This document shows, one piece after another, positions 1 through 64,000 of a DNA stretch of 64,000 nucleotides (position 1 is the first letter of the stretch; each line of letters starts with the position of its first letter). The notes under the pieces are model-generated. The model saw nothing but the letters and a program-made list of their open reading frames with translations. It was not told the DNA's origin and searched no databases. This DNA comes from Leucothrix pacifica (lineage in GTDB: Bacteria; Pseudomonadota; Gammaproteobacteria; Thiotrichales; Thiotrichaceae): NCBI RefSeq assembly GCF_003172875.1, contig NZ_QGKM01000010.1:1-64000 (forward strand), read 5' to 3'. The position numbers and the translations under genes were made by a program.

Positions 1-217
1 ACAAGGTCCGAAGATCCCCTGCTTTCCCCCGTAGGGCGTATGCGGTATTAATCCGGATTTCTCCGGGCTATCCCCCACAACTGGGTAGATTCCTACGCGT
101 TACTCACCCGTCCGCCACTCGACGCCTGGTAGCAAGCTACCATCGTTTCCGTTCGACTTGCATGTGTTAAGCATGCCGCCAGCGTTCAATCTGAGCCAGG
201 ATCAAACTCTTCAGTTA
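1..217 (-). rRNA. rrs: 16S ribosomal RNA, 5' end (partial)
   Basis: Read on the minus strand, this stretch begins with the universal 16S 5' region (AGAGTTTGATCCTGGCTCAG at about 210-191) and continues through the conserved ATTGAACGCTGGCGGCATGC segment into variable region V1/V2. The gene leaves the window at position 1, so only about 217 nt are present. The 5' boundary near 217 is set by analogy to other bacterial 16S genes. It is the first gene of an rRNA operon transcribed out of the window. Confidence 0.97.
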
Positions 218-346
218 AATAGTGTCACGACATAAATGCCGTTAAATCTTTTAAGCTGAAGCTCTAAATCCTAACTTAATACGTATAATCAAAAATTAAC
301 GTTCGTTAGGTTCATTGCTTCTTGCAGTCTATTGCAAGCTACAAAT

Positions 347-385
347 CCCCACACAAGTTATTTGGTCTAGTTTGTTAATTAGCTG
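347..385 (-). promoter_or_regulatory. rRNA leader boxA-like antitermination element
   Basis: On the minus strand the leader carries GCTAATTAACAAA (383-371), resembling the boxA consensus TGCTCTTTAACAA. It is followed downstream by ACTTGTGTGGGG (358-347), a boxC-like sequence commonly seen after boxA in gammaproteobacterial rRNA leaders. Known role: Nus-factor loading for antitermination of rRNA transcription. Identification is by motif and position between the promoters and the 16S 5' end. Confidence 0.65.
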
Positions 386-414
386 CCAAGATCTCTATCT
401 CAGCGAGGAGGCGT

Positions 415-442
415 ATTCTATACAACCCTCAAATTCTGTCAA
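415..442 (-). promoter_or_regulatory. rRNA promoter P2
   Basis: Minus-strand TTGACA (442-437), a 16-bp spacer and TAGAAT (420-415), followed by a GC-rich discriminator (ACGCCTCC). This is a near-consensus sigma-70 promoter whose GC-rich start region is typical of stringently controlled rRNA promoters. The predicted start is near 408, upstream of the boxA-like element. Confidence 0.75.
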
Positions 443-581
443 TCATTTTTTGTGATTTATTTTCGAAGCAAACACTTTAAAAACAACTCACTCAAACAAT
501 CCTAAATTAACGAATAAAGCCTGTTAATTCAAATACTTAACAACTGCAGAGCAACATGCTTTGCGTCGTAAGGAGCGGCGC

Positions 582-609
582 ATTATAGACAGATTCCGGA
601 GGCTGTCAA
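582..609 (-). promoter_or_regulatory. rRNA promoter P1
   Basis: Minus-strand consensus TTGACA (609-604), a 16-bp spacer and consensus TATAAT (587-582), followed by the GC-rich discriminator GCGCCGCTCC. Both hexamers are perfect. The arrangement (distal P1, proximal P2, boxA, 16S) matches the classical gammaproteobacterial rRNA operon plan. Sequence upstream of -35 is AT-rich, as expected for an UP element. Confidence 0.85.
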
Positions 610-663
610 CGACTGTTTCGAATTAATTTGAAATTAGTTTGAAATGATTTCCAAACTACACGG

Positions 664-689
664 AAAAACCCGATAGCGATACTACCGGG
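664..689 (-). terminator. Rho-independent terminator of the comEA-like gene
   Basis: On the minus strand an 8-bp stem CCCGGTAG / CTATCGGG with a 5-nt loop is followed by TTTTT. It lies just after the stop of the upstream minus-strand gene and separates it from the rRNA promoters. Confidence 0.85.
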
Positions 690-727
690 CTACTTAACTA
701 AATCGAAGTTGAACCCTTTAAAGCCAG

Positions 728-1219
728 TTACTTTTCAGACTTATCTGTAACTTTAGATACCTCCTTCTTCTTCGTCATTGAGATAAGCTTTTTGTCATCA
801 GCTTTAGCAACAACCTTCTTTTCTGATGACTTAATCGTTTTGGCTTCCTTTGAGGGCTTAGTGTCACTGATCATGACTGCCTTCTTTGCTTTCGCAGGCA
901 TCTTCTCTAATTTCTCTGGTAGTTCTGCATTTTTAGCCAGCGCGACAGCACCACTTGTCAGTGATATATCTTTAATATTCTTGTTTAAGATACCTTCACC
1001 GATGCCTTTAACATTCACCAAATCTTCTGCATCGGTGAAAGCTCCATGCTCACTTCGATACTTGACGATAGCTTCAGCCTTCTTTTGTCCCACACCCGTC
1101 AGATGATGTGCCAGAGCCTCGCTATTGGCCTTATTAATATTTACTAATCCGGCGAATACTGAACTACTGACACCCAAGCTGATTGCCAGTACGACCATTT
1201 TCAATTTAAACGCTTTCAA
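728..1219 (-). CDS. ComEA-like secreted helix-hairpin-helix protein
   Basis: The 163-residue protein has a signal peptide (about 1-23, cleavage after VFA) and a tandem helix-hairpin-helix DNA-binding unit (about 26-88, with LTGVG near 40-44 and VKGIG near 70-74). A lysine-rich tail that looks disordered and basic fills the rest. Small secreted HhH proteins of this kind (ComEA/YbaV type) bind dsDNA in the periplasm, in some species for uptake. The start is TTG: an AAGGAG sits 7 bp upstream, whereas the first ATG (residue 8) has no such site and would shorten the basic n-region. The Lys-rich tail of about 75 residues is longer than in minimal ComEA proteins. A role in competence is inferred; no other com gene is nearby. 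Confidence 0.8.
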   Translation of the reverse strand: MKAFKLKMVVLAISLGVSSSVFAGLVNINKANSEALAHHLTGVGQKKAEAIVKYRSEHGAFTDAEDLVNVKGIGEGILNKNIKDISLTSGAVALAKNAELPEKLEKMPAKAKKAVMISDTKPSKEAKTIKSSEKKVVAKADDKKLISMTKKKEVSKVTDKSEK

Positions 1220-1615
1220 TGGATTTCTCCTTTATTATTGTTTTATTAGTAAATGACCCGAAAACACTGCTGAGTTAGCAGCCTTGCCTTCAAATCAGGC
1301 AGAAAATTAGCATCCATTCAAACGAAATCTAACCATTTTAAGACCATTGGTTAAGCCAAATATCCGACAACAATGATCAACAAACTCTAAGTAATTGAAA
1401 TATTAGTGCAAAATAATAACTTGCCATTTGTCGTATCTCACTTATCACCATGTACCGATGCCAGCAGAGTTATCAGTATCACTAAGCCTCCCTCGACCTG
1501 CTCAAAATCACCTAACATCCGAATGCAAACCGTAAATCTGCAACAACCTGTTTGCTGCCACAATGTCACTATGGCAGTATCGACATTCATTAAATTCACC
1601 CATTAGGACCCGAGA
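1220..1615. other. Intergenic region between divergent genes
   Basis: This is 396 bp without a supportable gene. An open stretch at 1406-1606 has no ribosome binding site and no recognisable protein. Two short inverted repeats (CTGCT/AGCAG at 1267-1281; TGCCT/AGGCA at 1285-1301) occur in the comEA-side half. Promoters for both divergent genes must lie here, but I see no clear consensus pair. Confidence 0.5.
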
Positions 1616-2089
1616 ATGATTAGCGTAGGAAATACGATACCAGCAACTCCCATTGTAGCTATTAATAAAAATGGCGAAGACAACACAACGACAACAGAGT
1701 TATTCGCAGGTAAGAAGGTTGTTCTTTTTGCATTGCCAGGCGCATTCACCCCTACTTGCTCAAAATCACACCTACCCGGCTATGTCACTCTAAACGATGA
1801 ATTTATGGAAAAAGGCGCTGATATGGTTGCTTGCCTATCGGTGAACGACTCCTTTGTGATGTCAGCTTGGGCAAAAGACCAAAATGCTGAAAACATCACG
1901 ATGCTTGCTGATGGCGGTGCTGCTTTTACAAAAGCATTAGGATTGGATATGGATACCGGTGATTTTGGTGGGGTTCGCTCAAAGCGATATGCCATGATTA
2001 TTGAAGACAACAATGTTAAGCACTTAAACGTTGAGGCACCTAAAGAATTTGAAGTAAGTAAAGCCGAAACAATGCTCGCGATTCTATAA
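1616..2089 (+). CDS. Peroxiredoxin, Prx5 (type II) family
   Basis: Thiol peroxidase of 157 residues that would reduce hydrogen peroxide and alkyl hydroperoxides using glutathione/glutaredoxin or thioredoxin. The Prx5 active-site signature PGAFTPTCS is at residues 41-49, with peroxidatic Cys48; a second Cys (Cys73) lies in the next strand. The conserved RSKRYAMI segment near residues 121-128 supplies the usual active-site Arg region. Length matches stand-alone bacterial Prx5 proteins; no fused glutaredoxin domain is present. A weak AGGA precedes the ATG. The gene is monocistronic, with its own terminator. Confidence 0.92.
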   Translation: MISVGNTIPATPIVAINKNGEDNTTTTELFAGKKVVLFALPGAFTPTCSKSHLPGYVTLNDEFMEKGADMVACLSVNDSFVMSAWAKDQNAENITMLADGGAAFTKALGLDMDTGDFGGVRSKRYAMIIEDNNVKHLNVEAPKEFEVSKAETMLAIL

Positions 2090-2098
2090 TCCGCTGGC

Positions 2099-2138
2099 AA
2101 AAAGATACGTCGGAAAAATACTTCCCTCGTATCTTTTT
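2099..2138 (+). terminator. Rho-independent terminator of the peroxiredoxin gene
   Basis: Inverted repeat AAAAAGATACG (2099-2109) / CGTATCTTTTT (2128-2138), ending in a T-run, directly after the stop codon. Confidence 0.8.
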
Positions 2139-2331
2139 CTTACCGAGAATTATTTTTTAGAGTAAAAATTACTCATCTACCCACTATAAAAAGTAAATCT
2201 TAGTATCCAAATAAGTCAAAACACCCCTTTCTAAGGGTCTGCTCGTCCTCTTTGTACTTCCCTCAGTATTAATTCTTCCAGTAAGATAATTTGTAGTTAT
2301 CTGTGTATTCAATATTACTGAGGAGTAAATT

Positions 2332-3777
2332 GTGAATAATCCAACTAGCGATGCATATCTGGCAACGTACCTGAATGAGCAAACATTAGCCGAAAAAATG
2401 ATTCCTGAAGTCGGTCTGATGTACCGCGAAATGGGCGTCATCCTAACCGTCTTTGGACGCAAACTGATGAACTCATCCACGATTGATATCATCAAGGCGC
2501 ACCGTCTTGGTAAACACATGGTTGGAGAACACATCAAGCTGGAAGCAACCAGCAAAGTTCTGGAAGTTCTGAAGACAATGAACTTAGGGGTTTCTCGTGT
2601 TGATATCGGCAAACTAGCGTACAACTACTCCAAGCTGGATGACGGTCAATCGCTGGAAGACTACCTAAATGGCGCAGTAGATGCTGCAAACCACGGAAAC
2701 ATCAGCATCCTGGACAAACCACAAGATGTTGTACTGTATGGATTTGGACGAATCGGCCGTATTCTGGCTCGCTTACTGATCGAGAGAACCACTGCCGGTA
2801 ACAAACTTCGCCTGCGTGCAATTGTTGTACGCAGCAAAGGTGATGGTGATTTAGAAAAACGCGCTAGTTTACTTCGCCGCGACTCAATTCACGGACCATT
2901 TAATGGTTCAATTACGGTTGATCACGAAAACAGTGCCATTATTGCTAACGGTAATTACATCAAAGTGATTTACGCGGGCAAGCCTGAAGAAATTGATTAC
3001 ACTGAACATGGCATTGAGAATGCATTGATCGTTGACAACACAGGCGTCTTTAAAGATGAAGCTGCTTTGGGTCGCCACTTAGTGCCTAACGGTGCATCAA
3101 AAGTATTACTAACGGCACCGGCAAAAGGTGAGATCAAAAATATCGTTTATGGTGTAAACCACAATGATGTAGAGCTTAGTGACACTATTGTGTGCGCAGC
3201 ATCTTGTACTACTAATGCTATTACACCTGTGCTTAAAGCGATGAATGATAAGTACGGTATCGTGAATGGTCACGTGGAAACTGTTCACTCCTACACGAAT
3301 GACCAAAATCTGATCGATAACTATCACAGTGCTGAGCGTCGCGGACGAAGTGCGCCGCTTAATATGGTACTGACATCAACTGGTGCCGCTAAAGCGGTTG
3401 CCAAAGCATTGCCGGAGTTATCCGGTAAATTAACGGGTAACGCAATACGAGTCCCTACCCCCAACGTGTCAATGGCAGTCATTAAGTTGAATCTTGAAAA
3501 GGCACCAACAAGTGAAGAGATTAATGATTATATCCGCGACATTTCATTAAACTCTGACCTAAATGAGCAAATCGCATACTCATCATCGACCGAGGTTGTC
3601 TCGACTGATTTCGTTGGTACACCAGAGCCAGGGATTTTTGATTCGGTAGCTACCATCGCTCAGGATAATAGCTGCGTATTGTACGTTTGGTATGACAATG
3701 AATTTGGATACAGCACACAGGTGCTGCGCGTAATGCGCCAAATGGTAGGCATGCACATTCCTTACGTGCCTGCATAA
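2332..3777 (+). CDS. Glyceraldehyde-3-phosphate dehydrogenase, long form with N-terminal extension
   Basis: 481 residues, against about 330 for ordinary GAPDH. Residues 1 to about 130 are an additional mostly helical segment with no motif I recognise. The NAD-binding start YGFGRIGR is at 136-143, catalytic Cys292 lies in SCTTN and the paired His319 in TVHSYTND. Long GAPDHs of this type occur in several gammaproteobacteria (for example pseudomonads and vibrios) beside a normal gap. Whether they work in glycolysis or gluconeogenesis cannot be told from sequence. The start is GTG with AGGAG 6 bp upstream. A second, ordinary gap lies at 6938-7933. A strong terminator follows. Confidence 0.92.
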   Translation: MNNPTSDAYLATYLNEQTLAEKMIPEVGLMYREMGVILTVFGRKLMNSSTIDIIKAHRLGKHMVGEHIKLEATSKVLEVLKTMNLGVSRVDIGKLAYNYSKLDDGQSLEDYLNGAVDAANHGNISILDKPQDVVLYGFGRIGRILARLLIERTTAGNKLRLRAIVVRSKGDGDLEKRASLLRRDSIHGPFNGSITVDHENSAIIANGNYIKVIYAGKPEEIDYTEHGIENALIVDNTGVFKDEAALGRHLVPNGASKVLLTAPAKGEIKNIVYGVNHNDVELSDTIVCAASCTTNAITPVLKAMNDKYGIVNGHVETVHSYTNDQNLIDNYHSAERRGRSAPLNMVLTSTGAAKAVAKALPELSGKLTGNAIRVPTPNVSMAVIKLNLEKAPTSEEINDYIRDISLNSDLNEQIAYSSSTEVVSTDFVGTPEPGIFDSVATIAQDNSCVLYVWYDNEFGYSTQVLRVMRQMVGMHIPYVPA

Positions 3778-3815
3778 CCCATACTTGATTCAGTTGTTTA
3801 CTGACGTCTAATACG

Positions 3816-3855
3816 AAACTGGCGGACCAGATAGTCCGCCAGTTTTGTTTTTACT
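3816..3855 (+). terminator. Rho-independent terminator of the long GAPDH gene
   Basis: 12-bp stem (AAACTGGCGGAC, 3816-3827, with GTCCGCCAGTTT, 3834-3845), a 6-nt loop and a T-rich tail (TTTGTTTTT). Confidence 0.9.
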
Positions 3856-3869
3856 TCTTACTATGCGCA

Positions 3870-5978
3870 TCAATTATTATTGATAAAGCCCATATTCTTG
3901 TAAGCACCATAAGCTTTAAACTTCAGCTCACGCTTCAAGCCTTCAAGCAGACTATCAGCATCGAGTGGCTTACCAGAAAAACGACTTTGTCGTGCGACCG
4001 TGGCAAAGTCACCCGGTGTTAAATTTTCAAGCGACATGACTTGCTTCATCCATGTCTTCTCATCCGGTGCGTCGGCCTTGTAGTCTTCCAGCACCTGGCG
4101 GAATAGCCCCCACAACTGATCAGGTTTGATAAAGTCGAACTTAATCTTCAGATCAAAACGCCTCAATGACGCTTGATCCAGCTGTTCCATCAGATTGGTT
4201 GAGCAGAAAAACAACCCATCGAACTGCTCCATCTGAGTTAGCAGTTCATTGACCTGTGTCACCTGCCAGCTTTCTCTTGCTCTCGTTCGATCCTGCAAAA
4301 AACTATCCGCTTCATCCAGCAGCAAAATGGACTCTTCCTCATTTGCCTGCTCGAACATTTCACGTAAATGACGCTCAGTCATACCGACATAAGGATCCAA
4401 CAAGTCAGATGCCCGCTTGATGATCAAGGGAACATCCAGCGTCTCTGCAATATGACGCGCAAATTCACTTTTACCTGTGCCCGGCTGACCATACAGACAG
4501 ATGCGTCCTTTAGGGTGTTGTTTTAATGCTTCCTGAAGCGTCACTAAATCGTAATCAGGATTCAATGCATCCAGACGATAGGTAATCGGAGACTGAACAC
4601 CCTTGGTAAGATCTTTGTCGTACCCCATTGCGCCCAGTGTATTACTGATAACCTGCTCAAGGTTTGACTCAACGTCTGACTGTGTCTTGAGATTTAACTC
4701 TGACACCACTTTTACCGCACGCGAGATCAGACCCGGCGCAAGGTATTCATTCGTCGCAATCTTCTGTAACCACTTTTCACTCACATCCATGCTTTTGGCA
4801 TATTCGCGGAAAATTTTGATACGCGTCTGACGTGGCGGTGTTTTCAGCTCCATCACATAATCAAAACGACGGATAATCGCCTCATCAATATGATAGATGA
4901 CATTGGACACCCAAATTGCCGGTAGCGTATTCTCTTCCAATAGCTGATTAAACCAACCTTTCTTAGTATCAGAGCTGGTACGAATACCAAAACGCTCCAT
5001 ACTTCCGTCGCGCAAGAATACATCTTCAATCTCATCGAAAAGAATCAAGGTATCCGGAGTACGCTTAAGCACTTGCTGGCATAACTGATAAGAATCCACA
5101 CGCGCCTTATCATATTCGTCAACCACACCTTCCCCGGTATTGTTAACTTCATATAATGGGCAACCCAGATCCTTCGCCAAGGTACGCACCATCTCCGTTT
5201 TACCGGTACCCGGTGGCCCGTAGATGAGAATATTCACACCCTTTAGGCGCTTATCACTCGCTGCTTTCAGATAGTCATGCACCAAACCATAGTCTTTTTG
5301 CACATGTGAAAAGTCATCAGGTGCCAGCGATGCATTACGGGCTACTTTAAAGAAACGACGAAGCGACTGCATGATATCCAGCTCTTCATCATCCAGCAGC
5401 ACATCCGTAATCTCATCCAGCAACTCTAGCTGATCATCCAGCTCATCAGGATAATTACAATCCAGACGCATCAGGCCTGTGCGATTAAGCAAACCCTCTT
5501 TTGAAAGTGCCTGACGAATACTGGCCGGATCAATATCAAGAATGATGCTTAAGCTATTCACAACTCCGCGCGCAGTGAGGTCTCCCAGTACACCACAGAC
5601 TTCCGTTAAATCCTTAATTGCATGAATCAGTGTTCCAAACGCTAATAGTTTTTTTTCTGTCTCACTTAACTCAACCAGTTTTCCCAATTCAGTCAGGTTA
5701 CGAAAGAGCATGCCCTCGTAGGCGATCGTCTTTTTCTCGTACAGATCACTTTGTGCTTTCAGGATCTTCCGAAACTTCTTTTTCGAAATCGGGTTCTCGT
5801 CATCATGCTTATCGATCAGATGCTCAAGTCCAACCACGCTCAAGGCACGGTCATGTCCATACAATCCGTACTCAGTATCCATGCGCATATAACCTTTGAG
5901 GTTGTACAAAACACGCAAGGACCAGAGGATGACAATATCTTCATATTGTTCAAGTAATTCAGGTAGTTTTTTGTTCAT
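3870..5978 (-). CDS. Tandem AAA+ ATPase (SpoVK-like), function unknown
   Basis: The protein has about 702 residues from the ATG at 5978; the same frame also opens at a GTG at 6008. The first ~230 residues are acidic, helix-rich and unassigned. Two AAA modules follow. The first has Walker A GPPGTGKT and Walker B LILFDEIED. The second has GQPGTGKS and LLLDEADSF, with an arginine-rich second-region-of-homology segment (ASLRRFD). Both Walker motifs look intact, so both sites should bind ATP. The order of domains resembles Cdc48/SpoVK-type unfoldases and remodelers, but no partner motif indicates a substrate. Neither start has a clear Shine-Dalgarno. I prefer the ATG because a palindrome surrounds the GTG. 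It lies downstream of, and in line with, a membrane protein gene. Confidence 0.8.
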   Translation of the reverse strand: MNKKLPELLEQYEDIVILWSLRVLYNLKGYMRMDTEYGLYGHDRALSVVGLEHLIDKHDDENPISKKKFRKILKAQSDLYEKKTIAYEGMLFRNLTELGKLVELSETEKKLLAFGTLIHAIKDLTEVCGVLGDLTARGVVNSLSIILDIDPASIRQALSKEGLLNRTGLMRLDCNYPDELDDQLELLDEITDVLLDDEELDIMQSLRRFFKVARNASLAPDDFSHVQKDYGLVHDYLKAASDKRLKGVNILIYGPPGTGKTEMVRTLAKDLGCPLYEVNNTGEGVVDEYDKARVDSYQLCQQVLKRTPDTLILFDEIEDVFLRDGSMERFGIRTSSDTKKGWFNQLLEENTLPAIWVSNVIYHIDEAIIRRFDYVMELKTPPRQTRIKIFREYAKSMDVSEKWLQKIATNEYLAPGLISRAVKVVSELNLKTQSDVESNLEQVISNTLGAMGYDKDLTKGVQSPITYRLDALNPDYDLVTLQEALKQHPKGRICLYGQPGTGKSEFARHIAETLDVPLIIKRASDLLDPYVGMTERHLREMFEQANEEESILLLDEADSFLQDRTRARESWQVTQVNELLTQMEQFDGLFFCSTNLMEQLDQASLRRFDLKIKFDFIKPDQLWGLFRQVLEDYKADAPDEKTWMKQVMSLENLTPGDFATVARQSRFSGKPLDADSLLEGLKRELKFKAYGAYKNMGFINNN

Positions 5979-5998
5979 TTTTTGAGTATAGCAAAGAT

Positions 5999-6020
5999 CT
6001 GAAACCACACTCGGTTTCAG
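5999..6020. promoter_or_regulatory. Palindrome upstream of the AAA+ ATPase gene
   Basis: A perfect 8-bp inverted repeat, CTGAAACC (5999-6006) and GGTTTCAG (6013-6020), with a 6-bp spacer. No T-run follows on either strand, so it is a poor terminator. A TATACT hexamer lies between it and the ATPase ATG, so an operator or upstream promoter element is possible. This is inference from position only. Confidence 0.35.
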
Positions 6021-6042
6021 AGAATTATTCGGTCCTGTAAAT

Positions 6043-6735
6043 TTATTCTTTTACGGCAAACACTTCTTCCAGCTCTAAACCGGAAAGACGGTTAATGGTT
6101 CGCCACAGGTAATAAAACACCCCTAGCATCATTAACATTGAGGGAATGGCTATCACGGGATAACTCATTAATGTCATCTGACCCAGCTCTTCATTAAACG
6201 CTTCGGTTCCAGATGGACTAACGACAATCCACTTCGCCAATATGTAATTCATGACCGCTGAGAAAAAGAATGTACCTGCGAGTAAATAATTCGCATTCAT
6301 CAGCTGCTTATCAAACTGTGCCTTGTTGTTTTTCTCTTCCAGTTTTTCGTTGATTTTATCTACGTGTAGCACCGTTGGGTTGAACAGTAATGTTTTTACC
6401 AAAGGATATTTTGTGAATGTAGAGATCAACACACCTATACCGATCAAGGAAGGAATCGCCGCTTCTTTTACTGCCAACCATTGGTTATCAAGCTTAAACA
6501 GACCAATCCCTCCTGTTAGCAGCACACTGATAATCCCCAGCAAGGCAACAAAGTTACGCTTCTTGTTGACGATGAGTTCGTATAAACCCCAACCAAGCGG
6601 AAATGCCAGCGCGACGATTAATCCACCAACGGGCCCAAGGTGATCAGCACCACTAAATTTCATCAGGATCACTGAAGGAATGACGATGCTTACAATCAAG
6701 TCTGTAAATGGATTTTGTTTTTTCTGAGTAGTCAT
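6043..6735 (-). CDS. Integral membrane protein, VC0807-like
   Basis: 230 residues with six or so hydrophobic segments (roughly 12-30, 33-55, 62-80, 92-110, 147-168 and 190-212), short loops and a charged cytoplasmic stretch near 125-145 (HVDKINEKLEEKN). It resembles the uncharacterised VC0807 membrane protein family; I recognise the overall layout rather than a functional motif. No transporter signature or catalytic residue is visible. It lies just upstream of the AAA+ ATPase on the same strand, with about 65 bp and a palindrome between them, so they may share a transcript. Function unknown. Confidence 0.65.
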   Translation of the reverse strand: MTTQKKQNPFTDLIVSIVIPSVILMKFSGADHLGPVGGLIVALAFPLGWGLYELIVNKKRNFVALLGIISVLLTGGIGLFKLDNQWLAVKEAAIPSLIGIGVLISTFTKYPLVKTLLFNPTVLHVDKINEKLEEKNNKAQFDKQLMNANYLLAGTFFFSAVMNYILAKWIVVSPSGTEAFNEELGQMTLMSYPVIAIPSMLMMLGVFYYLWRTINRLSGLELEEVFAVKE

Positions 6736-6868
6736 TGGCTATCTTTACTTCACTTTATTCAACTTACTGGCGCTTCGTATACTGCAGCGCGACGTTGCAG
6801 TCTAAACGCTCAACTAGCGAGATTCTATTAATTTATTTTAATTTCATCACGATGGACAATTCGCAGGC

Positions 6869-6903
6869 AAAAAAATGCCGGCAACCCTATGCGGTATGCC
6901 GGC
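6869..6903 (-). terminator. Rho-independent terminator of gap
   Basis: On the minus strand GCCGGCA (6903-6897) pairs with TGCCGGC (6883-6877), followed by TTTTTTT (6875-6869). It lies 35 bp after the gap stop codon. Confidence 0.88.
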
Positions 6904-6937
6904 TAAGAAATGCTGGTAGCCAATAGTGCGGGGTGTA

Positions 6938-7954
<1,017 letters not shown>

Positions 7955-8124
7955 CTATAAGGAATAGATGTAGTTTAACTTCATGAACATCGCACTTCAA
8001 GATAAAAAGAACACTCAACCCATAATTTTGTACCTAAACTACAAGTATATTAGATAATAATTTGATATGTTAGATTATAAAAGAAAATTGAGCAAAGAGA
8101 TTTAAGCCGTTATAGATCAGCTAG

Positions 8125-8766
8125 TTAACTATCAATTAACTGAGTAATTTTACTATCCAGAACACCTAGCGCCACTTCATTGTAACCACCCATGGGCACA
8201 ATTAAATCAGCGTAATATTTCGATGGCTCAATAAATTCACGATACATAGGGCGTACTGTTTTATGGTACTGAGACAGTACAGAGTCAACAGTTCTACCCC
8301 TTTCGATCACATCACGCTCCACCCGACGCGCCAGACAAATATCCAGGGGAGTATCCACAAACAGCTTCAGCGCAAACAGGTCACGAAGTGCCTGCTCGTG
8401 GTAGAGCAATATCCCTTCGATAATAATGACTGGCGTCGCTGACACCGGTATGGTTGCATCTGCCCGGTTATGTGTAACGTAGTCATAAGTAGGACTGGCA
8501 ATTGACTGACCAGTGCGTAGCTGGTGGATGTGTTGACTTAACAGATCATGATCAAATGCATTCGGATGGTCATAGTTGATGTTGACGCGCTCTTCCGGTG
8601 TCAGGTGATCTTGGCGCTTATAATAAGCGTCTTCAGCTATCACACTAACCTGATGGTCGCTGAACCGTTTAGCTATATTATTTGCCAATGCGGTTTTACC
8701 GGAGCAAGATGCTCCAACAATAGAAATGAATACGGGCCGTTGCGAAAAGCTGTCTGTGTTTATCAT
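8125..8766 (-). CDS. udk: Uridine kinase
   Basis: ATP/GTP-dependent phosphorylation of uridine and cytidine to UMP and CMP in pyrimidine salvage. With the ATG at 8766 the protein is 213 residues, the usual length. Walker A GASCSGKT lies near residues 18-25. The substrate region YDHPNAFDHDLL, TYDYVTHNR and the lid region ARRVERDVIERGR follow, all typical of Udk. The frame also extends upstream to an ATG at 8835, which would add 23 residues absent from homologues. Neither start has a strong Shine-Dalgarno. Transcribed divergently from hspQ. Confidence 0.93.
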   Translation of the reverse strand: MINTDSFSQRPVFISIVGASCSGKTALANNIAKRFSDHQVSVIAEDAYYKRQDHLTPEERVNINYDHPNAFDHDLLSQHIHQLRTGQSIASPTYDYVTHNRADATIPVSATPVIIIEGILLYHEQALRDLFALKLFVDTPLDICLARRVERDVIERGRTVDSVLSQYHKTVRPMYREFIEPSKYYADLIVPMGGYNEVALGVLDSKITQLIDS

Positions 8767-8873
8767 GGTGATGGTTCGTGAATTTAAGTGACATAAGTCT
8801 ATCAGTTTTATTTCAACACACTCCAGCGTAAGCATGGCGATTATGCGTTAGAATGACTTTATAAAAGACACTT

Positions 8874-8901
8874 CTTGAAATTAAGTGATCTTTCCCCATC
8901 A
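8874..8901 (+). promoter_or_regulatory. Sigma-32 heat-shock promoter of hspQ
   Basis: CTTGAAA (8874-8880), a 13-bp spacer and CCCCATCA (8894-8901), an almost perfect match to the RpoH consensus CTTGAAA-N11-16-CCCCATNT. It lies 33 bp before the hspQ ATG, fitting the known heat-shock control of hspQ in enterobacteria. Confidence 0.88.
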
Positions 8902-8934
8902 TGTAGTTAATTAAGACCAACTTTCAGGTGAACA

Positions 8935-9252
8935 ATGGATATTCGTCGAGCTGAATACAATATTGGACAAGTGATCTACCACAAGCACTATAACTTTAGA
9001 GGCGTGATTGTTGACGTCGATGCAGAGTTTGAAGGTGATGACGAGTGGTATGATGAGCACGCCAAGAACAATCCACCTAAAGATGCGCCGTGGTATCACG
9101 TGCTGGTGGATGAAGATACTGTAATGGCTTATGTTTCAGAGCAAAACATTTGCTCGGATGTGTCTGATCTTGAGGTGGACAATCCAATGTTGCTGAACAT
9201 GTTGGCAGCGGATGACAAGGGGCAATACCACACCCTCAGAACGCTAAACTAA
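8935..9252 (+). CDS. hspQ: Heat shock protein HspQ
   Basis: 105-residue acidic cytosolic protein of the HspQ/YccV family (hemimethylated-DNA-binding-like fold). In E. coli HspQ modulates degradation by Lon and the stability of mutant DnaA; that role is carried over from the family. The sequence shows the family landmarks QVIYHKHYNFRGVIVDVD (about 12-29), the acidic GDDEWYDEHAK segment and the WYHVLVD core. An AGGTGA ribosome binding site precedes the ATG, and a near-consensus sigma-32 promoter lies just upstream, which independently supports the assignment. Confidence 0.95.
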   Translation: MDIRRAEYNIGQVIYHKHYNFRGVIVDVDAEFEGDDEWYDEHAKNNPPKDAPWYHVLVDEDTVMAYVSEQNICSDVSDLEVDNPMLLNMLAADDKGQYHTLRTLN

Positions 9253-9277
9253 TTTTAAAAGATCCGGGAATGTACTG

Positions 9278-9862
9278 TCAGGTCGTTCCCGGTTCCAATA
9301 AAAACCCTGACACCTGTCCTGCTTTACTCTGCTTTTTAATCTCCAGATTCCAATCCAGCCAGTCAAACGACTCCTCGGATTCATGCTCAAGATAAATTAA
9401 CCCGCGATCAGTCAGTAAGCCTTGATCAGTGATTTGATCCAGCACTAACGGTAAAAACCCTTTACGGTATGGCGGATCAAGAAAGATTAAATCAAACGGT
9501 TCTGGCGATTGTTGCAGGTACTTCATGGCATCCAAATTGACGACTTTTGCTCTGGACTCACCCTGCCCCTCAAGCAACTGTAAATTATCACGTAACTGCT
9601 GAGCCGCTCTGGCATGCTTTTCAACGAGCACCACCTCAGCAGCACGACGCGACAATGCCTCAAAGGCAATTGCGCCACTACCGGCAAATAAATCCAAACA
9701 GCGTGCATTGACAATATCGCCCTGCAACCAGTTGAATAACGTTTCCCGCACACGATCTGGCGTCGGTCTTAATCCCGGCACCTCAACGAAGGGGAGCTGA
9801 CGACTACGCCACTCCCCTCCGATGATTCTCAGGCGACTACCGCCCTTTCTTCCTTTAGCCAC
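9278..9862 (-). CDS. rsmD: 16S rRNA (guanine(966)-N2)-methyltransferase
   Basis: SAM-dependent enzyme that methylates G966 of 16S rRNA during 30S assembly. Visible motifs are RIIGGEWR near the N-terminus, RPTPDRVRETLFNWL, the SAM-binding LDLFAGSGAIAFEAL and the catalytic FDLIFLDPPY. The GTG at 9862 gives 194 residues (E. coli 198) with a short basic leader. The frame stays open upstream to 9946, but that would add about 28 residues inside the preceding peptidase gene. With this start it overlaps the peptidase gene by 8 nt, implying translational coupling. The order peptidase pair - rsmD, divergent from ftsY, is a known gammaproteobacterial arrangement. Confidence 0.94.
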   Translation of the reverse strand: MAKGRKGGSRLRIIGGEWRSRQLPFVEVPGLRPTPDRVRETLFNWLQGDIVNARCLDLFAGSGAIAFEALSRRAAEVVLVEKHARAAQQLRDNLQLLEGQGESRAKVVNLDAMKYLQQSPEPFDLIFLDPPYRKGFLPLVLDQITDQGLLTDRGLIYLEHESEESFDWLDWNLEIKKQSKAGQVSGFLLEPGTT

Positions 9863-11246
9863 TGACAGCTTCCGTCTTTTTAGAGCCCGCAGCGGTCTCA
9901 TCCTTTGACGCTTCAGCACTATCATCTGTTTTGGCTTCACCACCAACCACCACAGTCAGCATCGCATCAGGCTTAATACGGCGTTGCATCGCCTCTTTCG
10001 CCTCATCAAGGGTCACTGCATTGATTCGATCAGTAAAGGTATCCAGATAATTCAATGGCATACCATAAAAACCAATCATTTCAGCATAGTTACCAATATT
10101 ACTGTTACCCGCAACACCCATCGGGAACCCTCCGGTGATATTGAGTTTTGATTCTTCAATCTCAGCTTCAGTCGCACCATCTTTCAGATAAGTATTCAAC
10201 AATTCCGCCAGAGCTTCTTTACCTTCATCAATCTGATCCAGTTTAGTCTGCATGCCCATTACAAATGGGCCTAGCTCACGTGATGGCGAGAAATAACTGT
10301 AAACGCTGTAACTCAGACCGCGCTTCACACGAATCTCCTTCATAAGGCGAGAAGTAAAACCGCTGCCACCAAACGGGTGGTTCGCCAAATACAATTTGAA
10401 GTAATCTTTATCGCCACGCTTGTAACCAGGTTGCCCCATTAGTATGTGGGCCTGACTCGATGGAAACGGGATATGAATCGTCTTAGCCTCCGTTAATGGC
10501 TTTACCTCAGGAATTGGCTCTGGCTTTTTACCCGCAGGTAAAACCTCCGCAATACGCTTGGCCAGCAGCTCAGCCTCCTCACGATTCACATTACCGGTGA
10601 TGGTCAGCATGGCATTCTCTTCTACGATATAACGCTCATAAAATGCTTTCAGGTCTGCCGTGGTCATCGCAGCAATACTGTCTTCATAACCACCCACAGG
10701 GTTTGCATAGGGATGGTCACCATACAAATGTTTGTAAAACTCTCTCCCTGCGATGCTGCCCGGATTTTGTTTCTGCGCTTCAAAACCCACTTTCTTCTGC
10801 TTTTGCATACGCTCAAAGTCTGCCTGTGGGAACTCAGGCGACTCGATCACCGCTAGCCAATTGTCTACTGCAGATTTAAATGGCTTTTCTAGTGTGATAG
10901 TACGCAGCCCAATATTAGCCATATCGCGTGATGCATTGGTGTAGAAATTCGCACCAACATTCTCAAACACCTCTGCCAGTTTATTAGCATCCATGCCTGC
11001 CGCGCCTTTGTCCATCATCGCCATAGTCATGCTGGCAACACCGTATTGCTCGCCGTCACGTGCACTACCAGCATCAAAACTCAGGCTCAAATCCAACATC
11101 GGCAAATCATCAATCCCGACATAAAAAACGCGCAAACCAGTATCGGTTGTCCAGTTTTCTATTTTTGGTCCCGCTAAAGCATTCGTACTCAATAAAGCGA
11201 TGGTCGCTACTAAACAGCTCGCAGCTAACTTTTGAAATACTCGCAT
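9855..11246 (-). CDS. M16 family peptidase-like protein, inactive partner
   Basis: 463 residues with a signal peptide (about 1-25, cleavage after ALA) and two insulinase/M16 domains. The zinc motif HxxEH is absent: the equivalent helix reads VASMTMAMMDKGA. The C-terminal half keeps the Arg/Tyr pair region (VKRGLSYSVYSYF), which in two-subunit M16 enzymes contributes to substrate binding. It is therefore probably the non-catalytic subunit of the periplasmic heterodimer formed with the upstream gene. Its ATG shares one base with the upstream stop (TAATG), a typical layout for obligate partners. The C-terminus is Ala/Glu/Lys-rich and looks disordered. Confidence 0.9.
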   Translation of the reverse strand: MRVFQKLAASCLVATIALLSTNALAGPKIENWTTDTGLRVFYVGIDDLPMLDLSLSFDAGSARDGEQYGVASMTMAMMDKGAAGMDANKLAEVFENVGANFYTNASRDMANIGLRTITLEKPFKSAVDNWLAVIESPEFPQADFERMQKQKKVGFEAQKQNPGSIAGREFYKHLYGDHPYANPVGGYEDSIAAMTTADLKAFYERYIVEENAMLTITGNVNREEAELLAKRIAEVLPAGKKPEPIPEVKPLTEAKTIHIPFPSSQAHILMGQPGYKRGDKDYFKLYLANHPFGGSGFTSRLMKEIRVKRGLSYSVYSYFSPSRELGPFVMGMQTKLDQIDEGKEALAELLNTYLKDGATEAEIEESKLNITGGFPMGVAGNSNIGNYAEMIGFYGMPLNYLDTFTDRINAVTLDEAKEAMQRRIKPDAMLTVVVGGEAKTDDSAEASKDETAAGSKKTEAVSG

Positions 11247-12679
11247 TATTTGTTACCTCCGGCTTCTAATGACTGCGGATCTAATCGCGCAAACGTCATC
11301 TGATCTTCATTGAGGTATTTTTTCGCCACTTGCTGTACCTGCTCTGCGGTAACCGCCAAAATATTCTTCTCGTATTCATCCATAAGTTGCCAACCTAAGC
11401 CCGTTGACTCCAAGGCGCCAATAGTGGTAGCCATGTGCTCTACGGAATCACGCTGGTAAATTTCTGACGCCAGCACTTGTGCCTTCACACGATCCAACTC
11501 TTCCTGTGTGACTAAGCTGGTTTTCATCGTTTCGATTTCAGCCATTAGCGCTTTACGTAAATCTTCAATTTTCACGCCTGTAGCCGGTACACCGCTAATC
11601 ATGAATAGCTGAGGCATGCGCCCATAACCCATATAACCGGCACTGGCACCAGCTGCGATCTCCTGACCTCGTACCAGGTTCTTTGAGAATCGCGCACTGC
11701 TGCCACCATCTAAAATACTGGCCAACATATCTAATGCATAAGGCTCCCATTTCTCAACTTTGCCTTGTTTCGCGCTGATCATACCCGGCGTTTTGAAGCC
11801 CATCATCAAACGCTCAACCTTTGCAGGCGCTTTAATAACAATCTCACGAGGGCCAATCTGAGGAATCTCAGTACGAGGCTTAACTTCCGGTAGTTTCATC
11901 GATTCGTGATGGCCAAAATACTTCTCCGCCAAAGCAAAAATCTTCTCCGGCTCCACATCACCCGCAACCACCAAAGTCGCATTGTTCGGTGCATACCATT
12001 TAGCGTACCAGTCTTTCAGATCATCCAGATTCATATTATCCAGATCTTCCATCCAGCCGATGACAGGTGCACGGTATGGATTATTCAGATAAGCCACCGC
12101 GTTGAACTGCTCACGCATCACAGAATTCGGATTGTCATCGGTGCGCATGCGGCGCTCTTCTTTGACGACTTCGATTTCTTTTTCGAATTCAGCCTTATCC
12201 AGAACCAAACCACGCATGCGGTCGCCTTCCAGTTCTAACGCCGTTTCGACATGCTCAGCGGCCAGCACTTCGTAATACGCGGTGTAATCTTGAGAAGTAA
12301 ATGCGTTATTCTCAGCACCGATTCGCGACAAGATAACTTCGAACTCACCAGACTTACGGCTCTCCGTACCCTTAAACATCATGTGTTCAAGTGCATGGGA
12401 AAGCCCGGTAATGCCTTCGTGCTCGTAGCTAGTACCAATGCGATACCACACTTGCACAACGGCAATCGGGGCACGATGATCTTCTTTGACCAGCACTTTG
12501 AGGCCGTTTTTCAGGACTTTTTCTGAGACGCTAGGCGCTTTTTTAGTGACTACATCTGTGTTCATTGATGTGCTATCAGCTTGCGCACTGGCACAACTGA
12601 ACACAATCGCCGCAAACCACAAACGATAGTTACGCATTGGCGTCCCAAGTGATAAGATTCTCTGCATTACAGGATTCAC
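11246..12679 (-). CDS. M16 family zinc metallopeptidase, catalytic subunit
   Basis: 477-residue exported peptidase. After a signal-like segment (hydrophobic about 20-34, cleavage after SAQA) comes the inverted zinc motif HALEH (His95, Glu98, His99). The downstream glutamate lies in the EKEIEVVKEERR helix near residue 170. A second M16 half follows. The substrate is not deducible; relatives include PqqL/YmxG-type proteases that degrade oligopeptides. The N-terminus (MNPVMQRILSLGTP) is long for a signal peptide, and the ATG at 12604 (residue 26 in this frame) cannot be excluded. Divergent from ftsY, with only 29 bp between the start codons. Confidence 0.92.
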   Translation of the reverse strand: MNPVMQRILSLGTPMRNYRLWFAAIVFSCASAQADSTSMNTDVVTKKAPSVSEKVLKNGLKVLVKEDHRAPIAVVQVWYRIGTSYEHEGITGLSHALEHMMFKGTESRKSGEFEVILSRIGAENNAFTSQDYTAYYEVLAAEHVETALELEGDRMRGLVLDKAEFEKEIEVVKEERRMRTDDNPNSVMREQFNAVAYLNNPYRAPVIGWMEDLDNMNLDDLKDWYAKWYAPNNATLVVAGDVEPEKIFALAEKYFGHHESMKLPEVKPRTEIPQIGPREIVIKAPAKVERLMMGFKTPGMISAKQGKVEKWEPYALDMLASILDGGSSARFSKNLVRGQEIAAGASAGYMGYGRMPQLFMISGVPATGVKIEDLRKALMAEIETMKTSLVTQEELDRVKAQVLASEIYQRDSVEHMATTIGALESTGLGWQLMDEYEKNILAVTAEQVQQVAKKYLNEDQMTFARLDPQSLEAGGNK

Positions 12680-12708
12680 ATTTATTAACCAAAATTGAAG
12701 TATAAACG

Positions 12709-13914
12709 ATGTTCAAATTTTTCAAGAAGAAAAAACAGCCTGAACAAGTGAATGATGTCCCGGCAACTGATGCCACGGACAATCAACAAAACATAACACA
12801 GCAGGATGCAGCGGAGACTATTTCCGACACTCCGGCAGTGGTTGAGCGCACAGGTGATACGCCTGCACCCTCTGCTTTGGATGACGCTAAAAGCGCCAAT
12901 CCTTCTGATATTGCCACAAATTCTCCAGAAACAAGTCAAGATGAACCAACTGTAATTGAGGCGTCTCAACCTGAGCCACAGGCAAAGCCGGGCTTATTCT
13001 CACGACTCAAAAGCGGTTTATCAAAAACAGGCTCATCACTCACCGAAGGCCTTGGGAATTTATTCTTAGGCGCCAAGCAGATCGATGACGAGGTTTTAGA
13101 AGACCTAGAAACTCGTTTGCTAATGGCCGACGTTGGTATTGAAGCCACTACTGAAATCATCGATCAACTCACCGCGAAAGTTGACCGCAATGAACTGGCA
13201 GATAGTGAAGCGCTGATGCAAGCATTGTATGGCAGCATGAGTGAGGTACTTAAACCTGTTGCAAAGCCATTGGTCATAGACTCGACCAAAAAGCCAACTG
13301 TGATTCTTATGGTCGGAATCAATGGTGCAGGTAAAACGACAACGATTGGTAAGCTGGCGAAGAAATTCCAGAACGATGGTAAAAAAGTCATGCTAGCAGC
13401 GGGCGACACCTTCCGGGCAGCAGCAGTTGAACAGCTGCAAACCTGGGGACAACGTAATGATGTTCCGGTGATTGCACAGGGGCAAGGCTCAGACAGTGCC
13501 TCTGTAATATATGATGGCATGGAAGCGGCTAAAGCTAGAGGCATCGATATTTTACTGGCTGATACAGCGGGACGTTTGCATACCCAGACCAACCTGATGG
13601 AAGAGCTGAAAAAAGTGAAGCGGGTAATGCAGAAGATTGACCCTGATGCACCGCATGAAGTGATGTTGGTGGTGGATGCTAGTATTGGGCAAAACGCATT
13701 GGCACAGGCTAAGGAATTTAATGAAGCGCTAGGGCTGACGGGTATTACTGTGACTAAGCTGGATGGTACGGCTAAGGGCGGTATTTTGTTTGCGATTGCT
13801 AAGCAGACGGGTATTCCGGTGCGCTTTGTTGGCGTTGGTGAAAGTATTGATGATTTGCAGGTGTTTGATGCAGAGCAGTTTACTGGCGCGTTGTTGGGTG
13901 GGGATAAAGCCTAA
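12709..13914 (+). CDS. ftsY: Signal recognition particle receptor FtsY
   Basis: SRP receptor GTPase docking ribosome-nascent chain complexes to the inner membrane Sec machinery. A basic start (MFKFFKKKKQ) leads an acidic A domain of about 95 residues. The N domain (about 96-190) and the G domain with G1 GINGAGKTTT near 203-212, DTFRAAA, DTAGRLHTQ and TKLDGTAKGG follow. Length 401 is within the normal range. The promoter must overlap the divergent peptidase gene because only 29 bp separate the starts. In many gammaproteobacteria ftsE/ftsX follow ftsY; here they do not, and an unrelated convergent gene is next. Confidence 0.97.
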   Translation: MFKFFKKKKQPEQVNDVPATDATDNQQNITQQDAAETISDTPAVVERTGDTPAPSALDDAKSANPSDIATNSPETSQDEPTVIEASQPEPQAKPGLFSRLKSGLSKTGSSLTEGLGNLFLGAKQIDDEVLEDLETRLLMADVGIEATTEIIDQLTAKVDRNELADSEALMQALYGSMSEVLKPVAKPLVIDSTKKPTVILMVGINGAGKTTTIGKLAKKFQNDGKKVMLAAGDTFRAAAVEQLQTWGQRNDVPVIAQGQGSDSASVIYDGMEAAKARGIDILLADTAGRLHTQTNLMEELKKVKRVMQKIDPDAPHEVMLVVDASIGQNALAQAKEFNEALGLTGITVTKLDGTAKGGILFAIAKQTGIPVRFVGVGESIDDLQVFDAEQFTGALLGGDKA

Positions 13915-13942
13915 CTCACAAACATAGTCATACACCATTTAT

Positions 13943-13975
13943 TGCTGGCGCTGAAACGACTGTTTAGTGCCAGCA
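13943..13975. terminator. Inverted repeat between convergent genes
   Basis: TGCTGGCGCT (13943-13952) and AGTGCCAGCA (13966-13975) form a 10-bp stem with one G-T pair, between the ends of ftsY and the fructosamine-kinase-like gene. No good T-run follows on either strand, so its role as a terminator is only suggested by position. Confidence 0.45.
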
Positions 13976-13977
13976 GG

Positions 13978-14898
13978 TTATCTGCAATGACGTAACAACT
14001 CCCGAATCACCTCGCCCGCCTGCTGCCCATAACCCCCACCAAACAAATGATAGTGATTCAAAATATGATAAAGCTGATATAGTTTTTTACGTTGCCGATA
14101 GCCTTGATCAATCGAAAAAGCCGCTTCATAAGCCTTGTAGAAATCCTCCCCAAAACCTCCAAACAATTCAGTCAATGCCAAATCGCTTTCCCTGTCACCA
14201 TAATAACAGGCGGGATCAAAAATAACCGGAGTACCCTCGGTATCATAGGCAATATTCCCACCCCATATGTCACCGTGCAGCAATGATGGCTGCGGCTCAT
14301 AACCATCAAAAAGCTCTGGTAATTGATCGCATAAGTGCAAGCCAGCTTTGTAGTCTCGATCACTAAAGCCTTTGCATCTCGCCAATTCAAGTTGAGGCCG
14401 TAATCGTTCCTCTCGCCAAAAACTAATCCAGTCATAATGATAAGCATTCGATTGCGGCGTTGTACCAATAGTGTTGTCACGATGCCAACCAAATCGACCT
14501 GCTTTTTCAACCGTTCGATGCATCGCTGCCAACTGCAGTCCGGCCTGACGTTGTGAGTCAGACTTCGGTTGAGTAAAAGCGATGTACTCCATCAACAAAA
14601 AACTACTTCCTGCAAACTGACCATAGCTATGAGACCCAGGACAACGAATACACTGACTCCCCTGAATCTCTTTCAGACCATCATATTCAGCGGCAAACAT
14701 TTCTAGTTTACTGTGGTCATTTAGCTTGATAAACCACTCCAATGACAAATCACGTGGTGCTGAATCTAACGGCTTAATCGTCAGCTTATAAGCATCGTTA
14801 ATATCTCCACCATGCACAGCGCGAATCTCTTGGAGTTGAATATCCTGAGCCAGCTGCTCACTCAATAACGCCTCGAATTGTTGTGTTTGCATCATCAT
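13978..14898 (-). CDS. Fructosamine-3-kinase family protein
   Basis: 306-residue cytosolic protein of the fructosamine/ketosamine kinase family (APH-like kinase fold; YniA type). Members phosphorylate protein-bound or free ketosamines so that sugar adducts fall off. Visible are the N-terminal lobe with the Lys of FIKLND, the catalytic loop LLHGDIWGGN near residues 206-215 and the metal-binding IFDPACYYGDRE (the DFG-like Asp). Up to three consecutive Met codons open the frame, so the exact start is uncertain by two residues. Monocistronic, convergent with ftsY and divergent from the cryptochrome pair. Confidence 0.9.
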   Translation of the reverse strand: MMMQTQQFEALLSEQLAQDIQLQEIRAVHGGDINDAYKLTIKPLDSAPRDLSLEWFIKLNDHSKLEMFAAEYDGLKEIQGSQCIRCPGSHSYGQFAGSSFLLMEYIAFTQPKSDSQRQAGLQLAAMHRTVEKAGRFGWHRDNTIGTTPQSNAYHYDWISFWREERLRPQLELARCKGFSDRDYKAGLHLCDQLPELFDGYEPQPSLLHGDIWGGNIAYDTEGTPVIFDPACYYGDRESDLALTELFGGFGEDFYKAYEAAFSIDQGYRQRKKLYQLYHILNHYHLFGGGYGQQAGEVIRELLRHCR

Positions 14899-14994
14899 AA
14901 CGTCATTGCCTTAACCCTATCGCGACTGCCCTATATTGAAATGCAGTCCCTGCTCATGCAAATTATCACAAATCCCTAAAATGCCGGAGTTCTG

Positions 14995-16305
14995 ATGGCT
15001 CAAAAAGTTGGTTTGTATTGTTTTACCACGGATTTGCGCTTGCACGATCAGCCAGCACTCGCCAAAGCGGTTGGTGAAGTGGATGAACTGATTTGTCTAT
15101 ATTGCCGACCACACGCCTGGGATCAGCACAGCAGCAAGATGACTGCACCACTTTCTACACCAAGACAAACCTTCCTCAACCAATCCATCGCCGAATTAGA
15201 TCAGCAACTCGCACAGCTCAATCAATGTTTATGGATCGCTGACAATGATCAAGCAACTCTACAATCGTTGATCACTACCTCTGGCGTTACTGATGTGTAC
15301 ATCAGCCAGCAATTCGGTTGGTTTGAGCGGCAGGTATGGCAAACGTTGCGACAAGATATGCCACAGCTTCATATCCATGAAATAGGCACTCATACCTTAT
15401 TTGACCAAAGCAATTTGCCGTTTGAGATTGAAGCGATGCCACGAGGCTTCAGCGGTGTGCGAGGTAAGCTGGAAAAGGCAACTCATAACGCTCCAATAGT
15501 AAAAATCACCACACTCCCTCCTCCACCAAAGCAGCAGTCGATACAACCCGGCTTATCTGCGGTTGATAAATCGATTGGCTCTACAGCAAACCACACTAGT
15601 CCGGAACATCAATTTGTAGGTGGAGAGCTTTCAGGCTTAAAGCACCTCGCAGATTACTTAGCGTCAGGCGCTGCCTCGACTTACAAACAAACCCGCAACG
15701 CACTTCATGGCACACATTACTCCAGCAAATTCTCCCCTTGGCTTGCTAATGGCAACCTCTCGGTCCGACAAGTTGTTGCCGATCTCAAACAATACGAAGC
15801 GAGTCATGGTGCCAATGAATCGACCTACTGGATTTATGTGGAATTATTATGGCGTGAGTATTTCCAATGGTATGCCATGCGTCACGGCGAGAAGTTGTAT
15901 CAATTCGCAGGCGCTCAGAATAAATCACTGGACTACCAGAACCGCTCTGATCTTATCGACAGTTGGATACAGGGACAAACAGATCACCCACTAGTGAATG
16001 CCTGCATGACAGAGTTGCGTTTAACCGGTTTCTTATCTAATCGCGGTCGTCAGATTGTCGCGAGCTGTCTGGTCAATGAGTTGGAGCAGGATTGGCGATA
16101 TGGTGCGGCTTATTTAGAACAAGCCTTGATTGATTATGACGTCGCGACCAACTGGGGAAATTGGCAATATATCGCAGGCGCAGGTCCGACTACTGTCAAC
16201 AAACGTCATTTCAATCTGGATAAGCAAGTCGCGCAGTTTGACCCGCAGCAACAGTATACTAACTACTGGCTGGAACACAACGTGATGCCTCCCAATAATG
16301 ACTAG
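14995..16305 (+). CDS. DASH-type cryptochrome
   Basis: 436-residue FAD-dependent blue-light protein of the cryptochrome-DASH class; members repair cyclobutane dimers in single-stranded DNA or act as light sensors. An N-terminal photolyase alpha/beta domain (about 1-130) is followed by the helical FAD domain with [15 protein letters not shown]-like [24 protein letters not shown]-like region and [14 protein letters not shown]. The DASH hallmark [12 protein letters not shown] followed by RHFNL is near 385-410. The C-terminus is compact, without a signalling extension. Its last 8 nt overlap the next gene, another photolyase-family member, indicating co-translation. Confidence 0.93.
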
Positions 16306-17764
16306 CAGCTCATCTCAAACAGAGCGACTGCGCATTAATGTCGTTTGGTTTAAACGTGACCTCAGACTCAGTGATCACGAGCCTTTAAAGCGTGCCGAAA
16401 GCTCTCCCTATCCCACGCTATTACTCTATATATTTGAGCCCATGGTCATCGCTGACCCTCACTATTCCGAGCGACACTGGCGCTTTGTGACTGAGTCACT
16501 TTTACAGATAAATCGGCAATTAAATGGCCGCGTGGTGGTAGCGCATGATTCAGCAGAAACCGTGTTTGAAAGTCTGGCCAGTCAATTTGAAATCGAACAG
16601 GTATTGTCCCATCAGGAAATCGGACTTGCTAACACTTTCCAGAGAGATTTAGCCCTCAAGCATTGGTTTGAGGAACATCACATTCCGTGGCATGAAACGC
16701 CGCTGGGTGCAGTAATGCGTGGCGCGACTAACCGTCAAGTCTGGGATAAAAACTGGAAAGTACAGATGCGCGCGCCATTGGTAGAAAACAATCCCGAGCA
16801 ACTGCAACTTGTGCACACCCGCTTTGATACCTCACAGCTACCTGAGACATGGAAACAACCCGACCCAATGATGCAAAGCGGTGGAGAACTCACTGCAAAA
16901 ACTGTGCTGGATGAGTTTTTTGATGGACGTGGTCAACGCTATCACCTGCTGATATCAAAGCCTGCACTGAGTCGTGAGAGTTGTTCGCGATTGTCACCCT
17001 ACTTGGCGTGGGGAAACATCAGTCTGCGGCAGGCTTATCAAGAAGTATTAAGTCACTGGCAGCGAAAAGGCTGGCGACGTGCGCTTATTGGACTGTCATC
17101 ACGTTTACATTGGCACTGTCACTTCATGCAAAAGTTTGAAAGTGAATCACGCATGGAGTTTGAACACCTCAACCGAGGCTATGACTCGCTGCCATATCGC
17201 CCTAAACATCAGTCAGAGGAATTACTTAACGTATGGGAAACCGGCAATACCGGCTACCCCATCATTGATGCAAGTATGCGATGCCTTATTAAAACGGGCT
17301 ATATGAATTTCAGAATGCGCGCGATGTTGGTCAGTTTTCTATGCCATCACTTGCAGATCGACTGGCGAAGGGGTGTTCAGCACTTGGCACGCTTATTTCT
17401 GGACTTCGAACCGGGCATTCACTATCCGCAATTTCAAATGCAGGCGAGTGTCACCGGCATCAACACCATCCGTATTTATAATCCGATTAAGCAAGCGGAA
17501 GAACATGATCCCGAAGGGGTCTTTATACGCCAATGGTGTCCAGAGCTTAGTGATCTGCCCAATGAACTGATCACCAAACCACATGAAATGACAGAATTGG
17601 AACAGGTAATGTATGGCATCACGCTCGGTAGGGACTACCCAAAACCCATCGTAGATGTCACGCTAACTTACAAACAAGCCAGTGACTTGTTGTGGTCTTG
17701 GCGAAAGCGCCCGCAGGTTAAGCAGGAAGCCTCGCGCATTCTGAATCGTCATGTCAGGTTGTAA
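16298..17764 (+). CDS. Photolyase/cryptochrome family flavoprotein
   Basis: 488 residues. The N-terminal domain begins [17 protein letters not shown], the classic photolyase antenna-domain start, and the FAD domain contains [25 protein letters not shown] and [12 protein letters not shown]. The region that in class I CPD photolyases reads W-rich (NGWQWAAGTG-like) is here [16 protein letters not shown], followed by the ordinary [15 protein letters not shown]. It is thus a member of a distinct subgroup and not a textbook PhrB. Repair specificity (CPD, 6-4 or none) cannot be assigned. Overlaps the DASH cryptochrome by 8 nt, so both are expected from one mRNA. Confidence 0.88.
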
Positions 17765-17846
17765 CCGATCTAAGTATCACTCACGCTAAGGAATTACTCA
17801 TTATACTCCAACGTTCTGCCATACCGCGAATCAGGACCTCCACACA

Positions 17847-18359
17847 TCACTTAAAGGCCGCTACTCCGCAAAAGAAACCTTCCTTGTTTCGCACGACATA
17901 ACTCACCTTCTGTCGCAGCTCGTTGGTGCCGGGATAAGGCCATTTGTATTCCACCCATCCCTCACCAAGCGATAATGCTACCTGAATCATTTCTTGGAAA
18001 AACGTCTCACCGTAACGGTCGTAAGCTGACAGATTCTGTCCGATTAACTGTGGTCTTACGGGGTGAGAGATCATGATACCGTCCAGTGTCATGCAAAAAA
18101 CGAAACCGTCTTTAATCAGGAATCCGCCGTCTAAACGGGAAAACTCAGCGACAGCAACTCGACCTTTGCGGTTAATCAGGTCTGCCGCCCTCAGGCTAAT
18201 GGATTTTGCACCGTGTGGAGTTAAAGTATCCGCAAAGCTAACACGGAAGGCGTTTACGGGTGGTGACTCGTGATGACCTTCACTGGCAAATATTGAGGCA
18301 GACAGAATGGCTCCGACACAGAGACTTACTATTTTGTTTGTTGTAGTGATGATAGGCAT
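17847..18359 (-). CDS. Secreted single-Cache-domain protein
   Basis: 170 residues with an N-terminal signal peptide (about 1-26, ending in ASIFA). The rest is a PAS-like sCache_2-type ligand-binding domain. Recognisable is the run around residues 75-150: FVFCMTLDGIMISHP, LIGQNLSAYDRYG, FFQEMIQVA, GWVEYKWPYPGT. No membrane anchor, HAMP or output domain is attached, so it is probably a free periplasmic ligand binder working with a separate sensor or transporter. The ligand is unknown; relatives often bind small carboxylates. Convergent with the photolyase operon; monocistronic. Confidence 0.82.
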   Translation of the reverse strand: MPIITTTNKIVSLCVGAILSASIFASEGHHESPPVNAFRVSFADTLTPHGAKSISLRAADLINRKGRVAVAEFSRLDGGFLIKDGFVFCMTLDGIMISHPVRPQLIGQNLSAYDRYGETFFQEMIQVALSLGEGWVEYKWPYPGTNELRQKVSYVVRNKEGFFCGVAAFK

Positions 18360-18485
18360 TATTATTATTTCCTCAGTCCGTTGATAGAAATTTCACCTTT
18401 TTACATACTATAGCGTGTAATTCCTCAACTGAGCCAATGCCTATTTTTTATGCTTAACATAGCCTGAATGGATTAATCCATCAGA

Positions 18486-19079
18486 TTATTGCTTCACCGC
18501 CCACTGAACGGTATACGCAGCGCCTTGTTTCTCTTTTTTATAATTACCAAACACTTCCTGTAGGTTACGCTTCATATACTGGCGTAAACCATTCACTGTC
18601 ACTAAATAGATTTTAGCGCCCGGATTCATATGTCGATACGCATCGTGCAACATCAATGTCATCATCTCGTTACCCACTTTTGCGGGTACATTTGACACGA
18701 CTAAATCGAAACGACGATCACTATCCACGTGCTGAAAACCATTACTGAGAATCGCTTCAGCATTTTTTATACCATTCAAAATAGCATTGCGATTGGCGTA
18801 TTCAACGGCCATGAAGTCCTTGTCCGCCATTAGCACTTCACCTTTTGGTGCGAGCTTTGCCAATGTCAGACCTATTGGGCCATAACCACAACCCAGATCA
18901 AAAATACTGGCATCTTCAGCAGGCTTTAAATATCGCAGTAATAAATCAGTACCGGCATCGATCTCACGTGGTGAGAAGATTCCCCACGTTGAACGAAATA
19001 CCATTTTTTTATCGCAAAGTGTTGCTGTGAACTCAATATCTTTGCGTAGCGAGTTTAGATAGTCTTCAGTCGGTTTCAT
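18486..19079 (-). CDS. Class I SAM-dependent methyltransferase (MTS domain)
   Basis: 197-residue methyltransferase of the RsmC/RlmG-like MTS family, lacking their N-terminal half. The SAM-binding motif is IFDLGCGYGPIGLTLA, with the acidic DKDFMAVEYANRN. Motif IV, usually NPPF in N-directed methyltransferases, is SNVPAKVG here, a variant seen in a group of uncharacterised relatives. The target (rRNA, protein or small molecule) is therefore not assignable. The ATG overlaps the purK stop by 4 nt (ATGA), so it is the third cistron of purE-purK-mtase. Confidence 0.85.
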   Translation of the reverse strand: MKPTEDYLNSLRKDIEFTATLCDKKMVFRSTWGIFSPREIDAGTDLLLRYLKPAEDASIFDLGCGYGPIGLTLAKLAPKGEVLMADKDFMAVEYANRNAILNGIKNAEAILSNGFQHVDSDRRFDLVVSNVPAKVGNEMMTLMLHDAYRHMNPGAKIYLVTVNGLRQYMKRNLQEVFGNYKKEKQGAAYTVQWAVKQ

Positions 19080-20218
19080 GATTCACTCAATTGCTCAAAG
19101 ATCTTAGTGGCTTCTGTAATCGCATCATCGACATTATCAGCTAAGGTGCAGAAATGACCCATCTTACGTCCGTCACGTGCTTCTGCTTTACCGTATAAAT
19201 GTAACTTGCTGGCTGCACTGTTGAATACCTTGCTCCAGTCAGGTTGCGTATCGCCCCAGATATCACCCAGCAGATTCGTCATAACCACAGGCGTGAGTAA
19301 GCGAGTATCGCCAAATGGCAAGTTACACACAGTTCTGACTTGCTGTTCGAATTGTGACGTAACGCAAGCATCAATAGTGAAGTGACCACTGTTATGGGTA
19401 CGCGGCGCAATCTCATTGACCAGCAATTCTGCCTTCTTCGTCACAAAGAACTCAACGGCCAATACACCCACATAATCCAGCTTGGTAGCGATTCGCTTAG
19501 CTGCAACTTGAGCCGCTCTGGCAATGTCAGGATCGACACGCGCCGGCACGATGCTTTGAAACAGTATGCCATCGACATGCACGTTCTCAGAGACCGGAAA
19601 ACACTGTGTATCGCCGTTTTCATTGCGCGATAACACCACGGAAATCTCACAGTCCAGATCGACGCGCTGCTCTAATACACAATCTACGGAGCGATGTGAT
19701 TCATACGCCTCAACCACTTCGTCCGGTGTATTCACCGTAATCTGACCTTTGCCATCGTAGCCAAAACGTGCGGTCTTAAGAATCGCAGGAAACTTAATCG
19801 CATCGATTGCAAGTGCTACTTCGGAGCGGGTACGAATAGCGCCATAAGGCACTGGCAACAATCCGCAGGAACGGATGAAGTCTTTCTCAACAATGCGATC
19901 CTGTGTTTTTGACAGAGCAGCCGCAGAAGGTCGTACTGGTGTGGACTCGCTGAGTGTTTCCAATACCGAGGCAGGAATATTTTCAAATTCGGTGGTGATT
20001 ACATCACAACGCTGAGCGAAAGTAGCCAAAGCTTCCGGGGCGTCATATGCCGCGACAATTTGCTCATCAGCAACCTGCCCTGCCGGACTATTCTCTCCCG
20101 GCTCAAGCACCAGCACGTTGTAGCCCAGATACTTGGCGGCAATCACAAACATGCGGCCTAACTGACCACCGCCAATCATTCCGATGGTTGCACCGGGTAA
20201 AATCATTTCAGTATTCAT
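19076..20218 (-). CDS. purK: 5-(carboxyamino)imidazole ribonucleotide synthase
   Basis: ATP-grasp enzyme of purine synthesis that carboxylates AIR with bicarbonate to N5-CAIR, the substrate of PurE. 380 residues. The N-terminal [11 protein letters not shown] nucleotide-fold start, the ATP-grasp region [17 protein letters not shown], the [12 protein letters not shown] strand and the metal-binding [12 protein letters not shown] are all present. Its start overlaps the purE stop by 4 nt (ATGA) and its stop overlaps the methyltransferase start by 4 nt, so the three genes are tightly coupled. Divergent from purC. Confidence 0.96.
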
Positions 20219-20709
20219 GCTTCAGGAGGGAGTTTCATATTGAGCGCAGCCTGGCGCTGAGTTTCACGGAAGTCTTGCAGCTTCTTTGCAAGTGCAGGGT
20301 CATTGTTAGCCAACATCGCAATGGCAAACAAAGCAGCGTTAGCCGCACCGGCTTCACCAATTGCAAAGGTAGCAACTGGTATACCCTTTGGCATCTGCAC
20401 GATGGAGTGAAGCGAGTCGACACCTTTGAGATATTTCGAGACGGCAGGCACGCCTAGTACCGGTACGATTGTCTTCGCGGCCAGCATTCCCGGCAGATGA
20501 GCGGCACCACCGGCTCCGGCAATAATCGTTTTTAAGCCACGATCTTGTGCCGTCTCTGCATATTCAAATAATAAGTCTGGTGTGCGATGTGCTGACACGA
20601 CCTGATATTCATGAGGAATATCAAAGGCCTCAAGCATTTCAACTGCTTTGCACATAACGGGCCAATCACTATTACTGCCCATCACCACGCCAACCACAGG
20701 TTGTGACAT
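20215..20709 (-). CDS. purE: N5-carboxyaminoimidazole ribonucleotide mutase
   Basis: Converts N5-CAIR to CAIR in purine synthesis, acting after PurK. From the ATG at 20709, preceded by AGGAG with good spacing, it is 164 residues, the normal PurE length. The frame is open further upstream but that would add 32 unrelated residues reaching into purC. Signature regions are [29 protein letters not shown] and the C-terminal ALFAIAMLA. First gene of the purE-purK-methyltransferase unit; the 75-bp gap to purC holds both divergent promoters. Confidence 0.96.
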
Positions 20710-20784
20710 AATATTCACTCCTATTTCCTGCAAAAAACCTGATATTATAGCATCGTTTTCTATTATCTCTATGTAAACGATTTT

Positions 20785-21675
20785 ATGAGTCAGCCAAATC
20801 AACAATTAAAAAACTACGACCTCATTGCTCAGGGCAAAGTGCGTGATATTTACGCTATTGACGAGCAGCACATGTTGATCGTAACGACTGACCGCCTGTC
20901 AGCCTTTGATGTCGTGTTACCACAGCCTATTCCGGACAAAGGAAAAGTGCTATTGCAGGTGTCAAACTTTTGGTTTGAAAAGCTATCTCATGTCATCCAA
21001 AACCATCTGACCGACATTGACCTTGATGAGTTATCGATTACCGATGAAGAAGCTGAGTACTTAGAAGGCCGTGCCATTGTAGTTCGTCGTTTGCGCCCTC
21101 TGCCAATTGAGGCGATTGTACGTGGTTATATTATCGGCTCAGGCTGGAAGGATTATCAGAAAACAGGAAAGGTTTGCGGCATTACATTGCCAGAAAATCT
21201 CAAGCAGGCCAGCAAATTACCTGAAGCCGTCTTCACGCCATCCAGTAAAGCGGAAGTAGGCGATCATGATGAAAACATTAGCTTCGAGACTATGGAGCAA
21301 CGCATTGGGCCTGAGCTGGCTGCGCAAATACGGGATACTAGCTTGCAGTTGTATACCGAAGCGGCTGAGTATGCGTTGGAACGCGGCATCATCATTGCTG
21401 ACACCAAGTTTGAATTTGGTTTAGACGAAAATGACCAGCTTGTACTGATCGATGAAATACTCACGCCTGACTCATCACGTTTCTGGCCAGCGGATGAATA
21501 TCAGGAAGGCACCAGCCCTCCGTCATTCGACAAGCAATTTGTTCGTGACTACCTTGAGACTTTGGACTGGGATAAAACCCCTCCTGGCCCGACATTACCC
21601 ACCGAGATTCTTGAGCGTACTGCAGCTAAGTATCAGGAAGTGGCGCGACGTTTGACGGAGTCTGACAATGGCTGA
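20785..21675 (+). CDS. purC: Phosphoribosylaminoimidazole-succinocarboxamide synthase
   Basis: SAICAR synthase: ligates CAIR and aspartate with ATP in purine synthesis. 296 residues, i.e. the longer form found in many proteobacteria and fungi, not the ~237-residue E. coli form. Landmarks are GKVRDIYAI near 17-25, [31 protein letters not shown], the DTKFEFG motif and the nearby [12 protein letters not shown]. Divergent from purEK, so three steps of the same pathway share one intergenic region. The gspC-like gene overlaps its 3' end by 8 nt. Confidence 0.96.
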
Positions 21676-22645
21676 TATTCAAAAATGGTTTATGAAGGTT
21701 CCGGGCATTCTGACATTCCTGATGGTCGTTGCACTCGGGGCTACCTTAGCCAATTTACTTTGGATGGTGCTAACACCTCCACCGGCAGTGGCTCAGGCAG
21801 CTAACTTAACGCAGATCGATGCAAACAAAGCCAGAGTTCAAACTGCAAACTACGGCAAACTGATTGCTGATCAGCATATCTTCGGAGCAATCCCCAAAGC
21901 TGCGCCCAAGAAAGTAGCTCCACCTCCACCAAAACCCGTCGCAGTGAAGCCTGTTGTGACGAATCTAAACTTAAAGCTGCATGGCATTATCGCCTCTAAG
22001 AACGCTAAAGGTGGATTTGCCATGATCTCTTACAACGGCAAGATCCAAGAAGTTTATAGCCAAGGCGATGCGATTCCTAAAGTACAGGAAGGTGACGAGC
22101 GTACGCTTGAAGGTGTGACGGTTAAGTCTATCGGCGACAAAATTGTGGTGATTGATAATAATGGTACGGAACAGACCATTGAACTCCCTGAACTCTCAGA
22201 TAAATCATCAGGATCGTCCACAGCCAGCCGAGGCAGTTCACGCACTTCAAATACACGTCTGAGACCACGAACGGCAGCGACACGCAGTACAACTAATAAT
22301 GATGGCATGCCAAACCCTGTTGATAATAATGGTCAGGCAACGAGCTTAGCTGAGTTGCGCGAGCAGGCATTAGAAGATCCAAGTGTGCTGATGTCAGTGA
22401 TTACGCCGTCTATTGTGCGTAAAGACGGTGCGGTAACCGGCATTCGGGTCTACCCAAGCCGTAACCGGAAAATGTTTCGTGCACTGGGTTTAAGAAATGG
22501 CGACATCATCACTCAGGTGAATGACATCATTATTGATGACCCAAATAAAGGTATGGAGGTTTTCCAACAAATCTCTGACTCCCCTACTTTGACAATTACT
22601 ATCACCCGCGGCGGCAATGAACAAATCCTCACTCCTGAATTTTAA
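21668..22645 (+). CDS. GspC-like type II secretion system protein (orphan)
   Basis: 325-residue inner-membrane protein. A short cytoplasmic N-terminus and one transmembrane segment (about 14-37) lead a periplasmic part. A Pro/Ala-rich linker precedes an HR-like beta domain near 98-180 ([26 protein letters not shown]). A Ser/Arg/Thr-rich linker follows, then a C-terminal PDZ-like domain ([27 protein letters not shown]). This is the GspC layout, which links the secretin to the inner-membrane platform. No other gsp gene is in the window; normally gspC sits next to gspD. It overlaps purC by 8 nt and apbE by 29 nt. Confidence 0.8.
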
Positions 22646-23660
22646 ATCTGTCCTAGCTATGACAGCTGTCGCGCTTCTGGCGCTGCAGCTATCAGCCTGT
22701 AGCAAACCTGTCGAAGCCGTTAAAATCAGCGGCCCAACCATGGGAACCAGTTACAACATCACACTCTTCCCCGCTAAAGGTGTTGAGCTAGATTCACAGA
22801 GCATGCAAAAATCGATCGATGAGTCACTTAAGGCTATCAATCAGCAAATGTCTACGTGGATAAAAGACTCTGAAATCAGCCTGTTCAACCAAAGCCAAAG
22901 CACAGACTGGTATCCGGTCTCGGCAGAATTTGCCGAAGTAACCGCAGCAGCGCAGGAAATCAGCAAGAAAAGTGGTGGTGCATTCGATGTCACCGTCGGT
23001 CCACTGATTAGAATGTGGGGCTTCGGAAAGGACTTCACGAATAACAATCCCGATCAAGCAAGCATTGATGAAGCCAAACAAAATATTGGCTATCAGAAGC
23101 TAGACGTTCGGTTATCACCGCCTGCACTGCGCAAGCAAATTCCACAACTGCAAATCAATCTCTCTGCCATTGCTAAAGGTTACGCAGTGGATGCTATCGC
23201 TGAGCTGGTAGCAGGTATGAATGTCAGTAGTTATCTGGTAGAGATTGGCGGTGAAATTCGCGCAAACGGGGTTAAAGTTAACGGTGACCTTTGGCGAATC
23301 GCTATTGAAAAGCCAAGCACCAAGGAACGCTCCATTCAGCAGGGCATCTTGCTAAAAGACACGGGCGTCGCAACGTCGGGCGATTATCGCAATTATGTTG
23401 AACGCGATGGCAAGCGTTACTCACATACCATTGACCCTTCAACGGGAAAGCCGATCACCCATCAACTTGCGTCCATTACAATAATGAATGACAGCGCTAT
23501 GATAGCTGATGGTTTTGCTACCGCGATCATGGTTCTGGGTGAAGATAAAGGCAAAGCTTTTATTGCTGAGAACCAATTGAAAGCCTACATGATTACACGT
23601 GATAAAGATGGCTTTTCTACGTGGAATAACTTCCCTGATGAGACTTTTATAAAGCCTTGA
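22617..23660 (+). CDS. apbE: FAD:protein FMN transferase, lipoprotein
   Basis: ApbE attaches FMN covalently to threonine residues of periplasmic-facing electron-transfer proteins such as NqrB/NqrC or RnfD/RnfG. 347 residues with a lipoprotein signal (lipobox LSAC, Cys28). The ApbE landmarks GPTMGTSYNI, KKSGGAFDVTVGPL, INLSAIAKGYAVD, YLVEIGGEIRANG, HTIDPSTGKP and the late ADGFATAIMVLG all follow. No nqr or rnf gene is in view. Its start lies 29 nt inside the gspC-like gene, so translation is probably coupled. Confidence 0.95.
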   Translation: MNKSSLLNFKSVLAMTAVALLALQLSACSKPVEAVKISGPTMGTSYNITLFPAKGVELDSQSMQKSIDESLKAINQQMSTWIKDSEISLFNQSQSTDWYPVSAEFAEVTAAAQEISKKSGGAFDVTVGPLIRMWGFGKDFTNNNPDQASIDEAKQNIGYQKLDVRLSPPALRKQIPQLQINLSAIAKGYAVDAIAELVAGMNVSSYLVEIGGEIRANGVKVNGDLWRIAIEKPSTKERSIQQGILLKDTGVATSGDYRNYVERDGKRYSHTIDPSTGKPITHQLASITIMNDSAMIADGFATAIMVLGEDKGKAFIAENQLKAYMITRDKDGFSTWNNFPDETFIKP

Positions 23661-23762
23661 TTAGAGGGGACATTTAAAGCAATTAGCGCTAAAAGCTAGG
23701 TATACTTCCTAAGAAATGCTATGTTGAAATCAGAATAAGTCAAACAACAAGGATGACCTGAT

Positions 23763-23921
23763 ATGAACTCAAAAATAATAAGTTACCTGGCTGTGTTGCT
23801 CATCATACCGCTCGCAAGTGGTTGCGTTCGTGTACCTCCGAAACAGAAGAAACCGGAAATCAAGAAGGTTATTTTGGTTGATCACGCCATCGAATCACCA
23901 ATAAGACACTTCATCAGCTAA
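23763..23921 (+). CDS. Small putative lipoprotein (52 residues)
   Basis: A short frame I translated by hand: ATG at 23763, stop TAA at 23919-23921. The AAGGATG ribosome binding site sits about 8 bp upstream. The product has a basic start (MNSK), a hydrophobic h-region and a clean lipobox LASGC with Cys21, so it should be processed to a lipoprotein of about 32 residues that is rich in Lys and Pro (RVPPKQKKPEIKK). No family is recognised. It lies alone between apbE and ilvD; small lipoproteins of this kind are often missed in annotation. Confidence 0.65.
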   Translation: MNSKIISYLAVLLIIPLASGCVRVPPKQKKPEIKKVILVDHAIESPIRHFIS

Positions 23922-24026
23922 GCATACCGCAACAAAACAACAACAGATTCCGGTAACGTTGTTCAAAAGTGATCTCCAGAGGGGTAGAATGCCCGATACA
24001 CAAATATAGATCCGGAGATTTTCCTC

Positions 24027-25874
24027 ATGCCTGAATATCGTTCACGCACAACCACCCACGGCCGTAACATGGCAGGCGCCAGAGCACTATGGCGCGCCAC
24101 AGGCATGAAAGATGGTGACTTTGATAAACCCATTATCGCCATTTCTAATTCTTTCACACAGTTCGTACCGGGCCACGTTCACCTAAAAGATCTCGGTCAG
24201 TTAGTCGCGCGTGAAGTTGAAAAAGCAGGTGGTGTCGCTAAAGAATTCAATACGATTGCGGTTGATGACGGTATTGCCATGGGTCATGACGGTATGTTGT
24301 ACAGCCTGCCCTCTCGTGAAGTAATCTCCGATGCAGTGGAATACATGGTCAATGCTCACTGTGCCGATGCACTGGTGTGTATTTCAAACTGCGACAAAAT
24401 CACACCGGGAATGCTTAACGCGGCTTTACGCTTAAACATTCCGGTAATCTTCGTATCCGGCGGCCCAATGGAATCAGGTAAGAGCGTGATTCAGGGTAAA
24501 GTAGTCAAACTGGACTTAGTTGACGCGATGGTATCCGCTGCTGACAGCAACCAATCTGATGAAGACGTCATGACCATGGAGCGCTCAGCGTGTCCAACCT
24601 GCGGTTCATGCTCTGGTATGTTTACGGCTAACTCTATGAACTGCCTGACTGAAGCACTAGGCTTGTCACTGCCTGGTAATGGTTCTTTGTTAGCAACTCA
24701 TGCAGACCGTGAAGAGCTATTTAAGCGCGCTGGCCGTGAAATCGTGAGTCTGGCACGTCGCTACTATGAGCAGGATGACGAAACAGCCCTGCCACGTAAT
24801 ATCGCTAACTTCAAAGCCTTTGAAAATGCGATGAGTCTCGACATCACCATGGGTGGCTCGACCAATACCATTCTTCACCTGCTAGCAGCAGCACACGAAG
24901 CAAAAGTTGATTTCACCATGGATGATATCGACCGTTTATCTCGCAAAGTGCCTAACCTGAGTAAAGTTGCTCCGGCGACTCAATTATTCCATATGGAAGA
25001 CGTGCATCGTGCCGGTGGCGTAATGCGTATTCTGGGTGAATTGGAGCGAGGCGGCCTGCTACATACCGATGTACCAACCGTTCACAGCCCAACCATGGGT
25101 GAGGCGTTAGAAACCTGGGATATCGCGCGTTCAGACGATGAAGCGGTCCGTACATTCTACAGTGCGGCGCCGGGTAATGTTCCGACACAACAAGCCTTCA
25201 GCCAAAACAAACGTTGGGAGCTGGACTTAGATCCGGTTAACGGCTGTATCCATGATATTGAACATGCCTACTCAAAAGACGGTGGTCTGGCAGTGCTTTA
25301 CGGAAACATCGCGCTAGATGGCTGTGTGGTAAAAACCGCTGGCGTTGATGAGCACATCCTAAAATTCACCGGCCGTGCGCGCATTTTTGAATCTCAGGAT
25401 GCCGCTGTGGCTGCAATTTTAGCGGACGAAATCGTTGAGGGCGATGTTGTGTTGATTCGCTACGAAGGTCCACGTGGTGGCCCGGGCATGCAGGAAATGC
25501 TCTACCCAACCAGTTACCTGAAATCTAAAGGTCTGGGTAAAGCCTGTGCGTTAATCACTGACGGTCGTTTCTCCGGTGGTACATCGGGTCTATCCATTGG
25601 TCATGCTTCACCAGAGGCTGCTGAAGGTGGTGCGATTGGTTTGGTAGAGGAAAGTGATACTATTGAAATCGATATCCCGAACCGCAAGATTAACGTCATG
25701 ATCAGTGATGATGAATTAGCTGCACGTCGTGTTGAAATGGAAGGACGTGGTGCTAAAGCATGGAAACCAGTGAGCCGTGACCGTCAAGTCAGCGTTGCTT
25801 TGCGTGCTTATGCTGCGATGGCAACATCTGCATCTCGTGGCGCAGTTCGCGACGTATCACAGATAGAAAAGTAA
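24027..25874 (+). CDS. ilvD: Dihydroxy-acid dehydratase
   Basis: Iron-sulfur enzyme of valine, isoleucine and leucine synthesis that dehydrates 2,3-dihydroxy acids to 2-keto acids. 615 residues, the usual size. Cluster and magnesium ligands are recognisable in [33 protein letters not shown] and [15 protein letters not shown]. Other conserved stretches are [10 protein letters not shown] near the N-terminus and [12 protein letters not shown] good terminator follows. No other ilv gene is adjacent. Confidence 0.97.
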
Positions 25875-25898
25875 TCGACAATACTCGTCAAGAATCAA

Positions 25899-25928
25899 CA
25901 CCCCGGCCTCATCGCCGGGGTGTTTTTT
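25899..25928 (+). terminator. Rho-independent terminator of ilvD
   Basis: Nine-bp GC-rich stem CACCCCGGC (25899-25907) / GCCGGGGTG (25914-25922) with a 6-nt loop, followed by TTTTTT. Confidence 0.93.
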
Positions 25929-25955
25929 ATGAAACAAACCGTTTAGGGGCCAGCT

Positions 25956-27539
25956 TTGTATAACTTACTGAATCAGCGAATCCGGTGGATTGAAGACAAT
26001 AATGCACAGCGCCTGCTGAAAGGCTCGATGACAGGTTTGGAAAAAGAGAGCCTGCGAGTTGACGATAATGGCTACATCTCTCAAAAGCCACACCCTAAAC
26101 AACTCGGTTCTGCCCTCAAAAACGACTGGATTACCACGGACTATTCTGAGTCTTTAATGGAGTTAATTACTCCACCGTGTGATTACGCCTATAAATCCTT
26201 AGACTTCCTGCAAGACATAGAAACCTTTGTCTATCAGGAGCTTGAAGATGAACTACTCTGGACCTCCAGCATGCCGTGTATCATCAACGGCGAGAAAGAC
26301 ATCATCATAGCCGACTACGGCACCTCAAACGGTGGGCGTATGAAGCGCGTTTATCGTCAAGGACTGGCGTGGCGTTATGGTAAAATGATGCAAGTAATCG
26401 CCGGGATTCATTTCAATCACTCCATCGCAGAAGACTTCTGGCCAGTATTTCAGGAGATGGATAAAGACAGCGGCGAGCGTATCGAGTTTTCCAACGACCG
26501 CTACATGGGCATGACCCGCAATATCCAGCGCTATGGCTGGATTATTCCTTATTTATTTGGCTGTTCACCAGCCATTTGTAAATCGTTTCTGGGTAGCAAT
26601 CCGCCATCTGAAACTATGCAGACATTCAATGACAATACCTTTTATGAGCCTTGGGGTACGTCACTGCGCATGGGCGATATTGGTTATACCAACCGTAAAT
26701 CCAACAAAGTCGGTGTTAAGGCAGACTACAGCTCGGTAAAAAGCTACACCGATAGCTTACGGGCAGCCATTACCACCCCATATGAAGGTTACGAAGAAAT
26801 CGGCGTTGAAGTGGATGGTCATTATCGTCAGCTCAATGCCAATATCCTGCAAATCGAAAATGAGTACTACAGTACGGTTCGCCCAAAGCAAATATTGCGT
26901 GGTTTTGAAAAACCGATCGACTCACTGTTACACCGCGGCATTCGCTATGTCGAACTACGCTCAGTCGATATCAATGCCTTCCACCCTGCCGGCATTACCC
27001 ACATGCAGCTATACTACCTTGAGGTATTTATGCTGTTTTGCATGCTGCAGGAGAGTCCGCTCATTACTGAGGATGAAAGCCGCGAGATCGACCGAAACCA
27101 AAGTACCGTTGCCCACCGTGGTCGCAAACCCGGTCTGGAACTCACTCGTCACGGTGAAGCTGTTGGTCTTCAACACTGGGGACTTGAGCTGATGGATGCG
27201 ATGCTACCGGTCGCCAAACTGCTTGACCAAACGCATAGCAACACCTGTTATCAAAAAGCACTAAAGCAACAGCGCGAACTCTTCGAAGACTCATCGCTGA
27301 CACCATCGGCTAATGTGCTGGACAAAATGATGACAGAGCATAGCAGTTATTACGATTTCGCACGTCACCAGTCCCAGCAACATCGTGATTATTTTATGGA
27401 GCGCGGACTAACTAAAGCGAAATGGGAAAGCTTCACGGCAAAGGCTGCGGAATCACTCGCTGCACAAGAGGCTCTGGAAGCAGAACCACAAATTGATTTT
27501 GGAAAATTTTTGCAACAATACTTCGAAGGAAGCCTCTAA
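25956..27539 (+). CDS. gshA: Glutamate-cysteine ligase
   Basis: First step of glutathione synthesis: ATP-dependent ligation of glutamate and cysteine. 527 residues, matching the gammaproteobacterial GshA class. Recognisable are GLEKESLRVD near 27-36 with the family's acidic metal ligand, TTDYSESLMELITPP, QVIAGIHFNHS, SLRMGDIGYTN and RYVELRSVDINAF. The start is TTG at 25956: AGGGG lies 6 bp upstream and the translated start YNLLNQRI aligns with the expected N-terminus. gshB is not in the window. The gene directly follows the ilvD terminator. Confidence 0.95.
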   Translation: MYNLLNQRIRWIEDNNAQRLLKGSMTGLEKESLRVDDNGYISQKPHPKQLGSALKNDWITTDYSESLMELITPPCDYAYKSLDFLQDIETFVYQELEDELLWTSSMPCIINGEKDIIIADYGTSNGGRMKRVYRQGLAWRYGKMMQVIAGIHFNHSIAEDFWPVFQEMDKDSGERIEFSNDRYMGMTRNIQRYGWIIPYLFGCSPAICKSFLGSNPPSETMQTFNDNTFYEPWGTSLRMGDIGYTNRKSNKVGVKADYSSVKSYTDSLRAAITTPYEGYEEIGVEVDGHYRQLNANILQIENEYYSTVRPKQILRGFEKPIDSLLHRGIRYVELRSVDINAFHPAGITHMQLYYLEVFMLFCMLQESPLITEDESREIDRNQSTVAHRGRKPGLELTRHGEAVGLQHWGLELMDAMLPVAKLLDQTHSNTCYQKALKQQRELFEDSSLTPSANVLDKMMTEHSSYYDFARHQSQQHRDYFMERGLTKAKWESFTAKAAESLAAQEALEAEPQIDFGKFLQQYFEGSL

Positions 27540-27573
27540 GGTGTTACGACACCGGATGGAAACCCACTAAATA

Positions 27574-28263
27574 ATGACTAAACTCATAACAATACTAAAA
27601 AATAATCGCGGCTTTCTGTTATTTCTACTACTGTTATTCGTAGTTCGAGGCAGCGTGATTGATTGGCATCCTGTGCCTACCGGCTCAATGAAACCGACAA
27701 TTCTGGAAGGGGATGTCATCGTCGAAAATAAAATGGCCTATGACTTACAAGTGCCATTCACCGACATCTCCCTGATGCAGCTAGGGCAGCCAGAACGTGG
27801 TGATATCATTGTGTTTAGCTCTGAAAAATCAGGTAAACGCCTAATCAAGCGCCTGGTTGGTCTACCCGGTGACACCATCGAAATTGTTAACAATCAACTG
27901 ATTATAAACGGCACATTCGCCAACTATGAAACACTGCCTGAAAAGGATGAACGAATCCCCAAGATGGCACCAGACCGTGCGCCCGGTACTTATATAATGG
28001 AATCCAGCGATGACATGGACCCACATATCATGTTGATCGACCAGTCAAAATATAACGCCTACCGTAATATGCCACCCCTCACAGTACCTGAGCAGACGTA
28101 TTTCTTTATGGGTGATAATCGTGATAATAGTTCGGACTCCCGTGTTTACGGGGTTGCACCGCGTTCCGAACTACGTGGACGTGCTTTTGTGATCTTGCTG
28201 TCAGCGCGCCATCTGGAAGACTGGAGTCCACGCTGGGAGCGCTTTTGGAAAAGTCTTTACTGA
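27574..28263 (+). CDS. lepB: Signal peptidase I
   Basis: Inner-membrane serine protease removing signal peptides from exported proteins. 229 residues with a single N-terminal transmembrane segment (about 13-29). The catalytic Ser lies in PTGSMKPT (Ser38), the Lys dyad partner in KRLVGLPGD, and the C-terminal box in FFMGDNRDNSSDSR. It is shorter than E. coli LepB (324), which has two transmembrane segments. It could be the main enzyme or an additional copy, since lepA is not adjacent. It follows gshA by 34 bp and may be co-transcribed. Confidence 0.92.
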   Translation: MTKLITILKNNRGFLLFLLLLFVVRGSVIDWHPVPTGSMKPTILEGDVIVENKMAYDLQVPFTDISLMQLGQPERGDIIVFSSEKSGKRLIKRLVGLPGDTIEIVNNQLIINGTFANYETLPEKDERIPKMAPDRAPGTYIMESSDDMDPHIMLIDQSKYNAYRNMPPLTVPEQTYFFMGDNRDNSSDSRVYGVAPRSELRGRAFVILLSARHLEDWSPRWERFWKSLY

Positions 28264-28335
28264 GGTCTCACATCACTCCGATTACTCAGGCACCAAACCT
28301 GTATAAACTGAGCAATCGCGATCATTCAGCCAACC

Positions 28336-29388
28336 TTATTCCTCCAGTCGCGACAAATACATCGCATCCCCATAACTAAAGAAACGATACCTCTGCTCAA
28401 CCGCATGCTTATACGCCTGCATCATCGTTTCATAGCCTGAGAAAGCCGACACCAACATCAGCAATGTCGATTTCGGCAAATGAAAATTAGTAATCAAACG
28501 ATCAATTACCTGAAACTCATAACCCGGCGTGATAAAGATATCCGTATCGCCCTGAAACGGCTTCAACTCACCCGTCATAGCTGCTGACTCCAAGCTACGC
28601 ACTGTGGTTGTTCCAACCGCAACTACCTTACCACCACGCGCCCGGCACGCAGCGACCGCATCACACACTGACTGTGGCACATCAATCCACTCAGAATGCA
28701 TCACATGCTCTGATAAATCCTCGACCCGCACCGGCTGAAACGTCCCCGCGCCAACATGCAATGTCACCTCGGCCGTGGCCACACCCTTAGCCTTGAGCGC
28801 ATTCAATAATTCTTCATTAAAATGCAAACCAGCGGTCGGCGCAGCAACGGCTCCCGGACGCTCAGCAAAGACCGTCTGATAACGCTCACGGTCATCTTCG
28901 GTGTCGCTACGCTCAATGTACGGCGGTAGCGGCATGTGTCCGTGTGCTTCCAATAATTCGATAGCGGTCTTGTGATCGTCAGACTCAAAACGCAGCTCAA
29001 ACAACGCGCCCTGACGCCCCATGACTTCCGCCTCAAATCCACCCTCCAACGTCAATCGCGCACCAGCTTTGGGTGATTTGCTGGAGCGAACATGAGCGAG
29101 CAAAGAGTGCTCGTCCAGCAAGCGCTCAACCAATACTTCGATCTGTCCACCGGTTGATTTTTGCCCGAACAAACGCGCCGGCAACACCTTGGTATTGTTA
29201 AACACCAACAAGTCTTCCGGCTGGATCAAATCCACAATATCGCGGAATGTCTTGTCTTCGCAGACACCTTCAGACTTAACCACCAGCAAACGGCTGGCGG
29301 CACGATCACTCAATGCCTGCTGAGCAATCAACTCATTCGGCAGCTCATAATCAAAATCACTCAGTTTCATGGTTGGAGTCACTGACAT
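28336..29388 (-). CDS. queA: tRNA preQ1(34) S-adenosylmethionine ribosyltransferase-isomerase
   Basis: Queuosine synthesis enzyme transferring the ribosyl part of SAM onto preQ1 in tRNA to give epoxyqueuosine. 350 residues. Landmarks are [12 protein letters not shown] near the N-terminus, [45 protein letters not shown] and [17 protein letters not shown]. The upstream ATG is kept because TAGGGA lies just before it; homologues more often start at the second Met (29370). tgt is not in the window. The thioesterase gene lies 19 bp upstream on the same strand. Confidence 0.95.
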
Positions 29389-29407
29389 CTATCCCTAGTC
29401 TTTACGA

Positions 29408-29848
29408 TTAATCTTCAGCTTCGTCGTTAGCTGTCTTTTTAATACGGGGCGCGTATTCAGGTAAATCCTCAACAGCAGGCACCGGTGTCGGCTTACCATC
29501 ATCATCCACCGAGACAAATTTAAACGTCGCCTCAGTCACCTTCTCGCGCAAACCGATACGACCACGGCGAACCCAAGCTTCGATATGTACATCAATCGAC
29601 GTGCGCCCTACCCGATCAACTTCGGTGTAAATCCCTAAAATATCGCCCACTTTAACCGGCTGGATAAAACTCATGCCATCTACAGCGACCGTCACCACGC
29701 GACTCTGCGCACGCTGTCCTGCACAAATACCCGCCGCGATATCCATTTGCGACAACACCCATCCCCCAAAAATATCCCCGGAAGGGTTAGTATCCCCCGG
29801 CATGGCCATGGTACGTGTCGTGATCCGGCCTCTAGTTTCTTGCGACAT
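29408..29848 (-). CDS. Acyl-CoA thioesterase, YciA-like hotdog protein
   Basis: 146-residue hotdog-fold thioesterase hydrolysing acyl-CoA esters. The catalytic helix region is GDTNPSGDIFGGWVLSQMDIAAG with the conserved Asp; the FIQPVKVGD strand and the RTSIDVHIEAWVRR turn match the YciA/acyl-CoA hydrolase family. The C-terminus is acidic (KKTANDEAED). Length is typical. Expressed ahead of queA on the same strand and divergent from bioA. The preferred acyl chain cannot be predicted. Confidence 0.9.
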   Translation of the reverse strand: MSQETRGRITTRTMAMPGDTNPSGDIFGGWVLSQMDIAAGICAGQRAQSRVVTVAVDGMSFIQPVKVGDILGIYTEVDRVGRTSIDVHIEAWVRRGRIGLREKVTEATFKFVSVDDDGKPTPVPAVEDLPEYAPRIKKTANDEAED

Positions 29849-29916
29849 TATTACGTCCTTATCTTCTGATTTTTATAGCGCTGAAGTGTGACGGCATTAT
29901 CCAGACCCACTGCTTT

Positions 29917-29944
29917 GGTCTACAATAGCGCGCAATTGTAAACC
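29917..29944. promoter_or_regulatory. BirA-like operator palindrome upstream of bioA
   Basis: GGTCTACAAT (29917-29926) and ATTGTAAACC (29935-29944) form a 10-bp inverted repeat with one mismatch. The half-site TTGTAAACC is identical to the consensus half-site of the biotin repressor BirA. However, the classical operator has the half-sites in the opposite order and a longer spacer. TACAAT within it could also be the -10 of bioA. Site is 23 bp before the bioA ATG. Basis: motif resemblance plus location. Confidence 0.5.
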
Positions 29945-29967
29945 AGAAAGCACCATTCAGGAACGCC

Positions 29968-31260
29968 ATGACCCCAGAACAACTGATTGCGTATGATAAA
30001 GCCCACATCTGGCACCCCTACACCAGCATGCAACACCCCACACCTGCCTTCCCTGTTGCTTCCGCCAGTGGCGTCGAACTAACACTGGAAACCGGCGAAG
30101 TATTGGTCGATGGCATGTCATCCTGGTGGACCGCGCTACACGGTTATAACCACCCCGTACTCAACCAAGCAGCCACTGAACAGCTAGGGAAAATGTCGCA
30201 CGTCATGTTTGGCGGTCTCACTCATGCCCCTGCGGTCAATCTGGCAAAACAACTGATTGATATGACGGCAGACAATTTACAGCATGTGTTTTTTGCAGAC
30301 TCCGGCTCAGTGGGCGTCGAAGTCTCCATCAAAATGGCCCTGCAATACTGGATTGCTCAGGACAAAGGGGAGAAAAATAAACTCCTCACCGTACGCAGCG
30401 GCTACCACGGCGACACCTTTGCCGCCATGTCAGTGTGTGATCCAGTCAACGGCATGCACGATATGTTCACCGGCATACTGGTACAGCACCTGTTTGCCGA
30501 TGCGCCTCCACAAAGTCGCAGCGCTGACGATTGGCACGACAGCCATATTGACTCCTTCAAACACATGATCGAACAACACCACCATGAAACGGCTGCCGTG
30601 ATTCTGGAACCCATGGTACAAAATGCCGGTGGCATTCGTTTTTATCACCCGAATTACCTCAAACAACTACGTGCGCTGTGCGACCACTATGATGTACTGC
30701 TAATCCTCGACGAAATCGCCACCGGCTTTGGTCGCAGCGGCACGCTATTCGCCTACGAACAAGCTGATGTTGAACCGGACATTCTGGTGCTCGGCAAAGC
30801 CCTTACAGGGGGTTATATGACCATGGCCGCTGTGCTCACCAGTGCCAAAGTCGCCATGGGTATCGGCAGTGACGGACAAGGCGTGTTAATGCACGGGCCA
30901 ACCTTTATGGCGAATCCGCTGGCGTGTAGCGTAGCTTTGGCGAGTACCAAGCTATTACTGGAATCTGACTGGCAAACGCGCGTTAAACAAATCGAGAAAC
31001 AAATGCTGGAGGAACTATCCACCTGTTGTGAGTTGGATATCGTCGCTGATGTACGGGCAAAAGGTGCGATTGGTGTGGTGCAACTGAATGAAGCCGTGAA
31101 TATGCACTGGATACAGCCGCGCTTTGTTGAACTAGGCGTGTGGATTCGTCCATTTGGTAAGCTGGTTTATATCATGCCGCCGTTTATTATCGAGCCGGAA
31201 CAGCTGAAAAAGCTGACTTCTGCTATCTGTACGGTGGTTTCTGAGATGAATCAGCAGTAA
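29968..31260 (+). CDS. bioA: Adenosylmethionine-8-amino-7-oxononanoate aminotransferase
   Basis: PLP enzyme of biotin synthesis, moving the amino group of SAM to KAPA to make DAPA. 430 residues. HIWHPYTSM at the N-terminus and MSSWWTALHGYNHP are BioA-specific. DEIATGFGRSG holds the PLP-binding Asp, and LGKALTGGYM the Schiff-base Lys. GPTFMANPLACSVA closes the active site. Other biotin genes are not in the window, although bioA is often with bioBFCD. A palindrome with BirA-type half-sites just upstream suggests biotin-responsive control. Confidence 0.95.
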   Translation: MTPEQLIAYDKAHIWHPYTSMQHPTPAFPVASASGVELTLETGEVLVDGMSSWWTALHGYNHPVLNQAATEQLGKMSHVMFGGLTHAPAVNLAKQLIDMTADNLQHVFFADSGSVGVEVSIKMALQYWIAQDKGEKNKLLTVRSGYHGDTFAAMSVCDPVNGMHDMFTGILVQHLFADAPPQSRSADDWHDSHIDSFKHMIEQHHHETAAVILEPMVQNAGGIRFYHPNYLKQLRALCDHYDVLLILDEIATGFGRSGTLFAYEQADVEPDILVLGKALTGGYMTMAAVLTSAKVAMGIGSDGQGVLMHGPTFMANPLACSVALASTKLLLESDWQTRVKQIEKQMLEELSTCCELDIVADVRAKGAIGVVQLNEAVNMHWIQPRFVELGVWIRPFGKLVYIMPPFIIEPEQLKKLTSAICTVVSEMNQQ

Positions 31261-31307
31261 AAGACCGCTGGCAACACAGAAAATTGATATATCGGGCAAA
31301 AAAGTTC

Positions 31308-31335
31308 ATGACAATTGATGGGAATAAGGTAGAAT
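31308..31335 (+). promoter_or_regulatory. Promoter of the tRNA-Leu gene
   Basis: ATGACA (31308-31313), a 16-bp spacer and TAGAAT (31330-31335), each 5/6 to consensus, followed by the GC-rich ACGCGC. It lies about 32 bp upstream of the tRNA 5' end, as expected for a stable-RNA promoter. Confidence 0.65.
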
Positions 31336-31366
31336 ACGCGCTCACTTCGGGCATCACTGCCCATTT

Positions 31367-31453
31367 GCCGGGATGGCGGAACTGGTAGACGCGCCGGATT
31401 CAAAATCCGGTTCTCGAAAGAGAGTGGGGGTTCGATTCCCCCTCCCGGCACCA
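31367..31453 (+). tRNA. tRNA-Leu (anticodon CAA)
   Basis: An 87-nt tRNA with encoded CCA. The acceptor stem GCCGGGA pairs with TCCCGGC. The D arm is GGCGGAACTGGTAGACGC-like, the anticodon stem CCGGA/TCCGG encloses loop TTCAAAA with CAA at 31401-31403, a long variable arm (TTCTCGAAAGAGAGT) marks class II, and the T arm is GGGGGTTCGATTCCCCC. The CAA anticodon reads UUG. Its 3' end marks the start of an accessory, AT-rich region, a common insertion point for islands. Confidence 0.97.
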
Positions 31454-31486
31454 TATTTAAATCTAAGAAAACTCTTCTTAGTACGA

Positions 31487-31521
31487 AAGCCCTTGTTGCT
31501 AATAGCATCAAGGGCTTTTTT
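31487..31521 (+). terminator. Rho-independent terminator after tRNA-Leu
   Basis: Stem AAGCCCTTG (31487-31495) / CAAGGGCTT (31509-31517) followed by a run of six T. It ends the tRNA transcript. Confidence 0.9.
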
Positions 31522-31780
31522 ATTCTCTTCATACCCGTATCAACAACAAGCCTTAAAATCTATTTTCCCCTCGCCACCCATGGGAAACCGACCCCATTAA
31601 ACATTAAAAAAAAGAAAAATCGATCACTAAGTATTCTTTAAAGTACTATAAATACGTCAATAAAGAAACTAATTAATCACACCAGAACATTTCAAACTAA
31701 AAATAATATATAAAACAAGCCATAGAAAACTGTTAATCTCTTCAGCATACTGTAGGTAAATTAACTCCAAAGGCATTCAA
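31522..31780. other. AT-rich leader between tRNA-Leu and the Zorya-like operon
   Basis: About 260 bp, strongly A/T rich, with no supportable gene and no copy of the tRNA 3' end. It must hold the promoter of the zorABE-like operon; several AT-rich hexamers are present but none makes a convincing -35/-10 pair. Confidence 0.4.
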
Positions 31781-33169
31781 ATGTTTGACTGGGCAACATT
31801 ATTCGAAGACATCCTGAGTACAACAGAAGCTCACACAATAACCAATTTTGCGCTGTATGTAATAGCTGGTCAGTTTCTCTTCTCTTTATTGTTCCTCCTC
31901 ATAGGTAAGTGGAGAAACCTTACTACCAGCACGCCTGCTTTACTAACATCAATTGGGATACTTGGAACTTTTATTGGAGTTGTTATCGGTCTCTTAGACT
32001 TCAACCCTAAAGACATAGATGCAAGCATTGAAACGCTTCTCGATGGCTTAAAAACAGCTTTCATTACTAGTCTTGTTGGAATGGCAGCTGCAATAGTTTT
32101 TAGACTAATAGCAATTTTTAGAACGCTTTTTACAAAAAAAGCCGACAACCAAGAAAGTATCGATGTTGAACCAAAGGATATTTTAAATGCTCTTTCCGAA
32201 CAAAACTCCCACCTTAAGGAATTAAAACTAGCGATTTCCGGAGGTGAAGACTCAAGCCTAGCTAGCCAGCTCAAACTACTTCGTACAGACTCAAACGATA
32301 ACCATAGAAATCAAATGAAAGCTTTTGACCAGTTCTCTGATGAGCTCTGGATAAACCTCAACAAGGTTTCTGAGATGTTGTCAAAATCTGCTACAGAGCA
32401 AATTATTGAGGCACTAAGAAATGTCATTAAAGACTTTAATGAGAAAATCACTGAACAATTTGGAGACAACTTTAAAGCCTTAGACTCCTCTGTAACTAAG
32501 CTAGTTGGTTGGCAGGATCAGTACAGTCAGCAACTCAATGAAATGATAAAGCAATATGCTCAAGGTGTGCTCGCAATCACTGCAATCGAAACATCTGTAA
32601 CCACCATAAGCAACGAATCAAAAACAATTCCTGACTCAATGGCTCAACTCAAACCCGTACTAGAAACTAATCAGCACCAAATTGATGAATTATCAAGACA
32701 CCTTGAAGCTTTTAAAGAAGTAAAAGAGCAAGCGGTTAGCGCATTTCCCGAAATTCAAAAACACGTCGAAAAAACTATTCAGGAGATAGCAAAATCATCG
32801 GATATAGCCAGTGAAGGATACCAACTGCTATCCGAGAAAACAGCAGATGTTCAACGATCCTTCGAAGAGCAGATTGAAACTATACAGGATCAACTCAAGA
32901 AAACAGTTACCGAGCTTGTAGAGAAACAAACATCTGAAATGCAAAAACACTTTCTCAAAATTGAGGAGTCGGTTGAAAAAACTGCTGAAAAATCAGAGAA
33001 GGCGATTGACAGCAAAGTGGATAGGATTGACGAAGCATTATCTAAGGAAATCAGCAGCGCGATGTCAGAATTGGGAGGAAACCTCGCATCCATAACGGGT
33101 AAGTTTGTGGAGGACTACACCGAGCTTGTAAATGCTATGCAGAAAGTCACTCAAATGGCGGGAAGGTAA
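31781..33169 (+). CDS. zorA: ZorA-like MotA/TolQ/ExbB-family channel protein with coiled tail
   Basis: 462 residues. Three hydrophobic segments (about 21-41, 52-73 and 93-117) contain the MotA/TolQ-like pattern: SIGILGTFIGVVIGL in the second and AFITSLVGMAAAIVF in the third, whose small residues line such channels. From about 120 to the end the protein is a long, charged, helix-forming cytoplasmic tail with heptad-like stretches (for example KNATVTELVEKQ-type repeats near 355-400). In Zorya systems ZorA pentamers around a ZorB dimer form a proton-driven motor whose tail signals phage infection to effector proteins. The tail here is ~340 residues, shorter than in type I ZorA (over 700 residues in total) and in line with type II. 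First gene of a three-gene operon, 3 bp before zorB. Confidence 0.85.
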   Translation: MFDWATLFEDILSTTEAHTITNFALYVIAGQFLFSLLFLLIGKWRNLTTSTPALLTSIGILGTFIGVVIGLLDFNPKDIDASIETLLDGLKTAFITSLVGMAAAIVFRLIAIFRTLFTKKADNQESIDVEPKDILNALSEQNSHLKELKLAISGGEDSSLASQLKLLRTDSNDNHRNQMKAFDQFSDELWINLNKVSEMLSKSATEQIIEALRNVIKDFNEKITEQFGDNFKALDSSVTKLVGWQDQYSQQLNEMIKQYAQGVLAITAIETSVTTISNESKTIPDSMAQLKPVLETNQHQIDELSRHLEAFKEVKEQAVSAFPEIQKHVEKTIQEIAKSSDIASEGYQLLSEKTADVQRSFEEQIETIQDQLKKTVTELVEKQTSEMQKHFLKIEESVEKTAEKSEKAIDSKVDRIDEALSKEISSAMSELGGNLASITGKFVEDYTELVNAMQKVTQMAGR

Positions 33170-33172
33170 AAA

Positions 33173-33922
33173 ATGCTTGATTCAATTATTGGCAAAACCT
33201 CAATAAATGAACAGGAAGATGACAACCAATGGTTATCAGTTTCGGATCTTATGGCTGGTTTAATGATGGTATTCCTGTTCATCTCCATCGTACTAATGAG
33301 AAATGCTTTAATTGAGCGCGATAATGTCAAGGAACTAGCAGAAACTTACCAAGTAGAACGAGACAAAGTCAAAGAAATTGCTGCTGCGTACCAAGACAAT
33401 AAGGTGAGGATCTATGATGCACTGATGTCTGAGTTTCGATCAGATCTTGTGTTATGGGATGCTGCTATCAGCAAGAAAGACCTTTCCTTCAACTTCCAAT
33501 CCCCAGAAGTCCTCTTCGATATAGGAGAAATCTCTGTTAAACCGACATTCCAGAGGATATTAGATGACTTTTTCCCAAGGTATCTGAGTGTTATCAACAA
33601 ATTTAAGGGATCTATTGAAGAGGTAAGAATTGAGGGGCATACAAGTTCACGCTGGGGAAGTGGTGCTAGCATAGATGATGCATACTTCAAAAATATGGAT
33701 CTATCCCAGGGGCGGACTCGGTCAGTTTTATCCTATGTGTATAACATTGAATCAGTACGAAACCAACGGCAATGGATTAAAGAAAATATAGCTGCTGTCG
33801 GCTACTCCTCATCAAAAAGAATAATTATCAATGGTTCTGAGGATGTAAAGCGCTCAAGACGTGTTACTTTCCGGCTAATCACAAACTCCGAAACACAGAT
33901 CCTCAAAATTATTGAAGGGTAA
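33173..33922 (+). CDS. zorB: ZorB-like MotB/OmpA-family stator protein
   Basis: 249 residues. After a short cytoplasmic N-terminus comes one transmembrane helix (about 26-43) preceded by the hallmark SVSDLMAGLMMVF. Asp25 corresponds to the proton-carrying Asp of MotB-type proteins. A helical linker (50-100) leads an OmpA-like peptidoglycan-binding domain: VRIEGHTSSRW near 151-161, LSQGRTRSVL near 177-186 and SRRVTFRL near 228-235. This matches ZorB, which anchors the ZorA channel to the cell wall. GGAAGG inside the end of zorA serves as ribosome binding site. The partner on each side (channel, nuclease) makes a flagellar or Tol role unlikely. Confidence 0.86.
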   Translation: MLDSIIGKTSINEQEDDNQWLSVSDLMAGLMMVFLFISIVLMRNALIERDNVKELAETYQVERDKVKEIAAAYQDNKVRIYDALMSEFRSDLVLWDAAISKKDLSFNFQSPEVLFDIGEISVKPTFQRILDDFFPRYLSVINKFKGSIEEVRIEGHTSSRWGSGASIDDAYFKNMDLSQGRTRSVLSYVYNIESVRNQRQWIKENIAAVGYSSSKRIIINGSEDVKRSRRVTFRLITNSETQILKIIEG

Positions 33923-33926
33923 TACT

Positions 33927-34778
33927 ATGAAGATCAAGGTGGACTTTAGCGCACTCAATCAAGCTGTCAAAAAAATGGGGGCAGTACAGGTAAATTTCAG
34001 TCCACCATCCGACACTCCCTCTTTCGGGTCGACTGCAGCTCGGCTAAAAAAAGGTATAAGAGTCCCTTTATCAGTAGTCATACCATCTACGGCAGGGCCT
34101 CTTGAATATGATGGAGAGCAGGTTTTACTCTATATTCAAGACCATGGGGGAAAAGTTGAAAATACCCTTCAAAATGGTAAGAACGGCAACAAATATCATG
34201 TCTCATTTTGTACTGCCTTGGAGCGTATGAAAACAGTTGGGCGCTTTGAAAGATACGTGATCACCAACAATACAAGTGGTGTTTTTCATATCAGCGGTTT
34301 TAAATATCCAAGCAAAGAGCCTTTAGAAGGTAGTGCTAACTTAAACGTCTGCAAATATTGCCTCAGTAAATTGAACTATAATAATTACAATTCAAATAAA
34401 GGAGCAGTTTTCAAGGCTTTCTCTTTGGAGGAGTTCTTTGAGTGCTATAAGCCACATTTTAAAAAGAAACCTAGCCGTAAAGCGGGAAAAGGAAGTACTG
34501 ATGGGTACCCTGAAGACTGGGCTGAAATATCAAGCCGATTCAGAGAGTCTCGTAATTGGCAATGTGAAAACTGTAAAGTTAACCTAGAGTCACATAAAAG
34601 CCTTCTCCATACGCATCACAAAAGTGGTGTCAAAAGTGACAATACGCTAAGTAATCTCGAAGCTTTGTGTATACTTTGTCATGCTGAACAACCACACCAT
34701 CAACAAATGAAAAAAGGTATCAAAGCAGAGGATAGGAAGAAAGTATTAGACCTCCGGTTTACTCAGAAACGCACATAA
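33927..34778 (+). CDS. zorE: ZorE-like HNH endonuclease
   Basis: 283 residues from the ATG at 33927, with AAGGG 8 bp upstream and only 4 bp after the zorB stop. The C-terminal third is an HNH nuclease with zinc knuckles: CENC (213-216), HTHH with catalytic His (228-231), Asn243 and CILC-H (248-252). A further CxxC (142-145) precedes it, possibly a second zinc site. The N-terminal ~140 residues form an unassigned beta-rich region. In type II Zorya the third gene, ZorE, is an HNH-type effector reported to nick DNA. Gene order, spacing and domain content fit that role; the phage-triggered action is inferred from the family. Confidence 0.85.
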   Translation: MKIKVDFSALNQAVKKMGAVQVNFSPPSDTPSFGSTAARLKKGIRVPLSVVIPSTAGPLEYDGEQVLLYIQDHGGKVENTLQNGKNGNKYHVSFCTALERMKTVGRFERYVITNNTSGVFHISGFKYPSKEPLEGSANLNVCKYCLSKLNYNNYNSNKGAVFKAFSLEEFFECYKPHFKKKPSRKAGKGSTDGYPEDWAEISSRFRESRNWQCENCKVNLESHKSLLHTHHKSGVKSDNTLSNLEALCILCHAEQPHHQQMKKGIKAEDRKKVLDLRFTQKRT

Positions 34779-34813
34779 TCTCACATGGCTTTATGCCATT
34801 GTACACTGTCCAA

Positions 34814-34838
34814 CTCGGGGGCAAGCCCCCGAGATTTT
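34814..34838 (+). terminator. Rho-independent terminator of the zorABE-like operon
   Basis: Stem CTCGGGGG (34814-34821) / CCCCCGAG (34826-34833) with a 4-nt loop, followed by ATTTTCG. The stem is very stable though the T-run is short. Confidence 0.75.
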
Positions 34839-34927
34839 CGCTTTGCGGTTAAAATTCTGTTTGTGATCTTTTTCAGCCGTGTTAGATTGACTACATACTC
34901 CTTTAACGTAGTACTTGAGAATTTCCC

Positions 34928-35260
34928 ATGAATACTATTGGCATAAAAGAACTACAAACCAACCCAGCAAAACTCAGCAAAACACTCTTAGCTGATGAAT
35001 ACATGCTAATCACACGACGCGGTGAACCCTTAGGCGTCGCATTACCATTCGACAACAACTTAATGGAGAATGGTCTTAAGCGCTGGATGTCACTAAAAGC
35101 ATTTAAGAATGGTGATATCAGTCTTGGGCAACTGGCTAAGACGCTAGACATGAATAAGCATGAAGCACTAGAGTTACTTGGTGAGCTTAATATACCTTTC
35201 GCTGATTACGACCTAGCTGAGGACTTAGAAACACTAGACGAACTTTTCCCTGTTTCTTGA
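34928..35260 (+). CDS. Antitoxin, Phd-like N-terminus with UPF0175-like C-terminus
   Basis: 110 residues. Residues 1-40 (IKELQTNPAKLSKTLLADEYMLITRRGEPLGVALP, here quoted only in part: IKELQTNPAKL and ITRRGEPLGVA) resemble Phd/YefM DNA-binding antitoxins. Residues about 55-95 (LKAFKNGDISLGQLAK, KHEALELLGELNI) resemble UPF0175, a family regularly found beside DUF3368 toxins. Together they make a bipartite antitoxin that would bind its own promoter through the N-terminus and the toxin through the C-terminus. Its stop codon overlaps the toxin start by one base (TGATG). No strong Shine-Dalgarno is visible. Confidence 0.78.
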   Translation: MNTIGIKELQTNPAKLSKTLLADEYMLITRRGEPLGVALPFDNNLMENGLKRWMSLKAFKNGDISLGQLAKTLDMNKHEALELLGELNIPFADYDLAEDLETLDELFPVS

Positions 35261-35739
35261 TGATTATTGCAAGCGACACAACAAGCCTAATCGTGTTAGA
35301 GAAGTTAGAATCACTGTACATATTATGTGAGCTATTCGACAAAGTACTTATTCCGAGCATCGTACTGGATGAAATGAAAGTTGGGTCGCCAAGCATTCAT
35401 CACAAGCTTCAGGAATTTAACTGCCTCCAAATCACTCAAGTTGAGACGTCTAAACGATTAAACTCACTATTATCAGTGCTTGATGCAGGTGAGGCTAATG
35501 CTATTGAGTTAGCAATAGCCCTTGAACTCCCACTGATTATAGATGAGCGTAAAGGTCGACAGGTTGCCAAGCAACTCGGTGTCAAAGTTACAGGCTTTGC
35601 TGGGCTACTAATCCAAGCAAAACGTAAGGGAATCTTATCTGCCACGGATGCTATTGCACTACTTGATAAAGCGGTCGAAAATGGTTTGCGTCTGTCTCAG
35701 ATGTTGCAAGTTCAAGTGCGAACGACGCTGCTAGTTTAA
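35260..35739 (+). CDS. Toxin, DUF3368 PIN-like domain
   Basis: 159 residues starting at the ATG at 35260; TTG at 35257 is an alternative adding one residue. The frame shows the spaced acidic residues of PIN-domain ribonucleases: Asp6 (IIASDTTSL), Glu38 (LDEM), Asp75/Glu78 (DAGEANAIELA) and Asp95 (IIDERKGRQVA). DUF3368 proteins are the PIN-like partners of UPF0175 antitoxins, and RNA cleavage is the assumed activity. Overlap with the antitoxin and position behind the Zorya-like operon suggest a stabilisation or back-up role in the island. The last part (ILSATDAIALLDKAVENGLRLS) is helical. Confidence 0.8.
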   Translation: MIIASDTTSLIVLEKLESLYILCELFDKVLIPSIVLDEMKVGSPSIHHKLQEFNCLQITQVETSKRLNSLLSVLDAGEANAIELAIALELPLIIDERKGRQVAKQLGVKVTGFAGLLIQAKRKGILSATDAIALLDKAVENGLRLSQMLQVQVRTTLLV

Positions 35740-35836
35740 CACTCCTTTAGTTTACTTTCTGGGCAATCAGCCGTTTCATGACTCTCATGCTAAACTAAAT
35801 CAAACGATTCGGATGGTGTACGGAGAGCTAATAAAC

Positions 35837-36718
35837 CTAAACAACTAATTTTTTACTCACAGCCCCAACAATATCACCCAGCCTTTCCACCAAATACAAC
35901 GGCAATGAATACAGCGGGTAACTAACCTCTTTGGACTGATTACCATATGTAATTTGTGCCTCGACAGTAGTAACCGAAGGCAACGACGCATCAAAACGCA
36001 CCGCCATCCGCGACTGCTTCTCTCCCATAAACTGATGCAATGACCTCATACTTCCGCTGGCTCCCGACTTGATTTCAATCGGTACGATCTCACCAGATAA
36101 GGCAACCACATAGTCCACCTCAGCATTGGAGGAACGCCCTTCCCGTAACCAATAAGTGAGTTCACGATTAGGACTTTCAGATAGTAAGCCTTGCAAGTGT
36201 TGACCAATAAACTGTTCCGCAATCGCGCCTTCATTGATCAGTTTGCGATCATCCATTTGCGATATGGCCTGAGCGTTGAGTCCGCTGATCGCATTCATCA
36301 ATCCAACATCCAAAAACAGTAGTTTGTAAGATTTCTCATTCAGGCTCGCCTGCAATGGTAGTCCTGAGCAATGACTATGCACGACCTTGCTGACTACTCG
36401 TGCCATACAAAGCAGTTCCAAGTCTTTTTTCAGTGTAGCGCTTTGTTCTTCCCGAGAGATATTGCTGTATTTAACCTTTACTCCTGCATTGCGTGCGGCA
36501 AAGTTGAACACCTTTAACATACGATTGAGGTCACGCCGGTTTCCGTACTTGGGAAAGTCTTCACGGTAGGTGTCAATAATCGAGTTATGCACTTCACTCA
36601 CTGCCTGAAAGCTTCGGCTCTCCGCATAAGCCGCCACCGCTTCCGGCATGCCACCCACAAAATAATACTGTCGTAACGGCCACCTTGTCAGATTATTATT
36701 TTTGGGGTGTATTTTCAT
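35837..36718 (-). pseudogene. DUF4143 ATPase remnant lacking the AAA domain
   Basis: A 293-residue open frame that corresponds to only the C-terminal part of the common AAA_14-DUF4143 ATPases. RQYYFVGGMPEAV near residues 16-28, KLLFLDVGLMNAI, INEGAIAEQFIGQHL and the restriction-like DYVVALSGEIVPIEIKSG are all recognisable. The N-terminal P-loop ATPase domain (about 200 residues in intact relatives) is absent. Upstream there is only a 28-bp tandem repeat and an unrelated gene. Whether the ATG at 36718 is used is unknown. I read it as a decayed gene, although the 3' part is free of stops. The nuclease-like Asp/Glu/Lys residues persist. Confidence 0.75.
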
Positions 36719-36751
36719 AACTTGATTATGATTTTAGGGGTGTAATTTCGT
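36691..36751. repeat. 28-bp tandem repeat at the truncation point
   Basis: Two direct copies at 36691-36718 and 36724-36751 (period 33 bp, 5-bp spacer) that agree at about 24 of 28 positions; each contains GATTAT and GGGGTGTA. The first copy supplies the apparent start codon of the DUF4143 remnant. It lies exactly where the missing ATPase domain should begin, so it may be a deletion scar. Confidence 0.7.
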
Positions 36752-36754
36752 AAT

Positions 36755-37480
36755 CTAATCCTCATCACTATCCCACCTAGAATACTTAGCAATATATCCG
36801 ACACTAACAAACATTAATACAAATGGCGCTTTTAGCATCGCCCAATCAAAAGGATCTGGGATAAAAACAGTGAAAATCAACATGACTACACCTCCCCAGA
36901 AAGCAATAAGGCTCAGTCGGTACAGCACCTTACCCCAAGCGCTAGTGTAAAAATCTGCATACTTAATCGTCTTACCTAAGCCATCAGGATTCAAGGTTTG
37001 CACATGCTGCTTAAAATCCTTCAGCAATCGGTCATAATCATTGTCTTTCTTCTGCCAGCCACTTGGATTTAAGGAAAAAGTCTCTCCGTTAGTAAGCTTC
37101 AGTCGAAAGGTACCGCCACTCAAATGGACATCTTTAAAGCTAGCTATGTCGTCCAACCGACACGTCTCGGCTTTCTTCACACGCTTTAAATTACGAGCGA
37201 AGTATTCAACAGTAATCTGTTGCTCATCGAAACTTACTCTCACTGGGAGGCAGGTTAGCCGGGAAGTAATGTAACTAACAAAAAAATACGGAATAATCAC
37301 CAGCGACAACACAAAATAAGCAGTAAAATCTACTCCAACTACCGCTTCAATATCTTCGTTATAAATCAAGGAAAGAATGATCGGAGTGATATAAAACAAT
37401 AGGAATAAGGGGTAGTACCAATAACTAAAGACAAAAATTTCATACTTAGGTGCTACATTCCTTGGGGTTTCTTGAGACAT
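36755..37480 (-). CDS. Membrane protein with central PH-like domain, unknown function
   Basis: 241 residues from the ATG at 37480, preceded by AAGGAAG; the frame also opens 24 bp earlier. Two hydrophobic segments near the N-terminus (about 20-45 and 52-77) and two near the C-terminus (about 182-202 and 208-225) flank a soluble region. That region (RVSFDEQQITVEYF, CRLDDIASFKDV, GTFRLKLTNGETFSLNPSGW) looks like a bacterial PH/GRAM-type beta sandwich, as in several small uncharacterised membrane proteins. No catalytic motif is visible. It sits at the end of the accessory region; link to defence is not evident. Confidence 0.6.
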   Translation of the reverse strand: MSQETPRNVAPKYEIFVFSYWYYPLFLLFYITPIILSLIYNEDIEAVVGVDFTAYFVLSLVIIPYFFVSYITSRLTCLPVRVSFDEQQITVEYFARNLKRVKKAETCRLDDIASFKDVHLSGGTFRLKLTNGETFSLNPSGWQKKDNDYDRLLKDFKQHVQTLNPDGLGKTIKYADFYTSAWGKVLYRLSLIAFWGGVVMLIFTVFIPDPFDWAMLKAPFVLMFVSVGYIAKYSRWDSDED

Positions 37481-37672
37481 GGTCTTCCTTTTCCATATAA
37501 CCAATCAGTGACTATTTTATGTTTTCAAAAGACTCATAATGGCACAATTTTACGTTAAAAAATCTTAATATATACTTAAAACTGAAATGCAATATTTGAC
37601 GCATACACTAGCTCGTTTGATACATGCGTATCGTCAAAATACCAAACATCTTCAAGATGAATGCTCGGAACG

Positions 37673-37701
37673 AAAAAAGGCCGATGATTTCTCACCGGCC
37701 T
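37673..37701 (-). terminator. Rho-independent terminator of dapD
   Basis: On the minus strand AGGCCG (37701-37696) pairs with CGGCCT (37683-37678), followed by TTTTTT (37678-37673). It lies about 40 bp after the dapD stop. Confidence 0.85.
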
Positions 37702-37740
37702 CTTCAATCTTTAGCACGTCAACTAAGACTTAATTAAACA

Positions 37741-38637
37741 TCAGTCATTACTATGCAAACTTTCATTCAAGCCGCCCCACAAACCGGAGTCAGTAGCAAC
37801 CGCTTCAACCGCACCGGACACACTATTACGGCGATACAGCAAACCAGATTTACCTGCTAATTCACGCGCAGCAACCACTTCACCTTCAGGCGTTTTAACC
37901 TTAGTACCCGCAGTGAGGTATAAACCAGACTCAATGATGCACTCATCGCCCAGCGGAATACCCAAACCAGAATTAGCACCTAACAGGCACTTCTCACCAA
38001 CTGAAATAATAGTCTTACCACCACCAGACAGCGTACCCATAGTAGACGCACCACCACCGATATCAGAGTTTTTACCAACAATCACACCTGCGCTAATGCG
38101 GCCTTCAACCATTGAATCACCCAGTGTACCTGCATTGAAGTTAACAAAACCTTCGTGCATCACTGTTGTACCTGATGCCAGATGCGCACCTAAACGAACA
38201 CGATCCGCATCACCGATACGCACACCTTCTGGCATGACGTAATCCGTCATACGTGGGAATTTGTCCACTGAAGTAATGGTGATGTGCTGATCTTCAGCAG
38301 CAATCAAACCACGCAACTCTTCGACAGTCGCTGGTAACACTGGTCCTGCTGAAGTCCATGCAACATTCGGCAACATACCGAACATGCCATCCAGATTGAT
38401 TTCATGTGGCTTGAAGGCACACTCAGACAACAAATGAAGCCTTAGATAAACGTCTTCCGTAGATGCTGGCGCTTCTGTCACATCGATTTCAATCTCAACA
38501 AAATCGCTTTTGATTACACCCACTTTCTGCGCTAAACAGCTTCTGGCGATCTCTTTGTTAGCACGCGGAAACCACGTATCAATTGTTTTTCCACTAGCAA
38601 CGTCAATATATCGATGACCAACACGCTTGATTGTCAT
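37741..38637 (-). CDS. dapD: 2,3,4,5-tetrahydropyridine-2,6-dicarboxylate N-succinyltransferase
   Basis: Succinyl transfer step of the diaminopimelate/lysine pathway. 298 residues with a left-handed beta-helix of hexapeptide repeats in the second half (VRIGDADRVRLGAHLASGTT, HEGFVNFNAGTLGDSMVEGR, VGKNSDIGGGASTMGTLSGG, GANSGLGIPLGDECIIESGL). It resembles the Pseudomonas/actinobacterial DapD subgroup more than the E. coli form, with a shorter N-terminal domain than the Pseudomonas protein. Transcribed alone; terminator present. A role in cell-wall precursor supply is expected. Confidence 0.93.
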   Translation of the reverse strand: MTIKRVGHRYIDVASGKTIDTWFPRANKEIARSCLAQKVGVIKSDFVEIEIDVTEAPASTEDVYLRLHLLSECAFKPHEINLDGMFGMLPNVAWTSAGPVLPATVEELRGLIAAEDQHITITSVDKFPRMTDYVMPEGVRIGDADRVRLGAHLASGTTVMHEGFVNFNAGTLGDSMVEGRISAGVIVGKNSDIGGGASTMGTLSGGGKTIISVGEKCLLGANSGLGIPLGDECIIESGLYLTAGTKVKTPEGEVVAARELAGKSGLLYRRNSVSGAVEAVATDSGLWGGLNESLHSND

Positions 38638-38728
38638 TTGTCTTCCTTACAGTCAATGGGGTAAAAATTTGAGCTTGCGCCCAAGGTAATGGCCCGCAGT
38701 TTAAAGCCTACCCTGCAACAGATCAATA

Positions 38729-38830
38729 TTACCCTTTAAACCACTTCAGACCTTTAGCGATAGCCAGGACAATTAGCCATATCAATATGACTGTCGTTAA
38801 CAAACCAAAGATATCCACTGAGATATTCAT
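38729..38830 (-). CDS. 33-residue single-span membrane protein
   Basis: Found by hand: ATG at 38830, stop TAA at 38731-38729. The product is one hydrophobic helix (about residues 8-25, IFGLLTTVILIWLIVLAIA in part) with a basic C-terminus KGLKWFKG. Its ATG overlaps the stop of the 69-residue gene by 4 nt (ATGA), strong evidence for translation. Family unknown. The size and layout recall small regulatory membrane proteins or membrane-acting toxins such as TisB-type peptides; this comparison is by shape only. Confidence 0.6.
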   Translation of the reverse strand: MNISVDIFGLLTTVILIWLIVLAIAKGLKWFKG

Positions 38831-39036
38831 TTATCTTTCCATTGAGTCTTACGATGTGACTTCCAGCTACGTGATCTTTCACGCATCAGATCGAAGTCAT
38901 TATTATAAAGATCAGGCAATACCTTAGCCTGACGTTTACTGCGAACATTCATCTCAAAGAACTCACAATATTCCAATACTACATAATACTGTGTTGCTTC
39001 ATTCTTAGTTTTTGGGAAACGGTAATATCTACCCAT
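38827..39036 (-). CDS. Hypothetical 69-residue basic protein
   Basis: ATG at 39036 with AGGAGA 8 bp upstream, a convincing ribosome binding site. The protein is rich in Tyr, Arg and Lys (start MGRYYRFPKTKNEATQYYVV, tail RSWKSHRKTQWKDK) with no signal peptide, membrane span or motif I recognise. It is translationally coupled to a 33-residue membrane protein through an ATGA overlap, so the two probably act together. The pair sits between dapD and the repeat element behind rtcB. Confidence 0.6.
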   Translation of the reverse strand: MGRYYRFPKTKNEATQYYVVLEYCEFFEMNVRSKRQAKVLPDLYNNDFDLMRERSRSWKSHRKTQWKDK

Positions 39037-39138
39037 CTCTGATCTCCTAAACGATTAATCGTCAAGTGAAACCAAAGCCCCTCATCTGTAATAACTTTCG
39101 ATAATTCATATCACCATTTCTCTCAGCTCACCAAAGTA

Positions 39139-39236
39139 GCAGCTCACTGTGCTATTAAATAAGCGCCTTCCGAGTCGTTTAATGAGCTTGTCCATTAAAC
39201 AGGGAGGCGAAGTGTTTTCATAGCACAGTGCGCTGC
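39139..39236. repeat. Structured repeat element, copy A
   Basis: About 98 bp that folds as nested hairpins. The outer arms 39139-39154 and 39221-39236 pair at 15 of 16 positions; the middle arm is CGCCTTCC (39164-39171) / GGGAGGCG (39202-39209), and the inner arm GTTTAATG (39177-39184) / CATTAAAC (39193-39200). The core matches copy B at 45361-45460, while the outer arms do not match in sequence. Located immediately downstream of rtcB. Confidence 0.8.
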
Positions 39237-39240
39237 GACA

Positions 39241-40470
39241 TCACCCCTTTACACACACAACTTGTTTCAAAGTATGCACAATTTCAACCAGATCCTGCTG
39301 CGCAGCCATCACAGCCTCAATCGGCTTATAAGAAGCCGGTGTTTCATCCAACACACCGGCGTCTTTACGGCACTCAACACCCTCAATAGCCGCTAAATGC
39401 TCATCCATTGATACACGACGTTTTGCCTCAGTTCGTGACATCACACGTCCTGCACCGTGACTACAGCTGCAGAAACTTTCAGCATTACCCAGACCACGCA
39501 CAATGAATGACTTCGCACCCATGCTTCCGGGGATAATCCCCATTTCACCGGCTTGCGCACTCACTGCACCTTTACGCGTTACCCAGACATCTTTATCAAA
39601 ATGCTGTTCGCGGCTAATGTAATTATGGTGGCAATTCACCGCTTCAGTGCGTGCTTCAAATGGCTCATCAATGTTATTACGCAACACTTCAAGCGTACGC
39701 GCCATCATCACCTCACGATTCACCCGCGCATAATCCTGCGCCCATGACACCGCACTAATATACTCACCGAAGTGCTTACTCCCTTCCGGAATATAAGCCA
39801 GTTCCTTGTCCGGCAGATTAATAAACCAACGCTCCATATCTTTCTTGGCTTGGTTTATAAAATGCATACCGATACGGTTTCCAACACCACGCGATCCGCT
39901 ATGTAACATCACCCACACCGCGTCGTTTTCATCCAAACAAAGCTCGACGAAGTGGTTTCCGCTTCCCAGCGTACCGAGCTGATTCACGTTATTTCCGTTT
40001 TTCAAAAACGCATGCTTGTCTTGTAGCGCTGAAAATCCGTCTTTCAGTGATAACCAAGCCTGCATGACATCATCAGGGATATCTCCCCAGTTTCCGGTGT
40101 CTCGGCTTTTACCTTTTGCCATGAATCCGTGCGGTACATTCGCCTCGATACCGGAACGAATCGCAGCGAGTGAATCCGGTAATTGATCGGCACGCAAGCT
40201 GGTTTTCACCGCCATCATTCCACACCCTAAATCCACACCTACCGCCGCAGGAATCACCGCACCAATCGTTGGAATCACACTACCAATAGTGGCACCACGC
40301 CCCAAATGCACATCTGGCATCGCGGCGACCCATTTGTGTATAAATGGCATGGTCGACATATTGCGAAGCTGTTGACGTGAGTTATCGTCAAACTGTACAC
40401 CGCGTGTCCATGACTTTACGGGTACATTTTGAGTCTGGCTGTCGTACATCACTTCGTATGGAGTGTTCAT
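39241..40470 (-). CDS. rtcB: RNA-splicing ligase RtcB
   Basis: GTP- and Mn-dependent ligase joining 2',3'-cyclic phosphate or 3'-phosphate RNA ends to 5'-OH ends, used in RNA repair. 409 residues from the ATG at 40470; AAGGA 7 bp upstream favours it over the ATG at 40491, which overlaps that site. Metal ligands lie in GVDLGCGM, LGSGNHFVEL and HSGSRGVG. Guanylylation-site region CSHGAGRVMSR follows. Length is typical of the stand-alone bacterial enzyme. rtcA and the rtcR activator are not adjacent, and a structured repeat lies right after its stop. Confidence 0.94.
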   Translation of the reverse strand: MNTPYEVMYDSQTQNVPVKSWTRGVQFDDNSRQQLRNMSTMPFIHKWVAAMPDVHLGRGATIGSVIPTIGAVIPAAVGVDLGCGMMAVKTSLRADQLPDSLAAIRSGIEANVPHGFMAKGKSRDTGNWGDIPDDVMQAWLSLKDGFSALQDKHAFLKNGNNVNQLGTLGSGNHFVELCLDENDAVWVMLHSGSRGVGNRIGMHFINQAKKDMERWFINLPDKELAYIPEGSKHFGEYISAVSWAQDYARVNREVMMARTLEVLRNNIDEPFEARTEAVNCHHNYISREQHFDKDVWVTRKGAVSAQAGEMGIIPGSMGAKSFIVRGLGNAESFCSCSHGAGRVMSRTEAKRRVSMDEHLAAIEGVECRKDAGVLDETPASYKPIEAVMAAQQDLVEIVHTLKQVVCVKG

Positions 40471-40800
40471 ATCAATATCCTTGCTTTTCATTATTTTCAG
40501 ATATTACATTGCAGCTGCTATGCCAACTTTTATCAAAATCCCATATCATACTGATATTTATATATTTATCTGAAAACCAATAATTGCAGCACTACGTCTA
40601 ATATTAATTTTTAAATATTTTTAAGGGTATTTTATATCCAAATAGATAACCCAAGAGACTCTATACTGTTTGCAACGCCCAATCCCCTCTCCAACCCTCA
40701 AAGCATCTTCTACTCCAATCAATTGCTGCGGCCTATTGCCAAATTACACACAACATCTCATCATTGAGTGCTAACCATTACCCACTTAATAAGGAAAACC
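40471..40800. other. Intergenic region between divergent rtcB and cyclotransferase-like gene
   Basis: 330 bp, AT-rich in the rtcB-proximal half. Nothing that I can support as a gene, RNA or repeat; the small frame crossing 40344-40583 is the shadow of rtcB. It presumably holds the divergent promoters. Confidence 0.4.
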
Positions 40801-41382
40801 ATGGCGTGCTTTTTTGGATTCGGCTCACTCGTTAATACCGCAACACATCGCTACCAACCGGTGACTGCGGCCAAGGTTGATGGCTGGCGGCGTATTTGGG
40901 TGAATAATAAGTGCTATGAGCATGCGTTTTTAAGTGTCGAGCCGGATGAGTCTTCAGCAATCCAGGGCTTAATGGCGCAAGTGCCGGAAGATGATTGGCA
41001 GGAATTGGACACCCGCGAAGTGGGCTATTTAAGGCGTGTACTAACACCTCAGGAATGGATGACACAAGCACACTGCTCAGATGCTCCAGCTGCCTTGATC
41101 ACAAGCGCGCCAACCAACGATACACAGATGTACGTTTTGCAGAACGGAGAATATGCTCAAGCAGCAAAGCCAATCCTATGGTCTTATCTGGAAACAGTCT
41201 TGTTTGGCTACTATCAGTGGTTTGGACCTGAGGGCGTGGACAACTTCATTCAGAGCACGGGCGCATGGACGTCGGTATTGGATGACAGATCACAGCCTAT
41301 ATACCCTCGTTATGTTCCGGCGGAAGGTGACGCAGCTGAAATAATCGCCCATAAAATAAGCAATCTTAGCCAGACCGTCTGA
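40801..41382 (+). CDS. Gamma-glutamylcyclotransferase-like protein
   Basis: 193 residues from the ATG at 40801, with AAGGA 5 bp upstream. The upstream extension of the frame (to 40768) adds 11 residues before the true start. The N-terminus MACFFGFGSLVN is the glycine-rich substrate loop of the GGCT fold, and the acidic residues in VPEDDWQELDTREVGYLR provide the catalytic Glu region. Family members cyclise gamma-glutamyl amines or peptides, releasing 5-oxoproline. The exact substrate is unknown. Divergent from rtcB. Confidence 0.75.
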   Translation: MACFFGFGSLVNTATHRYQPVTAAKVDGWRRIWVNNKCYEHAFLSVEPDESSAIQGLMAQVPEDDWQELDTREVGYLRRVLTPQEWMTQAHCSDAPAALITSAPTNDTQMYVLQNGEYAQAAKPILWSYLETVLFGYYQWFGPEGVDNFIQSTGAWTSVLDDRSQPIYPRYVPAEGDAAEIIAHKISNLSQTV

Positions 41383-41482
41383 CAGATGGATAATCAACAC
41401 ACTTAAAACTGTGGCATGATTACACTAAATAATAAGGATTGCCCCCCTCTATAAAAGCAATCAATAAACAGAGTGTAAAATA

Positions 41483-41686
41483 ATGAATATAAATAAAATT
41501 CAGGCCAACCCTGACTGTAGTATCCTGCGTAATTATCAAGCTTTGTGTCGAGAAAGTGCTAAGAGCAATGATCAGAGTCCAACACAGCCGATTAAGATCA
41601 AAATTTTAGAAAGACTCCTTAAAAATCACCAGTGTGGGCATCCTGAGCACCACACTGCTGAAGACTGCATGAAGGATATTAGTTAA
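41483..41686 (+). CDS. Hypothetical 67-residue Cys/His-containing protein
   Basis: A small frame with ATG at 41483 and only a weak Shine-Dalgarno-like GAG. Cysteines at 13, 22, 51 and 62 and the cluster QCGHPEHHTAEDC near the C-terminus could bind a metal. No signal peptide, no family recognised. It is not overlapped by another gene and lies between the cyclotransferase-like gene and the end of the convergent PaaK-like gene. Confidence 0.45.
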   Translation: MNINKIQANPDCSILRNYQALCRESAKSNDQSPTQPIKIKILERLLKNHQCGHPEHHTAEDCMKDIS

Positions 41687-41710
41687 TAAGTGCCGCCCAT
41701 GATGATGGGC

Positions 41711-42946
41711 TCAGTCGTACTGCCGCTGATCAGAAATCACTAAGCCGTCATTGGCCAGACTATCAGGGCTGACAAGCTCAACCGCACCACGGATTTTACA
41801 AAGCTCACGAATACTGGCAGAAACTGACTGACGAAGATCATCTGAACCATCTGCCACTTCACAATGTAACGTCATCTGATCACTCTCATCAATCCACTCA
41901 ATCACCAGTCGCGCTTTCTGAATTTCAGGATGGCGCTTCACTACCTGATCAACTTGTTCAGGGTGAATAAACATACCACGCACTTTAGCCGTTTGATCAG
42001 CGCGCCCCATCCAGCCTTTAATACGGCGGTTCGTACGGCCGCAAGGACTCTCTCCTTCCATAATCGCCGAAAGGTCGCCGGTAGCGAACCGGATCAATGG
42101 GTAATCCGGATTGAACGTTGTAATAACCACCTCACCCACTTCGCCGTCAGCCACCGGATCTCCGGTACCGGGTCGGACAATTTCAAGATGCACGCCCTCG
42201 TCCAGAATCAAACCTGAGTCCGCTGTTGATTCATAGGCAATCATGCCCAAATCCGCTGTGGCGTAGCACTGCGACGCCTGAATACCACGCTCCAAAAAGA
42301 ATGCACGCGTAGACGGTGGAAATGCTTCACCCGATACCATGGCTTTCTTGATGCTACTGACATCCACACCCAACTCATCCGCTTTTTCTAAAATAATCCG
42401 CAGGAATGATGGTGTACCAATGTACGCAGTCGGCTTCAAATCATGAATGGTATGCACTTGTAACTCTGTCTGCCCGACCCCCGCCGGAATCACAGCACAG
42501 CCCAATGCATGACAACCACTATCCGCCATCGCACCCGCTGGTGTCAGGTGATAGGAAAAACAGTTATGCACCAAGTCTTCTTTACGAAAACCCGCTGCAT
42601 ACAAACCTCGAGCAAATCGCCAATAGTCTGCACTTAAGGTTTGTGGCTCATAAATCGGGCCAGGCGATGAGAAGATGTACTTCAACTGACCTTGACCATA
42701 GGCAGTCAAACCACCGAAGGGTCGCATCGCTGCCTGTCGTGAAATCAGTTCAGATTTGCGTGTCACAGGGTATGCGCTTAATTGTTCAGTGTTATTAAAC
42801 CCGGACACATCAAAGTCTGCCAAGCTCTCTGCGTAGGCCGGTGCATTGGCTTTAGCATGGACTAGTTGGGCTTTAAGGCTGGCCAGAATCGCCGCATCAC
42901 GTTCTTCACTCGTACGCTTTTCCAGCGCATCATAAAATTCAGACAT
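41711..42946 (-). CDS. Phenylacetate-CoA ligase-like adenylating enzyme
   Basis: 411 residues from the ATG at 42946; AAGGA lies 11 bp upstream. The frame also opens at 42973, inside the preceding gene. It has the PaaK-type ANL layout: N-terminal helices (LKAQLVHAKANAPAYAE), a middle domain with YIGTPSFLRIILEK and CYATADLGMIAYES, and a C-terminal lid (MGRADQTAKVRGMFIHPEQV). The phosphate-binding loop, usually SSGTTGKP in PaaK, reads FSSPGPIYEP. This variant is recurrent in relatives linked to branched-chain-type ABC transporters. Probably activates the imported acid; the substrate is unknown. Last gene of the seven-gene operon. Confidence 0.85.
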   Translation of the reverse strand: MSEFYDALEKRTSEERDAAILASLKAQLVHAKANAPAYAESLADFDVSGFNNTEQLSAYPVTRKSELISRQAAMRPFGGLTAYGQGQLKYIFSSPGPIYEPQTLSADYWRFARGLYAAGFRKEDLVHNCFSYHLTPAGAMADSGCHALGCAVIPAGVGQTELQVHTIHDLKPTAYIGTPSFLRIILEKADELGVDVSSIKKAMVSGEAFPPSTRAFFLERGIQASQCYATADLGMIAYESTADSGLILDEGVHLEIVRPGTGDPVADGEVGEVVITTFNPDYPLIRFATGDLSAIMEGESPCGRTNRRIKGWMGRADQTAKVRGMFIHPEQVDQVVKRHPEIQKARLVIEWIDESDQMTLHCEVADGSDDLRQSVSASIRELCKIRGAVELVSPDSLANDGLVISDQRQYD

Positions 42947-42960
42947 AAAGTTCTGTTTCC

Positions 42961-43773
42961 TTAAGCCAACCAACGTTTACGACGACGATAATGCTTCACA
43001 TCACGGAAGCTTTTCTTATCTCCACCACTCAATCCCAAATAAAACTCTTTTACATCCTCGTTATCAGCCAGAGAAGCAGCTTCTCCATCCATCACCACCC
43101 GGCCATTTTCTAAAATGTAGCCGTAGGTTGCATAACGTAATGCCACCGAGGCGTTTTGCTCAGCCAGTAAAAACGTCACCCCCTCTTTCTCATTCAGGGC
43201 TTTAACGATTTCAAAAATTTCTTCAACCAACTGCGGTGCCAAACCCATTGATGGCTCATCCAGCAAAATTAGTTTTGGTCTGGCCATGAGCGCACGTCCC
43301 ACTGCCACCATCTGCTGCTCACCACCAGAGGTATAACCCGCCTGACTCTTGCGACGCTCCCGTAATCGTGGGAAGTAGTTGTAGACCTTTTCTAAGTCAT
43401 CAGCGATGGCTTTGCGGCCGTCTTTTCGTGTGTAGGCACCGGTCAGTAGATTCTCCTCTACCGTCAAATGCTCAAAGCAATGCCGACCCTCCATGACCTG
43501 CACCACACCACGCTTAACCAGTTCAGTCGGTGACAAGTTTTCAATACGCTCACCTTCAAAGCTGATAGAGCCTTTGGTGACATCACCACGCTCCGTCTTC
43601 AAAATATTGGAGATAGACTTAATAGTCGTTGTCTTGCCTGCTCCATTTGCACCGAGCAAGGCCACTATTCCGCCTTTGGGGACATCCAGCGACACCCCTT
43701 TAAGCACCAGAATCACGTGATCGTAGATCACCTCAATATTCTTGATGCTGAGAATCGTATTATCAGTAGACAT
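42961..43773 (-). CDS. ABC transporter ATP-binding protein, LivF-like
   Basis: ATPase of a branched-chain amino acid-type (HAAT) importer, 270 residues. Walker A is GANGAGKTTT, signature TSGGEQQM, Walker B LILLDEPSMGL and the switch His lies in the LLAEQNAS region. The C-terminus is basic (KHYRRRKRWLA) and longer than in E. coli LivF (237). It pairs with the LivG-like ATPase and LivH/LivM-like permeases of this operon. The substrate is not indicated; the operon's two CoA-ligase-like enzymes point to a carboxylic acid. Confidence 0.92.
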   Translation of the reverse strand: MSTDNTILSIKNIEVIYDHVILVLKGVSLDVPKGGIVALLGANGAGKTTTIKSISNILKTERGDVTKGSISFEGERIENLSPTELVKRGVVQVMEGRHCFEHLTVEENLLTGAYTRKDGRKAIADDLEKVYNYFPRLRERRKSQAGYTSGGEQQMVAVGRALMARPKLILLDEPSMGLAPQLVEEIFEIVKALNEKEGVTFLLAEQNASVALRYATYGYILENGRVVMDGEAASLADNEDVKEFYLGLSGGDKKSFRDVKHYRRRKRWLA

Positions 43774-44001
43774 AATATTCCGTTGTTGTTGTTCGGTTGG
43801 CCCGCTGCTACATCCAGAAGCAGCTAAATTTCAACTTCGTCCTATAGTTCTGATGCTCGAGTCGCATGCGATATCGCTAAAACACCACCAAAACCCATAG
43901 CCATGAGAGGTAGTAGAGAGAGAGCGGGATTTGCGAAAAAAATGTTCCCATCGAAGATGGCATTTTTGTAGCAAATACCGCACTCTCTACGGCCCACTAA
44001 A

Positions 44002-45306
44002 TCAAGACTTACACTCACGCTCAGTGAGTTTGTTCTCTTTGGCATATGCCGCAGAATCCTCTGCAATCAGTGGATCGATAATGTCGCGGTCAGATGCAAC
44101 GAAGTCTGTAATCAGGCTCCATGTTTTGGTTTTTGCATCCCACTGCTGGATTGCTGCCAAACCTGGTCCACCGTGGTTCTCACACGTCACGTTGATTTCA
44201 GGCGCAAAGCCTTTCAGCCCTAACGCTTCCATACGCGCATTATCAACTTTGAGTGACTCCATACCGTCACGCATTTGGCCACTAGTGATTTCTTTAGTAT
44301 TGAACATCTTTTGAGCATTAGCTGCTGCTTCCGCTGCCAGAACCGCTGCATACATACCGCGGTTGTACAATGCGGTTCCGATATTGCTGCCATCTCCCGC
44401 TGCTTTACCGGTATCTGCTACGTACTTTTTGATGTCATCAAAGATTGGATAGTCAGTCCCCACACCATGGAAGGTCACCGCCTTATAACCATTGGCCTTA
44501 TCACCTGAAGGCAATACATCGTTCTCAGAACCTGACCACCAAATACCGATAAACTTATCCATTGGGAAACGGATGTTTCCGGCTTCTTTGATCGCCACCT
44601 GATTCATGACTCCCCAACCGTACATAAGCACGTAATCAGGACGCTCACGACGGATCTGCAACCACTGTGATTTCTGCTCCTGACCAGGGTGATCGACAGG
44701 CAATAAGGTCAGCTTAAACCCATCTCTTTTAGCCAGCTCTTCAAGGGTACGAATCGGCTCTTTACCATAGGCAGAGTTGTGATAAACCAAGGCAATGTTC
44801 TTACCTTTGAGATCGCCTTTTTCCATATCTGACACGTGCTTCATAATGACAGACGCAGCATCCCAGTAGGTACCAGGGTAGTTAAAGACGTGACTAAACA
44901 CCTTACCGTTAGCGGCTGAAGTACGTCCGTAACCCATAGTGTGCATTGGGATATCATCAGCCGTTACTTTAGGAATCAGCTGATAAGTAATACCGGTTGA
45001 AAGCGGCTGGTATACCAAAGCGCCCTGGCCTTTAGTCGACTCGTAGCACTCAACACCTTTCTGTGTGTTGTACGCGGTCTCACACTCCGGCGTGACTGCT
45101 TTGACACCACCGATACCGCCATCACGCTCATTAAGCAATGTGAAGTAGTCAGCATAGCCATCGGCGAACTCAGTTCCATTCGGGCCATAAGGGCCGGTAC
45201 GATAGCTCAACATTGGGAATGTCAGGTCTGCCATCGCTGGCACAGCTGTCGCCATGATCGTTGCAGCAACCACTGCTGCACTGATTGATTTCAATTTAAC
45301 TTTCAT
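44002..45306 (-). CDS. ABC transporter substrate-binding protein, branched-chain type
   Basis: Periplasmic receptor of 434 residues. The start at 45306 is set by a strong GGAGGAAG; the frame continues upstream by 8 residues. A Sec signal peptide (about 1-27, AVPAMA then cleavage) precedes a type I periplasmic-binding fold of the LivJ/Peripla_BP_6 kind, with TGPYGPNGTEFADGYADYF near the N-terminus in place of the amino-acid-binding loop. Ligand class therefore differs from leucine receptors; relatives are linked to aromatic or branched carboxylates. Cysteine pairs in the sequence may form disulfides. A structured repeat (copy B) lies upstream. Confidence 0.9.
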   Translation of the reverse strand: MKVKLKSISAAVVAATIMATAVPAMADLTFPMLSYRTGPYGPNGTEFADGYADYFTLLNERDGGIGGVKAVTPECETAYNTQKGVECYESTKGQGALVYQPLSTGITYQLIPKVTADDIPMHTMGYGRTSAANGKVFSHVFNYPGTYWDAASVIMKHVSDMEKGDLKGKNIALVYHNSAYGKEPIRTLEELAKRDGFKLTLLPVDHPGQEQKSQWLQIRRERPDYVLMYGWGVMNQVAIKEAGNIRFPMDKFIGIWWSGSENDVLPSGDKANGYKAVTFHGVGTDYPIFDDIKKYVADTGKAAGDGSNIGTALYNRGMYAAVLAAEAAANAQKMFNTKEITSGQMRDGMESLKVDNARMEALGLKGFAPEINVTCENHGGPGLAAIQQWDAKTKTWSLITDFVASDRDIIDPLIAEDSAAYAKENKLTERECKS

Positions 45307-45360
45307 TTGTACTTCCTCCAAATAAAACATTTACGCCAATAATCCGACGTTATTTCTAAT

Positions 45361-45460
45361 GCAGCGGGTAATCATTTAGCAGAATAAGCGCCTTCCGACT
45401 CGTTTAATGATTCACCATTAAACACAGGCGGCGAAGCGTCTATGCTAAATGATTGCCTGC
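45361..45460. repeat. Structured repeat element, copy B
   Basis: About 100 bp in the gap between the livM-like and receptor genes. The outer arms are AATCATTTAGCA (45370-45381) / TGCTAAATGATT (45443-45454), perfect over 12 bp and extended by GCAG (45361-45364) / CTGC (45457-45460). The inner arm is GTTTAATG (45402-45409) / CATTAAAC (45416-45423), and the shared strand AATAAGCGCCTTCCGA covers 45384-45399. The core is the same as copy A; the outer arms are different but self-complementary. Confidence 0.8.
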
Positions 45461-45482
45461 GACACAAATACACCTGACCGGG

Positions 45483-46559
45483 TTAATGCGGGAATGGCCA
45501 GAGACGTAACTTTTCCTTAGTCATGCGCCACAGCTGAGCAAGCCCGTGTGGCTCTACAATTAAGAAGAACATAATCAACGCACCAATAAACAGAAGTTCA
45601 AGGTGTGCCGCCAAGTCAGCAGGCCAACCGAAGCCACCCACCATGATGTTCTTCATTAATACTGGTACTAACACTAAGAATGCCGCACCTAAAAAGCTGC
45701 CTAAGATACTGCCGAGTCCACCGACAATTACCATAAACAACACTAAGAAAGACTTATCGATACCAAACGCTTCGGTTGGCTCAGCTGAGCCTAAGTAAAC
45801 ACCAAAAAGCATGGCACCAGACATACCGATATAGAAGGAGCTGACAGCAAATGCAGACAACTTCGCTTGAAGTGGCGGTACACCAATAATTTCTGCAGCG
45901 ATATCCATATCACGTATCGCCATCCACGAGCGACCAATACGGCCTCGCGTCAGGTTGCGCGCGATAAAAGCAAAAATAGTTACCAAGGTCAGGCAGAATA
46001 AATAAGTTGCCCAAGGTGGTGCTGATGCGCCAGTGATGGGTACACCAAACATCAGTCGTTCAGGCGAAGTGATCATTCCTGACGCTGAGTTGTTGTAGAA
46101 CCATGGAATCTTATTAAACATCCAAACCAGAAAGAACTGAGCGGCCAGTGTTGCCACTGCTAAATAGAATCCCTTGATTCGTAAACTGGGCAAACCAAAA
46201 GCGATCCCTACTACCGCCGTAATCAGGCCTGCCAGTATTACAATAATGAATATATTTAGTCCCGGAAAGGCCACCATCAGCTTGTAACAAGCGTAAGCAC
46301 CCACTGCCATGAAACCGCCCGTTCCGAGGCTTACCTGACCACAATAACCGGTCAGTATATTTAAGCCTAACGCTGCCATTGACCAAACCAGAAACGGTAG
46401 TAACACCGACTTTTCCCAGTAGTCATTGATAAAGAACGGTACCACTAAGAATGCAATCGCCAATACACCCCACACCCAATAGCGGTCTAGTTTGATTGGG
46501 AAAGACTGCTGATCCTTTGCGTAAGAGGTTTTAAAATCACCTGCTTCTCTATAAAACAT
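45483..46559 (-). CDS. ABC transporter permease, LivM-like
   Basis: Inner-membrane permease of the HAAT importer, 358 residues with about nine transmembrane segments and the family motif LNILTGYCGQVSLGTGGFMAVGAY near residues 63-86. The EAA-like loop reads WMAIRDMDIAAEIIGV, contacting the ATPases. It begins 3 bp after the LivH-like stop codon, so the two permeases are co-translated. The C-terminal end GLAQLWRMTKEKLRLWPF is typical. Substrate unknown. Confidence 0.92.
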   Translation of the reverse strand: MFYREAGDFKTSYAKDQQSFPIKLDRYWVWGVLAIAFLVVPFFINDYWEKSVLLPFLVWSMAALGLNILTGYCGQVSLGTGGFMAVGAYACYKLMVAFPGLNIFIIVILAGLITAVVGIAFGLPSLRIKGFYLAVATLAAQFFLVWMFNKIPWFYNNSASGMITSPERLMFGVPITGASAPPWATYLFCLTLVTIFAFIARNLTRGRIGRSWMAIRDMDIAAEIIGVPPLQAKLSAFAVSSFYIGMSGAMLFGVYLGSAEPTEAFGIDKSFLVLFMVIVGGLGSILGSFLGAAFLVLVPVLMKNIMVGGFGWPADLAAHLELLFIGALIMFFLIVEPHGLAQLWRMTKEKLRLWPFPH

Positions 46560-46562
46560 CTG

Positions 46563-47564
46563 TTAAACCCTCTCGATTATCTTTTCGCCAAACAAACCCT
46601 GAGGCCGGAACATCAGGAAGGCCAACGCCAACACATAAGCAAACCAGTTTTCAGTCGCGCCACCAATCATCGAACCGATGGAGTATTCAAATAACTTCTC
46701 ACCAACACCGATAATCAAGCCGCCGATAATCGCGCCGGGAATCGAGGTAAATCCACCCAAAATCAATACCGGTAATGCTTTCAGTGCGATCAATGATAAG
46801 GAGAACTGAACCCCTGATTTTGATCCCCACATAATACCGGCAACCAGTGCCACAAAGCCTGCCAGCGACCACACGATAATCCAGATACTGCGCAGTGAGA
46901 TACCGACAGTTAATGCTGCCTGATGATCATCCGCTACCGCACGCAGTGCGCGGCCAGTCTTGGTGTATTGTGAAAACAAGGTCAGCGCGATAACCAATAA
47001 AATGGCAATACCTGCTGCCCACACATCCAACACATCAATGTACATGCCGTAGTATTCGGTGCCTTCTGCTGCCCAACCTCGGGTGAAGTCTTCTAGCCAG
47101 AAGGACCCGCCTGAAGGTAAACCAACATCCATGGTTTTAATATCTGCTCCCCACATCAGGTCTCCAAACCCTTCCATGAAGTAGGCTAAACCAATCGTGG
47201 TCATAAACAGAATAATCGGTGCTTGGTTGACCATGTGTTTGAGAACAATTTTCTCCAGCAGCCAAGCGAATAAAATCATCACCAGCATCGTCAAAATAAT
47301 GGCGAGGAAGGTATTCATCCCATCCCCCCAGTGATGCAATTTTGTGCCGAAAATGGCATTAATCAGGTGTGCAAAAGGAATTTGACCGGTTTGAAATCCA
47401 ACCAATGTCAGTGCGGCAAACAGTGCCATGACACCCTGTGCGTAGTTAAAAATACCGGAAGCTTTATAAATCAGTACAAAACCGAGCGCGACCAGGGCAT
47501 ACATCACCCCCGCCATCAGGCCATTTAAGATGACCTCCAGCGCATTGAGAATTACCGGACTCAT
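46563..47564 (-). CDS. ABC transporter permease, LivH-like
   Basis: Partner permease, 333 residues with eight or so transmembrane segments. The LivH motif GLMAGVMYALVALGFVLIYK is near 15-34, followed by FNYAQGVMAL. The cytoplasmic coupling loop GRALRAVADDHQAALTVGI is clear, and IPGAIIGGLIIGVGE marks the last third. It is longer than E. coli LivH (308) because of a loop near 140-180 with Trp/Gly-rich residues. Forms the membrane pore with the LivM-like protein. Confidence 0.92.
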   Translation of the reverse strand: MSPVILNALEVILNGLMAGVMYALVALGFVLIYKASGIFNYAQGVMALFAALTLVGFQTGQIPFAHLINAIFGTKLHHWGDGMNTFLAIILTMLVMILFAWLLEKIVLKHMVNQAPIILFMTTIGLAYFMEGFGDLMWGADIKTMDVGLPSGGSFWLEDFTRGWAAEGTEYYGMYIDVLDVWAAGIAILLVIALTLFSQYTKTGRALRAVADDHQAALTVGISLRSIWIIVWSLAGFVALVAGIMWGSKSGVQFSLSLIALKALPVLILGGFTSIPGAIIGGLIIGVGEKLFEYSIGSMIGGATENWFAYVLALAFLMFRPQGLFGEKIIERV

Positions 47565-47654
47565 TGCTGACCTCCCTGACTGAAGTGTGGATTATTAATC
47601 ATGGCATCACTAAGGAAGCGACCCGCCATTCGCGTGAAACAGTTATTACGCATC

Positions 47655-48446
47655 TTAGTCATGACTCACTCCCAAATAAGCATCGATTACCGCTTGGTCA
47701 TTGCGCACAATATCGGGCGTACCATCCGCAAGCTTGCAACCGTAGTCCAGCACAACGACCCTGTCTGACAAATCCATTACCACACCGATATCATGCTCAA
47801 TCAGTGTGATAGTAGTTCCGAACTCATCATTCACATCCAGAATAAAGCGGCTCATGTCCTCCTTTTCTTCCATGTTCATCCCTGCCATCGGCTCATCCAG
47901 CAGCAGCAGTTTTGCTTCAGCGGCCAGTGCCCGACCCAGCTCCACACGCTTTTGCATACCATATGGCAAGCGACCAACGGGTGTTTTGCGGATCGCCTGA
48001 ATACCCAGGAAGTCGATAATGTGCTCAACACGCTCACGGTGTTCGATTTCTTCACGCTCTGCCGGCCCTTTCCAAATCGCCTGCCAAAACATATTAGTCT
48101 TCATTTGTGTGATGCGGCCTGTCATTAGGTTGTCGAGTGTCGACATTCCCTTAAACAGTGCAATGTTCTGGAAGGTTCGGGCGACACCCTGACGTGCTAC
48201 CTGATACGGTTTTAACGCTCCACGCTTTTCCCCACGGAACCACACCTCACCTTCCTGGGGATGATAAAAGCCACTGATCACATTCAACATGGAGCTTTTA
48301 CCCGCACCGTTCGGGCCGATAATGGCTCTGACCTCACCTTCCTTAATATCAAAACTAATATCAGTTAGCGCTTTAACACCACCAAATGACAGTGAAATGT
48401 TTTTAACTTCCAGTAAAGTATCGCCAATTCTGCTTGCTTCACTCAT
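47655..48446 (-). CDS. ABC transporter ATP-binding protein, LivG-like
   Basis: Second ATPase of the importer, 263 residues. Walker A GPNGAGKSS, LivG-type Q-loop region VARTFQNIALF, signature LPYGMQKRVELGRALA with Walker B LLLLDEPMAGMN, and the H-loop in LIEHDIGVVMDLSD. Its ATG overlaps the stop of the acyl-CoA synthetase gene by one base (TGATG). The signature LPYGMQKR replaces the common LSGGQQ-type motif, as is usual in LivG proteins. Confidence 0.92.
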   Translation of the reverse strand: MSEASRIGDTLLEVKNISLSFGGVKALTDISFDIKEGEVRAIIGPNGAGKSSMLNVISGFYHPQEGEVWFRGEKRGALKPYQVARQGVARTFQNIALFKGMSTLDNLMTGRITQMKTNMFWQAIWKGPAEREEIEHRERVEHIIDFLGIQAIRKTPVGRLPYGMQKRVELGRALAAEAKLLLLDEPMAGMNMEEKEDMSRFILDVNDEFGTTITLIEHDIGVVMDLSDRVVVLDYGCKLADGTPDIVRNDQAVIDAYLGVSHD

Positions 48447-50392
48447 CAGCTGGCCTCCTTTACATTCGGCTCAAAGGTTTTTGCATCACTAATTTTGAGT
48501 GTCGCTTCGATGGAGCCTTTACGACCGTCTTCAAAGGCCACTTCGGTATTGATGTAACAATCCTTGGCACCGTTATACAACGCATCAATCAAGACTTCGT
48601 ACTTCTCATTCACAATCCGGCGACGAACCTTACCGGTACGGGTCAATTCGCCATCATCCGGGTCGAGTTCTTTATGCAGAATCAAGAAGCGATGTATTTG
48701 TGATTTAGACATCAGGCTGTCAGTCGATAAGTCTTTATTCACCTCATCAATACTCTCCAGCATCATCTGGTAAACATGTTCATTCCCCGCTAATTCCTGA
48801 TAACTGGCATATGGCACATTATTGCGCTCCGCCCAATTACCGACGGCTTCAAGGTCAATATTAATGAATGCAGTGCAGTAGTCTTTACCGTCGCCCAGCG
48901 CCACCACCTCTTTAATGTGTGGGAAGAACTTCAGTTTGTTCTCAATGTACTTCGGTGCAAACATACTGCCATCACTGAACTTACCAACGTCCTTCGCTCG
49001 ATCAATGATTTTCAGGTGACCGTTATCAGCGAAATAACCCGCATCACCGGTATACACAAAACCTTCTTCATCTTTCGTTTCGTTGGTGGATGCTTCATTT
49101 TTATAATAGCTGTGGAAAACGCCGGGGCTGCGGTACATCACCTCACCGTTATCATTTACCTTAACCTCAACGCCCGGTGCCGGAATACCCACGGTATCCG
49201 CGTAGATTTCACCGTCTGGTTGCATGGTGATAAACACAGCCGCTTCGGTTTGGCCGTAGAGTTGTTTGATATTGATACCCAGTGAACGGAAGAAGTCGAA
49301 AATCTCCGGGCCAATTGCCTCTCCCGCGGTATAAGCCAGTCGAATCCGGCTAAAGCCCATTGTATTTTTGAGTGGCGCATAGACCAGAATATTTCCCAGC
49401 CAGTACAAGAAGCGCTCTTTGCCGGAGACCTCTTTGCCATCCAACATGGCCACACCAGTCTTTTTTGCGACTTTCATAAAGTAGTTAAACATCTTCTGCT
49501 TAAGCTTTCCGGCATCCAACATCCGGATAGTCACTGTGGTTAAGATGCCTTCAAACACACGCGGTGGTGCAAAATAATAAGTCGGACCGATTTCCCGCAA
49601 ATCGGTCGCGACGGTTGCCTCGCTTTCCGGACAGTTCACACAGAACCCAGTCACATAAGCTTGGGCATAGGAGAAAATATGATCACCAACCCAAGCCATC
49701 GGAAGATAAGAAACGATTTCTTCATCCTTGCTTAGATTGTCGAATTTAACACTGTTTTGAGCCGTAATAATGATATTATCGTTGGTCATCACCACGCCTT
49801 TCGGCTTGCCGGTGGTGCCAGAGGTGTAGAGGAAGATACCGATATCTTCGCCCTTACCCTTGTTGATTTCCTGCATCAGATAGTCAGGATTTTCTTTCGC
49901 GAATTCACGACCCAGTTGTTGGAGCTTTTCAAAATCGTGGAGATGTCCTTCTTCGTAGTCACGCATGCCGCGGGGGTCGTCGTAAATGACGTGTTGCATG
50001 GCTGGACAGGATTCGTGGATCTCTAACATCTTATCCACTTGTTCCTGATCTTCCGCTAGCACAAAGCTAACTTCAGAATGCTCAAGCACGTATTGCATTT
50101 CGTCTGCGACAGAGTCTTGATAGACCGGAACAGGTATGCCACCTAAACATTGTGCTGCACACATTCCCCAGTATAAACGGGGACGGTTACGGCCAACGAT
50201 GGCCATTTTATCACCACGCTTGAAACCTAATGCGGCCATGCCATTGGCAAGGGTGAAAATTTCATCTCGCATCTGTGACCAGGTCCAGGATTGCCAGATG
50301 CCAAAGTCCTTCTCTCGAATAGCGGCTTTGTGCTTGAAGCGCTCCGCATTCTTAATCAGTAACTTAGGGAACGTATCGGTTTGGTTTGCCAC
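48446..50392 (-). CDS. AMP-dependent acyl-CoA synthetase (long-chain type)
   Basis: ANL-superfamily ligase of 648 residues, adenylating a carboxylic acid and forming its CoA thioester. The P-loop IFLYTSGTTGKPKGVVMTN is near 203-221, the adenine-binding YGQTEAAVF near 390 and the A8 region YTGDAGYF followed by KIIDRAKDVGKFSDG. Its size and architecture match long-chain or very-long-chain type synthetases rather than acetate ligases. First gene of an operon that continues with a complete ABC importer and ends with a PaaK-like enzyme. This suggests uptake and activation of a fatty or aromatic acid (inference). Confidence 0.9.
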   Translation of the reverse strand: MANQTDTFPKLLIKNAERFKHKAAIREKDFGIWQSWTWSQMRDEIFTLANGMAALGFKRGDKMAIVGRNRPRLYWGMCAAQCLGGIPVPVYQDSVADEMQYVLEHSEVSFVLAEDQEQVDKMLEIHESCPAMQHVIYDDPRGMRDYEEGHLHDFEKLQQLGREFAKENPDYLMQEINKGKGEDIGIFLYTSGTTGKPKGVVMTNDNIIITAQNSVKFDNLSKDEEIVSYLPMAWVGDHIFSYAQAYVTGFCVNCPESEATVATDLREIGPTYYFAPPRVFEGILTTVTIRMLDAGKLKQKMFNYFMKVAKKTGVAMLDGKEVSGKERFLYWLGNILVYAPLKNTMGFSRIRLAYTAGEAIGPEIFDFFRSLGINIKQLYGQTEAAVFITMQPDGEIYADTVGIPAPGVEVKVNDNGEVMYRSPGVFHSYYKNEASTNETKDEEGFVYTGDAGYFADNGHLKIIDRAKDVGKFSDGSMFAPKYIENKLKFFPHIKEVVALGDGKDYCTAFINIDLEAVGNWAERNNVPYASYQELAGNEHVYQMMLESIDEVNKDLSTDSLMSKSQIHRFLILHKELDPDDGELTRTGKVRRRIVNEKYEVLIDALYNGAKDCYINTEVAFEDGRKGSIEATLKISDAKTFEPNVKEAS

Positions 50393-50602
50393 TAAACTCC
50401 GCCTCTAAGATTAATTTCCTCTGAACGCTATCTTAAACGTAACGGCGCCTGGCTGTCCAAGAAGTATGGCAGTTTATTTGTAAAGGCTCGGTAAAAGTTA
50501 TGATATCTATCTGATTAATAGCCTTTCCAAGCCGATGGAAAGCAGTTTAAGCAACTGAAAATATTAGTGATAGTGATCATTAGACTGATCTGAAGTGTTT
50601 GA

Positions 50603-51868
50603 CTAACGGTTACGTTTGGCCGCCTTCCCCCGACGTCGTCCACGCTTTTTAGAGCGAGGCCGCTTAGTTGACTTAGAATCATCAGGTTCAAAATTGCCGT
50701 ACTCTTCATCGGGCGATGGATAAATCAATGCCTGCACACTCGGCTCAAATCCCGGAATCACTTCGCGCTCAAACTTATGATCAATAAGGCGCTCAATGGC
50801 TTGCAACTGCTTATATTCATCCTCACTAAACAGCGACACTGCTAAGCCCGACATCCCCGCCCTACCCGTGCGCCCAATACGATGAACATAGTCCTCAGGC
50901 ACAAATGGCAAATCAAAATTAACCACGTAAGGCAATTCATTCACATCAATACCTCGCGACGCAATATCGGTCGCGACCAAGGCTACAATGTTACCCGCCT
51001 TGAAGTCTGCCAGAGCGTGTGTACGGGCATGTTGAGTGCGGTTAGCATGAATTGATTCCGCAGCAATGCCGGCATTTTTTAACTCAAGCACCAAGCTATC
51101 TGCACCGCGTTTAGTTCGGCTAAACACCAACACCTGATGCCAGTTATGTTGCTGAATCAGATGAATCAGTGCTTCAGACTTACGCGCTTTATCCAGTGGG
51201 TGTATTTTCTGCTCGATCTGATCTACCGTGCTATTAGCTGTTGTCACTTCGATATATTGCGGGTCATTCAACATGCCATCGACCAGTGACTTAATCCCTT
51301 TTGACAGGGTTGCAGAGAACATCAGTGTCTGACGCTTCAGTGGCAATAAGCTTTGGATATGACGAATATCATCGATGAAGCCCAGCTCCAACATGCGATC
51401 AGCTTCATCCAGTACCAAAATCTCGAGATGATCAAAATTAACCGCCTGCTGACGATAAAGATCCAGCAAACGACCGGGAGTTGCCACCAGCACATCAACA
51501 CCTTGCTGTAGCTCAGTGACTTGTGACTCGATTCTGACACCACCGTAGACCGCTGAACAGCGAAGCGGGAGATGAGCACTGTAGTTAACCACGCTTTGCG
51601 CTACTTGAGCGGCTAACTCACGAGTTGGTATTAGGATTAAGGCACGAAGTTGATGAGCCTTCGCGTCAGCCTCAACCGACAAGCGCTGCAGGACAGGCAG
51701 CGTAAAACCTGCCGTCTTACCAGTCCCGGTTTGCGCTACAGCCATCAAATCACGTTGATTCAGAACTGCCGGAATGGCCTGCAACTGTATTTCCGATGGC
51801 TCGGTATATCCCTGTTCAGTAATGGCTTTTTGCAGCCCGTCACACAGGCCTAAAGCATCAAATGACAT
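50603..51868 (-). CDS. rhlE: DEAD-box RNA helicase, RhlE-like
   Basis: ATP-dependent RNA helicase of 421 residues active in ribosome assembly or RNA turnover. Q motif near 19-31 (GYTEPSEIQLQAIP), Walker A AQTGTGKT, PTRELA, DEAD box VLDEADRML, SAT in MFSATLSK and the C-terminal domain HRIGRTGRAG are all present. The tail is strongly basic (KKRGRRRGKAAKRNR), as in RhlE proteins. It follows a DUF3297 gene by 11 bp on the same strand. Confidence 0.94.
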   Translation of the reverse strand: MSFDALGLCDGLQKAITEQGYTEPSEIQLQAIPAVLNQRDLMAVAQTGTGKTAGFTLPVLQRLSVEADAKAHQLRALILIPTRELAAQVAQSVVNYSAHLPLRCSAVYGGVRIESQVTELQQGVDVLVATPGRLLDLYRQQAVNFDHLEILVLDEADRMLELGFIDDIRHIQSLLPLKRQTLMFSATLSKGIKSLVDGMLNDPQYIEVTTANSTVDQIEQKIHPLDKARKSEALIHLIQQHNWHQVLVFSRTKRGADSLVLELKNAGIAAESIHANRTQHARTHALADFKAGNIVALVATDIASRGIDVNELPYVVNFDLPFVPEDYVHRIGRTGRAGMSGLAVSLFSEDEYKQLQAIERLIDHKFEREVIPGFEPSVQALIYPSPDEEYGNFEPDDSKSTKRPRSKKRGRRRGKAAKRNR

Positions 51869-51879
51869 CGCCCAGGCTC

Positions 51880-52128
51880 TTATTTGTAATACGCTTCAAC
51901 CGTACCTTTCATTGTCATTAATAGCGGCTGACCTCTTCGGTCTAGCGCGGTTAGTGAGGCAACTTTGACCCAGCCTTCACTAATGCAGTACTCCTCAACA
52001 TCCGTACGTTCCTTACCATTGAGTCTGATACCAATTTCATGCTCAAAAATAGCCTTATCATGATGAGGACTACGTGGATTACCCGATAGACGATCCGGCA
52101 AGGCTGGTTGAGATTTTGCATCACTCAT
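51880..52128 (-). CDS. DUF3297 family protein
   Basis: 82 residues. The family pattern is clear: LPDRLSGNPRSPHHD near 10-24, then EIGIRLNGKERTDVEEYCISEGWV and the C-terminal TMKGTVEAYYK. Function is unknown in the literature I know. It is followed 11 bp later by rhlE on the same strand, so the pair are likely co-transcribed. That hints at an RNA-related role for DUF3297 (inference). Confidence 0.85.
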   Translation of the reverse strand: MSDAKSQPALPDRLSGNPRSPHHDKAIFEHEIGIRLNGKERTDVEEYCISEGWVKVASLTALDRRGQPLLMTMKGTVEAYYK

Positions 52129-52217
52129 GGATGGATACCTTCATTTTATAAATAATCCGGCTATTGTAGAGGATTAAATCTCGTTACGCATTCATGAGAA
52201 CGATTTCTTATGGGCAT

Positions 52218-52248
52218 AAAAAACGGAGCGGTTGATCACACGCTCCGT
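52218..52248 (-). terminator. Rho-independent terminator of glgC
   Basis: On the minus strand ACGGAGCG (52248-52241) pairs with CGCTCCGT (52230-52223), followed by TTTTTT (52223-52218). The plus strand also has a T-run (TGTTTTTA), so it may work in both directions. Confidence 0.88.
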
Positions 52249-52284
52249 TGTTTTTATCAGCAATATGCCCTACCAATCCATCCA

Positions 52285-53562
52285 TCAGGCATTGGCAGCT
52301 GTCTCATCATTAAGTGCATCAATCATTGCTTCAGTAATCAGACAAATACCGCCCTCAGTGCGTCTGAATCGCTTCGCATCGAGCTCTGGATCTTCACCAA
52401 CCACCAAGCCATCAGGAATGACGACATCACGATCGATAACCACATTGGTCAAACGAGCGTGACGACCGATGACAACATAAGGCATGGCCACGACACCTTT
52501 AAGCGTTGAATAAGAATGCGCTCTGACACCGGTAAACAATAAACAACGCTCCAACTGTGCACCAGAAATGATACAGCCACCCGATACCATCGAAGAAACC
52601 GCATTACCACGGCGCCCTTCTTCATTATGGATAAATTTGGCGGGAGGCGTTAACTCTGAATACGTCCAGATCGGCCACTCATTATCATAAATATCCAACT
52701 CCGGAACGAAGTCTGTTAGGTCGATATTCGCCTGCCAGAAAGCATCCACCGTTCCCACATCACGCCAGTATGGTTTTGGTTCTGAAGAACTGCGTACACA
52801 TGAGCGACTGAAGGGATGAGCCACTACTTTACCGTTTGCAACCAGTTCAGGAATCAAATCATGACCAAAATCATTGGTAGAATCTGGATTTGCATTATCT
52901 TTTCTCAATAAATCGTATAAGAAGTTTGCTTCAAATACGTAGATACCCATGCTTGCTAATGCAAGATCAGGATGTCCCGGCATTGCAGGAGGATCAGCCG
53001 GCTTTTCGATGAACTCTAAAACATTATCATCGTCATCCACATGCATAACACCAAAGCCACTGGCCTCAGCACGCGGCACTTCGATACAACCGACCGTCAC
53101 ATCCGCACCGCTTTGAACATGTTGTTGGATCATTAAAGAGTAATCCTGCTTATAGATATGGTCACCTGCCAGAATCAACACGTACTTCACATTATACGCT
53201 TCGATAATGTCGATATTTTGCGTCACTGCATCGGCAGTCCCCTTATACCAATTGGTATCACCCATGCGTTGTGAGGCGGGCAATATATCAAGCGATTCAT
53301 TACGCTCCGCACGGAAGAAGCTCCAACCACGTTGTAAGTGGCGAATCAAACTATGCGCTTTATATTGCGTGGCAACACCAATGCGTTTGATGCCTGAGTT
53401 CACCGAATTAGATAATGCGAAATCGATGATTCGAGTTTTACCACCGAAATATACAGCTGGTTTTACCCGTTTTTCTGTCAGCTCTTGAAGCCTACTTCCT
53501 CGTCCACCGGCTAAAACAAAAGCCATGGTTTGCTGTGCCAGTCTTTGAGACTCATTGCTCAT
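52285..53562 (-). CDS. glgC: Glucose-1-phosphate adenylyltransferase
   Basis: Makes ADP-glucose for glycogen synthesis. 425 residues with the N-terminal nucleotidyltransferase start [16 protein letters not shown] near 15-30. The catalytic Asp lies in [15 protein letters not shown], glucose-1-phosphate contacts in FIEKPADP and a C-terminal beta-helix ([18 protein letters not shown]). No other glg gene follows. Length matches bacterial GlgC. A terminator lies after its stop, and it is divergent from the kinase gene. Confidence 0.95.
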
Positions 53563-53814
53563 AATCCCTCTCCTCTGCTAGACCTACAAGATAGAATGAA
53601 AGTGATTGCATGTTGTGGGGGGAAATCAAATCACTTTCAGACTCAGTATACCCCGCTTTAGTGCTGATAGGTAAACTATACAAACCTCATAGTTGTACTT
53701 AATTTCAGGCTGAAAGCCTTCTCCATGGTTATTAGTGAGCACTGCACCATTCAATTTTGTAAACCATCAGTAAAAAACTACAAATACCCCATTAAAACAG
53801 CGATACTCAGAATC

Positions 53815-55797
53815 ATGAACAAGACAAGCACGCTCGAACAGCGCAGTGCCTGGACTCTCGATGCCCTTGATTATCTGGATCAGGGAATCTCAGTATTTGA
53901 TCAGGATTTACGACTGATCGCCTGCAACAAACGCATGACTGAACTACTCGAAATTCCGGAGGAGCTGGCACTCATCAATCAACACATCAGTGAATTCTTT
54001 CGCTTCAATGCCCTGCGCGGGGAATATGGTGAGGGAGATATTGATGAGTTGGTTACTGAGCGTGTGAAACTGGCTGAAAGCTTTGAGCCGCATGTATTTG
54101 ATCGCATTCGTCCGGATGGCACCATCATTGAAGTGCGTGGCAACCCCATGGAACATAACGGTGGATTTGTAACCACTTACACCGATGTCACCGAAGTTCG
54201 CCAATCTGAAGCGCGTCTTGAAAAACGTGTTATTAAACGAACAGAAGCATACCGCCGTGAGAGCGAAGCGCATCGCGAAACGGCAGAAGCTTTGCACAAA
54301 AGTGAGTCATGGATTCGTCAGATTGCCGATGCAGTCCCGGCACTCATTGCTTATGTCGACAAAGATAACTGCTATCAGTTTATCAACAATATGCATCAGG
54401 AATGGTTCGGACTAGACCGCGAACAATTAATTGGTTGCTCTATTTTCAGCCTGGTTGAGGATCGTAATAAGGAACAGTTTGAGAAAGATATTGCTTCTGT
54501 TGCATCGGGCAAAGAAGTCTCCAGTGAGTATATGATTCGCCGTAAAGGCCGTAAGCCCCTGGATGTATCGATCACTTTCATTCCCCACTTTGACAGCGAT
54601 GAAAAAGTCTTGGGTTACTTCTTCTTAGGGCAAGACCTATCGGAGTATAAACAAACTGAGCGGGAGTTAATTGAGTCCCAAAAAATGCAGGCACTGGGCC
54701 GCTTAACCGGTGGTATTGCCCACGACTTTAATAATCTACTGACGATTATCCTTGGCAACTTAAACTTCATTGAAGATGACACCATCGACAACGAGGAAAT
54801 GCGCGAGGTCATCCATGCCTGCCAACAAGCGGCTAAACGTGGGGGTGAGCTGATTCAGAGGCTACTCACTTTCTCACGCCGTCAGGCACTCAAGCCAGAG
54901 TCAACTGATATCAATGCACTCGTTGAGGACTTCAGTATTTTATTACAGCGTACGCTGGGCGAGACTGTACAAGTACAACGACGCCTTGGATTGGGTTTAG
55001 CACAAACACTCGTTGATAAAAACCAACTTGAAACCTGCTTACTTAACCTGACTCTGAATGCCAGGGACGCGATGCCAAAAGGCGGTAAACTGACCATTCG
55101 CACACAAACTTACAAGAAGCCTCAGCATCACGATACTTTTACCGACCTCCCCGCTGGCGATTACATCATGCTCAGCGTGCGGGACGAAGGCGATGGTATG
55201 TCAGCAGAAACCATTAGCCGTGCCTTTGAGCCGTTTTACACCACCAAGCCTTCTGGTGTGGGAACCGGACTTGGTTTAAGTATGGTCTATGGTTTTGTTA
55301 AACAATCCGGTGGTGGCATCGACATCAAGTCAAAAATGGGTGAAGGCACAACGATTCGCATCATCTTCCCCATCGACAAACAATCCGCTGTTAACGCAGA
55401 AGAGCAGCTACCTAAATTATCCGATGAGCAACAGAATGCACGCATTCTTCTGGTTGAGGATGATGAAGGGGTACGTCAGTTTGTTCACCGTACTCTAAAT
55501 AAGATGGGTTATACCGTCGATATTGCTGAGAATGGTGACTTTGCACTGGATCAACTCTCACAAAACCCGGAATATGATCTGGTACTCACAGACATCGTTA
55601 TGCCAGGCTCCGTGAGTGGCCTGGACCTGTATGACATGGTTCCACAGGATTATCCAAAGACCAAAGTACTGTGCATGACAGGTTACAGCGAGCAGTTGGA
55701 ATCCTCATTAAATGAAGACCACTTGCTGCGTAAACCGTTTCAGCGCGCATCACTTGCAGACAAATTACAGAGTTTATTGAATGACCATCATGCCTGA
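53815..55797 (+). CDS. Hybrid PAS sensor histidine kinase
   Basis: About 660 residues from the ATG at 53815; the frame extends to 53725 with a further 30 non-conserved residues. No transmembrane segment is evident, so it looks cytosolic. Order: PAS-1 (YLDQGISVFDQDLRLIACN), PAS-2 (AVPALIAYVDKDNCYQFIN), a short helix, H-box GGIAHDFNNLL with the phospho-accepting His, N-box NLTLNARDAMPKGG, G boxes (DEGDGMS, GTGLGLSMVYGF) and a C-terminal receiver with ILLVEDD and the phospho-acceptor Asp in LVLTDIVMP. It overlaps the response regulator start by 17 nt. Confidence 0.92.
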   Translation: MNKTSTLEQRSAWTLDALDYLDQGISVFDQDLRLIACNKRMTELLEIPEELALINQHISEFFRFNALRGEYGEGDIDELVTERVKLAESFEPHVFDRIRPDGTIIEVRGNPMEHNGGFVTTYTDVTEVRQSEARLEKRVIKRTEAYRRESEAHRETAEALHKSESWIRQIADAVPALIAYVDKDNCYQFINNMHQEWFGLDREQLIGCSIFSLVEDRNKEQFEKDIASVASGKEVSSEYMIRRKGRKPLDVSITFIPHFDSDEKVLGYFFLGQDLSEYKQTERELIESQKMQALGRLTGGIAHDFNNLLTIILGNLNFIEDDTIDNEEMREVIHACQQAAKRGGELIQRLLTFSRRQALKPESTDINALVEDFSILLQRTLGETVQVQRRLGLGLAQTLVDKNQLETCLLNLTLNARDAMPKGGKLTIRTQTYKKPQHHDTFTDLPAGDYIMLSVRDEGDGMSAETISRAFEPFYTTKPSGVGTGLGLSMVYGFVKQSGGGIDIKSKMGEGTTIRIIFPIDKQSAVNAEEQLPKLSDEQQNARILLVEDDEGVRQFVHRTLNKMGYTVDIAENGDFALDQLSQNPEYDLVLTDIVMPGSVSGLDLYDMVPQDYPKTKVLCMTGYSEQLESSLNEDHLLRKPFQRASLADKLQSLLNDHHA

Positions 55798-56521
55798 CAC
55801 ACTCAATCACATCTTAATCGTGGATGATGAGCTGGCTATCCAATCGCTTATCAAACGCTACTTCCAAAAGCACGGCGCCATTGTGCACTGCGCTGGCTCG
55901 GGTGACGAAATGAATGAAGTACTCAAGCTTCAATCTGTGGATTTGGTCATTCTCGATGTTAATTTACCGGGCAAAGACGGCTTTACATTGCTGGATGAAA
56001 TCAAACGGGATCATGACTCCGGCGTGATTATGCTGACTTCACAAAATGAGTTAAACGACAGGCTAACCGGGCTTAATGGTGGTGCTGATGATTTCGTTCC
56101 TAAGCCATTTGAAATGAGCGAATTACTGGCTCGCTCAAATGCAGTGTTACGCCGTCTGGGGCGTCTTAAACAGGCTCCGAAGCCTGATACCTGCAGTTAC
56201 CATTTCTCCGGCTATCAACTGGATAGCAAAGTACGTGAGTTACTCAATGAGAATGGTGAGAAAATTGAAATATCACCGGCTGAAATGGACCTGCTGATCA
56301 TCTTTGTTAAACACCCGCAAACCGTGCTAAGTCGTGATTATTTGCTACAACAAACCCGAGGCCGTGATGCCGGTCCTTTCGACCGAACCATTGATGTCCG
56401 GGTTGGCCAATTACGCAAGAAAATACTGACACCGCCTGATCAGGAACCACTTTTTAAAACCATTCGTGGGGGTGGCTATATGCTGACCCACACGGTTAAC
56501 CGCATTCCGTGTAATACGTAG
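55781..56521 (+). CDS. OmpR-family response regulator
   Basis: 246 residues: receiver domain (about 8-120) with acidic ILIVDDE, phospho-acceptor Asp in LVILDVNLP and the Lys of VPKPFEM. A winged-helix DNA-binding domain (about 145-240) follows, with the OmpR-type RDYLLQQTRGRDAGPFDRTIDVRV region and TIRGGGYML. Starts inside the kinase gene (17-nt overlap). A second ATG three codons later (55790) is also possible. Its stop is 9 bp before the isovaleryl-CoA dehydrogenase start, so it may control, and be co-transcribed with, the liu genes; that is inference from layout. Confidence 0.92.
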   Translation: MTIMPDTLNHILIVDDELAIQSLIKRYFQKHGAIVHCAGSGDEMNEVLKLQSVDLVILDVNLPGKDGFTLLDEIKRDHDSGVIMLTSQNELNDRLTGLNGGADDFVPKPFEMSELLARSNAVLRRLGRLKQAPKPDTCSYHFSGYQLDSKVRELLNENGEKIEISPAEMDLLIIFVKHPQTVLSRDYLLQQTRGRDAGPFDRTIDVRVGQLRKKILTPPDQEPLFKTIRGGGYMLTHTVNRIPCNT

Positions 56522-56530
56522 AGAGATTTT

Positions 56531-57694
56531 ATGATTGCCTACCCTACCCTAAATTTTGACCTCGGCGAAACCGCTGATATGTTGCGTGACGCAGTCTACC
56601 AGTTTTCGAATGAACACATCGCGCCACGAGCTGCAGAGATTGACGCCACCAATGAATTCCCTAATGAGCTTTGGCCAAAGTTCGGTGAAATGGGACTGCT
56701 CGGGATTACCGTACCGGAAGAATATGGTGGTGCCGACATGGGCTACCTCGCGCACATGGTGGCGATGGAAGAAATCAGCCGGGCCTCTGCCTCAGTAGGC
56801 TTGAGTTATGGCGCACACTCCAATCTGTGCGTGAATCAAATCAACCGTAACGGGACTGAAGCCCAGAAGCAACAGTATTTACCCAAGCTGATTAGCGGTG
56901 AGTTTATTGGCGCGCTGGCCATGTCTGAGCCGAATGCCGGTTCTGATGTTGTCAGTATGCAAATGAAGGCTGAGAAAAAAGGCGATCGCTACATCTTAAA
57001 TGGTACCAAAATGTGGATCACCAACGGGCCGGATGCTGATCTGATTGTGGTGTATGCCAAGACTGAACCAGACGCAGGCCCCAAGGGTATTACTGCCTTT
57101 TTGGTTGGGCGGGAGTTTGGATTCAGAACGGCGCAGAAGCTGGATAAATTAGGCATGCGCGGCTCCAACACTGGCGAACTGGTATTTGAGAATGTGGAAG
57201 TACCGGAAGAGAATATCCTTGGTGAGTTAAACAAAGGCGTCAACGTTCTAATGAGTGGACTGGACTACGAACGCGCGGTTCTATCCGCTGGCCCTACCGG
57301 CATTATGCAGGCCTGTATGGACGTGGTTGTGCCTTATATTCATGATCGTAAACAATTTGGTCGTGCCATCGGTGAATTTGAGCTTATGCAAGGAAAAATG
57401 GCGGATATGTACACCACCATGAACGCGACCAAAGCCTATGTGTATGCCGTGGGTAAAGCCTGCGATCGTGGTGAAACCTCTCGTAAGGATGCTGCCGGTG
57501 CGATTCTGTATGCGGCTGAAAAAGCTACCTGGATGACACTGGAAGCCATACAAACACTGGGCGGCAATGGTTACACCAATGAATATCCCACCGGACGCTT
57601 ATTGCGGGATGCCAAGCTCTATGAAATTGGTGCGGGAACCTCTGAGATTCGCCGTATGTTAATTGGCCGCGAGCTATTCAACGAAACCGCATAA
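56531..57694 (+). CDS. liuA: Isovaleryl-CoA dehydrogenase
   Basis: FAD enzyme oxidising isovaleryl-CoA to 3-methylcrotonyl-CoA in leucine degradation. 387 residues. The catalytic Glu sits in the IVD-specific position GLDYERAVL (Glu247), while the C-terminal segment reads [12 protein letters not shown] without the YEG glutamate used by MCAD-type enzymes. This supports IVD over general acyl-CoA dehydrogenases. Other landmarks are [16 protein letters not shown] and [23 protein letters not shown] precedes the ATG. Heads the liu gene set, 9 bp after the response regulator. Confidence 0.95.
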
Positions 57695-57712
57695 ACCACG
57701 AAGGAAACAGAT

Positions 57713-58897
57713 ATGAATAATGATCCTATTGTCATCACCGGCATTGCACGTACCGCCATGGGTGGATTTCAAGGTTCGCTGTCAGGCCTTACCGCTGCAG
57801 ACTTGGGCGCAGCTGCCATTAAAGCGGCAGTGGAGCGTTCAGGGATTGCCGCGGATGATGTGCAGGAAGTCATTATGGGTTGCGTGCTACCGGCCGGACA
57901 AGGTCAGGCACCTGCCAGACAAGCCAGTCTGGGCGCAGACCTTCCGCTTACTGCGGGTTGTACCACGGTTAATAAGATGTGCGGCTCGGGCATGAAAGCC
58001 ACCATGTTGGCGCATGATTTATTGTTGGCAGGCACGAATCAAGTCATGGTTGCAGGTGGTATGGAGAGTATGAGTAACGCGCCGTACTTACTGCCAAAAG
58101 TACGTGATGGTTTACGCATGGGCCACTCAAATGTTCAGGACCATATGTTTTTGGATGGTCTGGAAGATGCTTATGAGAAAGGCAAACTGATGGGCAGCTT
58201 TGCGGAGATGTGTGCAGACAAATATGCCTTCACTCGCGAATCACAAGATGAGTTTGCAATTACCTCTCTGCAGCGAGCGCAACAAGCCACCACGGAGGGG
58301 GCGTTCAACGCTGAGATCACTCCCGTGACAATTAAGACCCGCAAAGGTGAAACCGTCGTAGACTCTGACGAGCAGCCTTTCAACGCCAATATTGAAAAAA
58401 TCCCAACGCTACGTCCAGCATTTCGCAAAGACGGCACCGTAACAGCAGCTAACGCCAGTTCTATTTCAGATGGAGCCGCTGCACTTACGCTAATGCGTCG
58501 TAGCGAAGCCAAAAAACGTGGTTTGAAGCCCATCGCAGTTATTCATGGTCATAGCACCTTTGCACAAGAGCCAGCCTGGTTTTCCACTGCACCGGTTGAT
58601 GCGATGAAGGACTTGTTGGCAAAACTGGAGTGGTCTGCTGACGACGTTGATTTGTTTGAAATCAATGAAGCATTCGCCGTGGTCACCATGGCTGCTATGC
58701 ACGAGCTGGAGCTAGCGCATGACAAAGTCAATGTGAATGGCGGAGCCTGTGCATTAGGTCACCCAATCGGAGCTTCCGGTGCGCGTATCTTAGTCACGCT
58801 GATTTCAGCCTTACAACATCGCGGCCTCAAAACAGGCATGGCGTCCTTATGCATTGGTGGCGGTGAAGCAACCGCAATGGCGGTCGAGCTGCTCTAA
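57713..58897 (+). CDS. Acetyl-CoA C-acyltransferase (thiolase)
   Basis: 394-residue thiolase. The nucleophilic Cys is in NKMCGSGMKA near residue 89, His in GHPIGASGAR near 346 and the second Cys in ASLCIGGGEAT near 376; NEAFAVV is also conserved. In this cluster it could cleave acetoacetyl-CoA formed from HMG-CoA cleavage or act on other branched-chain products. AAGGAAAC precedes the ATG. It lies 18 bp after liuA. Biosynthetic versus degradative direction cannot be told from sequence. Confidence 0.93.
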   Translation: MNNDPIVITGIARTAMGGFQGSLSGLTAADLGAAAIKAAVERSGIAADDVQEVIMGCVLPAGQGQAPARQASLGADLPLTAGCTTVNKMCGSGMKATMLAHDLLLAGTNQVMVAGGMESMSNAPYLLPKVRDGLRMGHSNVQDHMFLDGLEDAYEKGKLMGSFAEMCADKYAFTRESQDEFAITSLQRAQQATTEGAFNAEITPVTIKTRKGETVVDSDEQPFNANIEKIPTLRPAFRKDGTVTAANASSISDGAAALTLMRRSEAKKRGLKPIAVIHGHSTFAQEPAWFSTAPVDAMKDLLAKLEWSADDVDLFEINEAFAVVTMAAMHELELAHDKVNVNGGACALGHPIGASGARILVTLISALQHRGLKTGMASLCIGGGEATAMAVELL

Positions 58898-58958
58898 AAC
58901 AGAGTCGTTAAGAAGGTGGCGCTACAGTTGTCGCTAAGAGAGAATTTGGAGAGAAAGA

Positions 58959-60095
58959 ATGATTCTTAATAAAGAGCAAATCATGATCCGTGATATGGCT
59001 CGTGATTTTGCACAGGAAAGGCTCGCCCCCAAAGCTGCTGACTGGGATAAACATAAAACCTTCCCTGCTGAAGAGCTTAGAGAAATGGGCGGGCTAGGCC
59101 TGTTTGGAATGACCATGCCCGAGCAATGGGGCGGCGCTGAGGTTGACTACGTGTCGTTCGCATTAGCGATTGAAGAAATAGCTGCCGGTGATGGAGCTTG
59201 CTCAACCATATTAAGCGTAAACAACTCTGTTGTGTGTGGGCCATTACTAAAATATGGCAGCGACTTCCTGAAACAGACTTATCTGAAACCATTGGCATCA
59301 GGTGAGATGTTAGGTTGCTTCTGCCTCACAGAACCACAGGCTGGTTCTGATGCCTCTGCCCTGCGCACCCGTGCAGTAAAAGAAGGTGATAGCTATGTCT
59401 TAAATGGCGCTAAGCAATTCATTACCAGCGGTCAGAATGCTCAGGTCGCTATTGTGTTTGCAGTGACTGACCCCGAAGCTGGCAAGCGAGGCATTAGTGC
59501 ATTTGTCGTTCCCACGGACAATCCCGGTTATCAGGTAGCTGGCGTCGAAGACAAAATGGGACAACAAGCCTCAGACACAGCCTCCATCGTTTTTGAAAAC
59601 TGCAAAATTCCGGCAGATCACCTGATTGGTCAGGAAGGCGAAGGCTATAAAATCGCTTTGAGTAATCTGGAAAGTGGTCGTATTGGTATCGCCGCACAAT
59701 GTGTCGGTATGGCGCGTGCGGCTTACGATGCAGCCTTGAGTTACGCCAGGGAACGTCAAAGCTTCGGCAAACCGATTGCTGAGCATCAGGCAGTGAGCTT
59801 TCGCTTGGCTGATATGGCAACACAGCTGGAGGCAGCCCGACTCATGGTGCTACATGCTGCTGAATTACAAGATGCCGGTCTCCCCTCGTTAAAAGAAGCT
59901 TGCATGGCCAAGCTGTTCGCCTCAGAAGCTGCTGAAAAAATTTGCTCTGAAGCGATACAGATTCACGGTGGCTATGGCTATTTAAAAGATTTCCCTGTTG
60001 AGCGGATTTTCCGTGATGTGCGTGTCGCACAAATTTATGAGGGAACCAGCGATATACAAAAACTGGTTATTGCACGGCAAATTAGTGCTGAGTAA
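58959..60095 (+). CDS. Acyl-CoA dehydrogenase (short/branched-chain type)
   Basis: 378 residues. It has the usual N-terminal helical domain, the FAD/substrate strand [26 protein letters not shown] and the C-terminal catalytic motif [15 protein letters not shown] with the MCAD-like Glu, different from the liuA arrangement. Thus a general straight or branched short-chain dehydrogenase (2-methylbutyryl-CoA or isobutyryl-CoA are candidates). It sits inside the liu cluster, and GGAGAG lies before the ATG. A second ACAD within liu clusters occurs in some species. Confidence 0.92.
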
Positions 60096-60135
60096 TGGCG
60101 AGTAAAGAAAGCAGCACAGGAGGTTGCAACACCGA

Positions 60136-61746
60136 ATGAGTGTGATTAAAAGTAACGTTAACACCCGCTCAGAAGCATTTCTGACCAACCAAAAAGCCAT
60201 GCAAGCAGTGGTGGCTGATCTTCGTGAGAAGGTCTCAGAAATATCGCTCGGTGGAACCGAACGTGCCAGAGAAAAGCATCTTAGCCGTGGTAAATTACTG
60301 GTGCGTGAGCGCATTCGTTTGCTGTTAGATGAGGCCACACCTTTTCTCGAGATATCGCAGTTTGCCGGTTATGAAATGTATGGTGATGACAAAGTACCTG
60401 CCGGCGGTGTCGTCGCAGGTATTGGTCGCGTGAGTGGCCAGGAGTGCATGATTGTTGCCAATGATGCGACGGTTAAAGGTGGCACCTATTACCCGATCAC
60501 AGTGAAGAAACATTTACGGGCACAAGCGATTGCACTGGAAAACAATCTACCTTGCATTTATTTGGTGGACTCGGGTGGTGCGCACCTACCCAGTCAATAC
60601 GATGTCTTTCCTGACCGCGAACACTTCGGGCGTATTTTTTATAATCAAGCGACGATGTCAGCCAAAGGCATCCCACAAATTGCAGTGGTAATGGGCTCTT
60701 GTACCGCGGGTGGCGCATACGTGCCTGCGATGTCTGATCAAAGCATTATCGTGAAGGAGCAAGGTACGATCTTCTTGGGTGGCCCACCGTTAGTGAAAGC
60801 TGCTACAGGGGAGGTAGTCACCGCCGAAGAGCTTGGTGGTGCCGATGTACACTCACGTATATCGGGGGTGACCGACCACTATGCCAATGATGATGCACAT
60901 GCCTTAGGTATGGCGCGTGAAGTAGTTGGAACGTTGAACCGCCTGAAATCACCCAATATCGCGATGCAAAAGCCCATCGAGCCACGCTATCCGGCGGAAG
61001 ACTTATATGGCATCGTACCGAATGATTTGCGCAAACCGTTTGATATTCGCGAAGTTATCGCCCGTGTCGTCGATGATAGTGAATTCAGTGAGTTTAAGAA
61101 GCTATACGGCACAACGTTGATTTGTGGCTTTGCCCATATTCACGGTTATCCGGTTGGCATAGTGGCGAACAATGGAATCTTATTCTCAGAAGCCGCTTTA
61201 AAAGGCGCACACTTTGTCGAGCTGTGTGCGCAACGCGGCATTCCACTGGTATTCCTACAAAACATCACCGGCTTTATGGTCGGTAAAAAGTATGAAGAAG
61301 GCGGTATCGCCAAAGATGGCGCAAAGATGGTAACAGCAGTAGCTTGCGCTAATGTGCCTAAATTCACCGTGGTGGTGGGCGGAAGCTTTGGTGCTGGCAA
61401 CTACGCGATGTGTGGCCGTGCTTATGGAGGTCGATTCTTATGGATGTGGCCAAATGCCCGTATCTCCGTGATGGGTGGCGAGCAAGCTGCCAGTGTGTTG
61501 GCGCAGGTGAAACGCGACTCAATGGAAGGCCGCGGCCAGCAGTGGTCTGAAGATGAAGAAGCAGCCTTTATGGCGCCGGTGCGAAAGCAATACGAGGAAG
61601 AAGGTCACCCCTACTTTGCCAGCGCACGACTGTGGGATGACGGCATCATCGACCCGGCTGATACGCGAACAGTATTAGGCCTGGCAATCTCCGCCTCACT
61701 TAATAAACCGATTGAAAAGACCGAATTCGGCATATTCAGGATGTGA
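60136..61746 (+). CDS. liuB: Methylcrotonyl-CoA carboxylase, beta (carboxyltransferase) subunit
   Basis: Transfers the carboxyl group from biotin to 3-methylcrotonyl-CoA. 536 residues from the ATG at 60136; AGGAGG lies 12 bp upstream, and the TTG at 60124 is too close to be preferred. Acyl-CoA carboxyltransferase landmarks: [62 protein letters not shown] and [16 protein letters not shown]. Its stop overlaps the next start by 4 nt (ATGATCATGAGC region at 61743). Works with the alpha subunit encoded at 62539. Confidence 0.95.
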
Positions 61747-62546
61747 TCATGAGCGATACGTTGATATTAGAAACAGACTCCCAAGGCATTGCCCGCCTGA
61801 CCATTAACCGCCCTGATGTGCATAATGCATTTGATGATGTGTTGATCGCAGAACTAACACAGACGTTTAAGGAGATTGACCAGAATCCACAGATCCGTGT
61901 GTTGATTCTGCAATCCGAAGGGAAAAACTTTTCTGCCGGGGCTGACCTTCGCTGGATGCGTCGCATGGCAGGCTATTCCACCGAAGAGAATAAAGCAGAC
62001 TCGTTGAAACTGGCAGCGCTAATGCACACCATGAACATTCTCAGCAAACCGACAATTGTGCGTATACAAGGTGCGGCATTTGGTGGTGGTGTTGGCTTGG
62101 TTTCATGCTGTGATATTGCAGTTGCCAGCGATAAATCATTGTTTAGTTTGTCAGAAGTGAGACTTGGCTTAATCCCGGCCGCGATCTCTCCTTATGTCGT
62201 AGCAGCCATTGGTGAGCGTGCGGCTCGCCGTTATTTCCTGAGTGCTGAACGCTTTAATGCCGCTGAAGCATTGAGACTGAATTTGGTGCATGAAGTTGTG
62301 CCTGAAGATGAGTTAGATGCAACCATTGATACTATCTGCGGGCACTTAATCTCAGGCGGCCCTTCTGCCATCAGTGCTGCTAAAGATCTGATATTTGCGG
62401 TTGCTAAGGCTCCGGTGACCGATGCATTGATCGACGATACCGCAGAGCGAATCACCAAAGCGCGTGCCTCAGATGAAGGCAAAGAAGGACTGAATGCATT
62501 CCTTGAAAAGCGCAAACCTAACTGGATAGGCACTCGTGATGTTTGA
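61743..62546 (+). CDS. liuC: Enoyl-CoA hydratase, 3-methylglutaconyl-CoA hydratase type
   Basis: 267-residue crotonase-fold enzyme, placed to hydrate 3-methylglutaconyl-CoA to HMG-CoA between the carboxylase and a lyase. It contains [11 protein letters not shown], the oxyanion segment [32 protein letters not shown] and [18 protein letters not shown], where catalytic Glu lies in SEVRLG. Its first codons overlap the liuB stop and its stop overlaps the alpha subunit start (8 nt), so the three genes are coupled. The specific substrate is inferred from context. Confidence 0.9.
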
Positions 62547-64000
62547 CAAAATACTGATTGCCAACCGTGGTGAGATTGCTTGCAGAGTTGCTAAAACAGC
62601 ACGGCGCATGGGCATTAAAACGGTTGCGGTTTACTCTGAAGCGGATGCCAATGCTGAGCACGTCAAAGCATGTGATGAGGCGTATTTAATCGGTCCGGCT
62701 GCCGCTACTGATAGCTATTTACGGGCCGATAAAATTCTTGAGGTTGCTCAACAATCTGGTGCGCAGGCGGTACACCCTGGCTATGGGTTTCTCTCTGAAA
62801 ATGCCAACTTTGCTAAAGCCTGCAAAGAGAATGACATCGTGTTTGTTGGCCCGCCTGAGTCAGCCATTATTGCGATGGGGTCAAAAAGTGAAGCCAAGAT
62901 AGTGATGACTGAGGCCGGTGTTCCACTCGTACCTGGTTATCACGGTGATGAGCAATCTGCTGAACATCTGAAACAAGAATCACTCAAGGTTGGCTTTCCA
63001 CAGCTAATAAAAGCGACCGCTGGCGGCGGTGGTAAAGGCATGCGTGTGGTTGCGAACGCAGATGAGTTCGATGCTGCGCTAGTTTCTTGCCGACGTGAAG
63101 CCAAAGCCTCGTTTGGCGACGACAAAGTGCTAATCGAACGCTATCTCACCGCGCCACGGCACATTGAGCTACAAGTGTTTGCAGACACGCACGGCAATGC
63201 GGTACATCTGTTTGAACGCGACTGCTCGATACAGCGGCGCCATCAAAAAGTAATAGAGGAAGCCCCGGCACCGGGTATGACGGAGTCATTACGCGAAGCG
63301 ATGGGTAAGGCAGCCATTGATTCTGCCAAGGCAATCAACTACGAAGGTGCCGGAACGGTTGAGTTCTTGCTGGACACCGACGGCAGTTTTTACTTTATGG
63401 AGATGAATACACGTCTTCAGGTTGAGCATCCGGTCAGTGAAATGGTTTCCGGCCAAGACTTGGTGGAGTGGCAGTTATTAGTCGCCTCGGGACAAGCGCT
63501 TCCGCTTAGGCAGGATGAGCTGCATATCAATGGTCATGCCTTTGAGGCACGTATTTATGCTGAAGCACCGGATCGTGATTTTTTACCCGCAACCGGTGCG
63601 CTGAGTTATTTAAAAACGCCCGAGCAGAATGCACATGTTCGTGTTGATACCGGTGTGACTCAAGGTGATGAAGTCAGTATGTATTACGACCCCATGATCG
63701 CTAAGCTGATCACTTGGGACAAAGACCGTGACAGTGCGCTTCGCCAAATGAAATCAGCCCTATGCGACTATGAGATTCTCGGTTTAAGTACCAATATTGA
63801 GTTTTTATCGCGCCTGTTCTCAGCGCCTGAATTCGCGAAAGGTGATTTTGATACCGGTTTTATTGAGAAAAATACTGCGCAGCTGTTTCCGGAAAAAGCG
63901 CAAGCCCCAAATGATTTGCTGGCACTTACCTGTCTGTATCAGTTGCTAGAAAACCGTCACAGTACGTTAACTAATACTGATGAGAATGACTCCTTCTCTC
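62539..64000 (+). CDS. liuD: Methylcrotonyl-CoA carboxylase, alpha (biotin carboxylase) subunit, partial
   Basis: Reads from the ATG at 62539 to the end of the window without a stop (about 487 residues); the gene is cut. It overlaps the hydratase stop by 8 nt. The biotin carboxylase domain is plain: [16 protein letters not shown] start, HPGYGFLSENANFA, the glycine-rich ATP lid KATAGGGGKGMRVV, FERDCSIQRRHQKVIEEAPA and the catalytic EMNTRLQVEHPVSEM. The biotin-carrier domain (MKM) must lie beyond the window. Supplies carboxy-biotin to LiuB. HMG-CoA lyase (liuE), if present, is expected further downstream. Confidence 0.95.
   Translation, partial: MFDKILIANRGEIACRVAKTARRMGIKTVAVYSEADANAEHVKACDEAYLIGPAAATDSYLRADKILEVAQQSGAQAVHPGYGFLSENANFAKACKENDIVFVGPPESAIIAMGSKSEAKIVMTEAGVPLVPGYHGDEQSAEHLKQESLKVGFPQLIKATAGGGGKGMRVVANADEFDAALVSCRREAKASFGDDKVLIERYLTAPRHIELQVFADTHGNAVHLFERDCSIQRRHQKVIEEAPAPGMTESLREAMGKAAIDSAKAINYEGAGTVEFLLDTDGSFYFMEMNTRLQVEHPVSEMVSGQDLVEWQLLVASGQALPLRQDELHINGHAFEARIYAEAPDRDFLPATGALSYLKTPEQNAHVRVDTGVTQGDEVSMYYDPMIAKLITWDKDRDSALRQMKSALCDYEILGLSTNIEFLSRLFSAPEFAKGDFDTGFIEKNTAQLFPEKAQAPNDLLALTCLYQLLENRHSTLTNTDENDSFS

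Follow-up and report, generated by a model that had tools for sequence, protein, structure and literature searches.

attC sites are imperfect hairpins that conserve their structure and vary in sequence, and their stem ends carry two boxes, R'' (RYYYAAC) and R' (GTTRRRY). Stem-loop sequence (SLS) families, as presented in a survey of 92 families and 40 genomes, are dispersed intergenic repeats with a common predicted stem-loop (PMC2267715). GTAG/CGTC REPs are described as elements of 20-40 bp with an outer stem of 5-13 bp, in an account that also mentions subfamilies with alternative complementary stem residues and often notes G·T pairing (PMC3733652). Yersinia YPAL/RU-2, ERIC, NEMIS and RUP are likewise outlined as small intergenic stem-loop elements; YPAL, about 168 bp long, has internal inverted repeats, and its targets are reported to span or adjoin dyad symmetry (PMC2229807).

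The window analysed here, the first 64,000 nucleotides of contig NZ_QGKM01000010.1 of Leucothrix pacifica, contains two copies of a nested-hairpin repeat whose cores are written on the plus strand, copy A at 39139..39240 and copy B at 45361..45464. Both were present where a sequence-only reading had located them, and the core words that it described as common to the two were exactly identical. When the pattern GCGCCTTCCGANTCGTTTAATGA was searched with up to 3 mismatches, A and B were the sole places found in the window (none in 100 shuffles) and also in the whole 5.02-Mb genome. The two copies follow a common plan. From the outside inwards, an outer stem of 17 bp leads to an internal loop, in which AATAAG stands across from GAAGNG; a short stem of CGCC with GGCG comes next, and innermost is a hairpin formed by GTTTAATG and CATTAAAC. 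Base-by-base alignment placed both outer stems in identical register, and each arm was found to pair with its own partner, as had been proposed: in A the left arm (39139..39155, plus strand) and the right arm (39220..39236, plus) pair at 16 of 17 positions, and in B the corresponding arms (45364..45380 and 45444..45460, both plus) pair at 17 of 17, including two G·T. The accompanying statement that the outer arms differ completely between copies was slightly too strong, since 12 of the 17 pairs differ and 5 are the same. The conserved core of A (39158..39219, plus) is made up of AATAAGCGCCTTCC, a loop insert (39177..39200, plus) that forms the inner hairpin, and GGAGGCGAAG plus a spacer; many other copies have no such insert or a different one. 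The covariance model built on A and B (R1) matched copy A over 39136-39240, and the adjoining flank (39129..39138, plus) resembles (C)CAAA(G/C)TA(A)GG, a weak likeness seen by eye in several copies, which is possibly the outer end of the element beyond the models. Compared with 200 dinucleotide shuffles, folding of the core strand gave z values of -7.35 (A) and -6.45 (B), and folding of the opposite strand -6.34 (A) and -3.66 (B). Rfam held no family matching A or B at gathering score.

Both copies lie next to genes read on the minus strand. Copy A is abutted by the stop codon of rtcB (RNA ligase, 39241..40491), and copy B lies between a livM-type permease gene (45483..46559), whose stop is 19 nt from the edge of B, and a downstream gene for a branched-chain amino-acid-type ABC substrate-binding protein (44002..45330). 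Another long imperfect hairpin (43914..43990, minus), a doubtful member of the family located between the substrate-binding-protein gene and a livF-type gene, gave a weak R1 match (19.4 bits) and no match to the later 31-copy model. ORF calls were mechanical throughout, and gene names are based on sequence and operon reading, except for rtcB and its neighbour at 37741-38637. The window start cuts a 16S rRNA gene, the 5' part of which (model positions 1-216) occupies window positions 1-217 on the minus strand.

The covariance-model search suggested by the sequence-only reading uncovered further copies beyond A and B. Model R1 found relatives of both in the same genus. A second model, built on 11 short copies, 10 from the complete relative G003 and one from the window's genome (G000), in whose alignment the row L035 is misaligned by one base, found 6 copies in G000, 11 in G003 and copies in 6 of the 7 genus genomes, several of the 7 being incomplete. 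None was found at E 0.01 in the 56 other genomes of the taxonomic family (6 of 63 positive, all in the genus, among the best 74 candidates per genome), and a near-exact core search allowing 3 mismatches also found none in 56 other genomes. A third model, built on 31 copies (R3), had a single positive among 369 genomes of the class, the window's own (best 11 candidates per genome). A scan of viral sequences produced no match, and we found no earlier description of the family in the open-access papers surveyed or in Rfam. Some candidates were discarded. The single match in a wider set of genome contigs, in Paenibacillus (L005), is probably fortuitous, since on inspection its arms did not match, and weak R1 matches in two sister genera, g3 and g8 (L013, L014, L020 and L025), belonged to a different palindrome family with the core CGCCCTTCGACTCCGCTCAGG; in three loci, that CGCCCTTCGACTCCGCTCAGG-core palindromic repeat lies inside a longer shared stem. 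Three low-scoring copies (L070:191, L070:5979 and L051), which may be another kind of palindrome, were left out of R3 and kept in the arm-pairing test and the context counts described below, and L057 was left out of the arm-pairing test, for too little flank, and of the context counts. The copy L067:10202 (G000:C30, 10202-10240), a core with unpaired arms right where a contig stops and probably an assembly join of two copies, was kept in the arm-pairing test, the 31-copy alignment and the context counts.

In most copies the core reads approximately AATAAGCGCCTTCCGAC, a loop insert and GGAGGCGAAGCGTTT, and the core plus insert ranges from 35 to 83 nt. Since this core is common to most copies and the insert varies, the inner hairpin seen in A and B represents one version of the insert and lies outside the common core. 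The family thus shows a conserved asymmetric core flanked by arms of about 16-17 bp, free to vary in sequence yet complementary to one another within each copy, and the loop tip tolerates inserts of very different length.

With several dispersed copies and a common stem-loop, the family is filed under SLS or intergenic hairpin repeats as a general kind; the likeness to SLS families was judged by their description (PMC2267715), as was that to YPAL, ERIC, NEMIS and RUP, of which YPAL differs from the family in size, and the passages on which make no mention of arms differing between copies (PMC2229807). Compared with REPs as these are described, the elements are longer (about 80-130 bp versus 20-40 bp), have a longer outer stem (about 16-17 bp versus 5-13 bp), occur in few copies and show G·T hardly more commonly than A·C, and their placement resembles that reported for REPs (PMC3733652). 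No fixed GTAG/CGTC tag was found at the hairpin foot in the 31 aligned copies, a minority of which have GTAG close to the 5' foot as judged by eye, and a RAYT or other Y1 transposase (PF01797) was detected in one of the 7 genus genomes (G000, 3 matches) and not in G003. Lacking a fixed tag, and with a Y1 transposase in only one of 7 genomes, the element is not a REP by those tests. Inspection by eye of the core columns of the 31-copy alignment did not reveal the R'' and R' boxes of attC at the stem ends, the right-hand core having GTTT followed mostly by T or A in place of the GTTRRRY box, and gene maps of 18 sources showed no cassette array around the copies. Integron integrases exceeded the cut-off in 3 of the 7 genus genomes, none of them G003, and around two of the three integrase genes the repeats show no cassette array. 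An origin from REP/RAYT or integron systems was therefore unsupported, the Y1 transposase occurring in 1 of 7 genomes, the integrase in 3 of 7 and neither in G003, and the earlier judgement that the repeat is no REP, BIME or attC holds for the features tested. In the window's own genome, an integron integrase (TIGR02249, over cut-off) is located at L134 (G000:C102, 2293-3228), with an attC-like palindrome recognised by eye at about 822-916; the other two integrases over cut-off are in G004 and G006. The match of R3 to the attC-like palindrome near the integrase was weak (20.7 bits, E 0.0016 in 43 kb) and about as strong as that of R1 to the hairpin at 43914..43990.

We turn next to the outer arms, where the compensating change claimed for A and B turned out to be real and strong. 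The copies are mutually related, so that all the pairing and covariation counts that follow are inflated and none of them is a probability. In a MAFFT alignment of 11 copies (10 from G003), two-sided changes were found in 15 of 16 outer pairs, 92.0% of the cells of all 26 pairs were paired versus 73.6% in shuffles, and the whole-structure covariation score was 0.473 versus 0.138. In the 31-copy alignment, which was made with the model and hence leans towards the model's own structure, each of the 16 outer pairs showed a two-sided change in at least one copy; of the outer-pair cells, 195 were changed on both sides, 8 on one side, and 95.6% were paired. We also compared arms by anchoring them on the core in 38 of 39 copies (one was without flank), taking the best of 25 small offsets for own and cross-copy arms alike. 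Own arms had a mean of 14.5, a median of 15 and a minimum of 8 Watson-Crick pairs of 16, versus a mean of 7.9 (sd 1.5) for arms from different copies, which reached at least 13 pairs in 16 of 1406 combinations. Nearly all copies other than A and B thus have paired arms, the exceptions being the decayed copies L012 and L019, with 10 and 12 Watson-Crick pairs of 16, and L067:10202 at a contig end, with 8.

Copies at the same site in different genomes gave information about how the arms change. G003 has an element at the livM/substrate-binding-protein junction like B and in the same orientation to the genes, and from this site and orientation we infer that the elements of G000 and G003 derive from one inherited insertion. 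Among the substrate-binding-protein loci of the taxonomic family, 2 of 11 had an R3 match (G000 and G003), and in G002, of the same genus, R3 found no element at the livM-substrate-binding-protein junction. Because the global alignment had mis-registered several arms of same-site copies, pairs were counted in the core-anchored register. Between the B-site copies of G000 and G003, 9 of the 16 outer pairs differ; these form one distal block, all are standard in both copies and six are two-sided, and the seven inner pairs of the outer stem are identical. Between L046 and L052, which have homologous flanking genes, 5 of 6 differing pairs are standard in both, as are 7 of 8 between L043 and L066:6269, whose flanking genes are likewise homologous; the count for L018 and L048 is about one base out of register and unreliable. 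The closest copies behave in another way. L074 and L019, with flanking proteins 98-99% identical, differ at 4 mapped pairs (the mapping being sound), none of them two-sided; the stems of L056 and L059 differ by a single step from G-C to G·T; three related copies of G003 (L060) show a mixture, a single two-sided change accompanied by one or two of other kinds, and the nearest copies within G003 have 2-3 different outer pairs. That the closest pairs have changed one-sidedly suggests that pairing may be restored stepwise, by selection or repair.

These observations also bear on the possibility, raised in the sequence-only reading, that a core was inserted into different pre-existing palindromes. 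Such insertions would account for arms that differ between copies, and the livM-substrate-binding-protein junction of G002, without the element, has a different hairpin. Nevertheless, the arms carry a weak consensus of their own that recurs at different loci and in different species (of 30 copies, 26 have T at one arm position and 24 have G at the foot), which disfavours this origin; in addition, they are mostly of one length and register in the 31-copy alignment, and at the B site, apparently a single inherited insertion, they differ and are still paired. We consider it very improbable.

The mismatches within the arms were informative about what keeps them paired. Across 38 copies we counted 16 G·T, 15 A·C and 25 others, and in the 31-copy alignment 14, 10 and 11, respectively. 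Selection for pairing in one RNA strand would be expected to make G·U commoner than A·C on that strand, which is not clearly so, and this strand symmetry of the mismatches points to processes acting at the DNA level or on both strands. The proposal of a selected RNA structure is thus upheld as regards the compensating change and doubtful as regards selection on RNA being the sole cause. The same near-equality of G·T and A·C speaks against a family of trans-acting small RNAs in which each copy would be a separate hairpin RNA gene. Such a family would agree with the very stable fold, the RNA-like covariation, the dispersed low copy number and the mixed orientation of the copies, but promoter-like sites in the window stretch scanned were at chance level (12 versus 11.8 expected) and Rfam gave no match, so that we assign this explanation hardly any weight.

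The pattern fits selection for a hairpin that is read in both directions. It also fits template switching at quasi-palindromes, a process reported as established in E. coli (PMC7202029) and proposed, in another report, to maintain RNA hairpins and stems (PMC8794818). Our data share with those accounts the multi-base compensatory changes, the perfect stems and the lack of a G·U excess, whereas the cases that they present are RNA genes or reporters and ours is a bacterial intergenic repeat family (PMC8794818, PMC7202029). Carried to its end, this mechanism would make the family a relic without present function, whose arms are complementary only through template-switch correction of quasi-palindromes. 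Such a relic would be expected to show strand-symmetric mismatches and few one-sided cells family-wide, as observed, and could have produced the B-site difference between G000 and G003, in which the nine outermost pairs differ as a block and the seven inner ones are identical. The two-sided Watson-Crick changes, counted against the commonest pair of each column, comprised 115 transversions and 74 transitions, which is also in its favour, with saturation as an alternative cause that pushes in the same direction. On the other hand, the core is imperfect and conserved, and correction alone would lead to a perfect palindrome or to drift; the closest pairs differ one-sidedly and show no block copying; and the position of the elements relative to stop codons, described below, is not random. 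We therefore regard a relic as improbable. The conserved and imperfect core makes template switching insufficient by itself, and a combined version, in which the arms are rewritten by template switching in mirrored blocks, the core is held by selection and two-sided change is mainly mutational, is one that we hold to be possible and on the whole unlikely. We favour a functional core and stem, leaving the share contributed by copying unapportioned.

The position of the copies relative to genes was then summarised for 45 copies, weak ones included, using ORFs of at least 100 aa. Twenty copies lie between tandem, 15 between convergent and 1 between divergent ORFs, so that 36 of the 45 are intergenic; of the others, 7 border contig edges and 2 fall within mechanically called ORFs. 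Positions downstream of genes predominate, and a stop codon often lies at one end of the element. When the stop codon is no more than 20 bp from the model edge, it faces one end of the element in 18 cases and the other in 4, whereas at 21-300 bp the same two ends are faced by 7 and 23 (Fisher p 5e-5, for copies that are not independent). Where a stop is this close, as in the case of rtcB, at the model edge of copy A, and of the livM-type gene, 19 nt from copy B, the mRNA usually enters the strand opposite to that on which the sequence-only reading had written the repeat. The bias may be partly due to the element reaching beyond the model edge on its 5' side. Of the 20 copies between tandem genes, 11 have the core on the strand of the genes and 9 on the opposite one, so that no orientation holds in general. 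We considered a link to RtcB and rejected it, as R3 matched at 1 of 30 rtcB loci, the window's own, a few of these loci being cut near the gene end; with elements at 1 of 30 rtcB and 2 of 11 substrate-binding-protein loci, neither gene needs the element in general. The terminator scan made no call at A or B, allowing as it does loops of 3-8 only and being ill suited to long hairpins, and most flanks have no clear T-run by eye.

Several individual loci deserve mention. At L012 (G004:C143, 17-2085) one element with poorly paired arms alone separates livM- and livF-type genes; the substrate-binding-protein gene that lies between livM and livF elsewhere is absent at this locus of G004. Two elements about 53 bp apart are found at convergent gene ends in L043 (G004:C269, 1501-1740), and apparently corresponding elements lie about 8 kb apart, with five ORFs between them, in L066 (G006:C33, 6269-14473). 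At the junction between the substrate-binding-protein and livF-type genes (window positions 43774-44001), many of the loci of the taxonomic family that were compared have a hairpin of different sequence by eye, which suggests that a hairpin is needed there.

The distribution of the copies also brings in the possibility of a non-autonomous mobile element, the enzyme of which would recognise a folded single strand, as REP and attC enzymes do; the arms would then serve as stem only, the bulged core would be the recognition site, and the position at gene ends would reflect target choice or tolerance. Arms conserved in structure only around a conserved bulged core, and the even split of tandem orientations, agree with mobility, as do the clustering of copies in G003 (9 of 11 within 7 kb of another), the adjacent inverted pairs at L062, L043 and L052, and a livM-substrate-binding-protein site that has the element in some species and lacks it in others. 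With that site filled in 2 of 11 loci, no pair of filled and empty sites was close enough for a MITE-type duplication to be read. Against mobility stand the scarcity of suitable enzymes, since neither the Y1 (IS200/RAYT-type) transposase of G000 nor the integron integrases of three genus genomes has a counterpart in G003, which has 11 copies, and the nearest copies in G003, which differ at 2-3 outer pairs, so that no fresh copies were seen there. A mobile element is thus an unlikely explanation, if one to be kept in mind.

We tentatively interpret A and B, at a little less than an even chance, as members of a new, low-copy, genus-restricted family of intergenic hairpin repeats that act as stem-loops at gene ends. 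According to this proposal, a transcript entering the element would form a very stable stem-loop just past the gene, and this stem-loop could shield or define the 3' end of the mRNA, or separate the expression of operon partners; at B, livM expression would be separated from that of the substrate-binding protein. As the hairpin folds on both strands, the element could act for genes on both of its sides. Some factor would recognise the core, the arms needing only to pair, and their pairing might owe its persistence to selection for the hairpin, to correction templated by the hairpin in replication (template switching), or to a combination of the two.

It is common to treat covariation as proof of a selected RNA structure. 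With its extreme covariation and strand-neutral mismatches, this family could help to separate two causes of covariation in nature, and it is a hairpin family to mask or to model when genomes of the genus are screened for structured RNA. It also offers a natural setting in which to ask for how long hairpins remain paired as their sequence evolves. If the family were indeed a natural record of template switching, two-sided change would mainly be a mutational process, and not compensatory selection, in a dispersed bacterial element located at gene ends.
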